Origin: Arabidopsis thaliana
Taxonomy: Eukaryota; Streptophyta; Magnoliopsida; Brassicales; Brassicaceae
Direction of reading: 5' to 3'
DNA length: 64,000 nucleotides
Assembly: GCF_000001735.4 (NCBI RefSeq)
Contig: NC_003075.7
Coordinates: 10,293,001-10,357,000, forward strand
The position numbers were made by a program, and so were the translations under genes. Below are positions 1 through 64,000 of the stretch, one piece after another. The notes beneath the pieces were generated by a model that saw nothing but the letters and a program-made list of their open reading frames with translations, made no database searches and was not told the origin of the DNA. Positions within the stretch are counted from its first letter, which is position 1; each line of letters opens with the position of its first letter.

Positions 1-3000
1 AACACAAAATATTGATATTATTTCATGTCCAAAGTTTTATTAAACTCTAGTTGTCAGCTGAAGTGAATTAACTAACAAAAAAAGAAACCGAGGAAAACGA
101 ACTAAAGAATCATTTATCTTAGATTTTGTCAAAAAGAGGGATATTTCACCACTTTAGATAGAATTAAATATAGCCGTATAGGGTTTTAAAAACATTTATA
201 TGGTTAAACAAAGTGCCAGAATCTAACTAACAAACTCGCCTAAGTCCTAACTCCTCTTTGTAGACTTGTAACGTACAGAGAAGATTGTATAAATCTATGA
301 GCCTTATACTATAAAAGCCCATTCTCTCCACTAGTTTATAAGCTTTGGTTATGGTGGGCTAAAAGTTCCAATCGAAGCCTGAAAAGTGTGAACATCATAA
401 CGGTGAAGTGCACTCTAAGGACTGTACGTTCCAAAACAGCATGAACCATCCACAAAAATATTAACAAAATATAGAAAAATAATAAAGACAGAGAGGCTAA
501 AAGAGATGATGAGTTATATAAGAAGTTTGACTAAATAAGTTTGCAGCTTTGACTAGCCCACCTTCTCCCACCGACTGCCAACCCATCCGTCAATATTTCT
601 ATCTTCATTTCCTCACAAATATTTATTCAATCTCTTCATTTTCAAATATATAGTTTTCTAGTACTCGTAGTATGGTCTAAAGACTTTAAAACTAAATAAA
701 ATGGTAGGAAGTAAATGCAAATTACTTGAATTTGTAAACTATATTCATACTTTCGCAATGTTAGATTAGTCTGAATTCAAATGTGATTAAATACGTTTGT
801 ATATATTACGTTATCAAATATAGGTTCAAATTGTAGGGATTGTCCATAACTATTGCGTATATATGTTCAAAATTATATTATATGTTGTATTTGTATACCA
901 TAGACGTTATGACATTTGTAAGTTGTAATGTATCTTAAATTAATGTTTTGACACCGGTTTTCAACTATTATGGACGTCTTTAACGTAAGAAAACTGACTT
1001 TCTGTGTGTTTGAAAATTAGTCTGCTTTACAAATTAATCTTTGCTTATATAATTTTTAATGATAATAAGATTAAAGAATTTGATAAAAAAAAAAATATAT
1101 ATTAAAAGTAATGTATATTGTTTTTACCAAAGATAATCTGAGGTTAAAGTTACAATAATAATCATATAGAAACAAGTTCAATAGCAAAATTAACTTAGAC
1201 ATGCAATTTACCGATTTCTTGACATTAGTCGAAAAACATTTGAAACTCGGTTATACAATGAGGTTATCGTTCAGGCCTCTGGAAAGAAAATCAATTCTAT
1301 AATACTTCAATAACTTTTTAGTAAAACTAACTGGATCAACTGATGAATCATATATCAAAAAAACAAAAAAAAAAACTAACGGAGGTAGACAATAGTTTAG
1401 CTGGAATGCTTGAAGAAATGGCAAGAATATGCTTCGAGAAGTTATGATTTATGAAGAGGTTACCTGCAAATTTTTTCATTTCTTTTTGCCGACGGTTGGC
1501 TGTTAGTTAGGAAAAAGAATTTTTGTTATAGGATTTTCTCTTCCGTTTCGTACAAACCCAATCATTATTCTCGTCTTTATACTTAACTTTGCCTCTCATT
1601 TTCATGTTATCAATCTTTTAAATTAAATATATCGTCAATGACTGTTATGAATAATTAGTTCTTCATTCTCTGCCTTGGTTCGAACCTCAGTCACATGGTG
1701 CACGTTATTGTGATTTCCCATACCTCAAGAGTTATTCAAGATCCCTTACAGAAATATATTTATATAATCTTTTATCTAATGTAGTTATTTACAAACATGT
1801 ATTATCTACCAAAATAAAAAGGGCTAAAAGCTTCTTGAGTGAGACCGCTTTTGGTTCGATTCATTTTCCTACACTCCAATAGTATTACACTATTGTATAT
1901 AACAAGAATCGTGGGATTTGTTTAATCCGTACAATGAAACAAGAAAGATATACAATAACTTAATATCATTTTTTTTTGGGGACAATCTTAATATCATTTC
2001 TAATTTCTATAGAACCAAAAACACTCATAACAACTTAAACTTTGTTTTTTGTGAGAAAAATAACAACTTAATTACTAGTTACTACATTGACAATTTAACA
2101 TCTTCAGCTAAAACCGAATGTATATGAACATTTATAATCTAGTTGCTATTGTATATACGATTGGATAATACGCATATCGACATTTAAATAATTGAGCCTG
2201 AAGATAATTCACAAATATGCAATGTAAATCCGTCCATACAGCCAAAAGTATGTATGTCCCATGCATAATTGAACAAAAAGAAATTATATTAATATTATTT
2301 TTGTTGTCTTCTGCAAATGCTAGGACTGCTATCATTATCATCATTGATTTTAATATTGATGTTTCCAGAAAAATAAATAAACAAATATAAAGAAAAAAAC
2401 AAACACAATAAGTAAAGCTACACTATTAGGTAATAATTAAAGCTCATTTTTAAGTCTAAAATTTTAATTATAAAATAAAAACATTAAAAAGTTAAGACCC
2501 AAAGAAACATAAATGCTTTTTTCTTTCATCAATGTCAAAAAAGAAGTTTTCCCACCAAATGGTCAAACTTGGATCTTTGACAATATTGTTCCAATTTCAT
2601 CATGCCCTATCTTTTCTATTTATACACATACCTTAGATATAATTATTAAACCCAAAATTTGTGTTAAGAAAAAAAATAGACCCAAAATTTGTGTTAAGAA
2701 AAAAAATAGACCCAAAATTTGGAATATATATATAAGTCACCGCTGGAAAAAAAATTATTGCAAGTAATTTCTTATATGAAATTGGAATGATAATATTTTG
2801 ATCAAGTATCCATTACTAAAATTTTACAACGCTAGATAACGAGATTGCTTGAAGTCGAACTTGTGAACAAATTATAATAATGTAAAACTAACTTGTATTG
2901 ACTAATCTTTGATTTTTTTTACAATAATGAGTGATATTACATTCATTTTATTAACTAAATACAACGAATATGATAAATATTCAGTCCTCTTATAAACTTT

Positions 3001-3304
3001 ATGATAGTGAAAATTTGAGACATTGACAATTCTAGCATTCTAACATTTTATGAGATTACATGAAATGTCAATTTAGACCTTAAACCAAACGAATACATGA
3101 TTCAAATTTGACCGACAAGTACATGATGCCTTCCCTTTGATCACGAAATTTCCACAAAGAGTCCGTGTCTGCGTAATTAACCAGCAATTTCAAGGGTGTT
3201 TACGTAATTGTAGCTTAACAAATAAAAAACACGAAAGAAGATGGCGAAGAAAACGGAAAGTAGTAGATAGATAAAGAAAGAGAAAGAGAAGAGCTGGATT
3301 CACA
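1..3304. other. Noncoding AT-rich region upstream of BIN2
   Basis: I find no convincing gene here. The open frames are short, AT-rich and lack protein-like composition. Apart from a 30-bp tandem repeat at 2651-2722 I see only simple A/T runs. The last part, roughly 3000-3304, should hold distal promoter elements of BIN2. Confidence 0.7.
2651..2722. repeat. 30-bp tandem repeat, 2.4 copies
   Basis: Two perfect 30-base units (2651-2680 and 2681-2710) begin with cccaaaatttgtgttaagaa and continue with an A-run. A partial third unit starts at 2711. It is a local minisatellite with no coding sense. Confidence 0.9.
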
Positions 3305-3473
3305 TGGTCTTGTTCTTTCTCTCTCCTTCTTTTCTCATCTTGCGGCTTCCCTTTCTCTCTCTATCGCCACAATGATCATTACCAACCAAACTGATTGAAA
3401 CTCATTTGTTCTCTCTCTCTCAAATCCACTCTCTCTCTTTCTTTTCTCTTCTCCTCTCTGTGTCTCTATCGCC
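3305..3473 (+). promoter_or_regulatory. CT-rich 5' leader of BIN2
   Basis: A dense pyrimidine (CTCT/TTCT) stretch runs directly up to the BIN2 start codon at 3474. Such tracts are typical of Arabidopsis 5' leaders and core promoters. The transcription start cannot be placed from sequence alone. Confidence 0.5.
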
Positions 3474-5913
3474 ATGGCTGATGATAAGGTAAAGCTGCTT
3501 GTGTTCCTTTTGCTGTCTTTTGAAGAAGAAGATCCTGTTTTTTGGTTTTTCCACATTTGACCCTTCAATTAGTTGTCTTGAGATTCCTGTTCTTACAGAT
3601 GTTTTGTGATAATAAATCTAGTTTAGTTAGTACTCTTGAAGTTGAACGGTTTTGAGTTCTGGGTTTGTCCAAAGTTTTGAGCTTTCGTTAACTTTTTGAC
3701 TTACCCTGAGATCTCTGAGGGTTTTGAGTTCTGAGCTTAGAATTTTCTAAGTTAGCTCTGTTGGGATGATCCATGTCTATATATCTCGATCTGTGATTAA
3801 TCCAGAGTTTATACAAGCTGCTAGATCCATAATTGAACATAGATTAGTCCTTGTTTGGTTTGTTATATGTATTTGTTTTGTTTACCATTCTTTTGGCGTG
3901 ACAAAAGTATATATTTTTAGTTTTAACTAAATCAGATTCACTCTGCGTAACGGTTATTTTGTAACCACTCTTTTAGGATAAAAGTTTCCTTCTTTAGACT
4001 TTTGATTCTCAGACAAGCATTATTCTTTTAGCTTTTGATAATGGTTTTGTGCTGATATTAAAGCTTTTCTCTTTCAGGAGATGCCTGCTGCTGTAGTTGA
4101 TGGACATGATCAAGTCACTGGTCATATTATTTCCACCACAATCGGTGGCAAAAATGGTGAACCAAAACAGGTATTTTTAAGGCTTTTAACCAAATAGACT
4201 CACTTTTATGTATATGCAAGATTTTGATGGTTACCAATACATTTTTCTATGTTGTTGTTAGACAATTAGTTACATGGCGGAGCGAGTTGTTGGTACAGGC
4301 TCGTTCGGGATCGTTTTCCAAGCAAAATGTTTGGAGACTGGAGAAACCGTGGCGATAAAGAAGGTTTTGCAAGATAGAAGATACAAGAACCGAGAACTTC
4401 AGTTGATGCGTGTGATGGATCATCCGAATGTGGTTTGTTTGAAGCATTGCTTCTTTTCGACTACAAGTAAAGACGAGCTTTTCTTGAACTTGGTTATGGA
4501 GTATGTCCCTGAGAGCTTGTATCGAGTTCTGAAACATTATAGTAGTGCAAACCAAAGAATGCCTCTTGTCTATGTTAAACTTTACATGTATCAGGTAATA
4601 ACAACACACATTCATATCTTCCATTTCCAAAGTTGATGTACATAAGATTGTTCTTAGGCTGATATTACTTCCTTTTGTTATGTTAGATCTTCCGGGGACT
4701 TGCTTACATTCACAATGTTGCTGGAGTTTGTCACAGAGATCTAAAGCCTCAAAATCTTCTGGTATGTGTAACATTTTAAGATTGAACTCTTTGTTTTTTT
4801 TCTTGCCTTTGTTTCTTTCGTTCTTAATGTATCTCTTCTGGTCTCTTTCTATAGGTTGATCCTCTTACTCATCAAGTCAAAATCTGTGACTTTGGCAGTG
4901 CGAAACAGCTCGTAAGACTTTGTGACATATAAACTCATTCGACTTGTAGCGGTTGTTGTTTTCTGTGATCTTGTCATTTACTGTTGAAATTTACTTTTGC
5001 TTCAGGTTAAAGGTGAAGCCAACATTTCTTACATCTGCTCACGATTCTACCGTGCACCCGAGCTCATATTTGGTGCCACTGAGTACACAACTTCTATTGA
5101 TATCTGGTCTGCTGGTTGTGTTCTTGCTGAGCTTCTTCTTGGTCAGGTAAACAATTCTTTCAGTAACCAGCTTATTCAATCTCCATGTGTATATTTGCAT
5201 TAGGACTCATTGTGACTATATCATGTTCTTATGCAGCCATTATTTCCCGGAGAAAATGCTGTGGATCAGCTCGTTGAAATTATAAAAGTAAGAATCTTTA
5301 AACGATGATTCCTTGCAAATTACATTCTTTGGCTACAAAATCCTCACTGTATAGTTGTTGTACACAGGTTCTTGGTACACCAACTCGAGAAGAAATCCGT
5401 TGTATGAATCCACATTACACAGATTTCAGGTTTCCACAGATAAAGGCACATCCCTGGCACAAGGTTAGTGTCTTTTCTCTTTTTGCATGTGTTCTTGTTT
5501 CAGTTTCTTTCTTCACACATCAACTGATCATAATTACGTTTTGGTTTAGATCTTCCACAAAAGGATGCCCCCAGAAGCGATTGATTTTGCATCAAGGCTG
5601 CTTCAATACTCTCCAAGTCTAAGATGCACAGCGGTAAGCATTGGTCTTGAGGTTTCTTCAGTCTCTAAGAATCCAACTGAATCCTTACTATATATTTTGT
5701 TTCCTCGTATTTCAGCTCGAAGCTTGTGCACATCCGTTCTTTGATGAACTCAGAGAACCAAACGCTCGTTTACCAAATGGACGGCCTTTCCCGCCTCTCT
5801 TCAACTTCAAACAAGAAGTAGCTGGATCATCACCTGAACTGGTCAACAAGTTGATTCCAGACCATATCAAGAGACAATTGGGTCTAAGCTTCTTGAATCA
5901 ATCTGGAACTTAA
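3474..5913 (+). CDS. BIN2: BIN2, GSK3/SHAGGY-like Ser/Thr kinase (At4g18710)
   Basis: Ten coding exons: 3474-3488, 4078-4170, 4262-4594, 4687-4761, 4855-4911, 5006-5146, 5237-5287, 5368-5463, 5550-5633, 5716-5913. They total 380 residues. The first coding exon is only five codons (MADDK). The kinase domain shows a glycine-rich loop (GTGSFG, 47-52), the ATP-binding Lys in VAIKK (K69), HRDLKPQN, the DFG-type DFGS, and the activation-loop Tyr in [12 protein letters not shown] (Y200). The TREE motif (261-264) is the site of the known gain-of-function bin2-1 change at E263. BIN2 is the main negative regulator of brassinosteroid signalling and phosphorylates BES1/BZR1-family factors in nucleus and cytosol. 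One such family member, BEH3, lies at 59.8 kb. The gene is intact. A partial broken copy of its 3' half lies at 7.9-8.7 kb. Confidence 0.98.
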
Positions 5914-6944
5914 AAGGGATCCTGCAAAAGACAACTACTTTTTTATATATAATGTACCATTACACGAGCCACAAGGTCGTAGTTGAAGGCAAACGTGGAG
6001 GACACAATTCAAAGTTTTTCCTCCTCAAACTCGTTCAGACAAAGCCAGCTGCTAGCAAAACCAACTCCCCCAAATCTGCGAAAACAAAAACTCTCCAGTG
6101 TTGTATCTGCTTATTTCTCTTCTCTTTTCAAGTTTGGTGAAAAACACAGTCTCCTCTTTGCTTCATTTCTTCTTTCTTTCCCCCTTATGTAAATGAGTTT
6201 AGTCAGAAGTTTTTTTATATAGTAAAGTTTGGGCAGAAGGTGAAGAATGTAATCAAAGTGATACTCTTTCAACGAGGAGCTTCTTTCAAACACTTTTTTT
6301 TTTTTTCAAACACTTCATGAATGGATACATGGTTTTGCTTTAAGCATAAGTATATTTGTATTAAATTTTCACTCAATTTAATTGCACGAATCATTACAAA
6401 AATAATATCTCGCTACTCATATAAATACCCTATAAATAAATAAGTGAATTTTTTTTATCTCTCATGGAAATTTGATTTATGTATTTATATGTTTTAAGAT
6501 TCGAAGAAATTTTTAAATAATGAAAATTTACAAATATATAATTCTTAATTCAGAATTTCAGATATTGAATTACTTATTGGATTTTTAAAACAAAAAGAAA
6601 ATTACATGACTTTTTTTTTCTTTTTTTTTTTTAAATATCTGTTAGTTCAAGTTAAAAGACCATACATTTTCTAAAGGCGGGACCTATATCAGGTTAAATT
6701 CATCTCCTTTTAGAAAAAAAATATATTTGGGAAAGGCTTTGATAGCAAGCAATTAAAGTATCCGAAACTAACAAAACCTATCTGGTCTTGGACTCTTAGT
6801 CTTTATATAAACAACATCAGATAGATCGAGAGACCATACGCAACAATTTACTAATTTCTCTTCTCCTTCGTTGCTTTTGAAACCCTAGTTATTATCGAGA
6901 GATCAAACACGTACGTACACAAAAGACCGATCAAACAGAGAAGG
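5914..6944. other. BIN2 3' UTR and spacer to the TFIIS-like gene
   Basis: About 5914-6270 is the BIN2 3' untranslated region. The same sequence recurs behind the BIN2 fragment at 8.4-8.7 kb. The rest is AT-rich spacer. A TATA-like TATATAA sits at 6804-6810 and a telo-box-like AAACCCTAG near 6880; both probably belong to the promoter and leader of the next gene. Confidence 0.6.
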
Positions 6945-7691
6945 ATGCAGAAGCGTGAGTTCATGGAGTTGTTCGAGGCAGCACTTAGAGCGGCTAAGTC
7001 TGTGAAAGGTGATGAGAATTCTCCAGAGGTATCGAGGTTTGTCGATGCCATGAATCGTTTGAAGGAAGCACCCAAGTCACTTGTTTGTGACGTGGTCTGC
7101 AAAACCTCCATGGGGCAGGGTTTGGAATTCTTCATCGATCACAAAAACCCTAAAATTCGATCGGAAGGAAGGATTCTTCGGGATCTTTGGATGAAGTTTT
7201 TTTACGCTTCAGGTAGAGAAAAGAGCCGTGATAATAGAGAAGCTGCGGTGAAGATCCCGACGCACGCAACGATGAAGAAGACTGGAGATTCAAAGCGAGA
7301 CAAAGTGCGTGAGATTCTACAAACATCTTTGGCTAAAGTCGCTTCTGAGGTTGTTGACACGGAGATGAAGACACGAGTGACTGCTTGTGATCCTTGGGTT
7401 GTGGCTGTATCTGTGGAAACTGCAATGTTTGAGAACTTAGGTTGTTTCATGGGACCTCAAAAAGCAAAGTACCGGTCTATTCTGTTCAACATGGGAGATA
7501 GTAACAATCCAGATTTGAGGAGGAAAGTGTTACTTGGTGAGATTAGTGGGGAGAGATTAGTGAAGATGGAGAAGGAAGAGATGGGGAGTGAGAAGATTCA
7601 GAAGGAGGTTCAAAGGATTAAAGAGAGAGCAAGATTTAAGGAAGAGAGTCGCGTGAAGATGCTTTCATCAGCAGATATGATCATCATTTAG
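6945..7691 (+). CDS. TFIIS N-terminal and central domain protein without zinc ribbon (At4g18720)
   Basis: Single exon, 248 residues. The N-terminal part (about 15-90) resembles the helical LW/TFIIS-N domain, with SLVCDVVCKT...GQGLEFFIDHKNPKIRSEGRILRDLW in pieces. The centre (about 115-225) resembles the TFIIS central domain that contacts RNA polymerase II: KRDKVREILQTSL, then KYRSILFNMGDSNNPDLRRK and VLLGEISGERLVKM. The protein ends in a basic/acidic helix (KIQKEVQRIKERARFKEE). The C-terminal zinc ribbon, which carries the catalytic Asp-Glu of true TFIIS, is absent. It may therefore bind polymerase but should not stimulate transcript cleavage. The lack of introns and the missing zinc ribbon would fit a retrocopy of a TFIIS gene. 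Its activity is unknown. Confidence 0.88.
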   Translation: MQKREFMELFEAALRAAKSVKGDENSPEVSRFVDAMNRLKEAPKSLVCDVVCKTSMGQGLEFFIDHKNPKIRSEGRILRDLWMKFFYASGREKSRDNREAAVKIPTHATMKKTGDSKRDKVREILQTSLAKVASEVVDTEMKTRVTACDPWVVAVSVETAMFENLGCFMGPQKAKYRSILFNMGDSNNPDLRRKVLLGEISGERLVKMEKEEMGSEKIQKEVQRIKERARFKEESRVKMLSSADMIII

Positions 7692-7846
7692 TTAGCTGCA
7701 GAGATTTAGTCATGAGTTTCATTATTGTATAGAATCAGTATTCGTGTCAATTTTCTATCACAAACTCGAGATATTAGTAGATTGTAATTTCAATACGATG
7801 ATCGTTTTCAAGTTGCTTCATTGAATGGTGTTTCTAAATCTGCGTT

Positions 7847-8785
7847 TAAAGAATCTAGTCAAAGTGTTTCGTTTCATAAGAGGGAGCTCTGCAGTTTATG
7901 CAGTTTAAGGGGTCTTTGGTTTTTTCTTTTGAATGTTTGTCTTCTATTCGCATTAGGACTCATTGTTCTTATGCAGCCATTAATTCCCGGAGAAAATGCT
8001 GTACAATGGTTCCTTGCAAATTACATTCTTTGGCTACAAAATCCTCATTGTATGAAGTTGTTGTACATAGGTTCTTGGTACACCAATTCGAGAAGAAATC
8101 CGTTGTATGAATCCACGCATTACACAGATTTCAGGTTTCCGCAGATAAAGGCACATCTGTGGCACAAGGTTCGTGTCTTTTCTCTTTTTACATACATTCT
8201 TGAGAGAACCAAACGCTCATTTACTTAATGGAAGGCCTTTCCCACCTCTCTTCAACTTCAAACAAGAAGTAGCTGGAGCATCACCTGAACTAGTCAACAA
8301 GTTGATCCAGACCATATCAAAACACAATTAGGTCTAAGTTTCTTGATTCAATCTGGAACATAAAGAATCTGCACAAAGACAATAACTCTTTAAATGTAAT
8401 GTACCATTACACGAGCCACAAGGTCATAGTTGAAGGAAAAAGTGGAGGACACACTTCGAAGTTTTTCCTCCTCGAACAAGTTTGATGGTCAAAGCCAGCT
8501 GCAAGCAAACCAACTTCCCCAAATCTGCAAAAACAAAAACTCTCAAGTTGTATCTGCTTATTTCTCTTCTCTTTTCAAGTTTGGTGAAAACAATCTCATC
8601 TTTTCTTGTTTCTTTTACGCATATGTAAATGAGTTTAGTCAGAAGTTTTATATAGTATTTGAGCAGAAGGTGAAGAATCTAGTCAAAGTGATCACCAAAG
8701 TGTTTCATAAGAGTTTGTGCAGTTAAGGGTCTTTGGTTTTTCTTTTTTTCATACAGTACTTTTGAATTTTTGTCTTCTATTATTA
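7847..8785 (+). pseudogene. Truncated genomic copy of the BIN2 3' half with duplicated tail
   Basis: From about 7950 the sequence follows BIN2 from the end of intron 6: exon 7 (truncated), intron 7, exon 8, the start of intron 8, then a jump to the middle of exon 10 (AGAGAACCAAACGCTC, about 8211), the stop region and the 3' UTR to about 8695. Introns are kept, so this is a DNA-level duplicate and not a retrocopy. Intron 8 to early exon 10 is deleted, about 42 bases are missing across the exon 7/intron 7 border, and single-base changes break the frame in exons 8 and 10. A segment at 7847-7945, beginning AAGAATCTAGTCAAAGTG and ending TTTGTCTTCTATT, recurs at about 8672-8785, so the copy is flanked by its own downstream sequence. 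No functional kinase can be made from it. Confidence 0.93.
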
Positions 8786-9000
8786 CCAAATTTTATGAAA
8801 TGGTTTGTTTATGACTCATTTTCTTACAAAGGCAAAATCTTAAATACTTTTTTCCTGTATTTCTGCGTAAAGATTCTCTCATTATTCATTCATTGTCCTT
8901 GGTCCTTACCATATTCATCAAAGGTAGCTGAGAGAAGTCAGAGAATGATGATTCTTAACATGTTGTTTTAATTAAATGTAATAGCATGAGAGGGCAACAA

Positions 9001-9073
9001 TCCGTTGTAGTCTAGCTGGTCAGGATACTCGGCTCTCACCCAAGAGACCCGGGTTCGAGTCCCGGCAACGGAG
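9001..9073 (+). tRNA. tRNA-Glu (CTC)
   Basis: The acceptor stem TCCGTTG (9001-9007) pairs with CAACGGA (9066-9072), and the discriminator base is G. The T arm is CCGGGTTCGAGTCCCGG. Anticodon CTC lies at 9035-9037. The anticodon stem CTCGG/CCAAG has one C-A mismatch (C9030 with A9042) where the usual plant gene has CCGAG. A CAACAA motif lies just upstream and a T run follows at 9074, the standard plant Pol III initiation and termination signals. It may be a functional variant or a decaying gene. Confidence 0.9.
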
Positions 9074-9132
9074 TTTTTTTTATAATTGTTAACCGTAAGT
9101 CAGGGGTACTTTCGTCATTACCTTATTTGAAG

Positions 9133-9141
9133 AAACCCTAG
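9133..9141 (+). promoter_or_regulatory. telo-box AAACCCTAG of the ribosomal protein gene
   Basis: AAACCCTAG lies about 100 bp before the start codon at 9238. Telo-boxes are a known hallmark of Arabidopsis ribosomal-protein and other growth-linked promoters. Confidence 0.6.
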
Positions 9142-9237
9142 TGTCTTTCATATAATTATCACACACTACGCAGCCGACGCAATTCGTGTGCCACTCTATT
9201 TGCTCATCTCCTTCGATTTCGAACCCCTAATCTTGAG

Positions 9238-10206
<969 letters not shown>

Positions 10207-10542
10207 AGAGCTTTTTTTTGTCATTTTGTTTTGTTTCAAGTTCTTATATTTAAGATTCTGGATAGTAAGGATTTCGTGTTGTGGTAACCTTTTTGACTTA
10301 AGTTGGTTAAGAATCTTCAAGTACCTTCTAAATATGAAACCATTTTTGGGGGTTTTTGTTTACCAATTCTAAACCTTTTCAGAATTTAGTTTGACCACAG
10401 GCAAGAATTGGAGATAACCAAACTTTTACAAGGTTGAGATACTTGAAAATGTTTCAGCTTTACAAGAATGATTGTCTTAATATAACAACATACAATCTGT
10501 CATCTTGTTTGCATGTAAGAGAATGTTGACTATAAGTTACAA
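10207..10542. other. Convergent 3' spacer
   Basis: A short region between the stop of the ribosomal protein gene (+) and the stop of the Rho-N-like gene (-). It should contain both 3' UTRs and poly(A) sites. I see nothing else. Confidence 0.6.
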
Positions 10543-11479
10543 TCAGGACGATCTTATCAGCTCCAATAGTTCACTCTTCCTCAACTTTGAGTATCCTTTG
10601 ATTCCTCTGTTCTTTGCAACTTCTTTGAGCTCTGCAAGTTTCATAGTTTCTATCAGTGAAGCTTTCTCTTCCTTCTTTGTCAATTTTCCTAAAGCTTTAT
10701 CGCTGTTTGATACTGGGAGCTTACCTCTTGGACCTGAGGCAGAAGAAGATAAAGGAGTTCTCTTGACAAAACTAGACGGTGGTCGAGGAAGCTCTACTTG
10801 TCTCTTTGGTGGCTTCTCCTTCACACTAGTATCTCCTACAGTTGCAAAGTTGATTATATTAACAAATGGCGAGAACATGGATTTTTGACATTTGACCAAA
10901 GCATAGTTGATTACCCTCAGTTTTTTTTCTTGATTTCTCAAGAACGTCAAGAATAGCTTTGGTCAGCGGCTTTTCCTTAGAAGACTCATCGCTGTTCTTC
11001 TCTTCCTCGACTCCTCGAGACTCTCCTTTAGAGATCGAAGATTGAATCCGTTTCAAGAGCGAAATGATCTCCTCTTGGTTCGATTTACTTGGGTTTGACG
11101 TTCGTCTATCAGACGGTTTCTTGCAACAAACACATCCTTTCTTGGATCTTCCCATTGAAGTATAAGAAGAACCACCTTTCTCTTGAAACCAAATACTTCT
11201 ATCTCCATTAATCGTTGTTCTCGAAAGACTCTGCTCAAAGCGCAACGCAAACGGCAGTGAATGAGTATCTGCAATCTGTCCAAATTCAGTTTAGCTGTAC
11301 AGAAAAAATGGTTTTGGCAGTTCCTAAAGTTCTACAAAACTCGGAACATTCTCAATATCTCTAATGATTTTAGCAAATATTCGATTACCTCGAACATGAA
11401 GATGATTGGCTGATTTAGCTCTCATGAATCCTAGTTTGATCAACGGGTAAGCACAATGACAATGAAGAGCCAAGTCCAT
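10543..11479 (-). CDS. Rho-termination-factor N-domain-like protein (At4g18740)
   Basis: Three exons on the minus strand: 11479-11389, 11268-10915 and 10835-10543, giving 245 residues. The last 40 or so residues (LIETMKLAELKEVAKN, then KLRKSELLELI) match the small helical Rho-N/SAP-like fold, which binds nucleic acid or proteins. Before that come a basic, cysteine-containing stretch (KKGCVCCKKPSD) and a charged, Ser/Lys-rich low-complexity middle. The N-terminus (MDLALHCHCAYPLIKLGFMR, then AKSANHLHVRDTHSLPFALR) is low in acidic residues and could be an organelle transit peptide, as in other plant Rho-N proteins; this is inference. The chosen ATG follows a possible acceptor site at about 11500, so a longer or UTR-spliced form is possible. 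Molecular function is unknown. Confidence 0.85.
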
Positions 11480-11849
11480 AGCTTTAATTCCTGACTTTCC
11501 CTGAAAATCAGAGATTGTCTTCCGACAGTTCTCACTTTGGCCTCTTTCTTCACCTCACAACAAAAAAGAAACAAATATTTATCCCCAAAAAATCCAACCT
11601 TTATATGTCAGGGTCCAATTACAGCTACGCAAAAACTTGTGGACCATAATAAATGGCTAACTTTGAAGTTTTGGGTGCTAAAAAAACACACTTTCAAGTT
11701 TTTGAAACAACGCTCTCAAGTGGGCTCTGATTTTCACAAGGAGACTTAAACCTTCGAAACAACTTTTACTGAAGATAAAATCCACTTACAGAAGCATTAC
11801 AATTTTCCCGCGCTTTTTCCGTCTGATGAGTTAGAGGAAGATAAGAGAA
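11480..11849. promoter_or_regulatory. Divergent promoter region with an E2F-like site
   Basis: About 370 bp lie between the divergent Rho-N-like gene (-) and DOT4 (+). TTTTCCCGC at 11803-11811 matches the plant E2F consensus (TTTCCCGC), about 40 bp before the DOT4 ATG. The position in the leader or core promoter makes regulation plausible but unproven. Confidence 0.45.
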
Positions 11850-14465
11850 ATGGCGATGTTGGTGACGAATTTATCTTCTTCAAGCTTCTGTTTTTTTTCC
11901 TCTCCTCATTTACAAAACCAGAAGGAGATCAGAAGCGGCGTTAGAGTTCGAAAATATGTGATTTTCAATAGAGCCTCGTTGAGAACAGTATCAGATTGTG
12001 TTGATTCGATTACAACTTTTGATCGAAGCGTAACAGATGCGAACACTCAATTACGGAGATTCTGCGAATCAGGGAATCTAGAGAACGCCGTGAAACTTCT
12101 TTGCGTATCTGGAAAATGGGATATTGATCCGAGAACTTTATGCTCTGTTCTTCAGCTCTGTGCTGATTCGAAATCTCTCAAAGATGGTAAAGAAGTTGAT
12201 AACTTTATTCGTGGTAATGGGTTTGTGATAGATTCGAATTTGGGATCAAAACTCTCTCTTATGTATACAAATTGTGGAGATTTGAAAGAAGCAAGTAGAG
12301 TGTTCGATGAGGTTAAGATCGAGAAAGCATTGTTCTGGAATATTTTGATGAATGAGCTTGCAAAATCTGGTGACTTTAGTGGGAGTATTGGATTGTTTAA
12401 GAAGATGATGAGTTCTGGTGTTGAAATGGATAGCTATACTTTTTCTTGTGTTTCAAAGAGTTTTTCGTCTTTACGAAGTGTTCATGGAGGAGAGCAGCTT
12501 CATGGATTTATTCTTAAATCAGGTTTTGGAGAAAGGAACTCTGTGGGGAATTCTTTGGTTGCATTTTATTTGAAGAATCAGAGAGTTGATAGTGCACGTA
12601 AGGTGTTTGATGAAATGACTGAGAGAGATGTTATATCTTGGAATTCTATTATTAATGGGTATGTATCAAACGGATTAGCTGAGAAAGGGCTATCTGTTTT
12701 CGTGCAGATGTTGGTTTCAGGGATAGAGATTGATTTGGCTACTATAGTTAGTGTTTTTGCTGGTTGTGCTGATTCTCGTTTGATATCGTTAGGTAGAGCT
12801 GTTCATAGTATTGGAGTGAAAGCTTGTTTTAGTAGAGAAGATCGGTTTTGTAATACATTGCTTGATATGTATTCGAAGTGTGGTGATCTTGATTCTGCTA
12901 AAGCTGTGTTTAGGGAGATGAGTGATCGAAGTGTTGTGTCGTATACTTCCATGATTGCTGGTTATGCTAGGGAAGGTTTGGCTGGTGAAGCTGTAAAGTT
13001 GTTTGAAGAAATGGAGGAAGAAGGTATTAGTCCTGATGTTTATACCGTCACTGCTGTTTTAAATTGTTGTGCTCGTTATCGGTTGTTAGATGAAGGCAAG
13101 CGTGTGCATGAGTGGATAAAGGAAAACGATTTGGGATTTGATATCTTTGTATCAAATGCTCTGATGGATATGTATGCAAAATGTGGAAGCATGCAAGAGG
13201 CGGAGCTAGTCTTCTCTGAGATGCGTGTGAAAGATATCATCTCGTGGAACACCATTATTGGTGGGTACTCAAAGAACTGTTACGCCAATGAAGCTCTAAG
13301 CCTGTTTAATTTGCTGTTGGAAGAAAAGAGGTTTAGTCCTGATGAGAGAACAGTGGCGTGTGTTCTTCCGGCTTGTGCAAGTCTTTCTGCTTTCGATAAA
13401 GGCAGAGAAATCCACGGTTACATCATGAGAAACGGGTATTTCTCAGATCGGCATGTTGCTAATTCGCTTGTAGACATGTACGCGAAATGTGGTGCGTTGT
13501 TACTCGCTCATATGCTCTTTGATGATATTGCTTCCAAGGATCTTGTTTCTTGGACAGTGATGATAGCTGGATATGGGATGCACGGGTTTGGAAAAGAGGC
13601 GATTGCTCTTTTCAATCAAATGAGACAAGCGGGTATTGAGGCTGATGAAATATCCTTTGTATCTTTGTTGTATGCTTGTAGCCATTCAGGACTAGTTGAT
13701 GAAGGATGGAGATTCTTTAACATCATGAGACATGAATGCAAGATCGAGCCAACGGTGGAACATTATGCTTGTATAGTTGACATGCTTGCAAGAACTGGAG
13801 ATTTAATCAAAGCTTATAGGTTCATCGAGAACATGCCAATTCCGCCAGATGCTACAATCTGGGGAGCTTTGCTGTGTGGATGCAGGATACATCATGATGT
13901 TAAGTTAGCTGAGAAAGTTGCAGAGAAAGTCTTTGAGCTTGAACCAGAGAACACAGGATATTATGTACTCATGGCAAATATCTACGCAGAAGCTGAGAAA
14001 TGGGAACAAGTGAAAAGGCTAAGAAAGAGGATAGGGCAGCGCGGATTGAGGAAGAATCCGGGATGTAGCTGGATAGAGATAAAGGGTAGAGTTAACATCT
14101 TTGTAGCTGGAGATAGTTCAAACCCGGAAACTGAAAACATTGAAGCTTTTTTGAGAAAGGTAAGAGCTAGAATGATAGAAGAAGGATATTCACCACTGAC
14201 GAAATACGCTTTGATCGATGCGGAAGAGATGGAAAAGGAAGAAGCTTTATGTGGTCATAGTGAGAAATTAGCAATGGCTTTGGGAATCATAAGCTCTGGA
14301 CATGGAAAGATCATAAGAGTTACAAAGAATCTAAGAGTTTGTGGAGATTGTCATGAAATGGCCAAGTTCATGTCTAAGTTAACCAGAAGAGAGATTGTCC
14401 TAAGAGATTCAAACCGGTTTCACCAATTTAAAGATGGACATTGTTCTTGCAGAGGTTTCTGGTGA
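11850..14465 (+). CDS. DOT4: DOT4, DYW-class pentatricopeptide repeat protein (At4g18750)
   Basis: Single exon, 871 residues. The first 60 or so residues are Ser/Arg-rich and look like a chloroplast transit peptide. About 15 PLS-type PPR units follow (recurring blocks such as VVSYTSMIAGYAREG, DIISWNTIIGGYSKN and LVDMYAKCG), then E/E+ (GCSWIEIKGRVNIFVAGD) and a C-terminal DYW deaminase domain. In the deaminase the HSE of CGHSEKLA and the CxxC of VCGDCHE supply the zinc and catalytic residues. The last residues are CSCRGFW rather than the usual CSCxDYW, so the name-giving triplet is changed. DOT4 is known as a plastid C-to-U RNA-editing factor (rpoC1 transcript), and mutants show leaf and vein defects. 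Confidence 0.96.
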   Translation: MAMLVTNLSSSSFCFFSSPHLQNQKEIRSGVRVRKYVIFNRASLRTVSDCVDSITTFDRSVTDANTQLRRFCESGNLENAVKLLCVSGKWDIDPRTLCSVLQLCADSKSLKDGKEVDNFIRGNGFVIDSNLGSKLSLMYTNCGDLKEASRVFDEVKIEKALFWNILMNELAKSGDFSGSIGLFKKMMSSGVEMDSYTFSCVSKSFSSLRSVHGGEQLHGFILKSGFGERNSVGNSLVAFYLKNQRVDSARKVFDEMTERDVISWNSIINGYVSNGLAEKGLSVFVQMLVSGIEIDLATIVSVFAGCADSRLISLGRAVHSIGVKACFSREDRFCNTLLDMYSKCGDLDSAKAVFREMSDRSVVSYTSMIAGYAREGLAGEAVKLFEEMEEEGISPDVYTVTAVLNCCARYRLLDEGKRVHEWIKENDLGFDIFVSNALMDMYAKCGSMQEAELVFSEMRVKDIISWNTIIGGYSKNCYANEALSLFNLLLEEKRFSPDERTVACVLPACASLSAFDKGREIHGYIMRNGYFSDRHVANSLVDMYAKCGALLLAHMLFDDIASKDLVSWTVMIAGYGMHGFGKEAIALFNQMRQAGIEADEISFVSLLYACSHSGLVDEGWRFFNIMRHECKIEPTVEHYACIVDMLARTGDLIKAYRFIENMPIPPDATIWGALLCGCRIHHDVKLAEKVAEKVFELEPENTGYYVLMANIYAEAEKWEQVKRLRKRIGQRGLRKNPGCSWIEIKGRVNIFVAGDSSNPETENIEAFLRKVRARMIEEGYSPLTKYALIDAEEMEKEEALCGHSEKLAMALGIISSGHGKIIRVTKNLRVCGDCHEMAKFMSKLTRREIVLRDSNRFHQFKDGHCSCRGFW

Positions 14466-15162
14466 ACATTGAACTGTTTCATGTATTGTAAACATTGTTC
14501 TTACCAGACCGGTTTAAGATTGGAACAGTCCTGATGTAATCATTGAAAATTGAAGCAATTAGAACATATACTAAAGGAAAACATAACCACCATTTTATGA
14601 CCAGGCTGGATCTTTGATGGAGCTATATATCTTCATGATAGTATCATTGCTTCAAAGGAAAACATAACCACCATTTTTCATTAACTCGATTACTTTATAC
14701 ATTCAAGTGTTTGTTACAACTTTTCAATCATTAATAATTTGGTCAAGGTACTAAGACCTAACCAATGACACGTTTTCTATTTTTGGACCAATTGAACCAT
14801 GTTCGAACGCATGTGCAGTATTACATAAACACAACTCATGAAGGAACAATGTTTGTTGAAGAAAATAATTGATAAGAATAATTCAATAATTATTACAAAA
14901 TAATCCTTAACCACTTACACTTAAAAAAAAAAATAGAACAATATCTGAAAATAAACTACTAAATTAACGTATTAAACCCACTCAAATGTAAAATCAAAGT
15001 AAAATAGAAAAAAAAAAAACTTAAACCGGGATTTGTGTGGAGAACCGGTTCGGTTATTCTCCAAAAAAATTCACTATCCTCTTCTTCATCTCACAAGAAC
15101 CCTAATCTCACTCTCAAAGATTAGGTCTTTCTTTGCTTATACTGTACTCCAATTTCATGGAA
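14466..15162. other. Convergent spacer with a 24-bp direct repeat
   Basis: Between the convergent DOT4 (+) and RLP51 (-) genes. AAAGGAAAACATAACCACCA plus TTTT occurs twice, at 14573-14596 and 14654-14677. The rest is AT-rich 3' sequence with A-runs. Confidence 0.7.
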
Positions 15163-16458
15163 TCAACCACACCATTTGGCGAGAAGGATCATGAAGATGA
15201 TTAAGAACACAAGTGAAGAAAGTCCAATAGCAACACCAAGCACAACTTTATTAGGACCATGATGCTCTTCTTTCTTCTTCTCACTAGTATCATCTTCATT
15301 TCCGTAATCATAATCTGAATTCGAATCTTCTTTCTGCGGCGGTGGAGACAAAGGCAAACCATGTTTATCACACTGAGCAATACCCAATTTCATCTTCGAT
15401 GACAATACACTATGGTTGTAACAAAGATCACTGTTTCCACCGATTTTGAACACTTCGAGATTCTTGATAAAGCTCGCATTGAATGGTAGAACTCCATGGA
15501 AGGCATTGTTAGCTAGATTCAAGTGTGTGAGATACTTCATTTTGGAGATGAATCTTGGAATGGTGCCGTTTAGTTGGTTCCCACTCAGATCTAAGTGTGT
15601 AAGCTCTGGAATGGATGAGATTGAATCTGGGATTGGTCCTGATAGCTTGTTTGAGGATAAAGATAGGTTTTTTAAGGAGATTAGGTCACCGATTGAGTCG
15701 GGTATGTCTCCGGAGATGGTGTTTTTGGATAAATTTAGAGACTTTAGGTTTGAGAGCAGAGTAATGGAAGTGGGTATTGAGCCTTTGAGTAGATTGTCTG
15801 ATAAGTCAATGAATGTGAGATTTGAGTGGAATGATTTAGGGATGTTTCCGGAGAGATTTGCGTGTGAGATTGTCAAAGAGACGATCTCGTGCATATTTCC
15901 TAGGATAACGAAGAGACCAGAGGTTGAGACTGGAACAGAAGAGACTGTGAGGTCAGTGAGGTTAACGAGACGAGCTAAGAAGACTCCGGAGAGGCCATTA
16001 CGGCGGCGGAGGAAGGAGGAGACGGCGGTGAAGGAGTGGAGTGAGTCAGGGAGACGTGGAGGAGGGGAGAGTGAAGGACAGTTGAGGAAAGAGAGAGAGG
16101 TTAGAGATGGTGAGAGAGCTCTGAGAGCTGTTGTGGAGATGGAGAGATCGGTGGAGCAATTTGTGAAGGAGATGGAAGTGACGAGGCGAAATGGGGAGCT
16201 GGTGTCGCAGGTTACGACGGAGGAGGAGGTGGATTTGGTGGTGGGACGGTGGTTGCAAGGATCTTTGACGGTGGGGATGTTGAGAGATTCAAGGGCTTTG
16301 AGTTGTTTTGGGTCTAATGGGGAAGAGGATGAGGAAGGTTTGTGAGGTGGAATGGGAGAGGTGGTTGGAGATGGAGTTGGAGAGAGGGAAGGAGCGGCGG
16401 AGATAGTGGCTGAGAGGTGGAGGAGGAGGAGGAGTAACGGTAACGACGGAGGTTTCAT
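15163..16458 (-). CDS. RLP51: RLP51/SNC2, leucine-rich-repeat receptor-like protein (At4g18760)
   Basis: Single exon. From the Met at 16458 the protein has 431 residues. Order of parts: signal peptide ([20 protein letters not shown]), a Ser/Pro-rich linker ([15 protein letters not shown]), then an LRR ectodomain with repeats of the form L..LNLS.N..SG.IP.SI..L, and a Cys-containing cap near SDLCYNHS. A charged juxtamembrane stretch ([17 protein letters not shown]) leads to one membrane helix with a GVAIG (GxxxG) motif. The tail is only a few residues (KWCG), so there is no kinase and signalling needs a partner. RLP51 is the immune receptor SNC2; its gain-of-function allele snc2-1D alters the GxxxG motif and acts through WRKY70. 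An in-frame upstream ATG at 16560 would add 34 very hydrophobic residues; I prefer 16458. Confidence 0.95.
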
Positions 16459-18067
16459 GGTGAAGAGAGAGAGAGAGAGATTGAGAAAGAGAAGGATAGT
16501 GTCAGAGAAAGTAAAAGAGAGAAAGAGAAGAAGAAGGAAGAGAAAGATTGGATTTTTCAAAGATGGGTCATGTGACAGTTGGGTTTTGTATACTTTTAGC
16601 CTTCTGTTTTTGGTTTAATTACGATTTTGACCTTATTCTAATCTTCTTCTTTTCTTCTATATGAACTCTTATTTTGTTGCATTTAGTATTTAACTATGTT
16701 TTTGGCTTTTTAGTTCAACTTTGGTTGTTATGGATAGAGATTCTTTTGTTGTTTTTTTGCTATGTGTTAGAAACTTTGACAAATGTAAACAACCTTTTAA
16801 AACTCATTATTCGACATGTACCAACCATAATCAATTTATTTGCTTTACATTTTCTCTATGTCATTGTAACCATTCAAAACTCTATAAAGAAGTGTATAAA
16901 TAAGGTATATTACCAAATGTTATTTCACCAGGATGATTTTATGCTCTGCCCTGGATTTGATCGTGTAATCTAAGACTCCATTGATTTTGCTTTTGTAAAT
17001 AGTTCATCGATATTAGCATTAGTCCAGTCCTTATGCATTGAGGTGGGGACAAGAAGAATATCATAGGAATCATATTTTTTTGTAACCCCCATACATGAAT
17101 TAATAAGGGAGGTCTTTTAAAAAGTTTTCGGACAGAACTCAGATTTAGGCAGAAAAAAGAAATACATGCATGAACTAAAGAACTAAGAAGTTGTACACTG
17201 CAAGAAACACCATTAGAGTCACACTGTTAACACTTTGTTATAAACGATGCGGTTTTTGAGTTTTTTTTTTGTTTCACTTTGGTCAGAGACTTTTTGTGAG
17301 GGTTTACTTCTAGAAGACGGAGTGAACAAAATGAAAATTAGACCTTAGAGCTAATATGGTCAATACACTCATTGTCCTTCGGCATTTAAAATGGTAATTA
17401 CATTTTTGTTGACTAAATTAATACTACACTTTATGATAAATTAACTAAAGACAACTAAATATACAATAAATGAGTCATTTACACATTAAAAACTAGATTT
17501 AATTCATACTAGCGTTTTCACAAACATTCAACTATGTTTACCCCAAATTCAACAACACCTAATGTGTAACGTCAACAAAGATTATTATCTCACATTTTCT
17601 AACTTGATTTTCAATCTAATTATATTTCTATCAAAATATGTTAAAAGAAATAATTAATTTGAACTATTTTTAGTAATACCTCTAAAAATCTAACTAGGAT
17701 AAAAAAAAAAAAAAATCTCATTGTAAACTAACTTCGAAATTAATTTTCTTAATTTTACCTCACTTTCATGTTGAGATATGATTTAAGAAAAACACAAAAA
17801 TGGCTAAGCATTTAAGAAATAATTTAAAAAAATAATTAATTAATTTAATATATACAAAATCACACTAATGCTACCAACAAACTACAAACGTTAGATTTCA
17901 ATCCATAACAAATTTATGGGTATAGTAAAAACACACATTAAATGTCTTTTCTTTCTTCTCCTACCTTACAAATACGAGAAAGAACAAAGCTAACACAAAA
18001 TCGGAAAAAGACTTCACTTTTTTTTTTTTACTAATTAATTAGTTTTTTTTTTCTCCTTTCCAAAACA
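16459..18067. other. Divergent promoter region between RLP51 and MYB98
   Basis: About 1.6 kb of AT-rich DNA between divergent genes. A GA/CT-rich leader of RLP51 lies at about 16459-16560. No gene is visible. The segment just before 18068 should contain the MYB98 promoter, which is known to be active in synergid cells. Confidence 0.6.
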
Positions 18068-19557
18068 ATGGAGAATTTCGTCGACGAGAATGGTTTTGCT
18101 TCTCTAAACCAAAACATCTTCACACGTGATCAAGAACACATGAAAGAAGAAGATTTTCCATTCGAAGTCGTCGACCAATCAAAACCTACAAGCTTTCTTC
18201 AAGATTTTCACCATCTTGATCATGATCATCAGTTTGATCATCATCATCATCATGGCTCCTCATCTTCACATCCTTTGCTCAGCGTCCAAACTACGTCTTC
18301 TTGTATCAATAATGCTCCTTTCGAGCATTGCTCTTACCAAGAAAACATGGTCGATTTCTATGAAACTAAACCAAATTTGATGAATCATCATCATTTCCAA
18401 GCAGTGGAAAACTCATACTTCACTCGTAATCATCATCATCATCAAGAGATCAATTTGGTCGATGAACATGATGATCCTATGGACTTGGAGCAAAACAACA
18501 TGATGATGATGAGGATGATCCCTTTTGATTACCCTCCTACAGAGACTTTCAAACCTATGAACTTCGTAATGCCAGATGAAATTTCATGTGTTTCTGCAGA
18601 TAATGATTGTTATAGAGCAACAAGTTTCAACAAGACCAAACCATTTCTTACACGAAAGTTGTCTTCTTCTTCTTCATCATCATCATGGAAAGAAACCAAA
18701 AAGTCAACCTTAGTCAAAGGACAATGGACTGCTGAAGAAGACAGGTTCGTTATTAACACAAGAAACCTCAAGAATCAATTAACATAATCAAGACTTTTGA
18801 TGATTACACTATTCTAGAGGTTTTTACTATAGTCACCCGTTTTTGCTTGTAAATGAAGTTTTCTTGTTTTGGATAATATAGGGTACTGATTCAACTCGTG
18901 GAGAAGTATGGATTGCGTAAATGGTCGCATATCGCTCAAGTGTTACCGGGAAGAATCGGGAAACAATGTAGAGAGAGGTGGCATAACCATTTGAGACCTG
19001 ACATTAAGGTATTTTACTAGTAGCTATAAGATCATGTATTGATGATTATGGAACCTAAAAGATAAAGATTGTTGCAGAAAGAAACATGGAGTGAAGAAGA
19101 GGACAGAGTGTTGATAGAATTTCACAAAGAGATTGGAAACAAATGGGCAGAGATTGCGAAAAGACTCCCGGGAAGAACAGAGAACTCGATCAAGAACCAT
19201 TGGAACGCAACAAAAAGAAGACAATTCTCTAAAAGAAAATGTAGATCTAAGTATCCAAGACCTTCTCTGTTGCAGGATTACATCAAGAGCTTGAATATGG
19301 GAGCTTTGATGGCTTCTTCTGTTCCTGCAAGAGGTAGACGCAGAGAGAGTAATAACAAGAAGAAGGATGTTGTTGTTGCGGTTGAGGAGAAGAAGAAGGA
19401 AGAGGAGGTGTATGGACAAGACAGGATTGTGCCTGAATGTGTGTTTACTGATGATTTTGGATTCAATGAGAAGCTGCTTGAGGAAGGATGTAGCATTGAC
19501 TCTTTGCTTGATGACATTCCTCAGCCTGACATTGATGCTTTTGTTCATGGACTCTGA
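18068..19557 (+). CDS. MYB98: MYB98, R2R3-MYB transcription factor (At4g18770)
   Basis: Three exons: 18068-18744, 18882-19008 and 19078-19557, giving 427 residues. Residues 1-215 are low complexity with several His runs (HHHHH) and acidic patches. R2 (about 217-268) begins KGQWTAEEDR and shows the spaced Trp (W220, KWSHIA, RWHNHL). R3 (about 269-320) begins KETWSEEEDR and ends SIKNHWNATKRR. The acidic C-terminus (SIDSLLDDIPQPDID) could act in activation. MYB98 is known to control synergid filiform-apparatus formation and pollen-tube guidance, activating many secreted cysteine-rich peptide genes. The gene is convergent with CESA8, with 288 bp between stop codons. Confidence 0.97.
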
Positions 19558-19845
19558 TTTGTATTTTTTATTCTGCTTGTTTCAGTTTTGTTGTTTTTTG
19601 TTTGTCTTTTTATACGAGACAGATTCCACCAAACTTCAATAATTTGAAAAGATATAAAATATTTTGCTTTTTAAAAACATGTTGATGTTGAAACAATAGA
19701 AACCTAACTTGCGGAACCCGCCAAGACTTGTTGCTAAAATAAGAACATTACTTAACTTGTGGCTCAAGCAACCATATGAAAATTTATAAAACAACCAAAA
19801 CACATATGATCAATCTTTCAAAATACAAACATAACGTATCTTCTC

Positions 19846-22800
19846 TTAGCAATCGATCAAAAGACAGTTCAGAGAAAGGGAAGTCGTATCGGTTTTGGAG
19901 ACGAAAGGATTGATACGAACCCAAACAAGTGAAAACACAGAAGCAAGCAAGATAGACCAGAGAATAACAATAGTAGGTGTTCTGTTTTGTCTTCCCATAA
20001 GACCTTTGAGGAATGGATAAAGATGAAGAATCACCCAAAAGGCGAAAAATACCTTCCCAAACAAAGGTCCCCAAGCTTCATAACCTTTGTTAAGAGCGTC
20101 AGAGAATCCAGCAACAACTCCGACCAAGTTGATTATAAGAAGTGACGTCGGAGGGATCAAGAGAGTTGTCCATTTGACAATGTAAAGCTCACCGAATTCT
20201 AAATCATCTGCGGTTTTCGATGTGACTGTGAAATTTGTGTCGAGACCAGCGAGCATTTTGAGGAATCCTTGGAAAACGGCAAAGAGATGAGCTGAGACAC
20301 CTCCAATAACCCAAAACTGTTCGTTTCTCCATAAGTCTTCGATACTGACTCCGCTCCATCGAAGCTCGAGGACACTCGTTAAGATGATTGATATAAAGAG
20401 ACCTAGAAACAGCATGCTTGCTAGGTTTGATAGCTGCAATAAAGAACAGAAACAAAGATCAAATTCTCAATCTTGCTGTAACCTAACCAAAGTAATTAGT
20501 AGTATGAAAAAGTTACCGTTGGGATGATAAATTTGCCGGTAAGAAGGCAAATAGCTGGAAGAGTACAGTAAGCAACAAGAGGCAAAGAAGTGAATGGGTA
20601 GACAATAGTGTTTATATAAGCTAATCTCTGGAGCAACTTGAGGCGGCCTCCGCTGCAACCGTACCACAAAGGACAATGTCGGCTAAGGAAGATCTCAACC
20701 GAGCCAAGAGCCCAACGTAGAACCTGGTGAAGCCTATCTGATAGATTGATTGGAGCAGATCCTTTAAATGCTGGTCTTAATGGCATACAGTAAATCGACC
20801 TCCATCCACGACAATGCATCTTGAAACCCGTCAAAATGTCTTCGGTGATCGACCCGTAAATCCATCCTATCTGCGAAAACAGAACGAAAGGTTATAAAAT
20901 GTACTCACAAGAGAACTTTGATATGAAGAAACAAGGCACTTACTTCTTTTCCCCATTCAGTTTTCTCTTCGTATCCACAGCTAATGACATGAATAGCTTC
21001 TTTGATGAGCGTTGACGGGTTTACAGAGTCGGGAACACCGCCATTCTCCATAAGAGTAGACTCGATGAAAACCGTAGAGAGACCAAACGTTTTCTCAAAG
21101 CTTGTTTGTGAAATCAGCATCGATCTGTCGTACTCATCGTAGTTGTCTAGGTCCCCAAGATTAAAGATTGCAGCATCAAGTTCTTCTCGCTTTGCATCTT
21201 TGTAAATCTCGGAAGGATCTTGAGGTTGTTTCTTCTTGGTTAGACAGCAACACGACGATGATGAAGATTGCGGTAAAATCCTCGGTTTTGAAGGTGGACT
21301 GTATCCGTAAAGTGCTTGTCTTCTAAAGACAGTACCTGTACCAACATAAACTGGACCTTGAATCCCATCAAGCCCTCTCATATTAACCTGAAAACATCAT
21401 ATCAAAACCACAAAATATCATAAGAAATCTCAAAACTTTGCTTGAAGTTATGAGTATGAGATAACTTACATCGAAGAAAACAATGTTGCGGTTAGCATAT
21501 CGATCACTCTTGTCGATTCCATCAAATCTCTGTGGGAACTGAACAAAGCAAACGTCTTGACCAACAACAGGATCCATTAAAAAGCACATTGCTTCACGCA
21601 CGGCTTTGCTATTGTTGACGTAGTGATCACAATCAAGGTTAAGAATGAATGGAGCATTCGTTAAAACCGCAGACACCCTCACCTACAAAGAACAAAATCA
21701 TTAGGATTGTGCTAAATTGAACGATAAAAGAAAAAGTTTTGAAGTTTACCAATGCGTTCTCTGCCCCGGCCTTTTTGTGATGCTGATAACCAGGTCTCTT
21801 CTCTCTAGAGACGTAAACTAATCTTGGAAGTTCATTTCCTTCAATGTCGCGAGCACCGCTATATCCAAGAAAAACCTGCAAGAAAGAAATTACGTGACTA
21901 ACAAGAAAAGACAGAGCATTTCAGGTCAAATGTTTTAGCTAGCAAACCTGAATCATCCCGGGATGGTCACGAGTGTTGTTCCCGGGCCAAGATGTTCCAT
22001 CTTGCATTGTCCATCCTTCTTCTGGTGTCTTTTGAGCCTTGGCGACTAAAGCATTCATTCTTATTTTAAACTCTTCATAATCTCTCTACAAGAAGAGAAA
22101 TTAGACATTAAGTTTTCGATTCAATCATCGGTTAACGCTATATGAGATTAATTTAAGGTTTTAAAGCCCTTGCTTACTTACTTTCATGGCTCTACGTTCT
22201 TTCACAAAAGAAGGTTGAACTTTATCCCTCAAGTAATCGATTTTAAGCGAGAAGTAAAACTCGGGAGCTCGTGGCTCGATGGAGTACTTTTTGCAGAAAG
22301 GTACCCATTTCCTAGCAAAATCTGCTGTCTCAACCAAAGACTCAAACGAAAGCATTGCAGCACCATCATCAGATACATAGCAAGAGACTTTATCCACCGG
22401 ATAATCAAGCGCGAGGATCGAAAGAACCGTGTTTGCAGTTATCAAAGGTGGCTCCTTTAATGGATCTACCGTACTAACAAAGAAATCTACAGCTGCAAGC
22501 TGTGATTGCTCGCCTTCTCTTTCGAATCTGCATAGTTTTGATAAATGGTTTCATAAAACTTAAAGATTGGTAGTAACTGCGCAGATTAAGCATATAACGG
22601 TTATAAAACATTTGTAACCTTGCGGATAACCGGTCGATGTAAGTTTCTCGGTTAATAGGAGACCATTTAGGGAACTGATCCAACACCCAAGAAACAGCAA
22701 ACCAAATCTCACATATCACAGATGTTAGCCATAAACCGTAAGCGCTATCGACAGGATGCGTGATACGGTAGTTAAAAAACAGAGCCAAGATGATCAACCG

Positions 22801-23719
22801 CATGATGATGACAATCCTATATGAAGTGATTTTTGTCCTTGGGATAGGAATCACAACCGAAAGCACATCTGTAGCACCAGATTCTGTGTTCCTGAGAATA
22901 CAAACGGCAGAGACCAAATCAACGTCTCAAACTTTTTGGTGAATGTTATTAGATTAGTACGAGGATGTGCTTACGGTGGCGTATCTTCCATGTGCTGTTG
23001 GGTAGGAATCTGAGCCTCATGTTGTTCAGCTTTTGTTGCTTTTGGATCTTTCTTCTTCTTCTTGCTCTTCTTGTCTTTCTTGTCTTTCCAGCTCTCCACT
23101 CTGTTCTTCCAAATTGGATTGCCATATTCATCATTCAGTTCTTCAGGAAGAAACAACAATCCCCAAGTTAGTTAAACTATTAATAACCTCACCAAATGTA
23201 TACAAAGATTTTGGCTTTGTTTCTTAGTTCTTACCACTGTCTATTGTTGAGACTGTACTTATATGTCTAGCATGAATCCCTGAATCCTGAAAAAGTCAAG
23301 ATAATGTTCTCAAATTTGTAAAATCTAATTAAGACATAAAAGCAACTAATCTTAGCTAAGCACACAAACCTGAGAAGTGTTATTGGTCTGTGTTGGAACA
23401 ATGGATTGAGTTTTAGATGTCTTTGTCTCAACATCATCAAACACATTCTCTATGAAAGCAAAACAAAACAAAACAAGTTATAAATACTCTTTAACCAAAA
23501 AATCAAACTTTCGAATAAAGTTTGTAAATTTATAATTGTACCATCGTAAGGATTGCCGCAACGCAAGCAAATTCTTCGACCTTCTTTGAATTCATACTCA
23601 AGACAAGCTTTGCAGATCGGGAAACTACACTCATGACAAGCCACAAAGAACTCTCCGTTTGATTTTACACCAATCTCTTCACCACAAGTGTTGCAGATGG
23701 GAGACCTAGACTCCATCAT
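19846..23719 (-). CDS. CESA8: CESA8/IRX1, secondary-wall cellulose synthase subunit (At4g18780)
   Basis: Twelve minus-strand exons: 23719-23542, 23449-23370, 23286-23235, 23140-22975, 22891-22619, 22527-22182, 22085-21948, 21875-21750, 21682-21470, 21387-20944, 20870-20517, 20433-19846. They total 985 residues. An N-terminal RING-like zinc finger has Cys at 9, 12, 28, 31, 36, 39, 51 and 54. A Lys-rich stretch ([12 protein letters not shown]) follows. Two membrane helices precede the catalytic loop, with DDG (303-305), DCD (470-472), TED (681-683) and QVLRW (721-725). The plant-specific variable region carries the acylation-type cluster [13 protein letters not shown]. Further membrane helices fill the C-terminus. 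D683 is the residue altered in irx1. CESA8 acts with CESA4 and CESA7 in the plasma-membrane rosette that makes cellulose of xylem and fibre secondary walls. Confidence 0.98.
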
Positions 23720-24784
23720 CTTCGAATTCCCCTGTTTGGAGAAACAGAGAAATGAACCCTAATTAGGGATTGAGATTTGGATGGATAACAAGTTTGAGAA
23801 GCCATGAGAGTGGAGGTTTTGTAATAAGAGGAAAAAAAGTTATTAAAAAAAGTTTGGTGGATTGTGAAAAATCGGAAGTTGAGAAGTTTCTTTCACTGGT
23901 TTTCTGAGAAAGCTGATGGGTAAGCTAAATTTGGAGCTTTTTTGAAATGATTTTGCGGGAAAGTGAAGGAAAGTTTTAGTTGAGAGGAGTGACACATGTT
24001 CTTTGTCTCTAACCAGCGGCAGATACTAGCTTGCTTGCCTCCTAAGCGTCACCGTACTTTCTATATCAAGCTAACATTGAAGTTGTTATATCCGGTTTAT
24101 TCGGGTCGGGTTATTCACCATTGAAGTTGTTATAATTTTTAAGTAAATCTTTTCAATCACCAACTTTCTATAAGAAAAATAAGAATTAAAATCACTTTTT
24201 TGAATCAAATTAATTTTAGCATTAAAATATTTAAATTTATAGTGTAAACAATTATTTAAGACATAAAATTAAAATTTATAGTTAAAATTATAAGACACAT
24301 ATGTATCTAAAAAAAATATTTAGTTTTTTTTTTATTTAGGTAAATGACAATTTGTGACAAATATTAAAGTCTTAAACCTAAAATTTTAATTGTCTTTGTC
24401 AGAAGAGAATTTTCACCGTTTACTACTAAAGAAAACACTCGTCATTTGGTTTAATATCTCTAATCTCTATAACAATTTGAGCTTTAGCTGTACCAAAAAT
24501 AAATTTTGAGATATAATATCACTTCTCTAATTTTGTTTCTGCTTAATCACTTCTCTGTTCATTAACGTTTTTTGCATAATTCTACTCTACATTTGCAATG
24601 TTAGAACAAATCAATCTACACTCTTAACCAATTCAGTCTTTGCATCATCACATCTGAGTTTCCTCTGGTCTACTGTCTCAAATAAAACCGTTGACCAAAT
24701 ACAGCAAAACCATCCATCAAATTCGACCTTCTGATTTTGCTCAGATAAGTTGTAAGGGTTGAAGAATACTAAAGTTATGGGTTT
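23720..24784. other. CESA8 promoter and NRAMP5 3' region
   Basis: About 1 kb of AT-rich DNA. The part nearest 23720 is the CESA8 leader and promoter, and the part nearest 24784 is the NRAMP5 3' UTR. No gene is visible. Confidence 0.6.
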
Positions 24785-26660
24785 CTACGTCTCTGTGGAA
24801 ACAACTCTCTCTGACATTTCTAAACTCGACCAGGAAGAAGATTGTGAGCTTCTATAAGAAACAAGATAGATGATGAAACTGATGTATCCAACTACTCCAC
24901 CAAAAACCAGAAACCCAACAAGAAACCCTTCCACTTCAGCCATGAAGAAATCTAGAAGAAGATACCCATTTATCATCATCACAAACACCGCCACAGTCCA
25001 AGCTAGCTTCTGCAAAGATCCCAACTAACTCGTTACAATCAAAAGCACATAACAATAAAGAGAGATGACAAAAAATTGCTTTACCTCAAGCGAAGGTCCG
25101 ATCTTGAAGACACCCATGATATGTTCATTAGAAACCATAGTCAAAAGAGGAATAACCGCGAAAGGAATCTGCATCGACTGAAGAATGTTAAGCCATTCGT
25201 TTAAAACATCGAGCGAGCCCTCGGATGTGTTAAACATAATAGCAACAAACATAGTAGGTACAATAGCAAAGCTTCTCGTTATAAAAGCTGATAGCCATTG
25301 TTCCATTTGAAGATCTAAGAACCCTTCCATTATAAACTGTCCAGCATAAGTCCCGGTTATAGTACTGCTTTGTCCAGCAGCTAATAAACCAATCCCCCAA
25401 ATGTATAGTATCGGGAAAACACCACCGCCATATTTCTCTTGTAGGTAATATCCCGCGTTAACCAGTCCTATACTATCAGCTTGTTTGGTTCCATAAAACC
25501 CTTTCGCGAAAACCGCAGTTACAAACAAATTGATCATGAACGAAACAAAAAGCGCGGCTGACGATTCGATTGTATAGTAGTTAAGAGCTTCTTGAACTCT
25601 GTTTATCTCCTTTGGATCCGTCTTCCTAGACTGCACTAAAGCTGAATGCAAGAACACATTGTGAGGCGTTATTACACATCCCACAACTCCAACAGCTTCT
25701 CTAATCGTCTTTGATCCGAGTTTCGGAATAATAATACCTTTCAAAATCATCATCAAGATAAAACCAAATCAAGAAATGACATCAAATAAGAGACAATGCT
25801 TAATCTTACAAACTTACCTATGAATAGTTCTTCAACACTTGGCTTAGTTTCATTAAACATCCAAGCGAACGAAAGCGCCATTGTCGCAATCAAAACCGCG
25901 AAAAGACCTTCTAATTTCCTCATTCCACATTTCTCCAAATACGAAATCAAGAAGCTGTTTTTTCACAAACAACACAAATCAAAACTTGTGTTACAAACAA
26001 CACCGCAAAAAGACCTATTTTGTTTTTTAATAACTCAGGTGATCCTAAAGGCGTTCTAAGCCAAAGACCTAGTTTTGCTTACCAATCAAATGATGTGATG
26101 ATAACACCAACCCAAATAGGTAAAAACCCTCGAGTCAAAATCTGAAGAGCGATCGCGCTTCCGATGACTTCTTGAATATCAGCTCCGATCAAAGCAACCT
26201 CCGCCATGAACCAAAGCAAGATTCGCGCCCACGAAGGATACTCACTTCGACAAATCTCCGCTAAATGTCGACCCGTGGCGACACCGATACGAGCAGAGAG
26301 AAGCTGCATCAGAAGTCCCATTAGCGTCGCCCATAGAAGAAGCCATAGGAGAGAGTAACCAGCCACAGCTCCGGCTTGTAAATCTCCTTCGATATTTCCT
26401 GGATCTAGAAACGCGATGCTCATGAGAAATCCAGGTCCGGTGAATTTCCATAGCTTTGCCCATGAGAATGGCGGAACTGAATCGTAGGTTTTGTCTCTGT
26501 CTTCTTCTACGTTCAGGATCTGATTCTCCGGTGGCGATTCGTGAAGCTCGTCCTCCTCTGGCTGAGAGGTTTCGGGAACTAATAGACGTTTGAATTCGCC
26601 GTTACTGTCGTTTGGTCTCTTAGGGCTGTTTTCTTGGCGGGAAACGGTGGATCCCGTCAT
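24785..26660 (-). CDS. NRAMP5: NRAMP5, NRAMP-family metal transporter (At4g18790)
   Basis: Four minus-strand exons: 26660-26083, 25954-25818, 25737-25085 and 25009-24785, giving 530 residues and about 12 membrane helices. The acidic N-terminus (1-65) is cytosolic in this family. Helix 1 has the metal-binding DPGN (86-89, in [21 protein letters not shown]). Helix 6 normally carries MPH; here it reads TPH (T262-P263-H264, in [13 protein letters not shown]). The family signature follows as [25 protein letters not shown] proteins move divalent metals (Fe, Mn, Cd) by proton coupling. Arabidopsis NRAMP2-5 form one clade, in which NRAMP3 and NRAMP4 are vacuolar; NRAMP5 is little studied. The Thr replaces the sulphur ligand, so metal preference may be altered. 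Confidence 0.96.
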
Positions 26661-27155
26661 CTTAGTAACGGAATATTCTTTCGGCGTTACTGACGACGTG
26701 ATTTGTTTTAAGAAAATTTTAAAAGATTACATGGATTATTTTGATAAAATTAAAATTAAAGTCAAGAATAGTCAAATGAGAAAACAAAAGCAAATTCTAA
26801 AAATGAACTGTTATTAAAAGTTTCTATTATTAGAAACTGAATTGTGATCTCTATTTTTTTGACGAAAATTTTCTAAATTGGTATAACAAAAATTAGTTGT
26901 GTTCAAGGATTAGCACAATAAATATTGGTTTAGAGATATTTGCGGATTGAATTAAAAACAAACCATAGACCAGAACCGGTTAAATTACAAAATCCCTTAA
27001 CCGGTACAGAATCAGACCAAAGCTAAGCAATTTTCAAACAAGCAAATCAAAAGGCATAACATAGTTTGTTTTCCTAAAAAAAAGCAAACATCTTCAAAAA
27101 CAAAATTTGAATGTAAAATTTAAAAACCGATTTCAGCTTTAGGACATAAGACCAT
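26661..27155. other. NRAMP5 leader and RABA1d 3' region
   Basis: AT-rich spacer of about 500 bp between two minus-strand genes. It should contain the NRAMP5 promoter and the RABA1d 3' UTR. Nothing else is visible. Confidence 0.6.
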
Positions 27156-28339
27156 TTAGTTGGAGCAGCAACCAGTTTTCTTCACTGCGGAAACATCAAC
27201 ATCGATCTTCTCTCCTTTCGAAGGAACATTACCGGAATCTTCACCAGCCTCCATTGCTTTCTTGCTCACAACATGGTAAATCTGAGTGAGTACTTCAGAA
27301 AACGCGTTCTCAACATTGGTAGATTCAAGAGCTGAGGTTTCCATGAAGTAGAGTGATTCATTCTCTGCAAAAGATTTTGCATCTTCGGTTTGGACTGCTA
27401 CAAGATGGCGAAGATCGGATTTGTTTCCCACAAGCATCACAACTATGTTTGGGTCAGTGTGGTCACGGAGTTCCCTTAGCCATCTCTCAACGTTTTCGAA
27501 TGTTGAGTGTCGGGTTACGTCGTAAACAAGAAGCGCCCCAACAGCTCCTCGATAGTAAGCACTAGTGATTGCTCGGTATCTAAAAATAGCGAAAAGAGGA
27601 GAAACAAAAACCCGTTAACGACTTAGTCATTGAAACTCTGTTAAATTAGAAAGATAGGAACATAATAAGAACCGAAATGACAAGAAAGACTTCAAAGCAA
27701 TAAGCTCTTCAGCTTCAATGGTAGAAAACGATCATTAAAGAAATCGATATCGTCATCAGAATTAACGAACATATAGAAACACCATGAACATATACGATAC
27801 CGAAGATTATCATCAACCACTGGTTGATCAAACTAATCAGCAAAACAACAGAATTTCTACAAAGCTGGTAACTTTAAGCATAATTGTTGAGTTCTCTCAT
27901 TATACACAAATACAATGTACACTTCACCTCCAGTAATTATATACACGATCACAGGTTAGGTTGATTTCTCAAGCTTTCTCTACGATAAACTGATTCCATT
28001 AACTAAGACAGATCTAATGAAATTGTATTGACTCCACAATGCATCAGAAGGCCAATACCTAAAACACAGATCGAGAAATGAACAAATGAAGACAAAATCA
28101 AAGAGACGGAGCTTAAACCTTTCTTGACCAGCAGTGTCCCAAATCTGGGCTTTGATGACTTTTTCATTAACATTCAAGCTACGAGTCGCGAACTCGACCC
28201 CGATCGTTGATTTAGACTCGAGACTAAACTCGTTCCTGGTGAATCGAGAAAGCAAATTGGACTTTCCAACACCTGAATCACCGATCAGAACCACCTTGAA
28301 TAGGTAATCGTAATCATCATCTGCTCTGTAACCCGCCAT
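27156..28339 (-). CDS. RABA1d: RABA1d, RAB11-type small GTPase (At4g18800)
   Basis: Two minus-strand exons, 28339-28119 and 27579-27156, give 214 residues; the 539-bp intron falls right after the switch [10 protein letters not shown]. Guanine-nucleotide motifs: GDSGVGKS (20-27), WDTAGQE (67-73), NKSD (126-129) and ETSAL (about 156-160). The C-terminus ends GCCSN, a double-Cys site for geranylgeranylation. RABA1 members act at the trans-Golgi/recycling endosome and in traffic to the plasma membrane. The start is the Met of [15 protein letters not shown], which matches other RABA1 proteins; a second ATG-less upstream extension is not needed. Confidence 0.97.
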
Positions 28340-29193
28340 TAACACTTCTCACTGAATCAAAAAAGCTTCACACTTTCAACGAATAAAGAAACGAAAATTG
28401 CTCTATGATCCCAGAAAATTGAACAAAACTTCGATTTTGCTTTTTTACTTTCTTCTTTATTCTCTTTAGATTCAAATATTTATTCCTCAGATTTCTACAG
28501 AAAGACACAGACTTTGAAAAAAGTTAGGGTAAGACTGGTGTCTTTCTAGCTGGACCATGATCACCGATAGATTCTGGGTGAAATATTTTGTATACATGTA
28601 CTAAACTACCCCGGATTCACTCCCTAAGATCAGGGGTAGATCCGACATTTCGTTAAACTTTTGTATGTATATGTTACATGCTTTCATTTTCTTGAAAAGG
28701 TCAAAAAGTAGTGGTGGTGGTCATGTTACATTGGTAAACGGCGATATTTCAGTCACTCTCAATGATGATCTAACAAAAATGAAACATTTCTAGCTCTATC
28801 TTCTAGTTAGTGGATTCTGTATATACCCAATGGGTTTCAACACACACTAAAATGGAAGCCCATATGGGCTAATCACATAGTAGTTGTGTGTATTGTCTAA
28901 ATTCTTTGAGGTTAGCAAAAACTCACATATCTGCTGCCATGTGAAAAGAGTTCAATGATTTGTGTATTATGTAATATGTAATCCAAAAACGCATCTGTAC
29001 ATTAAGAAAAGAAACAAAAAAAAGAGTGAAAAAGGAACATAGACAAATGTTCTGTGCTCCTCTCCACTCATCCTCCATTATTAGCCAAAAAATCCATTAT
29101 TTTGTCATTACCATAAAAGTCTCCATCAACCCTTTTCCTCATGAAACCCTCCTATCAAAATTTAGATTCTTTACTTTTTCTTTTCTTTAAAAA
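28340..29193. promoter_or_regulatory. Divergent promoter region (RABA1d / small plant protein)
   Basis: About 850 bp between divergent start codons. The CT-rich stretch near 28440-28480 is the RABA1d leader on the minus strand. I see no coding sequence. Confidence 0.5.
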
Positions 29194-29665
29194 ATGTCTG
29201 AAACTCCACCTACATCTTCATCTTCTTCCTCTGTTTTAACTCAGAATGTTACAAAACCAGTTTCAGACAAACTTCTTCAGAAGTACATTGACGTGTCTGA
29301 GTTTCAGTTTGATTACCAGACAAGCGGTATCTGGTCTCCACCGTTTCAACGGACTGCTTTTCTTACACCACAAGGCAAAATTCTCACAGACAGAGAAATG
29401 GCAGAGAAATTTCAGAATCTTGTTGAAGAACCTCCACGGATCAAAAGGTACAATCTTTATTGTTGTCGTCAATAAGCTTTTGTAAATCTTATCTACAATG
29501 TACGATATATGGAGTATACAAACATGTTTCTACACGACTCTTTTGTTGTTGTTTTTACTTTTGGAAAGATTTTTAACGAAGATGAGACAACACACAGTTA
29601 CAAAAGTAGATAAAACCTGGTTTAAACTGCAACAGTGCTCTGTTCTAAAGCTTCTTTACCGGTGA
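29194..29665 (+). CDS. Small uncharacterised plant protein, probably two exons
   Basis: The start MSETPPTSSSSSS is followed by a well-formed conserved-looking block (KPVSDKLLQKYIDVSEFQFD, then SGIWSPPFQRTAFLTPQGK and ILTDREMAEKFQNLVEEPP). If unspliced, the frame ends at 29475 (93 residues). A good donor at 29448 (AAAAG|gtacaat) and acceptor before 29569 (ggaaag) allow exons 29194-29447 and 29569-29665, giving 116 residues with a basic tail (RIKRFLTKMRQHTVTK). The second exon overlaps the last coding exon of the Rossmann-CIA30 gene in antisense for 44 bp. I do not recognise a functional domain. Codon content and the promoter position support a real gene; the 3' structure is uncertain. Confidence 0.65.
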
Positions 29666-32600
29666 TTCCATCTTTCAGAGTCTTGAAATACTCATTGTAG
29701 TCTTTCTCCGGTGGAGGATTCTCAGGATCTACCGTGAAAGGCTCGCTAAACGGAACCGTACTTTTAACCTGAAACAAACAAACAACACACAAAACAGCCC
29801 AATTCAGAAATTTAACTTTTTGAATAGCAACCCGGAAAAATCGAAAAATTGATGATTCTTTAAAAACCTCGAAGGTCTTGTTAAGAGCATACGGGCTTTC
29901 TAAAGCAGCGATGCATATACGCGCTACTTCGTCTCTTGATACCTTCCCCTATATAAAGGTAAAGTTGGTTAGGTTAGTTAACTTAAAGAGTTGTTGGATT
30001 TCAAGGAGAAGCGAAATTGAAAATACCGTAATGTTGTCTCCTTGTTCGAAAATGAGATCAGCTCCGGCAGGCTCTTCTGTTAAAGCACATGGCCGTACAA
30101 TTGCAAATGGAATCCCGCTGTCGCGTATCAGATCCTCTCCCTAGTCATTCAAAAGTAAGAGCTTTAAAATCTTTTGAAAATGACTTTTCCAATTTTCTGC
30201 GAAGCAGAGAGTATAGAGAGACAAACCTTTAACTTGTAAGTGAGAATGAAATCAAGCTCTTTGTTTAATCTCACGGCCGGAGGTTGTTTGCTTAGATCCA
30301 AACCGGGTCTCTCTGGTCGAGTAACTCCCGCAGAGCCAACGTGAACAAACCTGTAACGATAAGTAACGAAATGCTAGTTCAGCATTTAGTGAAGAGTTTG
30401 GTTTCTAAAAAGCAAGAAACTAGATCAGACCTTGGAGTGACGGGGTCTTGGATATAAGCTCGAATGCTAGATAAAGGAAGCTCGAAAGGTCCTTCTTTGA
30501 ATGTAGGGTTAAGCTTACCATCATACTCAAATTTGCTAAACATAAGCTGAAAAATAGCCAACTTATTAATCAAACATTTAGAATGGGAATTTTAAGAGGG
30601 TTAACACAAAAAGGAAAACAAACCTGTAGTGAAATGATACTGCTTGCATTAAAAGGTGGTGCATCTGTAACTGTACGTGCGCGAAATACAGGTCTTAAAG
30701 ACGAGAAAGGTAAGCGTACCTATGATTTAAAGTAACAGAACTATAATTAATCTACCCACAAAAGTATATCGAAAATGAAAGACAAAAGTGATTTTACTTA
30801 CAGATTGCCATTGGCCTGGTGAAGTGTCAAAACTGGCGGTGTAACCAACAGTATCCCAATCTTGGCTTGTTCGGACGATTAGCTTATAACGGAGTCCATC
30901 ACCTTTTAGTCTTAGCTCTAGACCATCATATGCAGAGACATTCTCCGCCTCGGGAAAGTTCTAGAAGAAAAGTGTAAGACTCATGCTTCAGTGAGATAAC
31001 GAAGGATAAAAAAGCTTGGAGAGATTCTGACATTTAGTCGTACCCTTTACCTTGGTTCGGACACTCGTAAATCCGCCATTATTTGTTGTGGAAACAATTC
31101 CTAACAAAACATGTTATGCTTATATAAGTAAAACCCCAAGAGAAGGAAAATGGCAAATAGAGTTGTTATCTTATCAAACCTTTAAAAATTCCGGTAGGTC
31201 CACCGTTTTCACCAGCGGTTAGATCTACTATGAAGTTACTTTCGCTGACACCTCCCATTACAACATCATCCAATGCTCCCCAAGGTAGATCCTTAAACGT
31301 GTTATCTATACAGATATATTGGTAAGTCTTTTATAATGCCATGTCAACTCATAGAAACCTAATCAAGTTCCTTGACCCAACTTACCCCCGACACCAAAAA
31401 TAAGCTTCCCATTCTCAAGTCCAACACCATCTCTAACAGCATTGATTAAGTTCTTCATTCCAATGTATTCCACTAACTCGGGAGAGTCGCCTTTTATCTG
31501 TGAATAACCAAAATCTATAGGTTTTAGTTTTATTGAACATTGAGCACTAAATTCATCAAAACAATACTCAAGAAATGTTCTTATAGTCCCAGTACCTCTG
31601 GCTCGAAGAACCTGACTCCCTGCATTATAACCAATATCCAAACAGAGTCATTTCTCAAAGCTAGAATCTAAAGTTCAAAGCTTTTAAGAAATTCCATTCA
31701 GAAAAATTCACCGACCTGATTATATTTTTGTCTCTCAGGTGTATCTCCTTCCTTTGGACCAACAATAACAGAAACAGCATTGATCACTTTCCTCACTCCT
31801 TTGAACTTTTCAGGAACCAATGTATTCTCCTTTGTAATATCTGCAACAATCTGACAACATTGAAATATATGCAGATAGTTATCAATGGTCTTATAACTAT
31901 AAAAATAACAAGAATACAATGTGGAAAATTTCAGTGGACTCACCAAGTCAATCTCAGGTCCTAACATCTTCCGAGCCTTCTCTTCATTTCTAACCTATGA
32001 TTATTCCCCAAAAAGTTAAAGACTTTGCCCACATTTTCAAAATCAGAATTAAAACACAAGAAAAGAGAAACCTATCGAAAAGTTTAGTACCAATGCTTTA
32101 ACAGGCAACCCTCTTTTCCTCAAGATATCAACAATCCTTCTTCCTACACCACCAGTAGCTCCAGCCACAAGTATGATTCCAGAAGTTCCCATTTCAGCAA
32201 CCGGTTCCTCCGTTGCTCCGTTAGTAAGTTTCTCAAACACCGATGAAACAAACTTCACAAGCAAGAAACAATCAATTACTTCAAATGACTATATTACACC
32301 TCTCAATGAGAATCAAACAAAAGTCCTCATATATACCTTTAGAGGAGATGGTGGTCCATTGAAAAAGTACAATGTTTTGACGAATCTACCAAAGTCCCAA
32401 CCTTGAGAACCTGATTTCGCAGTGACCCGTTTTCTGTAAGACCTTAGCTCGAGAGAATGTGAAACTTGTTGGTCACGAAGACGTCGGCTTTTATCATCAA
32501 GTTGAAGAAACGGTTTAGGAAGTGAAGTGTACTTAGAGAATTTTATATCAATACTTGATGAAGAACCCTGCAAAGTATTAACAGAAAAGTCTTCAAATTT

Positions 32601-32735
32601 ATTGAGAATTTTGCAGACTCAGTTTCAGAAAACAGACATATTTAATAAGAAAAAACTGAGAAAATGCTTAACCTGAAGTTTGATGATGGAAGGAGATAAC
32701 GACGATGAGAGCTTGAGTGAAGACGAAACCTCCAT
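29622..32735 (-). CDS. NAD(P)-binding Rossmann plus CIA30-domain protein (At4g18810)
   Basis: Sixteen minus-strand exons: 32735-32673, 32567-32337, 32252-32091, 31994-31944, 31850-31716, 31619-31596, 31497-31386, 31305-31180, 31100-31051, 30960-30802, 30719-30624, 30546-30431, 30350-30227, 30140-30027, 29948-29868, 29768-29622. They total 596 residues. The Ser-rich, acid-poor N-terminus (MEVSSSLKLSSSLSPSIIKL) looks like a plastid transit peptide. A GATGGVG dinucleotide-binding loop (129-135) opens an atypical short-chain-dehydrogenase fold. It is interrupted by an inserted CIA30-like beta-sandwich (about 245-430; LDDVVMGGVSES, GGFTSVRTK). The Rossmann fold then resumes with RFVHVGSAGVTRPERPG and SGIPFAIVRPCALTEEP. 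Sixth exon is only 24 nt. Substrate is unknown; related plastid proteins serve in complex assembly or RNA binding. Confidence 0.93.
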
Positions 32736-32964
32736 TTCTGAATTCAACAACACTCGAAAGATTGAATTCTGGAAAAATCTCAAAAGCGCAAAAGATTTTT
32801 GTGCTGTGGAATCGATAGAGATTGTAGACCACACACGTGGGGAAGTCTCAGCGGTTTGTTTTCCGGTTTAATTAACCGGTAGGGTGGTTCCGGTGATACC
32901 GATCTAATTCAAACGACATAGTTTTACTCTGATGAAGTTTCACGCAAAAGATTTAATGAGGAAA

Positions 32965-33036
32965 TGCGTCTGCCGGGAGTCGAACCCGGGTCTATTGCTT
33001 GGAAGGCAATTATCCTAACCGTTGGACTACAGACGC
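32965..33036 (-). tRNA. tRNA-Gly (TCC)
   Basis: Read on the minus strand, acceptor GCGTCTG (33036-33030) pairs with CAGACGC (32972-32966), with discriminator A. The anticodon stem ATTGC/GCAAT is perfect with loop CTTCCAA, so the anticodon is TCC. The T arm is CCGGGTTCGACTCCCGG. All stems are intact and there is no intron. Confidence 0.96.
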
Positions 33037-36000
33037 TATTGTTAAGCATATGAAAACTTAATTATAAATACCAAACTAAACAGAAGTTAAAAAGCTTGTT
33101 GCACTTGCTACCTGAGGACTACCAATTGTTTTACTATATTGATAATGAGATTTAAGAAAATAACCACATAAAACATTCAGTTGTTTAAGTATGTATAAGT
33201 TACTATTCTTAAGCCAATGTCATCATAGTAACATGTAATAGAGCTGGCTTTTTCTTATCTTGAGCTTTTGACTTTTGTTTGAGACTAGTAAATTTTATAG
33301 GATAACTGAAACTAGGCTTTATCAAACATTACATAGAAGAACATGTGGGGGACAATTTAGTTCTGTGTGGTGGTTAGTTTTGCTTAATATTCAAGACTGA
33401 CACGTGGAGCCTAGCAATGCCGCCGCAAAGAAGCAATGGTGGGCAATGGGCACGTGATTTCTAATTTGTACATAAATTTAGCCATTTAGGTTTAGACATT
33501 TTCTAAGTATTAGGTACTGAAATTTTAGATTTGGATGTTGAAATTCCATCTGAAATATGCAGTGAGTTCTATGTTTGGATCGGTTTGTATTTGTCCATCT
33601 ACGGATAGCCAAAATTTCAAAAATTGAATATCCAAATTGTTTGGTGCACAAAAGAAAAATATATATTCAAAAGATTCAAATTAGGTAAAAATTCTCAAAA
33701 TACATTACTATTTAGATTCAAATTATATTTTTTTAAAGAACAAATACATCATGGAGTTTCTTTTTCTTTGGATTTTAACATTTGTCTACATTAGTTAGAA
33801 CAAATTTATAAAAATAGGGTTATAAGTTTATAGCAAAGTAAATCCTGAGTTTATTAGATAAAGATTCTCTTCACCACTTACAAGTTCCAAGTGTTAAAGC
33901 ATCAGTTTGGGCTCGAGAATCAAAACACTTTCCAAATTAAAACGTTAAAGTTTATGCGTCAGAGAGATGTCTACCTATGTGAAGTCACCTTTTTAGTCCA
34001 CTGTATTTTGGAACTACAACAACCTCGATTTTTAGGTGTATTTTATAAACTCATCCCTTAATTAAAAAACAAATTCATCCTCGCAACACTAATTATACTA
34101 CCTGTTCTATTTTAAAAAGTCAAATGTACAAAAAGAAAAAGTCAAATTTGTCTCCAATATTTTCTTTTGGGTATAGATAACAGTATGGAAGTATTTATTG
34201 CAGAAACGCTAAACCATGATACATACTGTAGTACTGTATTTTAATGTGGTTCTAATGATCACATTAATTACAAATACGTTGGGAATCAGATACATATGTC
34301 AGAGATGAAATCACAAATAAATTCAACCATTTGTCAACATTTAAATGTTCTTTTTCTTCTTAAATGGATTGGAACTTTTATACGTTTTTTTCTCTCAAAA
34401 TATTTAACATTTACTTTCTTCTTTATACAACGTTTCCTTCTACATAGAAGATCAAAAGAAGTTTTGTATAGTAGATCAAATACTATCATCACTTAACCAA
34501 ATTGGCTTGATATACTGTCAAATCATGAACATAAACGGTCGCTGTACTTAGAGTTGTTCAATACAACAATCTTGTTCACGAGCCGTGCCTATTCCCGACT
34601 TTTTCCAAAGTAGTTGATCAATTTAAAGCATCCACACTAGCGCCACACATACAATAAATATTATCAATGTATACAACCAAAAAATAATGTGAACAACGTT
34701 ATAACAAACTATAGAGAAGATTCCAATAATGATGATATGACTTATATACATGTCTCGACTTTCTTTTGTATAGCTGCGATAAAACATAACTTTTTGTTAT
34801 TCTGGGACCATTAATTATAATGTTTCACTTAAAAAGTGATTTTGGTCCCAAAATGTTACAGGTACTAATTACCAAGTTCTACAACTAGGTTAAAAGTGAA
34901 AACACACACTCACAATATAGTTCGACTATTTATCTATATATTAAATCAGTATGGTTCTGATTCTACTGAGTACCGAGATTTATATATATAACTTCCATGC
35001 TCTAGGATTTGTGTCCGGAAAGTGTTATTTTGATCTGTTGCCAATTTTGTGTCCGGAAAGAGTCATCTCGAACTTTATCGACGTTGTCTAATTTCTGTTT
35101 TCAGTTCTAGTAAAACTTTTATTCATTTACTAGGAAAAAAAAGGATCCGAGTACTCAACATACATAAAAAGAATTCAGGTGCCTAAAACTTAGATTCGAT
35201 CATATATATAAAAATACAACACATACCATACATGTATCGTTGTTTTTTTTGTGTGTGTGTGTGTAGCCATGTTGCCATTTTGTAGTACAAAAATGTCTCA
35301 TGAGTCTTGTAAAAGACACGTGATAACGGCTTCCTTCGACCAACCAAATTACTAATTTCCAAAATATAGAAATCGGTGGACCATGCGTACTCCATACCTC
35401 CCATTTATTAGTTTTATCCGAATCCTATGCCAATTCTTCACTTGTGTTGTACGTATATTAATTAGGAACAAGTAAATTTCTTTAAAGTGTTGAAGCTATA
35501 TATGATCTACACTGAATTGTGAACTAATTCTGTGATCTATAGGCATACGTTATATTTACAGTTAAGATTAGTTATATCATATAGCAAGTTTAGATTTTGA
35601 AATTACATCTTCCTCGTTTTTGTTTTCACAAAAATAACAAAAGTAACTTGAAAAATTAGTGATCATCTCGGCCTCAATGTGTGCACGTGATCTGACGTTG
35701 ACCGTAATATTATAGTCCGGAGTTTTTTTTTTGTCGTATCCTATTCTTTGGGTGCTTGTATAATTGCAGTTTTGGGAGTAATTAAAACACACCAAGTCCA
35801 TATTTTTCATAATGGAAATTTGGAATTTTATTTGAGACAGTAAACATTTCGATAGTTTATTTTATAACAACCTAGGATTTTCTTTTGTTCCGCCATATTT
35901 AGAAACAAATCTTAGTCCATCACTTACAGTCTTACACTGTTAAACACTATTCATCTCGATCATTTTTAATGATTTTTATAGTAATCATCTTTACAATTGA

Positions 36001-37370
36001 TGAGACAAATCAATTTTGAGTGGTTGCAAAATAGAAACCTTAACTTAATCAAAAGAGGCCTGATATTAATTAAGAGCTTCCACAAATTTAGAATCTTTCT
36101 TTTCATCATGATTAAAAGGGAAAATATATGATAATTATTTTGGATTATTACTATTTTGATGAGTAGAAAGATTTGACTAGCTTGAGTGGACATTGTTCTC
36201 CTTTTACCATATTTATTGAGAAAATAAAAAAGAATTCGTTATTTAACCAACATTATTTCAAATGTAGTAATTTTCGAAAGTAAATTTTAATGGATATTTC
36301 CAAGCATTCAAATAGTCAAATGGACCAATGATATTACTAAGAAACATCAGAAAAAAAAGAAAAACACAAGAATAAGAAAATAAAATGCCAACGACTAGTT
36401 TTAAAATCTGTACTTTTTTTTCCTAGAAAATTTGTACAAAAAATAACAAAAACCCAAGGCGTATATTCAAAGGTCGAAACTTTATGGTAATGTACTAATG
36501 TCTCAGTGAAAAAATTCAGAAACTTTTTAATACCCTAAATTTTTTTTTTTTTTTTTTAATACCCTAAAACTTTTTAATACCCTAAATCTTTTTAATTTAG
36601 GAAAAGAAAGAAAAAAGAACATACTAATTTCTATTGCATGCTTCTCTCCTACAAACGGACACTTCTTTATTGGTTTTGTTCCTATCATAAGCCTCTGTGT
36701 TCGTGTCTGCAACAGATCTGTCTCCTCTTTCATTTTTCTTTTTCTCTTTAGAAGAAACCGGAAAACAACAAAACCCTCTACCCGAAAGGGAGGTTTTTAA
36801 AGCACTGTGCCAAAAAGCCATCGTTTTCTCCAGAAACCCATCAGTTTCCTCTGAATCCTGCATGTGAAAGTTTGGTGAAGAAAGAGGAGAGAGATCTGTG
36901 ATTTCCTTTAAAACGCTGCCGTTTCTCTCCTTTTTTTTGTTTCTCTTTCTCTTGATCTCTGTTGTTCTGTGGCTGATGATGTCACTAACAACGATGCCCA
37001 CTTGCCTCCATCAATTTTTCAATCTCTCTCATCTTCTTTAATGTGATACAAGTTCTCATCTTCAGTGTATAAGAATCATAAATTTTGATCCTTTAGCTTC
37101 TCTGTTTCTTCTTCTTCTTCTTCTTCCCTTGTAACAGAGAGCTCGAAAGTTTTCATTTTTCTTTCTTTCCCCATCTGGGTTTTCAATTTCACTAATTTAC
37201 TACTCCTGATTTGGGTTTTTTGAGATTTTGTGGACTTAAAGCTATTGCCATAGTTTGTCACACAAAATCACTTCAAATTTGGAAACTTTTTGCAAAAATG
37301 AGATACAATTCGATTTGGTACTTATGCAAGATTCCGAGGAGGAAAGAGATGATATTTTTCTGCTGAATTA
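33037..37370. other. Long intergenic region upstream of the STICHEL-like gene
   Basis: About 4.3 kb without a supportable gene. The open frames are short and AT-rich. Small repeats occur: TTGTGTCCGGAAAG at 35009-35022 and 35047-35060, a GT run near 35250-35265, and TTTTTAATACCCTAAA three times at about 36523-36586. From about 36640 the sequence becomes pyrimidine-rich in places, likely promoter and leader of the next gene. Confidence 0.6.
36523..36586. repeat. Three short copies of TTTTTAATACCCTAAA
   Basis: Units at about 36523-36539, 36553-36568 and 36571-36586, with a T run between the first two. Probably slippage-derived. Confidence 0.75.
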
Positions 37371-40300
37371 ATGACGACGACGACTACTACTACGACAAGG
37401 GTTGCTTCTTCTTCTTCAACACGGAACAATCGAATTCTGAAAGATGCAAATGGAGATATCGGTGAGCATCTTCGTAACCATATCCATTTAACGAATTGTA
37501 TTCATTTGAAGAACAATATGCATAAGCAGAGTCCTGTTTTAACTGACCGTGCCTTAATGAGAGACCTCATTGTTCTCCAAAGGTCACGGTCTCTTAGAGA
37601 TCCATCTGCGAGCCCTCCTGCTTGGAACACGCCTCCTTCTGTTGTGGATTTGCTTCCGAAGAAAGGAGATCTTGTGGAAGGAGGAAGAAGATCTGTTGAT
37701 TTAAAGAAGTCTAGTCGTAGGTTGTCTGCTTTGAGTGGTTCTTCACCTGTTGTCAACTTTGGGACATCTAAAGTGACTCCTTCTGATGAGAGGTCTGGTC
37801 CTGTTAGTGGTGAAAGGGATAGTGGTAGGAGAGTTAAGAGAGAGGAATCTAGTAGAAAGAGTTATAGAATTGGGGATGATTATCAAAATGTTAATGAGGT
37901 TGTTTCTCATGGTTCGGGATCAAAAGCTAGTAGGAGGCTTAGTAGGGTTAATGATGCTATGGTTAAGACATTGTCTGATCAGTTAAATGAGGTTGTTGTT
38001 GGTGATAGTGATGATGTGGTTTCATCTAATGTTCGTCCACGGGTTAGGTATGGAGGAGGTGGTGGTGGTGGTAATACTCGGGGATGTGCGGGTGGAATGA
38101 GTCGGCCTAAAAGACGGAAGTTTAGAGGGACGAGGAGAGTTCGGGGTAAGAGTAGAGATACTGGTGGTGGTAAGAGTGAGATGTCTGTTGCTTCTAACAC
38201 ATTGCCTCAAGTTGAGAAGCATGATGGAGAAAAAGAGGGATTTGGGGAACAGAACATGACAAAGGCTTGTGGGATTCCATTTAATTGGTCAAGAATTCAT
38301 CACCGAGGGAAAACTTTTCTTGATAAGGCGGGTAGGAGTTTGTCTTGTGGTATGTCTGATTCGAAAGGTGGTAGGAAAGGTGAAACTAATGAGAGAAATG
38401 GTTCTGATAAGATGATGATACAATCTGATGATGACTCAAGCTCTTTTATCGGCTCTGATGGTGAAGCACTTCCTTTACTAGTTGATAGTGGAGAGAATGA
38501 TGGTTGGGTGCACGATTACTCGGGGGAGCTAGGTATTTTTGCAGACAGTCTGCTCAAGAACGATGAGGATTCTGACCTTGCTTCAGAAGGAAGGTCAGGG
38601 GAGAAAAAACACAAAAAGAAGAGCCATGTAAATGCTCGGCATCGACATCGGCAACAGCATCAGAGTCTTACTGAAAAATACACACCTAAAACATTCCGGG
38701 ATCTTCTGGGGCAGAATCTGGTGGTACAAGCTCTTTCTAATGCAGTTGCTAGACGAAAGCTTGGACTTTTGTATGTCTTCCACGGTCCAAATGGAACCGG
38801 AAAGACCTCTTGCGCTAGGATATTTGCAAGGGCTTTGAACTGTCATTCCATGGAACAACCAAAGCCTTGTGGCACTTGCAGTTCTTGTGTTTCACATGAT
38901 ATGGGTAAAAGCTGGAACATTCGGGAAGTGGGTCCTGTTGGGAACTATGACTTTGAGAAAATAATGGATTTACTTGATGGTAATGTGATGGTTTCATCTC
39001 AGTCCCCTCGGGTGTTCATATTTGATGATTGTGATACTTTGTCATCTGATTGTTGGAATGCGTTGTCCAAAGTGGTGGATCGAGCAGCGCCACGTCATGT
39101 AGTCTTTATCCTCGTCTGTTCGAGTCTTGATGTTTTGCCTCATGTGATCATATCTAGGTGCCAGAAATTCTTTTTCCCGAAACTGAAGGACGCAGATATA
39201 GTTTACTCATTGCAATGGATTGCATCAAAGGAAGAGATTGAGATAGATAAAGATGCATTGAAGCTTATTGCTTCAAGATCAGATGGTTCATTAAGAGATG
39301 CTGAGATGACTCTTGAACAGCTGAGTTTGTTAGGACAGAGGATCTCTGTTCCTTTAGTTCAGGAACTGGTAAGCATTGTTCTGTCCCACCACCATATAAA
39401 ACAATTGAAAGTATATTTTTTTGAAGATAATTTCGAATTGGTTTTAATTCTTTCAGGTTGGGCTTGTTTCTGATGAAAAATTAGTGGATCTTCTTGATTT
39501 AGCTTTATCTGCAGATACTGTAAATACTGTGAAGAATCTGAGAACAATAATGGAAACAAGTGTAGAACCATTGGCTTTAATGTCTCAGCTTGCAACGGTC
39601 ATAACTGATATTCTTGCTGGTAGTTATGATTTCACTAAAGATCAGCATAAAAGAAAGTTTTTTCGACGACAACCATGTGAGTTTCGACATTTTCCAGCCT
39701 ACCTAAATTTCAATAGCTTTGTTTTAGTCTTTTGTTCTAATCCAACTTTTGATTTGTTATAGTACCTAAAGAAGATATGGAGAAACTGAGACAGGCACTT
39801 AAGACGTTATCAGAGGCAGAGAAACAGCTGAGAGTATCAAACGATAAACTGACTTGGCTCACAGCCGCGTTGCTTCAATTGGCTCCTGATCAGAACTATC
39901 TGCTTCAACGTTCGTCCACTGCAGACACTGGAGGTAGAGAAAGCTCAGATCACCATCTGGATCCTTCTAGCGATGCAGCTGGTGGAAGAAGTTCTGGTTT
40001 GGACAGAAGAAGAGGTGATAGTAGAAAAAACCGACCCGCTGTTGAAGAAATTTGGTTAGAGGTTATTGAGAAGCTTCGAGTTAACGGTTTGAGAGAGTTT
40101 CTTTATAAAGAAGGAAGAATCGTCTCTCTTAATCTCGGATCAGGTAATGCATTTCGTATAGACAAATCTTGAATCTTTATTATGTTCAAAGTTTCTGTGA
40201 AGCCAACTTGTTTCTGGTGTTATGGCAGCTCCTACTGTGCATCTAATGTTCAGTTCTCCGTTAACCAAATCCACGGCTGAGAAATTCCGAAGCCATATTA

Positions 40301-41090
40301 TGCAAGCGTTTGAGGCAGTTCTTGAGTCACCTGTCACAATAGAGATCAGATGCGAGACAAAAAAAGACCCGAGAAACAACGTGCATCATCATCATCATCA
40401 CCCAACTGTGAAAGACAAAAGCCTGCCACAATCTTTAGCACTCATTGGCCATGATTACAACATCGATGGAAGTGGAAGAAGTGAGATAGTTGAAGTTACT
40501 GAATCTAATGGACAAAGACGACAACAACAGAAGCAACAGGAAGAGGAGAGGACAGAGCCAGTTGGTTCCTCTGCGTTAGCCCGAGCTAGAAGGAAACATT
40601 TGGAAGCAAGCCAGAGTCAGAACCAGAGCCAAAGCATTGTGAGAGGTAAGGTCTCGTTGGCTCATGTGATTCAGCAAGCTGACGGATGCTCACTCCAGAA
40701 CGGTTGGTCTAAACGCAAGGCCGTGTCTATCGCCGAGAAGCTGGAACAAGAAAATCTGTAAGAATCTCTAACACTTAATCAAACATCATTTCAAAGATAG
40801 ATAAAAGTAAAAATGTTGACTCTTTTTTTTCTTACAGGAGACTTGAACCAAGATCAAGAAGCTTGTTATGCTGGAAATCCTCAAGAGGCACACGTCGCAA
40901 GGTAACATCAAAACCCTCTTTATCTTCAGTGAAAATCAAAACTTTTTGGTTATGAGTAATTGAAAAGATGGAAACTTTGACATTATAGGCCACGAGGTTG
41001 AAGGTGAGAACAAGAAGGGCAAGACCACATACGTTACTTAAGCTCGTGTCGTGCGGCAAATGCCTGTCTACGAGATCTCCAACAAGATAA
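37371..41090 (+). CDS. STICHEL-like DnaX-type AAA protein (At4g18820)
   Basis: Six exons: 37371-39368, 39457-39676, 39763-40143, 40229-40757, 40838-40901, 40989-41090, giving 1097 residues. The first 440 residues are Arg/Ser/Gly-rich and disordered, beginning with a Thr run and containing a GGGGGGG run and KRRKFRGTRRVRGK. Then comes a module like the bacterial polymerase III gamma/tau (DnaX) subunit: LTEKYTPKTFRDLLGQ, Walker A GPNGTGKT (472-479), and a zinc module with Cys at 491, 500, 503 and 506. Walker B-like VFIFDDCDTL follows, then sensor and lid helices. The C-terminus has a His run and a basic tail. STICHEL itself sets trichome branch number; this paralogue is less studied. No replication role is known for the family. 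Confidence 0.95.
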
Positions 41091-41345
41091 AGGCTTTAAT
41101 TCTCTGATCGATCATACGCAGATTTTACTGTAGTTTCAATCAATGTAGCTTTTTTCTTTGCATTTTTTAATCTTTCTTACCACAAAATAAATGGATTAAT
41201 TTAACTCTTCAAAACCATTCGTAAGAGAGATCTTTATTAATGTAGATGCATCAAGAACTGCGTTATGTAAACCACAGACGCTAACACACATGATTATTCG
41301 TAAGGACGATAAATGAAAGTTGTTCAACGAGGAGATGATATTTGA

Positions 41346-41708
41346 TCAATATGGTTCAACGATCATCCTCCAATTGCTAAGAATGTTGTCGACATCATTC
41401 AAAAGGTTGAGCCATTTTTGCAAATCTTTAGTATTAGTCTCCTTCAATTATAACAGTAACAATTTCAAAATGGTCAGTGATATGGTTTAACTTAAAATGA
41501 TTAAGTTAAAGCAAAAGAAAATCACCCGTCTATAAGTAAGTTTGCGAAGTTCCGGAACCGTGTGCTTGCGAAAATGATCGGCTGCATGAATATCTTTCAG
41601 CCTTTGTAGGTAGCCTTCGACAATCTTCTCCATAAGTTGAGGTTGACCTCTCACAAAATCATTGCATGCAAATTGCATTACTTGTCCATGCTCAAATTTT
41701 CTAAAGCC
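41346..41708 (-). pseudogene. Orphan second half of an HSF DNA-binding domain
   Basis: Minus-strand block 41708-41526 starts right after an acceptor (tatag) and reads GFRKFEHGQVMQFACNDFVR then GQPQLMEKIV. This matches the second coding exon of plant heat-shock factors ([28 protein letters not shown] in HSFA4A here). A donor at 41525 and acceptor before 41441 join it in phase to 41441-41346, which ends in a stop (ETNTKDLQKWLNLLNDVDNI...VEPY). The first HSF exon, with helices 1-3, is absent upstream; only a weak MENNDHF start at about 41870 recalls HSFA4A. It has no oligomerisation or activation region. Probably a decayed duplicate of the HSF genes at 53-56 kb; transcription is possible. Confidence 0.72.
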
Positions 41709-41910
41709 CTATACGGTACGTTAGGTACACCAACATATAGCAACATTACAACATCACAAAATATTTTATACTTATTCTTGGCCAAAGAATCTACAAAACT
41801 TACAAATTTAAAAACGAATACATTTGAACTCGATCGAGATGTGAATAAAATGATCGTTATTTTCCATTGATCAATATCTAGAAAATATACTATGAAGTTA
41901 TAGTTTTAAT

Positions 41911-42282
41911 TTAACAGTAGCAATGACAAATTTTTCTTTTACAGAAGCCACCTCTCGTACAGCCTTGAAGACACCACTTGTTACAACTTTTATTAGTACA
42001 TATTCCAAATTCGGGGTGATCGTTGCAACACAATGAATCTCCTTTGTTGGAAGACAAAATTGAATCTTCATTCATCACTTTTGTGGCTTCAATATCTGCA
42101 AAATAACATAGACATACATGCGTATAATCATATATACCACATATTCAAGATTTTGGTTTTAAAGAATAGTAATCGAAATGAAAAAAAAAAATGCTCAATA
42201 CGGTGTTGATCTAATGAGACTAACCTGCAAGTAAAACGGAGAGAGCGAGGAAAGCGAAGAAAACAAATCTTGGATGGACCAT
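41911..42282 (-). CDS. Defensin-like (DEFL) secreted cysteine-rich peptide
   Basis: Two minus-strand exons, 42282-42225 and 42095-41911, give 80 residues. Exon 1 encodes a signal peptide (MVHPRFVFFAFLALSVLLA), the standard DEFL layout with the intron just after it. The mature part carries ten Cys: LCC, GIC, KSCNKWC, QGC, GFC, KIC and HCYC. The CxxxC and CxC spacings fit the cysteine-stabilised alpha-beta fold. Such peptides serve in defence or reproductive signalling; this one cannot be assigned. A TATATATATA run at 42361-42371 is well placed as a TATA box. Short genes like this are often missed by length cut-offs. Confidence 0.88.
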
Positions 42283-42360
42283 TTTTTTTTTTCTAACGTA
42301 CTAACTCTATAATTATTGTTTATTATATTACTTATGAGAAATGTAGACTTGTTAAGTTTG

Positions 42361-42371
42361 ATATATATATA
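42361..42371 (-). promoter_or_regulatory. TATA-like run of the DEFL gene
   Basis: An alternating TA run about 80-90 bp before the DEFL start codon, a usual distance for an Arabidopsis TATA box plus a short leader. Confidence 0.5.
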
Positions 42372-42771
42372 GGGTTTTTAATTGTTTGCTACTAAAGTTT
42401 TTTTCCGTTAATTTTCTTGCTAATAAAGGTAGGCATTGAATTCTATATTGAAGGCATATCAACAATTTTCTTAGTATCAGCAAGGAAATGATATGGTACT
42501 CAAAATAACATTGCAATTTGCAATGATGATGATACAATTGGTACATTTGTAGAAACAATTGAATTCATGTAAACAAAAATCCAGTAAACTACAAAACAGT
42601 TCAACGTTTTGTATCAGAAAATCACTTGAATGGATCCGATCGCAAGTCAATGATTTTTAATGATTAGTTTCCTTAGATTTATAAAGTTAACAAACATAAG
42701 TAATGCATGATTGGCTCATTGAAAACATGCATGATTTAAAAAGATTATGAAAGATTCTTAATCCAATTTAT

Positions 42772-42801
42772 TTCAAAGGAAACAAATCTTGAATAAGCCA
42801 T
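42772..42801 (-). pseudogene. Remnant of a second DEFL exon 1
   Basis: Ten codons, ATG included, align with the beginning of the intact DEFL signal peptide; the frame then diverges and no Cys-rich exon follows. It is the start of the duplicated 5' segment described for this spacer. Confidence 0.6.
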
Positions 42802-44448
42802 CTTTTTAACACTCTACGTAGTGTTTTATTAGTATCGTTATTTGACATAAGAACTGTAGAATTGTTTACGAATGAGTTTTTTTTGTTTGCTAATAAAGTT
42901 ATTAAATTATATTGAACGTAAATATTAAACACTTTTTTTTTGTAACATCGATTATATTCCTAATATTGTTCTTGAACTACTATTTTAGTATCAATAAGAT
43001 GATGATATGTTATTCATGGAAACATGCATTGCTGAATGATATTATTGGAGTACAATGGTAAACGAAAATCGAGTCAACTAAAACAGTCCAAAGGTGACTT
43101 GATGTCGTTCAAAATCTTAAAAGTTTGAAAGAAACCAATCAAAGAAATATGAAAAAAAATAATGTTTTCATCTATCAAACAAATTAGAATAATGTTTTCA
43201 AATAATTATTACATAAAATTATAATTACATCATGCACTCTTCTTTATCAATAAAAACATAACGGGGTCCGTATCGTCCCTATCACCAAGTTTGAAGTAGC
43301 AGTGATATAATAACGTCTTGTCCCATTTGATAATATGACTAATAGACAGTCTCCAAAAAAAATCTTAAAAGATAATTATAATTACATTTTTTGTATTTAT
43401 CTTTTGGGTGAGAAAAAATAATAAATACAGGATGGGGTATTATTCTTTTATTCCTTTTCACATTGGAGAGTAGAAGGGACTGAAATTGGTGAATGCTTCA
43501 ATGCAAAGTCTTGACAATATAAGTGACACAAAAAACAAATGTAAATACACTAAAAAAAGCTTCTATATCCCCATTTTAATGTGTATTAATATTATACATC
43601 TATATAGAATAAAGAAGAAAAAAGAAAAACCATGAACAAGTTGGTGGGGGTGACACAAACCATACCTCAAGGTAGGTGATATATCCATATGGAGAGATTT
43701 TTAGCTGTTCTTTTAAAGTTAGGACCACTTCTTCCTCAAAACTTCACAAAAATCTCTAACTTTGAGATAACACTAAATCCATCAACTTTACCTTCTTCAT
43801 GATTAAGAAAAAAACATACATCTCTCAGTCTAGGACCATAGAGACCAGGACCGGGACCAATCATGTTGTTGTGTTGGATGAAACTCGGGTTTCGAGGTTA
43901 ATTCTGTACAGATTTTGCTACATGACTAGGGGTGTAATCATGTAACCTTTGCAAAGGCACTAGATTCCATGATCTAAGAACTCAATGTTATTACGGTATT
44001 AAGACAGCTACTAGAAAACTAAAAGATGGGAGGATTCTTGTGGTTCTTGGGTTGGTCACGTTACTCCGAAAGAAGAGAAAGGGAGAGAGAGAGCCAAAGT
44101 CTTTGTCATCAATGAAGTTTGGTTTTTGATTGATAAAATTGGTCCCCCACTTTGGTATAAATTCCAGAACATACCCAGAGATAACAGAACCAATAAAAGA
44201 AAAAGTTATTTAGGCAAAAAGTGGTCACAGGATTCTTCAGGCGGGTTTGGTTCTTTTTTTCAAACTACAACTAGCTTTTACCCGTTAAGACAACATCTTC
44301 ATCTCCCTCCTATTAAACACAACGACCTAACCATATTACAGCAGTAAGCTCTAGATACATATCCCTTCATTTTTTATACATCTTTTCATAGTCTAGCCTA
44401 AGAAACCCGGTAAACTAAGAAAGCACAAAACTTCTTCAGATTCTTGGA

Positions 44449-45498
44449 ATGATGAGATGGGGAAGAAAGAAACCTGTTTCTTCTTCTTCTTCTTCCGGGT
44501 TGTCTCGTGCTCTTCCTGTTTCTTGGTTTTCAAAGTTAAGTGGTTCTTCTGACTTGAAACCTGCAAAAGAGAAGAAGCAAGATGAAAAAGCTAGCCAGAA
44601 CATATCTGTAAAAACTTCCTTGAGTTCTACTACACGTCGAAGTGATATTCATGAGAACAGCAAAAGGTTTCAAAGAGTATCAGTAGAAAAGGAGAACTCT
44701 GCAACAAGATCAGCAGATAAAGAGTCGAATGAGAAGTTTGAAGAGATAATGAGCAGTGTGAGGAAGAAAGTAAGAGATTTCCAAAAAGAGACATGTGGTT
44801 TTCTGGAAGTGGAGGCAATGGATAGAGACAACGGAACTGTGATCCTGACGCCAAGAATTCAGGTGAACAGAGATAAACAGAGATGTGAGAGACGTGACCA
44901 AAGGCTTCTTGAACAAAAGCCAAAGAGATCAGAACAAGACGCGGGGGTCAAGGTGAAAAAACCAGCTAGAAGGACAGGTACAGGAGGTTACAGTAGAGAA
45001 GATTCCGTGATTCTTGGTCATACCATAACAAAACCGGCTCATCAGTGGGAAAAGCTCAAGGAAGTCAAACTAAGAGAAGTGAAGCTGAAGGCTGACCAAC
45101 AGAGGAAATCTCTGTACCTAAAAAGGGAGCTAAACAGAATAGGAACAAAAGAAAACAACAAAGTTAGAGTTTTTTCACCAAGAGCATCTGAAAAATGCAG
45201 AGTTAAAGCTATTGAAGACTTGAAAAAGGCCAAACAGAGAGCACGGGAGCACGAGCTTCTGATAGAAACAGCAGATGGAGGAATGGAGAACGAAAGCTTT
45301 GCAGTAGTGAAATGCTCAAGTGATCCTCAGAAGGATTTTAGAGATTCAATGATTGAGATGATTATGGAGAATGGTATCAACCATCCAGAAGAACTCAAAG
45401 AGCTTCTGGTTTGTTATCTCAGACTCAATACAGATGAATATCATGACATGATCATCAGTGTGTTCCAGCAGGTGCATAATGATTTTAATTTTCATTAA
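44449..45498 (+). CDS. OFP5: OFP5, OVATE family protein (At4g18830)
   Basis: Single exon, 349 residues. The N-terminus ([20 protein letters not shown]) is basic and Ser-rich. The middle is rich in Lys, Arg and Glu and probably disordered or coiled. The C-terminal 65 residues form the OVATE domain: [46 protein letters not shown], then [13 protein letters not shown] proteins bind TALE homeodomain partners (KNOX/BELL) and repress transcription. OFP5 has been linked to limiting BLH1-KNAT3 activity in the embryo sac. The gene is convergent with the PPR gene, 220 bp between stops. Intronless structure is normal for the family. Confidence 0.95.
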
Positions 45499-45718
45499 TT
45501 TTGGTGTAGAATAGTAACATATAGATTCATCAGTATGATTTGTGGATAGTTTAAGCTTTCTACGATGTAACTTCATGCTTCTTGGTAATACTAAAACTGA
45601 TAACAATTCTATAAAATTGACAGAATAAGATTAATATAGTTTCTGGAAATTACCAATTTTTAGTCGATTCTTAGTCCTTCACCAGCTAAGAACTCATGGA
45701 CAACTCCGTCAACTTCAG

Positions 45719-47356
45719 TCATGCTACATCCAGGCTTCTGTTTACTCTTTCTGCTCTCATGTTTCTTCTACCGTCTATAACCTTCTCCCACCTTCCATCT
45801 GAGGCATACAAATTTGACATCTGAGCATAACCTGAACTATCACGTAGATTCAATTCCAGTAACCGATTCGCTATACGCTCTGCTTGTTCCAATTGTCCAA
45901 ACCTCTTACAGGCACCAAGAAGAGATTCTAGTAAAATGGAAGCCTCATCTGCTGGAATCTCGTTCACAAGTTCTTCTGCTTCCTCAATTTTTCCCATCCG
46001 ACCAAGCAAATCCACCATACAACCATAGTGTTCAATAGTAGGTTCAACCCTGTAAACACTACTCATCATTTCAAAAAGTTTGCGAGCTTGGTCTAACATA
46101 CCCACATGATTACAGGCCGACAGAACACCAATAAATGTGATACCATTTGGTTTAAAACCTTCATACACCATCTCCGAGAAGATCTCTAAAGCATCTTTTC
46201 CAAGACCGTGAACACTCAAATCCGAGATTATCGAGTTCCATGTACTGACATCTCTCTTTGAAGTAGCTCTAAACACTTCAAGAGCCTTGTCAATTTTCCC
46301 ACACTTCGAATACATATCCACAAGAGCTGTAGCCAAAAACCCTTCAATCTCAATCCCATGCTTGTCTATGTAAACATGTACCCACTCACCTTGACTCAAA
46401 GATCCAAGACTAGCACAAGCAGATAAAACACTAACAAGAGTAAAACCATCTGGTTTCTCTGTGGAATCATCCAGCATCTTATTAAAAACCTCTAAAACCT
46501 CGTTGTAACAACCCACATGTGCATAAGCAGTCACCATAGCGTTCCAAGAAACCACATCTCTAACCGGCATAGAATCGAAAACCTCCTTGGCTTCCTTAAC
46601 CAACCCCGCAGCCGCATAACCCGAAATCATAAAATTCCAAGACTCCACATTCCGTTCCTCCATCTCATCAAACAACGCACGAGCTTCATCCACTAAACCT
46701 TTCTCAAGATAAGCACTCAACAACGAATTCCAAGAAACAGCATCTCTCACAGGCATTCTATCGAGCACTTTACGTGCAATCTCAAAGTAACCGCTTCGTC
46801 CATAAACATTAACCAAAGTATTCTCAACAAACACATCAGTCACCAAACCACTCTTGATAAAAAGACCGTGAATTTGCCTTCCTTCTTCAAACCCACAAAA
46901 CGCAGCACAAGCTTTCAACACAAACGTGAAGCTGTACTTATCAGGAAAAACAGGACCAAGAAGCATTTCACGAAACACGGTTAAGGCAACCTCAGGAGTA
47001 GAGCTATTAGCATAAGCCCTGATGACGGAATTGTGAGTGAACCCATTAGGGCTCCCAATGCGATTGAGAATAGAGTGAGCGTAAGAGACTGTTTTGGGTT
47101 CTGGGTTTGTTGCAGCAAAAGCAACAAGCTTGCTCGCGGAAAACGTGTCATGAAAAAGACCGGTTTTGAGCATAAAGGCGTGAGCTTGTTGAATCTCCGT
47201 CAGAGATTTAGCTCTCTCTGTGAATGAGAGAATCGGTACTGGAGTTGATGAACAAACACTCATTTTTTTCAAATTCTCTTTCTGCAATAACCGCAAGTTA
47301 TATGCTTGTGGTCGGATGATTATTTCTGCACACATATATATGTCTTTTTCAACCAT
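45719..47356 (-). CDS. E-class pentatricopeptide repeat protein (At4g18840)
   Basis: Single exon, 545 residues from the ATG at 47356, or 514 residues from the Met at 47263 (MSVCSSTPVPILSFTERAKS). PLS-type PPR repeats fill most of the protein (DAVSWNSLLSAYLEKG, DVVSWNAMVTAYAHVG, LVDMYSKCGKID, DVSTWNSIISDLSVHG). It ends with an E-type region (ESLLGACKRFGQ, YAQMSNLYASDGRWEKV) and stops at SLDVA, with no DYW domain. Such proteins usually act in organelle RNA editing with a deaminase in trans, but no target can be named. The sequence upstream of Met32 lies in a duplicated noncoding segment, so the shorter start is credible. Confidence 0.93.
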   Translation of the reverse strand: MVEKDIYMCAEIIIRPQAYNLRLLQKENLKKMSVCSSTPVPILSFTERAKSLTEIQQAHAFMLKTGLFHDTFSASKLVAFAATNPEPKTVSYAHSILNRIGSPNGFTHNSVIRAYANSSTPEVALTVFREMLLGPVFPDKYSFTFVLKACAAFCGFEEGRQIHGLFIKSGLVTDVFVENTLVNVYGRSGYFEIARKVLDRMPVRDAVSWNSLLSAYLEKGLVDEARALFDEMEERNVESWNFMISGYAAAGLVKEAKEVFDSMPVRDVVSWNAMVTAYAHVGCYNEVLEVFNKMLDDSTEKPDGFTLVSVLSACASLGSLSQGEWVHVYIDKHGIEIEGFLATALVDMYSKCGKIDKALEVFRATSKRDVSTWNSIISDLSVHGLGKDALEIFSEMVYEGFKPNGITFIGVLSACNHVGMLDQARKLFEMMSSVYRVEPTIEHYGCMVDLLGRMGKIEEAEELVNEIPADEASILLESLLGACKRFGQLEQAERIANRLLELNLRDSSGYAQMSNLYASDGRWEKVIDGRRNMRAERVNRSLDVA

Positions 47357-47610
47357 GGAAGTGAATCGATGTAAAATGTTAAATTCTATGTGAAATTAAT
47401 TAATTAAACAATAAACAATAGACGTGTGTGTGAATGTATATAGAGGAAATAAAAGTACATTATTTTTTGTTAAAGAGAAATAAAAGTACATTATAGTGGA
47501 ATTTAAGTAGGCATAATGCAACACGAAAACACTTAACCCAATCATCATCAACCAGGTTCAGATTATAAACCAAAAGAACAAGTCTAATAGCTGGGACATG
47601 TTTAAACTTT
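47303..47610. repeat. Segmental duplication, copy 1 (pair with 51108-51540)
   Basis: Shared blocks include TTGTGGTCGGATGA, TTTCTGCACACATA, AATTAAACAATAAACAATAG, ACGTGTGTGTGA and CATAATGCAACACGAAAACA. The order is the same in both copies; copy 2 has about 180 extra bases in the middle. Copy 1 covers the first codons of the PPR frame. Confidence 0.88.
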
Positions 47611-48686
47611 AAACTGGAGAATCAAATTTTTTTTTTTAAAGGACCGGAGAATCAATGTTTCAATCAAAAAGTTGAAACTTTTTTCCTAACAAGTAATACA
47701 CCATCTTCCAAGTTGTATCAAATCATTTACTTCGATATAATTTCTTTTTGTAGATAGAAATGGTGGTGACTATTTCATCGCTTGAACTCAGGTGCAGAAA
47801 GTCATAAATAAAGTTCTACAATTTTCCTTAATATGCCTTTTTAAGAAGACACATAAGGAATATATTCCTAAATCTATTCGACTAATAAATATGTGGATGT
47901 TTGAAATTCTAGAATCAGAACTACGAAGATTAATTTGAACCAAAATAATTTATTTTAATATAGTATATTATATATTGTATATTATCAAAGTTTATTACAA
48001 GTACGATAGGATCTTATATTACAAGTACCCACACTCTTATATTAACAACTACCATATAATCTCTGAAAACAAATATACCAAATATCATAGTTGTTTTTTT
48101 GTTTTTTTTGGGCCAAAGTATCATAGTTGTTTAGAAAATTATTTGTAACAAGAAATACCAAATGGGATACTATTCCATGTCACCTTTAAATATTTCAGGA
48201 AAGCCATATTTTCAAAGAGTGAGTCGACAAGTTTTGGAAAAAAATTCTTAAGTAAAAGGTGCAACTGTTGAATGTTTAGGGTGAAAAGTCAAATTACAAT
48301 TCCTAATTAGCGTAATTGAAATGGCAGAGTAAACTTTTTTTCTTCTCTTCGTTTTGCATGTGATCCTAGATTTCCTTTTTTCTTAATGGTATCGGTTTTC
48401 TTTAAACATTGTTTGTGACATTACTTATTTTATGCACAAACTTAAATCGCAATAACTCACATTAATTATAAAGGTTAAAGAAAAAAATCATTCTCATGAC
48501 GACTGCTTAACCCGAGAATCATTGTTTTGTTTGATTTTTGTTTTGTTTTAAAGAAGTAACTTCCAAGTTTAAAAAAAAAAAAAAAAAATACTCTCACGGG
48601 GAGAGTCGTCATGGGAAAGTTGTGTTACAAGCCCTAGATTTGGTACAAAATGAAACGATGAAAGAAATGCAAATTGAATCAACTGA
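47357..48686. other. Gene-poor spacer with degenerate repeats
   Basis: AT-rich. Apart from the duplicated segment at its start, it holds one of three copies of a short motif (AAAG, T/C, then TATTACAA, G/A, TACG) at about 47985-48012; the others are at 48925-48952 and 48983-49010. An imperfect inverted repeat (CTCATGACGACT near 48495 with AGTCGTCATGGG near 48605) surrounds an A-run. Confidence 0.6.
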
Positions 48687-48830
48687 TTAGTGGTTAAGCT
48701 CTACCGTTTGGTAAAGAAGTTTATGATTCCGGTACACTTCGATCTTAACGGCGGAAGCAAGAACGGAATCATGTAGCGGTAGCAAACCAACGATCGAGGC
48801 AATCAATTCGGCGCTCCGAGACTGACTCAT
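48687..48830 (-). CDS. Possible 47-residue peptide, unrecognised
   Basis: From the ATG at 48830 the frame reads MSQSRSAELIASIVGLLPLH and continues with SAVKIEVYRNHKLLYQTVEL, then a stop. The mix of hydrophobic and charged residues looks protein-like, and the frame is open another 19 codons upstream without an ATG. It could be the last exon of a lost gene. No family recognised; existence as a gene is doubtful. Confidence 0.3.
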   Translation of the reverse strand: MSQSRSAELIASIVGLLPLHDSVLASAVKIEVYRNHKLLYQTVELNH

Positions 48831-49062
48831 GCTCAATTTCCTTCTCCCAATGTCTATTACAAATGCCTTTTTAACATTTTGAAACAAAGTTGTTTTATAT
48901 ATAATATTTTATTATTATTATTTAATCAAAGTCTATTACAAGTACGGTGGGATGAAAGATACGCATATGAGGCAGTTTAAACCAAAGTCTATTACAAATA
49001 CGATTTTATTCCAATATACTAATTAAGAAAGCAAGTAGTATTATTCGACCAGTTATTACTTA

Positions 49063-49494
49063 TCAATCCTCGTCGCTGTTGGATCCTTCCGTCACGTCGG
49101 AGCTTGCTGGTGAATCCCCTAGATCTTCCAGAGGATCATGATACATTGGATTCGGTTGTGGCAGCAACTCGTTTGCCTCCAGATGGTTTATGATATTTTC
49201 TAGCAGATCTCGGATTTGTTGCAGCTGATCCAAGTCGACCATCTCATTTGAGTAAAAAGAATCAAGTTAGATATTTAAGTATCAATTTTAATTTGATTTC
49301 TTCAATTCTTCTAGATATACGAAAATATTAAAAAAACAAAAAGTAATAAACCAAAGGAGAAAGTGAGAAATACACGCAGCATTTGGAGCTTACATCGTCT
49401 ACGAGGTCGTTAACGCCATCAACAATTTTCTCGAACTTATCTAGGAGATCATGGAAACTTTTTGTCTAGCTTTATTCACGTCTGCTTCAGCCAT
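49063..49494 (-). pseudogene. Two-exon small gene with a one-base frameshift in exon 1
   Basis: Exon 1 (49494-49394) starts MAEADVNKARQK. After the A-run it continues in another frame as FHDLLDKFEKIVDGVNDLVD to a clear donor at 49393. Exon 2 (49242-49063) follows in phase: MVDLDQLQQIRDLLENIINH, then a Pro/acidic tail ending SNSDED. Exon 1 has 101 bases where 102 would keep the frame, so one base, probably an A of the A-run, is missing. Otherwise translation could start at the ATG in exon 2 (59 residues). The helical, acidic product is not recognised. Confidence 0.6.
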
Positions 49495-51107
49495 TGTAGG
49501 TTTCTTAAAAGCTTTGCAAATGAATCAAAAAAAAAGAAGAAGAAAGAAAGTAAAAGCTTTGCAAAATGTAGTTAAGGTTAGAAGATGATGTTGATTATGA
49601 TCGTATTATATAGCCAAAAAATTATCATTTTAGGTAGGTCTTAATTAACAACAACAAGAAAGAAGTTATGATCATCATTTCAGGTAAATTTTTTGAAACT
49701 TGATCGTATGTGTGTGGTTTCAATGCATGTCTAAGAATTGTTTCTTCCTAAATCGTGTAGTATCTGTTAAGTGGTAACCACCACCACTTTGTATTACGCA
49801 TCACTGTTTTTAAAATTATAAATAAATAAGACAACCACATTAACGTTGTTTCCAAATTATGATTAATTAATTTTCCTTTTCGTAACCAAAATCTGATCAT
49901 TTTTCATTCGTTAATATTAAACATCCACATTTTTATTATTATTTACTGACCTATGTTTGATTAATGATTTTGCCTTTGTTCAAATTACGTTGATTAATCA
50001 AAAAGTTATATGATCGGGAACTACCTTTGTTCAAAAAAAGGAACAATTAATTATGCTCTGACTAGTATTTTACGTTATACTTCTAATGTAATTTTGGGTA
50101 ATCGCAAGGTCCACAAAGTCATATATATAATTGGCAAATTTATATGATCATTGAGATCAATTAGGTGCACAAAATCATAATTGCCAAGTGTTGCAATTAG
50201 ATATAGAACATGAAAATGTGGTAAGACATATCTAAATTCTGATGAATAGACTCTAAACATATACAATATCTTCTCTTATAGAACAAAAACATTTCGTATA
50301 AATGGAGAGTAGATCAGATATCCTATAAAATATAGATTCTACTTATGTGATAATAGATAAACTTTCCTACAGTAAGACAAAGAACTAATTAGTTAAAATG
50401 TACACATTTTGAAATGATTAGAATATATGTACGATCATTAGAATCAATATCTCAATATCTGCTTTGTTGTTGTTGTTGTAGTAGTAGTTGTTGTTGTCGT
50501 CGTCGTCGTCGTCTACAACTCAAAACCCCACACTCTCATACTTCGTCATTTTGTGAATGACCCCGTAGTCTTGACAATTCGAGTCACAATGTGGTAGGCA
50601 TAGCTCAAACGACTGTGGTTTTTCTTGATTAATTGGATTTTTATTTTTGATAAAATTTTAAAAAGTCTTTTTGGATAACCAAATTAAAAATAAATTGAGC
50701 TAGCAGAAACTGGTAGATGGACAAAAGGGGAACTGAACTAAAAATATGTTAAGCCAAAAGTCACATGGCTAATATACTCGGATACAATAACTAGGCGATT
50801 AAGCTATATCTGCAGTAACATATGAATTGATAATATGAAAAAGGGAAAACATATTAATTCGACGGATTTCTTGTGTATGTGTTTACTTTGTTTTCATTAG
50901 TATTTTACCTAATTAATTGTCCACCAATTGCCATTTGCTTAACTTGTCTTCCAATAGTTTACCATTTATCAAATTCGCTCCCTAATTATTCTCATTACAA
51001 AATTCAATGCATGTAAGTTATAATATACTTCTTTTCAACGGCCAAAAAGATGCATTCCCGTTTATAGCATATAAAGAAAACGAGGGACTTGACGTTGTAA
51101 TGCACTA
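49495..51107. other. AT-rich spacer with a trinucleotide microsatellite
   Basis: No gene visible. A (GTT/GTA/GTC) triplet run occupies 50464-50513. The remainder is low complexity. Confidence 0.6.
50464..50513. repeat. Trinucleotide microsatellite (TTG/TAG/TCG type)
   Basis: Consecutive blocks of GTT, GTA, GTT and GTC triplets, about 16 units, noncoding. Confidence 0.9.
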
Positions 51108-51540
51108 ATGCTTGTGGACTTGTGGTCGGATGACTCTTTCTGCACACATAATGTCTTTTCAACCATATAATTAAATCGATGTAAAGTGTTAACTCCTAAA
51201 TAAAATCAAATCAACGGGTCAATAGATTTTAAATAATTTAGTAATTTACACTTCTTTTTGTGATTGTAAATATAACTATTCTATAATAAATTATAATTTA
51301 AAAAAAAATATAAATCCTTAATAATAATAAAGAATTGTCATGGCATTTGTATAAGAAAATAGAACATATATATAAAGAAAACGTCTATTAATTAAACAAT
51401 AAACAATAGACGTGTGTGTGAGTGTATATAGAGGTACATAATGCAACACGAAAACACTTAACCAAATCATCATCAACCAAGTTCATCTCATAAACCAAAA
51501 GAACACGTCTAATAACTGGGAATGTTTAAGCTAATCTCCT
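51108..51540. repeat. Segmental duplication, copy 2 (pair with 47303-47610)
   Basis: Same blocks and order as copy 1 with about 80-90 % identity by eye. It contains about 180 unmatched AT-rich bases around 51200-51385. No PPR coding sequence accompanies this copy. Confidence 0.88.
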
Positions 51541-51637
51541 ATTTAAACAGAGCCAGCGATGATTACGTTTAGTTATACACTATCACAAACGAAAACCTAA
51601 GAAAAAAAAGGATCGAGGAAAGAGAGCTTAGAGCGCT

Positions 51638-51842
51638 ATGGAGAGCAAGAAAAAGCAATTGTTTGGGAACTTGCGCGATCTGACGAATGCCGTCCGTCCA
51701 AGTGCGTATGGACAACAAGACGACTGCGGCGGAGTTAGACGCAATTGCCGAGAATCTTCTCAAGTGCTGCATTGATGTCATGACGATCACGGTGAGACCG
51801 GTGGAGGGAGAGGGACCATCCAAGGCCGAAGCGAAACCATGA
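51638..51842 (+). pseudogene. Small reading frame broken by one extra base
   Basis: Starts MESKKKQLFGNLRDLTNAV. Near 51695 the sensible reading moves to the next frame (VQVRMDNKTTAAELDAIAEN, LLKCCIDVMTITVRPVEGEG) and stops at 51842. The span of 205 bases is one more than a whole number of codons. Both parts look protein-like (helical, charged). No family recognised. It may be a decayed gene or a strain-specific indel. Confidence 0.55.
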
Positions 51843-52219
51843 TCGACGTCCACGGCGGTATCAAAGTTATGAATAAATAATAACTATGGTTGTTTCTGTT
51901 AAGAAAACCTAGATGACGATTGTATAGACAAACTTTAATATATAACGATAGGGTATATATATGCTCTGTTTTTTTTTTTAATATAAGATGGTGTTTCTGT
52001 GAAGAAATCTGATACAGTGGACAAGTAATTATTATACGAAATGGTTGTTTTTGTTAACAGATTCTTAATTTATTTATTTTAAGTGTTGAGTAGAGAACTA
52101 GATGATGACGGTATTGGTACAGTGGACAAACAGAATCAACCTACTGATGCAGATTGTCAATATATTGAGTCTCCGCATGTGACTCTGCTACAGTACTTGC
52201 TCATCATTTATAGTATTTC

Positions 52220-52560
52220 TTAAAGTTTCTTTGAACATATGTTAATTATATGTCTAAACATGTTAAAGAGAATATCAGTGATCACAATCCGACCACTTTC
52301 ATCTGATATCTTGATCAAAAAACAAATGGAACTCTCTCCCCATTTTTCCAACAAGACACGTAATAGTTCCATATCGAAATCATCAAATTTCTTCTTCAGA
52401 AACACAATCTTGCTCTTCAATTCCGTAGTTTTATCACCAATTATCCGCCCAAAGCCCTAGTCTTTGACTCATCTTCCGCAGTATCCGATCTAGGTTTTAC
52501 GGAATCAGAAACAGGGGCTTCAACCAGGGTTTTGGGAAAATCAGCGTCTTGGATCTTCAT
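52220..52560 (-). pseudogene. Small reading frame broken by a frameshift
   Basis: From the ATG at 52560: MKIQDADFPKTLVEAPVSDS, then VKPRSDTAEDESKTRALGG and a stop. The neighbouring frame carries on as GDKTTELKSKIVFLKKKFDD and FDMELLRVLLEKWGESS to 52220. The 341-base span is one short of 342. The second part resembles a coiled, Lys-rich helix. No known family assigned. Confidence 0.55.
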
Positions 52561-53159
52561 TTTCTTCAACGTAACGGAGAAATGTTAGACATATTGTTTG
52601 GGAAACCACACCAATTTTCTCTTTTTGGGCTTTGGACATTCTATATATCTTAGAGTCTTTTGGGTCTTTAATTGTTGGGATCCATCTTTATGCATTAAAA
52701 TCATTTTTCTAAATTTAGGAAAGTAAAGTGTTAGATTACGATAATAAAATTTTGCAGATTTTATTTTTAAAATTTAGATCTATAACTTGTAATAAATTTG
52801 TTAAACTAATATTTGTTATATGTAGTGAATTAGTATTAGATTGTTTACCAAAAGATGTATTTATTTTTCTGTAAAAAAAACTCTTATCAAAATTTTAATA
52901 TTTCTTGAAAATATCCAATTATATTAAATTATAATTTAGTATTTCTTTGATAATTAATTTCTATGATATATAAGATACAATGTTGTGGACTTTTATAGAA
53001 GAAAATATGCTTATTTGAGTAACATATTTAACTTTTGGACCTATTTTACTTCTAGATATTTATGAATTGTGAGTATATATAAAGACATGGAACTTCACAA
53101 GAGTTGCAATACTGTATATATGAGAAAAAAAACAAGTTAAAGAGTGCTTTTGATCCAAA
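52561..53159. other. AT-rich spacer and promoter of the double-HSF gene
   Basis: No coding sense. A TATA-like TATATATAAA at 53074-53083 lies 77 bp before the ATG at 53160. Confidence 0.55.
53074..53083 (+). promoter_or_regulatory. TATA-like element before the double-HSF gene
   Basis: TATATATAAA, 77 bp upstream of the first ATG, suggesting that the locus still has a core promoter. Confidence 0.45.
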
Positions 53160-54227
53160 ATGTTAAACATGAGCAAAAATGAAGGTTCATTAACCTCAGT
53201 ATCATATTTCATCACCACAACGTATGATATGGTCGATGATCTTTCATTAGATTCAATAATTTCTTGGAGCCAGAGCGGCAAGAGTTTCATCATTTGGAAT
53301 CCAGAAGAATTTTACAACAATCTTCTTCAAAGATTCTGCTTCCAACGCATAAATACCTTTTTCTCTTTCCTTTTTTCACATGTAAGTTACTTATATATGA
53401 TTACTTTAGTAAGATGTCATCATAGATAGTTTTGTATTCTCTCAACTTTGAATCTTCCTTTTCGTTAGGGTTTCAGAAAAATCGACTCTGGAAAATGGGA
53501 ATTCGCGAATGATAATTTTGTGCGAGGTCAACGTCACCTCATAAATAACATTATAAGTGATGTAATAGAGCAGGAGGTTCAATATGATCAAGGAATGGAA
53601 TTGTTTAAAGCAGAAAAATTATTTGCACGACTAGTGAAAAAAGTACAGGATCAATTGCCACCTCATAACAGTTATCCAACCTCAAAACTTCCTTTCCCCA
53701 CCAAAATCTATGAGATGGTGGACGATCCTTCATCGGATGCTATTATCTCATGGAGCCAAAGTGGCAAGAGTTTCATCATTTGGAATCCACAAGAATTTTG
53801 CAAAGATCATCTTCGTAGACTCTTCAATACCCTCCATATACATTTTTTCTTCTATAAACTTAAAATATTTGTAAGTTTCTTATATGTTAGTTTTGTAAGA
53901 TGTAATCATATTCTTTTAGCTAGTTTTTGTTTTGCTTATTAACTTTGAATCTTCTTTTTTCTATAGGGTTTCAAAAAAATTAATCCAAAGAAATGGGAAT
54001 TTGCAAATGATAATTTTGTCCGGGGTCAACGTCACCTTGTGGAAATCATTATAAGCAATGATAAAAAGAAGAATGATCAACTACGTAAACAGGATGCCAG
54101 AGAGAAAAAAATGGCGGAGGCAGGAGAATTGTTTAAGTTGCAAATTGAGGAAATGTCGGATATGAGAAAGAAAATGAAGAAGGCCAAGGAAGTAAAGGAA
54201 CAAGAGGTTCGACTCTGCAAATTATGA
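53160..54227 (+). CDS. Protein with two degenerate HSF DNA-binding domains (At4g18870)
   Basis: Three exons: 53160-53381, 53469-53870 and 53967-54227, giving 294 residues (291 from the second Met). Domain 1 spans about 15-100: [29 protein letters not shown], then after the intron [20 protein letters not shown]. Domain 2 repeats the pattern from about 158: [20 protein letters not shown], then [20 protein letters not shown]. Both introns fall exactly where the HSF intron falls. In both domains the recognition helix and preceding turn, which read [14 protein letters not shown] in HSFA4A, are replaced by unrelated Phe-rich sequence ([23 protein letters not shown]). The C-terminus is a Lys/Glu coiled helix. 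It probably cannot bind heat-shock elements. It might be a pseudogene or a non-binding relic; the frame and splice sites are intact. Confidence 0.8.
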
Positions 54228-54279
54228 GTTTGTTGGAGGTCAATCTTATTTTATGAATAATATCCATAAGAAGCTCTAG
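54220..54279 (+). pseudogene. HSF half-domain scrap 1
   Basis: In the frame starting at 54220 the sequence reads [19 protein letters not shown] then stop, matching the HSF segment [19 protein letters not shown]. It overlaps the last codons of the double-HSF gene in a different frame, so it is a relic, not coding. Confidence 0.7.
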
Positions 54280-54545
54280 CTTGTCATTACCATTAAAGTT
54301 TGTATTTATTAGTTTTCTTTGAGATTATGTTTAATGTTTTTGTTTGTGCAACAGTTGCTTCTTTGGCTTTCTGCTTTCTGTAAAATCCCTTAAAAAGGAT
54401 GTAATAATTATTCTTTGATTTGGCATAGTACTCGTTATAAGTCTCTTGTAACTTTTCTTTTTTTTTCTTTGTTTGTTTCCGACGTGTTCTTCATAAATTA
54501 TTGAATGGTATACTGATAAAAGTCTACAACATCATATAGGACTTT

Positions 54546-54605
54546 GGAAATTATGATTTTGTTGAAGGTCAATCTCATTTTATGAATACTATCCATAAGC
54601 TCTAG
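54546..54605 (+). pseudogene. HSF half-domain scrap 2
   Basis: Reads GNYDFVEGQSHFMNTIHKL then stop, again matching the HSF block before the oligomerisation region. It and scrap 1, with flanks, form a direct repeat of about 85 bp. Confidence 0.7.
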
Positions 54606-54768
54606 CTTATCATTACCATTGAAGTCTGCTACAATGAACTGTGAAAGATCATACAAGTGATAAATAAACAGCTGAACCATACCTAAGTACTGTAATCGAA
54701 AACAATAAAACTGAGAAACCCTATTTTACAAGTAACTAAAACAGACTAGAAATTTAATCTTTGACATA

Positions 54769-56051
54769 TCAACTTCTCTCTGAAGAAGTCAGATGTCCAA
54801 GCTGTTCTGTAATTGCATTAACATTTCTCGAATTCCACCAACATTTCTCAGTACGTACTCCGGCTTTATCTTTATCGTCTTTCCTCTCTAATTGAACTTC
54901 CCGTTGCTCGGTTGAGCCAGGATTCTCTGAGAAAAACTGCTGCCAGAAGCCATCATTCGCTCCTGCTACTGGAGGAGGAGGAGGAGCAGCAACAGTGTTC
55001 TGTTCTTTCGAACCATCGGGCTCACAGTTCATATCGATGATCCTTGGAGAAGGAGGAGATTTGAGACGTGAATCGACACTTAACTGTATGCAAGAAAGAG
55101 GAGGGCTCTCTGGAAAAGTAGATGATTCATCCACATCAAGTGTCATCATACTTCTTGATTGTAACATACTCTCACAAGAATCCGATACAAGATTCTCCCA
55201 AATCGCTATCGATGACTCTAACTGTTCCACTTGATGCTCTCTTGTGTGTGAAGAAGGGCTTGTAGAACCTTCCTCTCTCACAACAACACAAGTTTTGTTC
55301 TCTTCCAACATCGGTTCATCGGGAAAGAACTCGATCCTAGGGAACCTTCTTTTCCTCTCGTTTGTTTCGGGAACACACGGCGATAGGTTCAAAGCAAGCC
55401 CTGGCTTTTCCAATACTTGAGAAACAAACGAAACCATTGTTTTCTGACGCTTCTCCATGTGTTGTAATCGTTCTTTAAGTTCTTTCACTTGCATCTCAAA
55501 CACTTCTCGTTCCTCGTCTTGTTTATGTAACTCTTCAAGCAATCCTTCTTTCTCTTTTGTCAATCTCTCAATCTGATTATTCATTCTCACTCGTTCTGAA
55601 TCCGTCAACGGGTTTAACTGAGCTTGAAGATTCGGTAAAGAGTGGCTATGAACTGGTTTGCGTCTATGAATGTTCTTCATAAGATGAGGTTGACCTCTCA
55701 CAAAATCATCATTCGCAAATTCCCATTGCTCAGGATCAGCTTTTCTAAAACCCTACACACAAAAACAAATTCCACTAAGAAGATGATTGATTTAGTCAAT
55801 ACTTTTAAACAAAGCATGAAAACACTTACATATGTGTTAAGCTGGCGGATAAAGCTAGAGAAGTTATTGTGCTTGAAGAATCTCGGAAGAAGATCTCTAG
55901 AAAACTCCGGCGGATTCCAAACGATGAAACTCTTATTGCTCTGACTCCAAGAGACGATAGAATCGGATGAAGAATCATCAACCATCTCATATGTTTTGGT
56001 GAGGAAAGGTGGAAGTGAGCTTGATGAAACTCCATGATTATTCTCATCCAT
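54769..56051 (-). CDS. HSFA4A: HSFA4A, class A heat-shock transcription factor (At4g18880)
   Basis: Two minus-strand exons, 56051-55830 and 55752-54769, give 401 residues. The DNA-binding domain (about 13-107) starts [20 protein letters not shown], has recognition helix [14 protein letters not shown], then the intron, and [20 protein letters not shown]. The HR-A/B oligomerisation coiled coil follows (about 125-190; [36 protein letters not shown]). A basic NLS (ERKRRFP) lies after it. Near the C-terminus is an aromatic-acidic AHA activator motif ([13 protein letters not shown]). HSFA4A is a known positive regulator of responses to heat, salt and oxidative stress. It lies tail to tail with the degenerate double-HSF gene. 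Confidence 0.97.
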
Positions 56052-58328
56052 CTCTGAAAACACTTTTAACAACTCTCACACTCCTTGATTCAATCTACTC
56101 ACAACAAAGCTTACAATCACACTCACAAAAACAGAGCCAAAAACAGAGCAAGAGACTCTTTTGATCAAACTATGAAAGTTTCAATAACCAAAAAAGATAA
56201 AAACTTTCAATTCAATAACTTCAGTACACAGAAACTACAGTTAAGGAGGACTCAAAGAACTTACTATCAGTAAGTTTCGATCAAAATCAGAAGCCCAAAA
56301 TTCCCTCCAAAAAAAGCTTCGAACTTGAACAAAGTGAAAGACTAAAAACTCACCACTGTTTCTAAATAAAAGACAATCAAGCAAAAGCTTCTAAGAACCC
56401 CTAAAACCCTTGTAAAATTCAACGAATCTAGAACCCTTTTAGCATTAAAATCAAAAAGAAGAAACCCTTATTAGCTTCTCGAACCCTCTCTGCTTCTCGA
56501 ACCTAAACAGCTTCTGGACTTGGGTATATATATTTTAATCAGACAAGAGAATTTCAAGCAGCAATAATTTGTCTGCTTCTGTATCTCTATCTATACCATT
56601 ATTGCTGCGGAAATATCAGAGAGAGAGAGAGAGACTCTTTGAGGAGAGAAGACCGTAGAAAAGTAAACGAGTCGATTGACCCGGTGGGGATTTACGACGA
56701 CGACGATTCGTCAAACCTTTCGTCGATTTTTTATATAACTGATTAGCGATTAAAAACGCGTAAACGATAACAAAAAACGAACAGTTTCTGAGGGATTTGT
56801 GATTATACGATTTAGCTTTTGATTACAAAAAGGTTGATGAAGCAAGTACGAATCAGAACAGAACAGCTGTTTCATAGTTTTACAAAGATTGGGTTTGGTG
56901 GAATGTTTTATTATTTTATTATTATCAAAATCACCCCATGAGATAATGATAGAGCTGTTTTTGGCATAAAGTTTATTTCTTTCAATTATATAAAAATGTG
57001 AATAGTCAATGAATATAAGCATAGAGATCTTGTTTGTTTGTTAATGTAGAAGCATTTATGGCCGTAAGAAAATTCGTTGTTGATCTCTTTTTGGGGTTTA
57101 TAAACTAAAGAAAAGTCTTTGATTTTTATTTGGAGGACACGAAATCGAAAAGTCTTGTTTTGAAGGATATTCAATTGTGTTTGGCATTTGGTAAATATCA
57201 TGCCTCCTTTAGTTTTTTCTTTTGGGGTTTTTTTTTCTGTCGAACATCTGAATGTTTTTTTTAAATAATTTTGATGTGCATACGTAAACAAAGATTGAAT
57301 TAAGGCAGTATCGTTAGTGCAAGAAAAAGTCGGATCAAACCTGAAATATTAAAGTGCTTAGCTTATTAATATATGTTAGTGTAAGATCACTACTTAGCTT
57401 ATTCAAATGCTATTGAAACGGGATTTCTAAATTCATGTCCAACATTAATTCACTACTGTTTGAGGTAAAAGAACATTGTGGTATTAATCCGGTTCGATCG
57501 TTGCACAATATTGATATTTCTTTAAAGAAAAATGCACACGTATGTGCTTAGTTCACTGTCCCCGTCAACGCTATATTACAATATTCCAATACCAAAAATC
57601 AATTTAAAATGTTTTAAATTAAAATTAATTCTGCTATAGTATTCACATCCAGTAAGACTAAGACACAGTAAAAAAAAAAGGATCAATAACCTAATTACAT
57701 TATAGAAATCATAGATAACCAAAAATTGTAGATAACCTACATGTAATCGCAAATACGTATAAAAATGTTAAAATTTGTAACATATAATGTGGTTTATTAT
57801 TGGTTGTGAATAACTTCTACATGGAATTTAAAAATTACTTTGATAAAGATGAAATATATTGTTTCAACTAATTTGGGTCCCAACTATTGTGGTCGGAGTA
57901 GGACGAATTGAGTCCTTCGTTAACTTGTAGTGTTATTGAAGTCATATAAACACAAAATTAGACATATTACACAACGTGTGTTAGTTGATATATATACTTA
58001 AGTACACCATATATAGAGAGAATAAGGCAAGTGTGGAATGTTGATAGTACTACACAAATATATAGAGATAAAGGCAAGTGTGGAATGTGGATAGTACTAC
58101 TACAAAATATTTATTAGTGTCGGATAATAAAAGGCATGTGTAGACAAACACACAAATTGTGTTGTACGTTATAAGAAACTTGGAATCAAAGATGTGTTCT
58201 ATTTAGCAGTGGTACGAATATTTTTATTGGTTGGGTAACAGATGGTATAAATGTCAAAGAATAGCATACTTATTCTAATTGTTGTCACACACACAAAAAA
58301 AGCATACTTATTCTAATTACTATACTTA
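56052..58328. other. HSFA4A promoter/leader and AT-rich spacer
   Basis: About 56052-56650 likely contains the HSFA4A leader, with a GA/CT run near 56620-56635. The rest is AT-rich. A degenerate direct repeat lies at about 58010-58106. Confidence 0.55.
58010..58106. repeat. Two tandem copies of a ~48-bp unit
   Basis: Units at about 58010-58056 and 58058-58106 share ATATATAGAGA, GGCAAGTGTGGAATG and GATAGTACTAC. Noncoding. Confidence 0.85.
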
Positions 58329-58979
58329 GGCCATCTCCAACGTAACGGTAAAACTGTATTTTGATGTGATGCAATATACTTTTTCACTCCAACCCAACTG
58401 TAAATATTACACTATAATAGTGTGATTCCTTTATTTTGTACAGTACTCCACTATATTTGGCGTGCTACTGTAGCAACGGTAAAATTAAATATATATTTTT
58501 TTTTACTTTAAAATTATTACATATGAATATAGCTTATTTAGGTATAGCATATTAAATATGATTTGTATTGTCATCTAATAATTTAATTGAATTTTGTAAG
58601 TAAAAAAAAAAAATATCAAAACTATTTATGTATTTTTAATTTTGATAATATGATTATGAAATATTAATCAGTAGAAGATATAAAAATTATAACAAAAGAT
58701 TTATTGAAATTACATAATAAAATTCAATTAACCATTGAAAATATAAACTTACAAAATTTAAAGCTATTTTGATATATAGATTGTAATTTGTATTAATCAA
58801 TAAATTAAAAATATTAAATATTAAAAATAATATTTGGTTTAATAATATAATAATAGAAAATATTATTTTTAGTGTGATATATAGTGTTGTGGTTGGAGAT
58901 TGAAAATATTTTAGTGTTGAATCTACACCAAATATAGTGTTATTTCAGCACCAAAATAGTGTTATGGTTGGAGATGCCT
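58329..58979. mobile_element. PIF/Harbinger-like MITE, 651 bp
   Basis: The left end GGCCATCTCCAAC (58329) and right end GTTGGAGATGCCT (to 58979) are near-perfect inverted repeats with one-base indels at the tips. TTA lies immediately outside each end (58326-58328 and 58980-58982), the usual 3-bp target duplication of the PIF/Harbinger superfamily. Subterminal motifs such as ATAGTGT recur near both ends in opposite orientation. The interior is about 85 % A+T by eye with no open frame, so it is non-autonomous. Confidence 0.82.
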
Positions 58980-58982
58980 TTA

Positions 58983-59773
58983 AGACTAAAAAGTAATTAA
59001 TGAAAAAGAGCAAAGGAGTCACGAGCAATGACAAGTTGATGGCAAGCAGATCGAGAGCATCACGTGACCCACCCGATTTAACGGTCATGATTGGATTTTT
59101 TGTGATCCCACGAAAGGTGACCTGTCACATTTTGTAGATGCCGCAATCTCTGCCACGTATTTTGGACTCGCAGTTATTTTAGTTAACTACGTAATTAGTT
59201 TAGCTAAATTTATATATTAAGTGTAGCATGATTTTATTCATAGTCTCTATTGGATGTGGATAGTCCGTAGTTGGAAAATGCTGTCATTGAATAAGCATAA
59301 AGTTGTAAAATGATAAAATTAGTTATTGTAGAAGCTAGATTTTATTATACACAAAAATAGTGTTTGACACAAAAGAAAAGTTATTATAAAAGCAGCTTGA
59401 TAGTCTTGACCTTTGAATTCTCAAAATGTAAACACAAACTGTGTCGCATTTCGATTTTCCTGCTTTATTAAAAAAGCCTGAGCACGTGTTAACACATATG
59501 GGACATCCTTGTAAATTACAACATACTTTAAGGGTAATTTCGTCTTTTCACAATCAGACTTCTTTTTTCTTCACCCTGTTAAGTGCTTCTTCATTTATTA
59601 CTCCACCAGAAAAAACTCAGAACCAGAAAAAGGAACAAAACAAAAATAAAGCGCGAAATTAGTTTTCACCGGCGAGATTTTTTATCCTCTCTACGAGATA
59701 ACACTTAGAAGAAGAGGCAGTTAAAACAGAGAGACGACGTCGTGTTATTTTTCCAAATTCCGGTGATCTGAGA
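58983..59773. other. BEH3 promoter and leader
   Basis: About 800 bp upstream of the BEH3 ATG; no independent gene is supported. A purine/pyrimidine-mixed leader precedes 59774. Confidence 0.55.
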
Positions 59774-62259
59774 ATGACGTCGGGGACTAGAACGCCGACT
59801 TGGAAAGAGAGAGAGAACAACAAACGGCGAGAGCGGCGAAGACGAGCGATTGCGGCTAAGATCTTCGCAGGACTAAGGATTCATGGAAACTTCAAGCTCC
59901 CTAAACACTGCGACAACAATGAAGTCCTCAAAGCTTTATGCAATGAAGCTGGTTGGACTGTAGAAGACGACGGAACTACTTACCGCAAGGTAAACCAAAA
60001 AAAAAATCTCGATCCTAAATTTCTTGAAAAATATTATCGATTTTGTAGATTTTTTTAAGGATTATTAAAACTGTGAATAGATCTAACCGTTCGATTTTGC
60101 TGAGAGAAAAAAAATCGACGGTTGGGATTTAGTTTGACTGGTTTAGTTAGTCATAGCAAACGTCAGATCGAAACCGTTCCGGTGAACTGAAACAAAAGCA
60201 TGAATGTCTTAAGATTCGCTGATGCTTTCACACAAACTCTCTGTTCACTTTCAGATGAGAATTATACGTAGTGACCACATTACCCTTACTAATCACATGG
60301 TCTTACAATAATATTTAGGGTAATATCGTCATTTAGTGAGGTATTATAGAAAATGTGTAAGCTTTGAGAATTTTTCTTTTTGTGTTTTTCTTTGGTCACA
60401 CAACCTTTTGCTTTATAATTGAAACTTTAGGACACGTCTGTTTCACGAAAACTGCCATTGGTAATGGGTTTAGATTCCTTTGTACAACGATCGAGGTAAA
60501 CCTTTTTTTTTTCTTGCTCACATGTTTTTTTTCTTTACTTTTCAGACTGACACTTTCTCTGAAATTCGAATTTTGCTTTTTGTTGAATCATAACTTTTCT
60601 TCATTTGCTTACGTTCACACTTACATTAACATAAGATAACTAACCTGTCAAAAAGACTCAAATTTTAGCTTATGTTGCTGTGGATTTAGTATTTACCAGA
60701 AAAAGCTATATTGTGTCAAGAAAATAAAAAAGGGACTTGGGATTCTTGGCTCGTGTGATTCAGTAGTTTCCATGAGTGTTTATTTTTGTTTTGTTATATA
60801 CTTAAATTAGTACTATGTTAACTGTCTTAATTCTTGTTTAGCTGGTCAATGGTGAGACTGAAGAAATGATTTCCCCTTTTGCCAACATCTAATGATGATG
60901 TTTGGATTTTGCTTGTGTGGGGATAAATAAAATGGAATTATTCATTGTTTGACCATTAGATGCCAAAGAAAATCATTGTTCTTTTACTTTTTTCTTTCCT
61001 TAGTTGCATCTGGATTTTCAATTTTTCAATCATTGTGTCATCTTGTTCGTTGCTCACCAGCTTTTGCATTTCGTAAAATGGAAAAAGAAAAAAAAAACAC
61101 ATTTTTATGTAAATAATCTATGAGGTATTCTCGATCCATTTAGCAAAGATTAGTTCTTTGAGCACTATATACCAAATAAAATCATTGTTTTTTCTCACTT
61201 TTTTGCTTAGGTGCATTTTGGTTTTCAACTATCAATCATAGTGCTATCTTGTTCATGCTCTACAGCTCTTACATTTCGTTAAAAAGAAAGAAAAAAAAAC
61301 ATTTTATGCTCTTTTTGTTGTTGTTGATAATCTATTAGAAAAGATTGTTCTTTTGAGATCTTCTGATCCATCCATTAGCAAATGTTGTTCTTTGACCATT
61401 ATAAAACGAAACAGAATCATTGTTCTTTACTTTTTTTTTTCCTTTGTGCATTTGGATTTTCTATTATCAATCATAATGTCTTTTTGTTTGTTGCTCACCA
61501 GCTTTTGCATTATGTAATTAATCCACTAGCAAAAGATTGAGAGAGTCTCAGCTCCAAATGGATTGTGTTGGTTACATTTTGTGATATTTCTTACACAATT
61601 TGCAATAAACTATTGTGTAGGGATGCAAACCAATGGATCGAATGGACCTCATGAATGGTTCTACTTCAGCTAGTCCATGCTCATCGTATCAACATAGCCC
61701 TCGTGCTTCCTACAATCCAAGCCCTTCGTCTTCATCATTCCCGAGTCCTACAAACCCATTTGGTGATGCTAACTCACTAATCCCATGGCTCAAGAACCTC
61801 TCTTCAAACTCACCTTCCAAGCTTCCCTTCTTCCATGGAAATTCAATAAGCGCTCCCGTGACTCCGCCATTGGCTCGAAGCCCTACTCGTGATCAAGTAA
61901 CCATCCCTGACTCTGGATGGCTCTCAGGAATGCAAACTCCGCAGAGCGGACCGTCTTCTCCTACTTTCAGTTTAGTTTCAAGAAACCCGTTTTTCGACAA
62001 AGAGGCTTTTAAAATGGGAGATTGTAATTCACCAATGTGGACTCCTGGACAAAGTGGAAACTGCTCTCCAGCTATTCCTGCTGGTGTTGATCAGAACTCT
62101 GATGTGCCAATGGCTGATGGAATGACGGCTGAGTTTGCGTTTGGTTGTAACGCAATGGCTGCGAATGGAATGGTGAAGCCTTGGGAAGGAGAAAGGATAC
62201 ATGGAGAATGTGTTTCAGATGATTTAGAACTTACACTTGGAAACTCAAGAACCAGATGA
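59774..62259 (+). CDS. BEH3: BEH3, BES1/BZR1-family transcription factor (At4g18890)
   Basis: Two exons, 59774-59989 and 61621-62259, give 284 residues; the intron of 1.6 kb sits in the usual family position. Residues 6-75 form the atypical bHLH-like DNA-binding domain: [35 protein letters not shown], then [20 protein letters not shown]. Next is a Ser/Pro-rich region with many S/T-x-x-x-S/T sites for GSK3 kinases ([18 protein letters not shown]). The C-terminus carries an EAR repressor motif LELTL (274-278). The family regulates brassinosteroid-responsive genes and is phosphorylated by BIN2, encoded 55 kb upstream. BEH3 has been reported to temper other members in vascular stem cells. Confidence 0.96.
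60940..61530 (+). repeat. Three diverged ~200-bp tandem units in the BEH3 intron
   Basis: Units begin around 60940, 61140 and 61380. Each has an ATCATTGTT element followed by a T-rich tract, then GTGCAT/TTGCATxTGG, TCAATCATxxTG, TTGTTxxTTGCTC/ATGCTC, CAGCT, and ATTTCGT/ATTATGT. Copies 1 and 3 share GTTGCTCACCAGCTTTTGCA. No coding sense. Confidence 0.85.
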
Positions 62260-63419
62260 TCATTTCAGAGAAGAATCAAAGTCGTTTGCTATCATTAAGT
62301 CTTCTTTTTTGTCTGTCTTTTTTTTCCAGTGTGATGTTTAAAGGTGACTCAGAGGAAAAAAAGGAGAATAGAAAGAGAAACAAAAAAAGAACATTTTGAG
62401 CTCTGTTTTCTTTTTTTTTTTTCTTTTTTTTTTTGTTGGCTTTTGACTAAAGTTGTAGTTAGAATCTATTTTATATCTTGAAGCTTCTTTAAAAAAAAAG
62501 TTATTTGTGGAAATTCGATTTGAGATTAGTGATGTTAGTATAATGAATTTTATATAAAATATTGAAGCCAGATTGGACTTTAGTAACCATTGTGAACGTG
62601 AGAAAATATCAGTATCTATCGCTGAAAATTTTATATTTTTCTATACATTTAAAAGATAACAGAAAAGTGGATTACGTTGAAAGACCAAAGATATGTCCAA
62701 GAAGTCATGCGTAACCCAATAGAAAGTCAACTAACAATGAGGACCACATGTGATTGGTCTTGTTAATTAGCGTACGTAAAACGCGACACTATGACAACTC
62801 GTACGTAATTTCGCGAATAATATGAATAGTAACTTCAACTGGACTATTTTACAAGTCAACAAATTACTTAGTGGATCCAATTTAAATGTCCAATTGTTCT
62901 TATTTGGCTAAAAATGAGGCCCATATATACATAATTTTTTTATATGATTTATTTTTTAATGAATTTATTTAAGAGTATGTAAACAGAACCCTCGCTCTCT
63001 CTCGCTAATTTGGATAGATACCTCCGAGCAAGGGTTAAGTGTAAGCCTCGTTTGTATTTGTAACGTAAGTTGTCATCATCGTAAAGAGTTAATCAGGTTA
63101 ATTATTTTCTTTAGTAAGGAATGTGTTTTACCCGATTCTTCTATCATTATGTTATCTTTGTTGTTGAACCTCTCGATTCTCGACCTTGGATTTTGAAAAT
63201 TGGTATAATTATTATTTGACCCTTTTTGTTTGTTATGCTTTTCTTTGTGTGTGTGTGTGTGTGTTTATTTGGTTATTGTAATCTTTGGGAATTCTTGTTT
63301 TGAGTGGTTTTGGAAGATGTGTCGTGTTAGATGGGGATTTCGTTAGGGTTTCTGTGAGCTAAAAAAGGGTGTATGTTTCTTTCCCTAATTGATTTTCGTT
63401 TGTAAATTTATTTTGCAGA
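62260..63419. other. BEH3 3' region and leader/promoter of the WD40 gene
   Basis: Poly-T/A-rich 3' sequence of BEH3, then spacer. A GT dinucleotide run lies at 63247-63264. An acceptor-like TTTTGCAG ends at 63418, one base before the ATG at 63420, suggesting an intron in the 5' UTR of the next gene, with the upstream UTR exon near 62990-63040. Confidence 0.55.
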
Positions 63420-64000
63420 ATGATAACTACATTTTCATGGATACCAAAAGGGGTTGCAAAGGCCATGCGTGCTGATGAACTTCCTTCTAAGGAGGAAATC
63501 GAAATGCACAAAGACAGTTGTAAATATTTCAGTAATGATACAGAAGAAGAAGAGACCGAGGATGAAGAAGAGAATGGTGAAGTTGCTCATGCGAAAGCCG
63601 TAGCAGAAGAGTTTGGAAAATCATCCAAAAGCAAGAATGTTTCTTCTTCAATGGAGCTTGATGATGAGGTAGCTGAGGGTTTGAAAGAACTCGACATGGA
63701 TAATTACGATGAAGAGGATGATGGTAAGTTAGGTTTTAATTCTTTGTTCTCCTATAGATGTGTAGAGAATCTCAAAACTCAATTTATGCTTTCATTGTGT
63801 ACAACTAAATTAGACTTTCCATTGTTGTGTTTGGATTCAGGAATTGAAATTTTTAGCTCCGGGCGTGGGGATCTTTACTATAAGAGTAACGAGATGGATC
63901 CATATCTCAAGAGAAATGATGTAAGTCCTTATCACTAAACTTTTTTTTTATATACAGAGTTACCGGATTTTCTATATAGACACAATAACATCTATGTTTT
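63420..64000 (+). CDS. PWP1-like WD40 protein, N-terminal part (At4g18900), runs off the window
   Basis: Two exons are visible: 63420-63723 and 63841-63920, with a donor after AAGAGAAATGAT. They encode 128 residues. The start MITTFSWIPKGVAKAMRADE matches the PWP1/transducin family, in which this short motif precedes an acidic region (here TEEEETEDEEENGE and YDEEDDG) and then WD40 repeats. The WD repeats themselves lie beyond the window. Yeast and animal PWP1 act in ribosome biogenesis and rDNA chromatin; the plant role is inferred. Confidence 0.87.

Follow-up and report, generated by a model that had tools for sequence, protein, structure and literature searches.

Selection on the scaffold and wings, and not detectably on the reading helices, of a two-domain HSF-type gene beside HSFA4A in Arabidopsis thaliana

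The window analyzed here is a stretch of 64,000 nucleotides of the Arabidopsis thaliana genome (NC_003075.7, positions 10,293,001 to 10,357,000), in which a spliced gene with two HSF-type domains lies tail to tail with an ordinary HSF. From its position beside HSFA4A we take the first gene to be AT4G18870 (the name follows TAIR order), and the second is presumably HSFA4A, AT4G18880. The features of the locus, numbered along the window, are the following:

53074..53083, forward strand: TATA-like element TATATATAAA, identified by sequence likeness, 86 nt 5' of the ATG
53160..54227, forward strand: AT4G18870, spliced gene with exons 53160-53381, 53469-53870 and 53967-54227 and an open frame of 294 codons
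53160..53381, forward strand: exon 1, with the start codon and the first half of HSF domain 1, including its rewritten helix
53382..53468, forward strand: intron 1, 87 nt, GT..AG, at the canonical HSF position and homologous to intron 2
53469..53870, forward strand: exon 2, with the wing half of domain 1, the linker, and the first half of HSF domain 2 with its rewritten helix
53871..53966, forward strand: intron 2, 96 nt, GT..AG, at the canonical HSF position
53967..54227, forward strand: exon 3, with the wing half of domain 2, a charged tail of weak similarity to part of the HSFA4A tail, and the stop codon
54211..54302, forward strand: third HSF wing remnant, ending in a stop and overlapping the last codons of AT4G18870 in another frame
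54540..54628, forward strand: fourth HSF wing remnant, reading GNYDFVEGQSHFMNTIHKL and then a stop
54769..56051, reverse strand: HSFA4A, an ordinary HSF, tail to tail with AT4G18870

The first-pass annotation had described a single spliced frame carrying two HSF domains, with a TATA-like element, and this architecture was recovered in full. The 294 codons hold neither a stop nor a frameshift, both introns are bounded by GT and AG, the TATA-like element is present, and the Pfam profile HSF_DNA-bind matched the protein twice (126 bits over both stretches against a cut-off of 22; whole-protein E 9.2e-37). Another in-frame ATG lies three codons downstream of the first, and a start there gives a protein of 291 amino acids. 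The idea of a misplaced donor, under which the helix would belong to an intron, was rejected on a scan of the sequence, since positions 53310-53381 contain no GT and positions 53796-53870 contain a single one (GTAGAC, at 53815). AT4G18870 and AT4G18880/HSFA4A are paired in a GWAS table, as candidates for leaf serration (PMC11397509).

A six-frame Pfam search of the 119.66-Mb genome for HSF_DNA-bind returned 26 matches, among them both AT4G18870 domains (50.5 and 61.3 bits, cut-off 22). In both, an intron between helix 3 and the wing falls just before the GF dipeptide, the position that it occupies in all 21 ordinary HSF domains of the genome (18 extracted by pattern and 3 by hand), so the canonical intron placement claimed earlier holds, and the wing sequences quoted with it proved exact. 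Functional HSF transcription factors have one DNA-binding domain; AT4G18870 has two HSF_DNA-bind stretches. The best solved relatives of domain 2 were chains of human HSF1 (E 2.7e-12), in which the stretch NNMASFVRQLNMYGF aligned opposite the helix region of domain 2; the Arg of this stretch is the base-contacting residue. AlphaFold models of the exon-1 halves, built from three rows each, were poor (domain 2 reached a pLDDT of 61, the HSFA4A control one of 53).

The reading helix sets these domains apart from ordinary HSFs. All 21 ordinary HSFs of the genome carry the motif NFSSF[VI]RQLN, which is absent from four others, namely the two domains of AT4G18870, REN1 (At1g77570, RESTRICTED TO NUCLEOLUS 1) and At4g19630; the invariant SF[VI]RQLN portion of the motif is likewise found in neither AT4G18870 domain. 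It had been proposed that the helix was replaced outright by Phe-rich sequence. In the register of the 25-row alignment the position still aligns and the F and L of SF.RQL are retained, so that part of the claim falls, and the S, S, R, Q and N are altered in both domains, so that the change itself stands. Domain 2 aligns with HSFA4A through the helix free of gaps. The register of domain 1, which takes a one-residue gap against HSFA4A in the 25-row alignment, is less sure than that of domain 2 and depends on the alignment, because MAFFT on three rows placed the gaps elsewhere. A compensated frameshift as the source of the Phe-rich helix was rejected, domain 2 being gap-free and domain 1 having a 3-nt gap at the DNA level (the other frames of domain 1 were inspected by eye).

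When nine rows, the relics among them positioned by eye, were set side by side, F was constant at position 4 and L at position 8 of the 11-residue helix stretch. The Arg was retained in HSFA4A and in a half-domain near 9.8 Mb of chromosome 4; its place was taken by Ser in domain 1, REN1, At4g19630 and the chromosome 5 relic, by Thr in the chromosome 1 relic, by Pro in a tandem relic of At4g19630, and by Tyr in domain 2. The helix stretch of domain 1 contains no Lys or Arg and is mostly hydrophobic. Loss of RQ.N is thus common to REN1, At4g19630 and both domains of AT4G18870, and the earlier view that it was special to this gene does not hold. Among the nine free positions of the helix, domain 1 and REN1 have four residues in common (reached by 1.5% of shuffles), REN1 and At4g19630 three (2.5%), and domains 1 and 2 two (39%, the level of chance). 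Because ten pairs were tested, the residues shared among domain 1, REN1 and At4g19630 are suggestive only. Since the invariant RQLN is lost, AT4G18870 may fairly be read as unable to bind DNA.

The phylogenetic placement of these domains was analyzed with a tree of 25 domains taken from the 26 Pfam matches; neither the relics nor the half-domain at C4:9804999 entered it. Domains 1 and 2, REN1 and At4g19630 formed one branch beside HSFA4A and HSFA4C (support 92/92), in which long branches meet. Exclusion of the helix columns lowered support for this four-domain branch to 64/71. With At4g19630 excluded as well, domains 1 and 2 and REN1 grouped together at 96/97; with REN1 excluded instead, At4g19630 moved to HSFA4 (88/71); and with both excluded, the two AT4G18870 domains paired at 99/96 beside HSFA4. 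A single clade of domain 1, domain 2 and HSFA4A was not rejected (AU p 0.28). These topologies indicate that AT4G18870 likely originated from HSFA4. A common origin of its two domains with REN1 and At4g19630 is plausible but unproven, because the clade rests on long branches.

Comparison with the three closest genes places AT4G18870 more precisely. HSFA4A, the nearest ordinary HSF on the tree, adjoins it, has the same intron position and is 75-80% identical in DNA over the kept stretches; it differs in having an intact reading helix, one domain and a second exon of 327 residues. REN1 shares the HSF winged-helix scaffold near HSFA4/A5, the loss of RQ.N, a Lys/Arg-rich tail and, with domain 1, the helix pattern FFS.L.SH. 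Unlike AT4G18870, it has one domain, no intron and a tail ending in LQHLQI, and it is described in a review as an early male gametophytic gene. At4g19630 also combines a divergent HSF domain that has lost RQ.N with the canonical intron and adjoining degraded tandem copies, but it has one domain, and its attachment to the group is affected by long branches.

Selection was assessed within the Arabidopsis genome, among domain 1, domain 2 and their paralogues, from dN/dS (omega) in nine domain pairs, several of which had saturated dS. Between domains 1 and 2 (93 codons, dS 0.83) omega was 0.32 overall (0.16-0.60), and it fell to 0.21 when the helix was removed (bootstrap 0.08-0.44; Fisher p 1.1e-5). 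In the core (31 codons) omega was 0.08; in the wing (19 codons) pN was 0.11 against a pS of 0.76, so that dS was saturated and omega is undefined but low. In the helix (20 codons) omega was 0.95, with a wide bootstrap range of 0.00-3.63. Against HSFA4A the helix of domain 1 gave 1.87 (0.63-7.31), which is not significantly above 1, and that of domain 2 gave 0.48 (0.00-1.73), from which neutrality is not shown; beside these stands the value of 0.02 for HSFA4A against HSFA4C. The stretch after the wing showed no constraint (omega 0.84 for domain 1 and 1.09 for domain 2 against HSFA4A, and 0.67 over 15 codons between the two domains). With rounded counts, the helix differed from core and wing together in all three comparisons (p 0.007 for domain 1 against domain 2, 0.003 for domain 1 against HSFA4A, 0.04 for domain 2 against HSFA4A); set against all remaining sequence together, it did not differ significantly (p 0.08). 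Selection has therefore held the scaffold and the wing, and not detectably the reading helix. Gene conversion was rejected as the cause of the likeness of the wings, since their synonymous sites are near saturation.

Taken as a whole, the gene has changed quickly. Introns of the two repeat units are 76% identical (64/84) and exons 69% (236/340; p 0.23); because introns are no more diverged than exons, the coding sequence overall evolves about as fast as the introns, and the protein is fast-changing. Insertions and deletions follow another pattern: the exons of the two units differ by gaps of 3 nt (in the helix) and 12 nt (in the linker), and the introns by gaps of 3, 11 and 1 nt in only 84 columns. 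Had the exons gained indels at the rate of the introns, 12 would be expected, and the probability of two or fewer is 0.0005. This count omits an 8-nt gap between the start of exon 1 and the linker and everything after position 54110 of unit 2; with the 8-nt gap included, the probability of three or fewer is 0.002. In neutral simulations of the whole frame, 0.6% of 2000 runs were still without a stop at a branch length of 0.1 and none were at 0.2 or 0.4; restricted to the first 456 nt, the simulations gave 7.5%, 0.7% and 0.05%, respectively.

A late-stage pseudogene, one of the readings offered in the first-pass annotation, would be expected to carry disabling lesions or an omega near 1. No lesion was found in the 294 codons and omega between the domains is 0.32; the value of 0.21 outside the helix, the frame-keeping exon indels and the rare survival of neutral frames leave that reading with little support. 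The low omega outside the helix speaks in particular against a long-standing pseudogene. Note however that omega averages over the whole time since the duplication, and the constraint that it records could be older than a recent loss. The companion reading, a tandem-duplicated HSF with a rewritten reading helix, agrees with the local HSF repeats, the alignment and the dN/dS of the domain pairs.

The neighborhood records further duplication. The third and fourth wing remnants, which the first-pass annotation had missed, are identical at 54 of 60 nt, and the 32 nt that follow are also common to both; each matches HSFA4A at 45 of 60 nt, as compared with 36-37 of 60 for domain 1 or 2. Because the stop codon and last codons of AT4G18870 lie inside the third remnant, in another frame, its present C-terminus may be truncated, the product of a deletion. 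Similar debris occurs elsewhere in the genome. The At4g19630 locus (C4:10683800-10688500) contains a degraded tandem copy with both domain halves, an altered helix, a TGA and frame breaks, and a second degraded copy of which the wing half alone was found. Degraded HSF-like fragments lie at C5:18490007 (about 52 kb from HSFA4C), C1:29805181 and C5:13243349, two of them with an altered helix (TRFNSRL, LEFMTEL). At C4:9804999 there is an intronless half HSF domain in which the Arg is retained (NFSLFTRLLDRYGFRK); no matching first half was seen upstream of it. The group to which AT4G18870 belongs tends to duplicate in tandem and then decay.

AT4G18870 itself is already known and listed among the Arabidopsis HSFs; it is one of those named in a survey that counts 24 (PMC9123238). 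That survey gives zero downstream genes for AT4G18870, At1g77570 and At4g19630, which fits a role other than that of an HSF but may only reflect missing data. It also reports that most Brassica rapa accessions preserve AT4G18870, in three copies, and have lost AT4G18880 (HSFA4A), a pattern in which the two genes may have been swapped in the synteny assignment. Other papers describe AT4G18870 as the one seed-specific HSF among genes altered in eno2 plants (PMC7479207, with reference to Le et al. 2010), list it for cold response in ecotype Kyo-2 (PMC3829657) and report no counterpart of it in walnut (PMC7350716); passages of PMC5594490 and PMC4310194 yielded nothing on it. REN1 is presented as a homologue of HSFA5 that resides in the nucleolus and is required for male gametophyte development and the heat response (PMC5767325, PMC5811523, PMC9292940).

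Taken together, we lean towards the view that AT4G18870 is a real, expressed, fast-evolving and HSFA4-derived gene of REN1-like character, whose double winged-helix scaffold does not read heat-shock elements. A copy of HSFA4 would have given rise to a group with REN1 and probably At4g19630, in which the winged-helix scaffold persisted and the residues for reading heat-shock elements were lost. The AT4G18870 protein would enter the nucleus, possibly the nucleolus, would not read nGAAn, and may act in seed development through protein contacts or unspecific nucleic-acid contacts, with the kept wing and the charged tail as the putative contact surfaces. Its role is probably not that of an ordinary heat-shock switch. 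A broader and more tentative proposal is that a copy of HSFA4 founded a separate reproductive-tissue class (REN1 in pollen, AT4G18870 in seeds, and At4g19630), in which selection keeps the winged helix as a module for protein binding or for the nucleolus and no longer constrains its DNA-reading face, AT4G18870 being the tandem two-module version.

Three other accounts compete with this view. The gene may be recently dead or dying, functional for most of the time since the duplication and now drifting like the remnants and relic relatives. The two wing remnants directly downstream, the degraded relatives on chromosomes 1 and 5 and beside At4g19630, the equal divergence of introns and exons and the stop codon within a remnant all accord with such a fate, which we nevertheless regard as unlikely, given 294 codons without stop or frameshift, neutral frames that seldom stay open, and a gene listed as seed-specific and differentially expressed. 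We think it quite improbable that AT4G18870 acts as a dominant-negative partner, using its tail to join HSFA4 or further class A factors in trimers unable to hold a heat-shock element. HSFA4A is its neighbor and likely parent, and the domain 2 tail shows some likeness to part of the tail of HSFA4A (a score reached by 1 of 300 shuffles, in one of 28 tail pairs), yet this similarity, which bears on the HR-A/B oligomerization region of functional HSFs, is weak and the tails of domain 1, REN1 and At4g19630 show no match to HSFA4A (79, 299 and 270 of 300 shuffles reach the score). Most doubtful of all is a DNA-binding protein with a new target, in which a re-tooled helix face and tandem domains would read a composite site. 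The aligned helix position with its kept F and L, the purifying selection on wing and core, and the omega of 1.87 for the helix of domain 1 against HSFA4A would suit it, but that omega is not significantly above 1, the helix of domain 1 lacks Lys and Arg, and the two helices share residues only at chance level.

If the favored view of a reader-less, REN1-like gene is true, AT4G18870 would clearly exemplify a transcription-factor fold under selection after the loss of its DNA-reading residues, and the intact parent beside it, together with the related genes, makes comparison possible. In the open-licence literature we found no discussion of two-domain or reader-less HSFs or of selection on their scaffold. 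Lists that place AT4G18870, At1g77570 and At4g19630 in the HSF family contain genes whose action is probably not that of an HSF.
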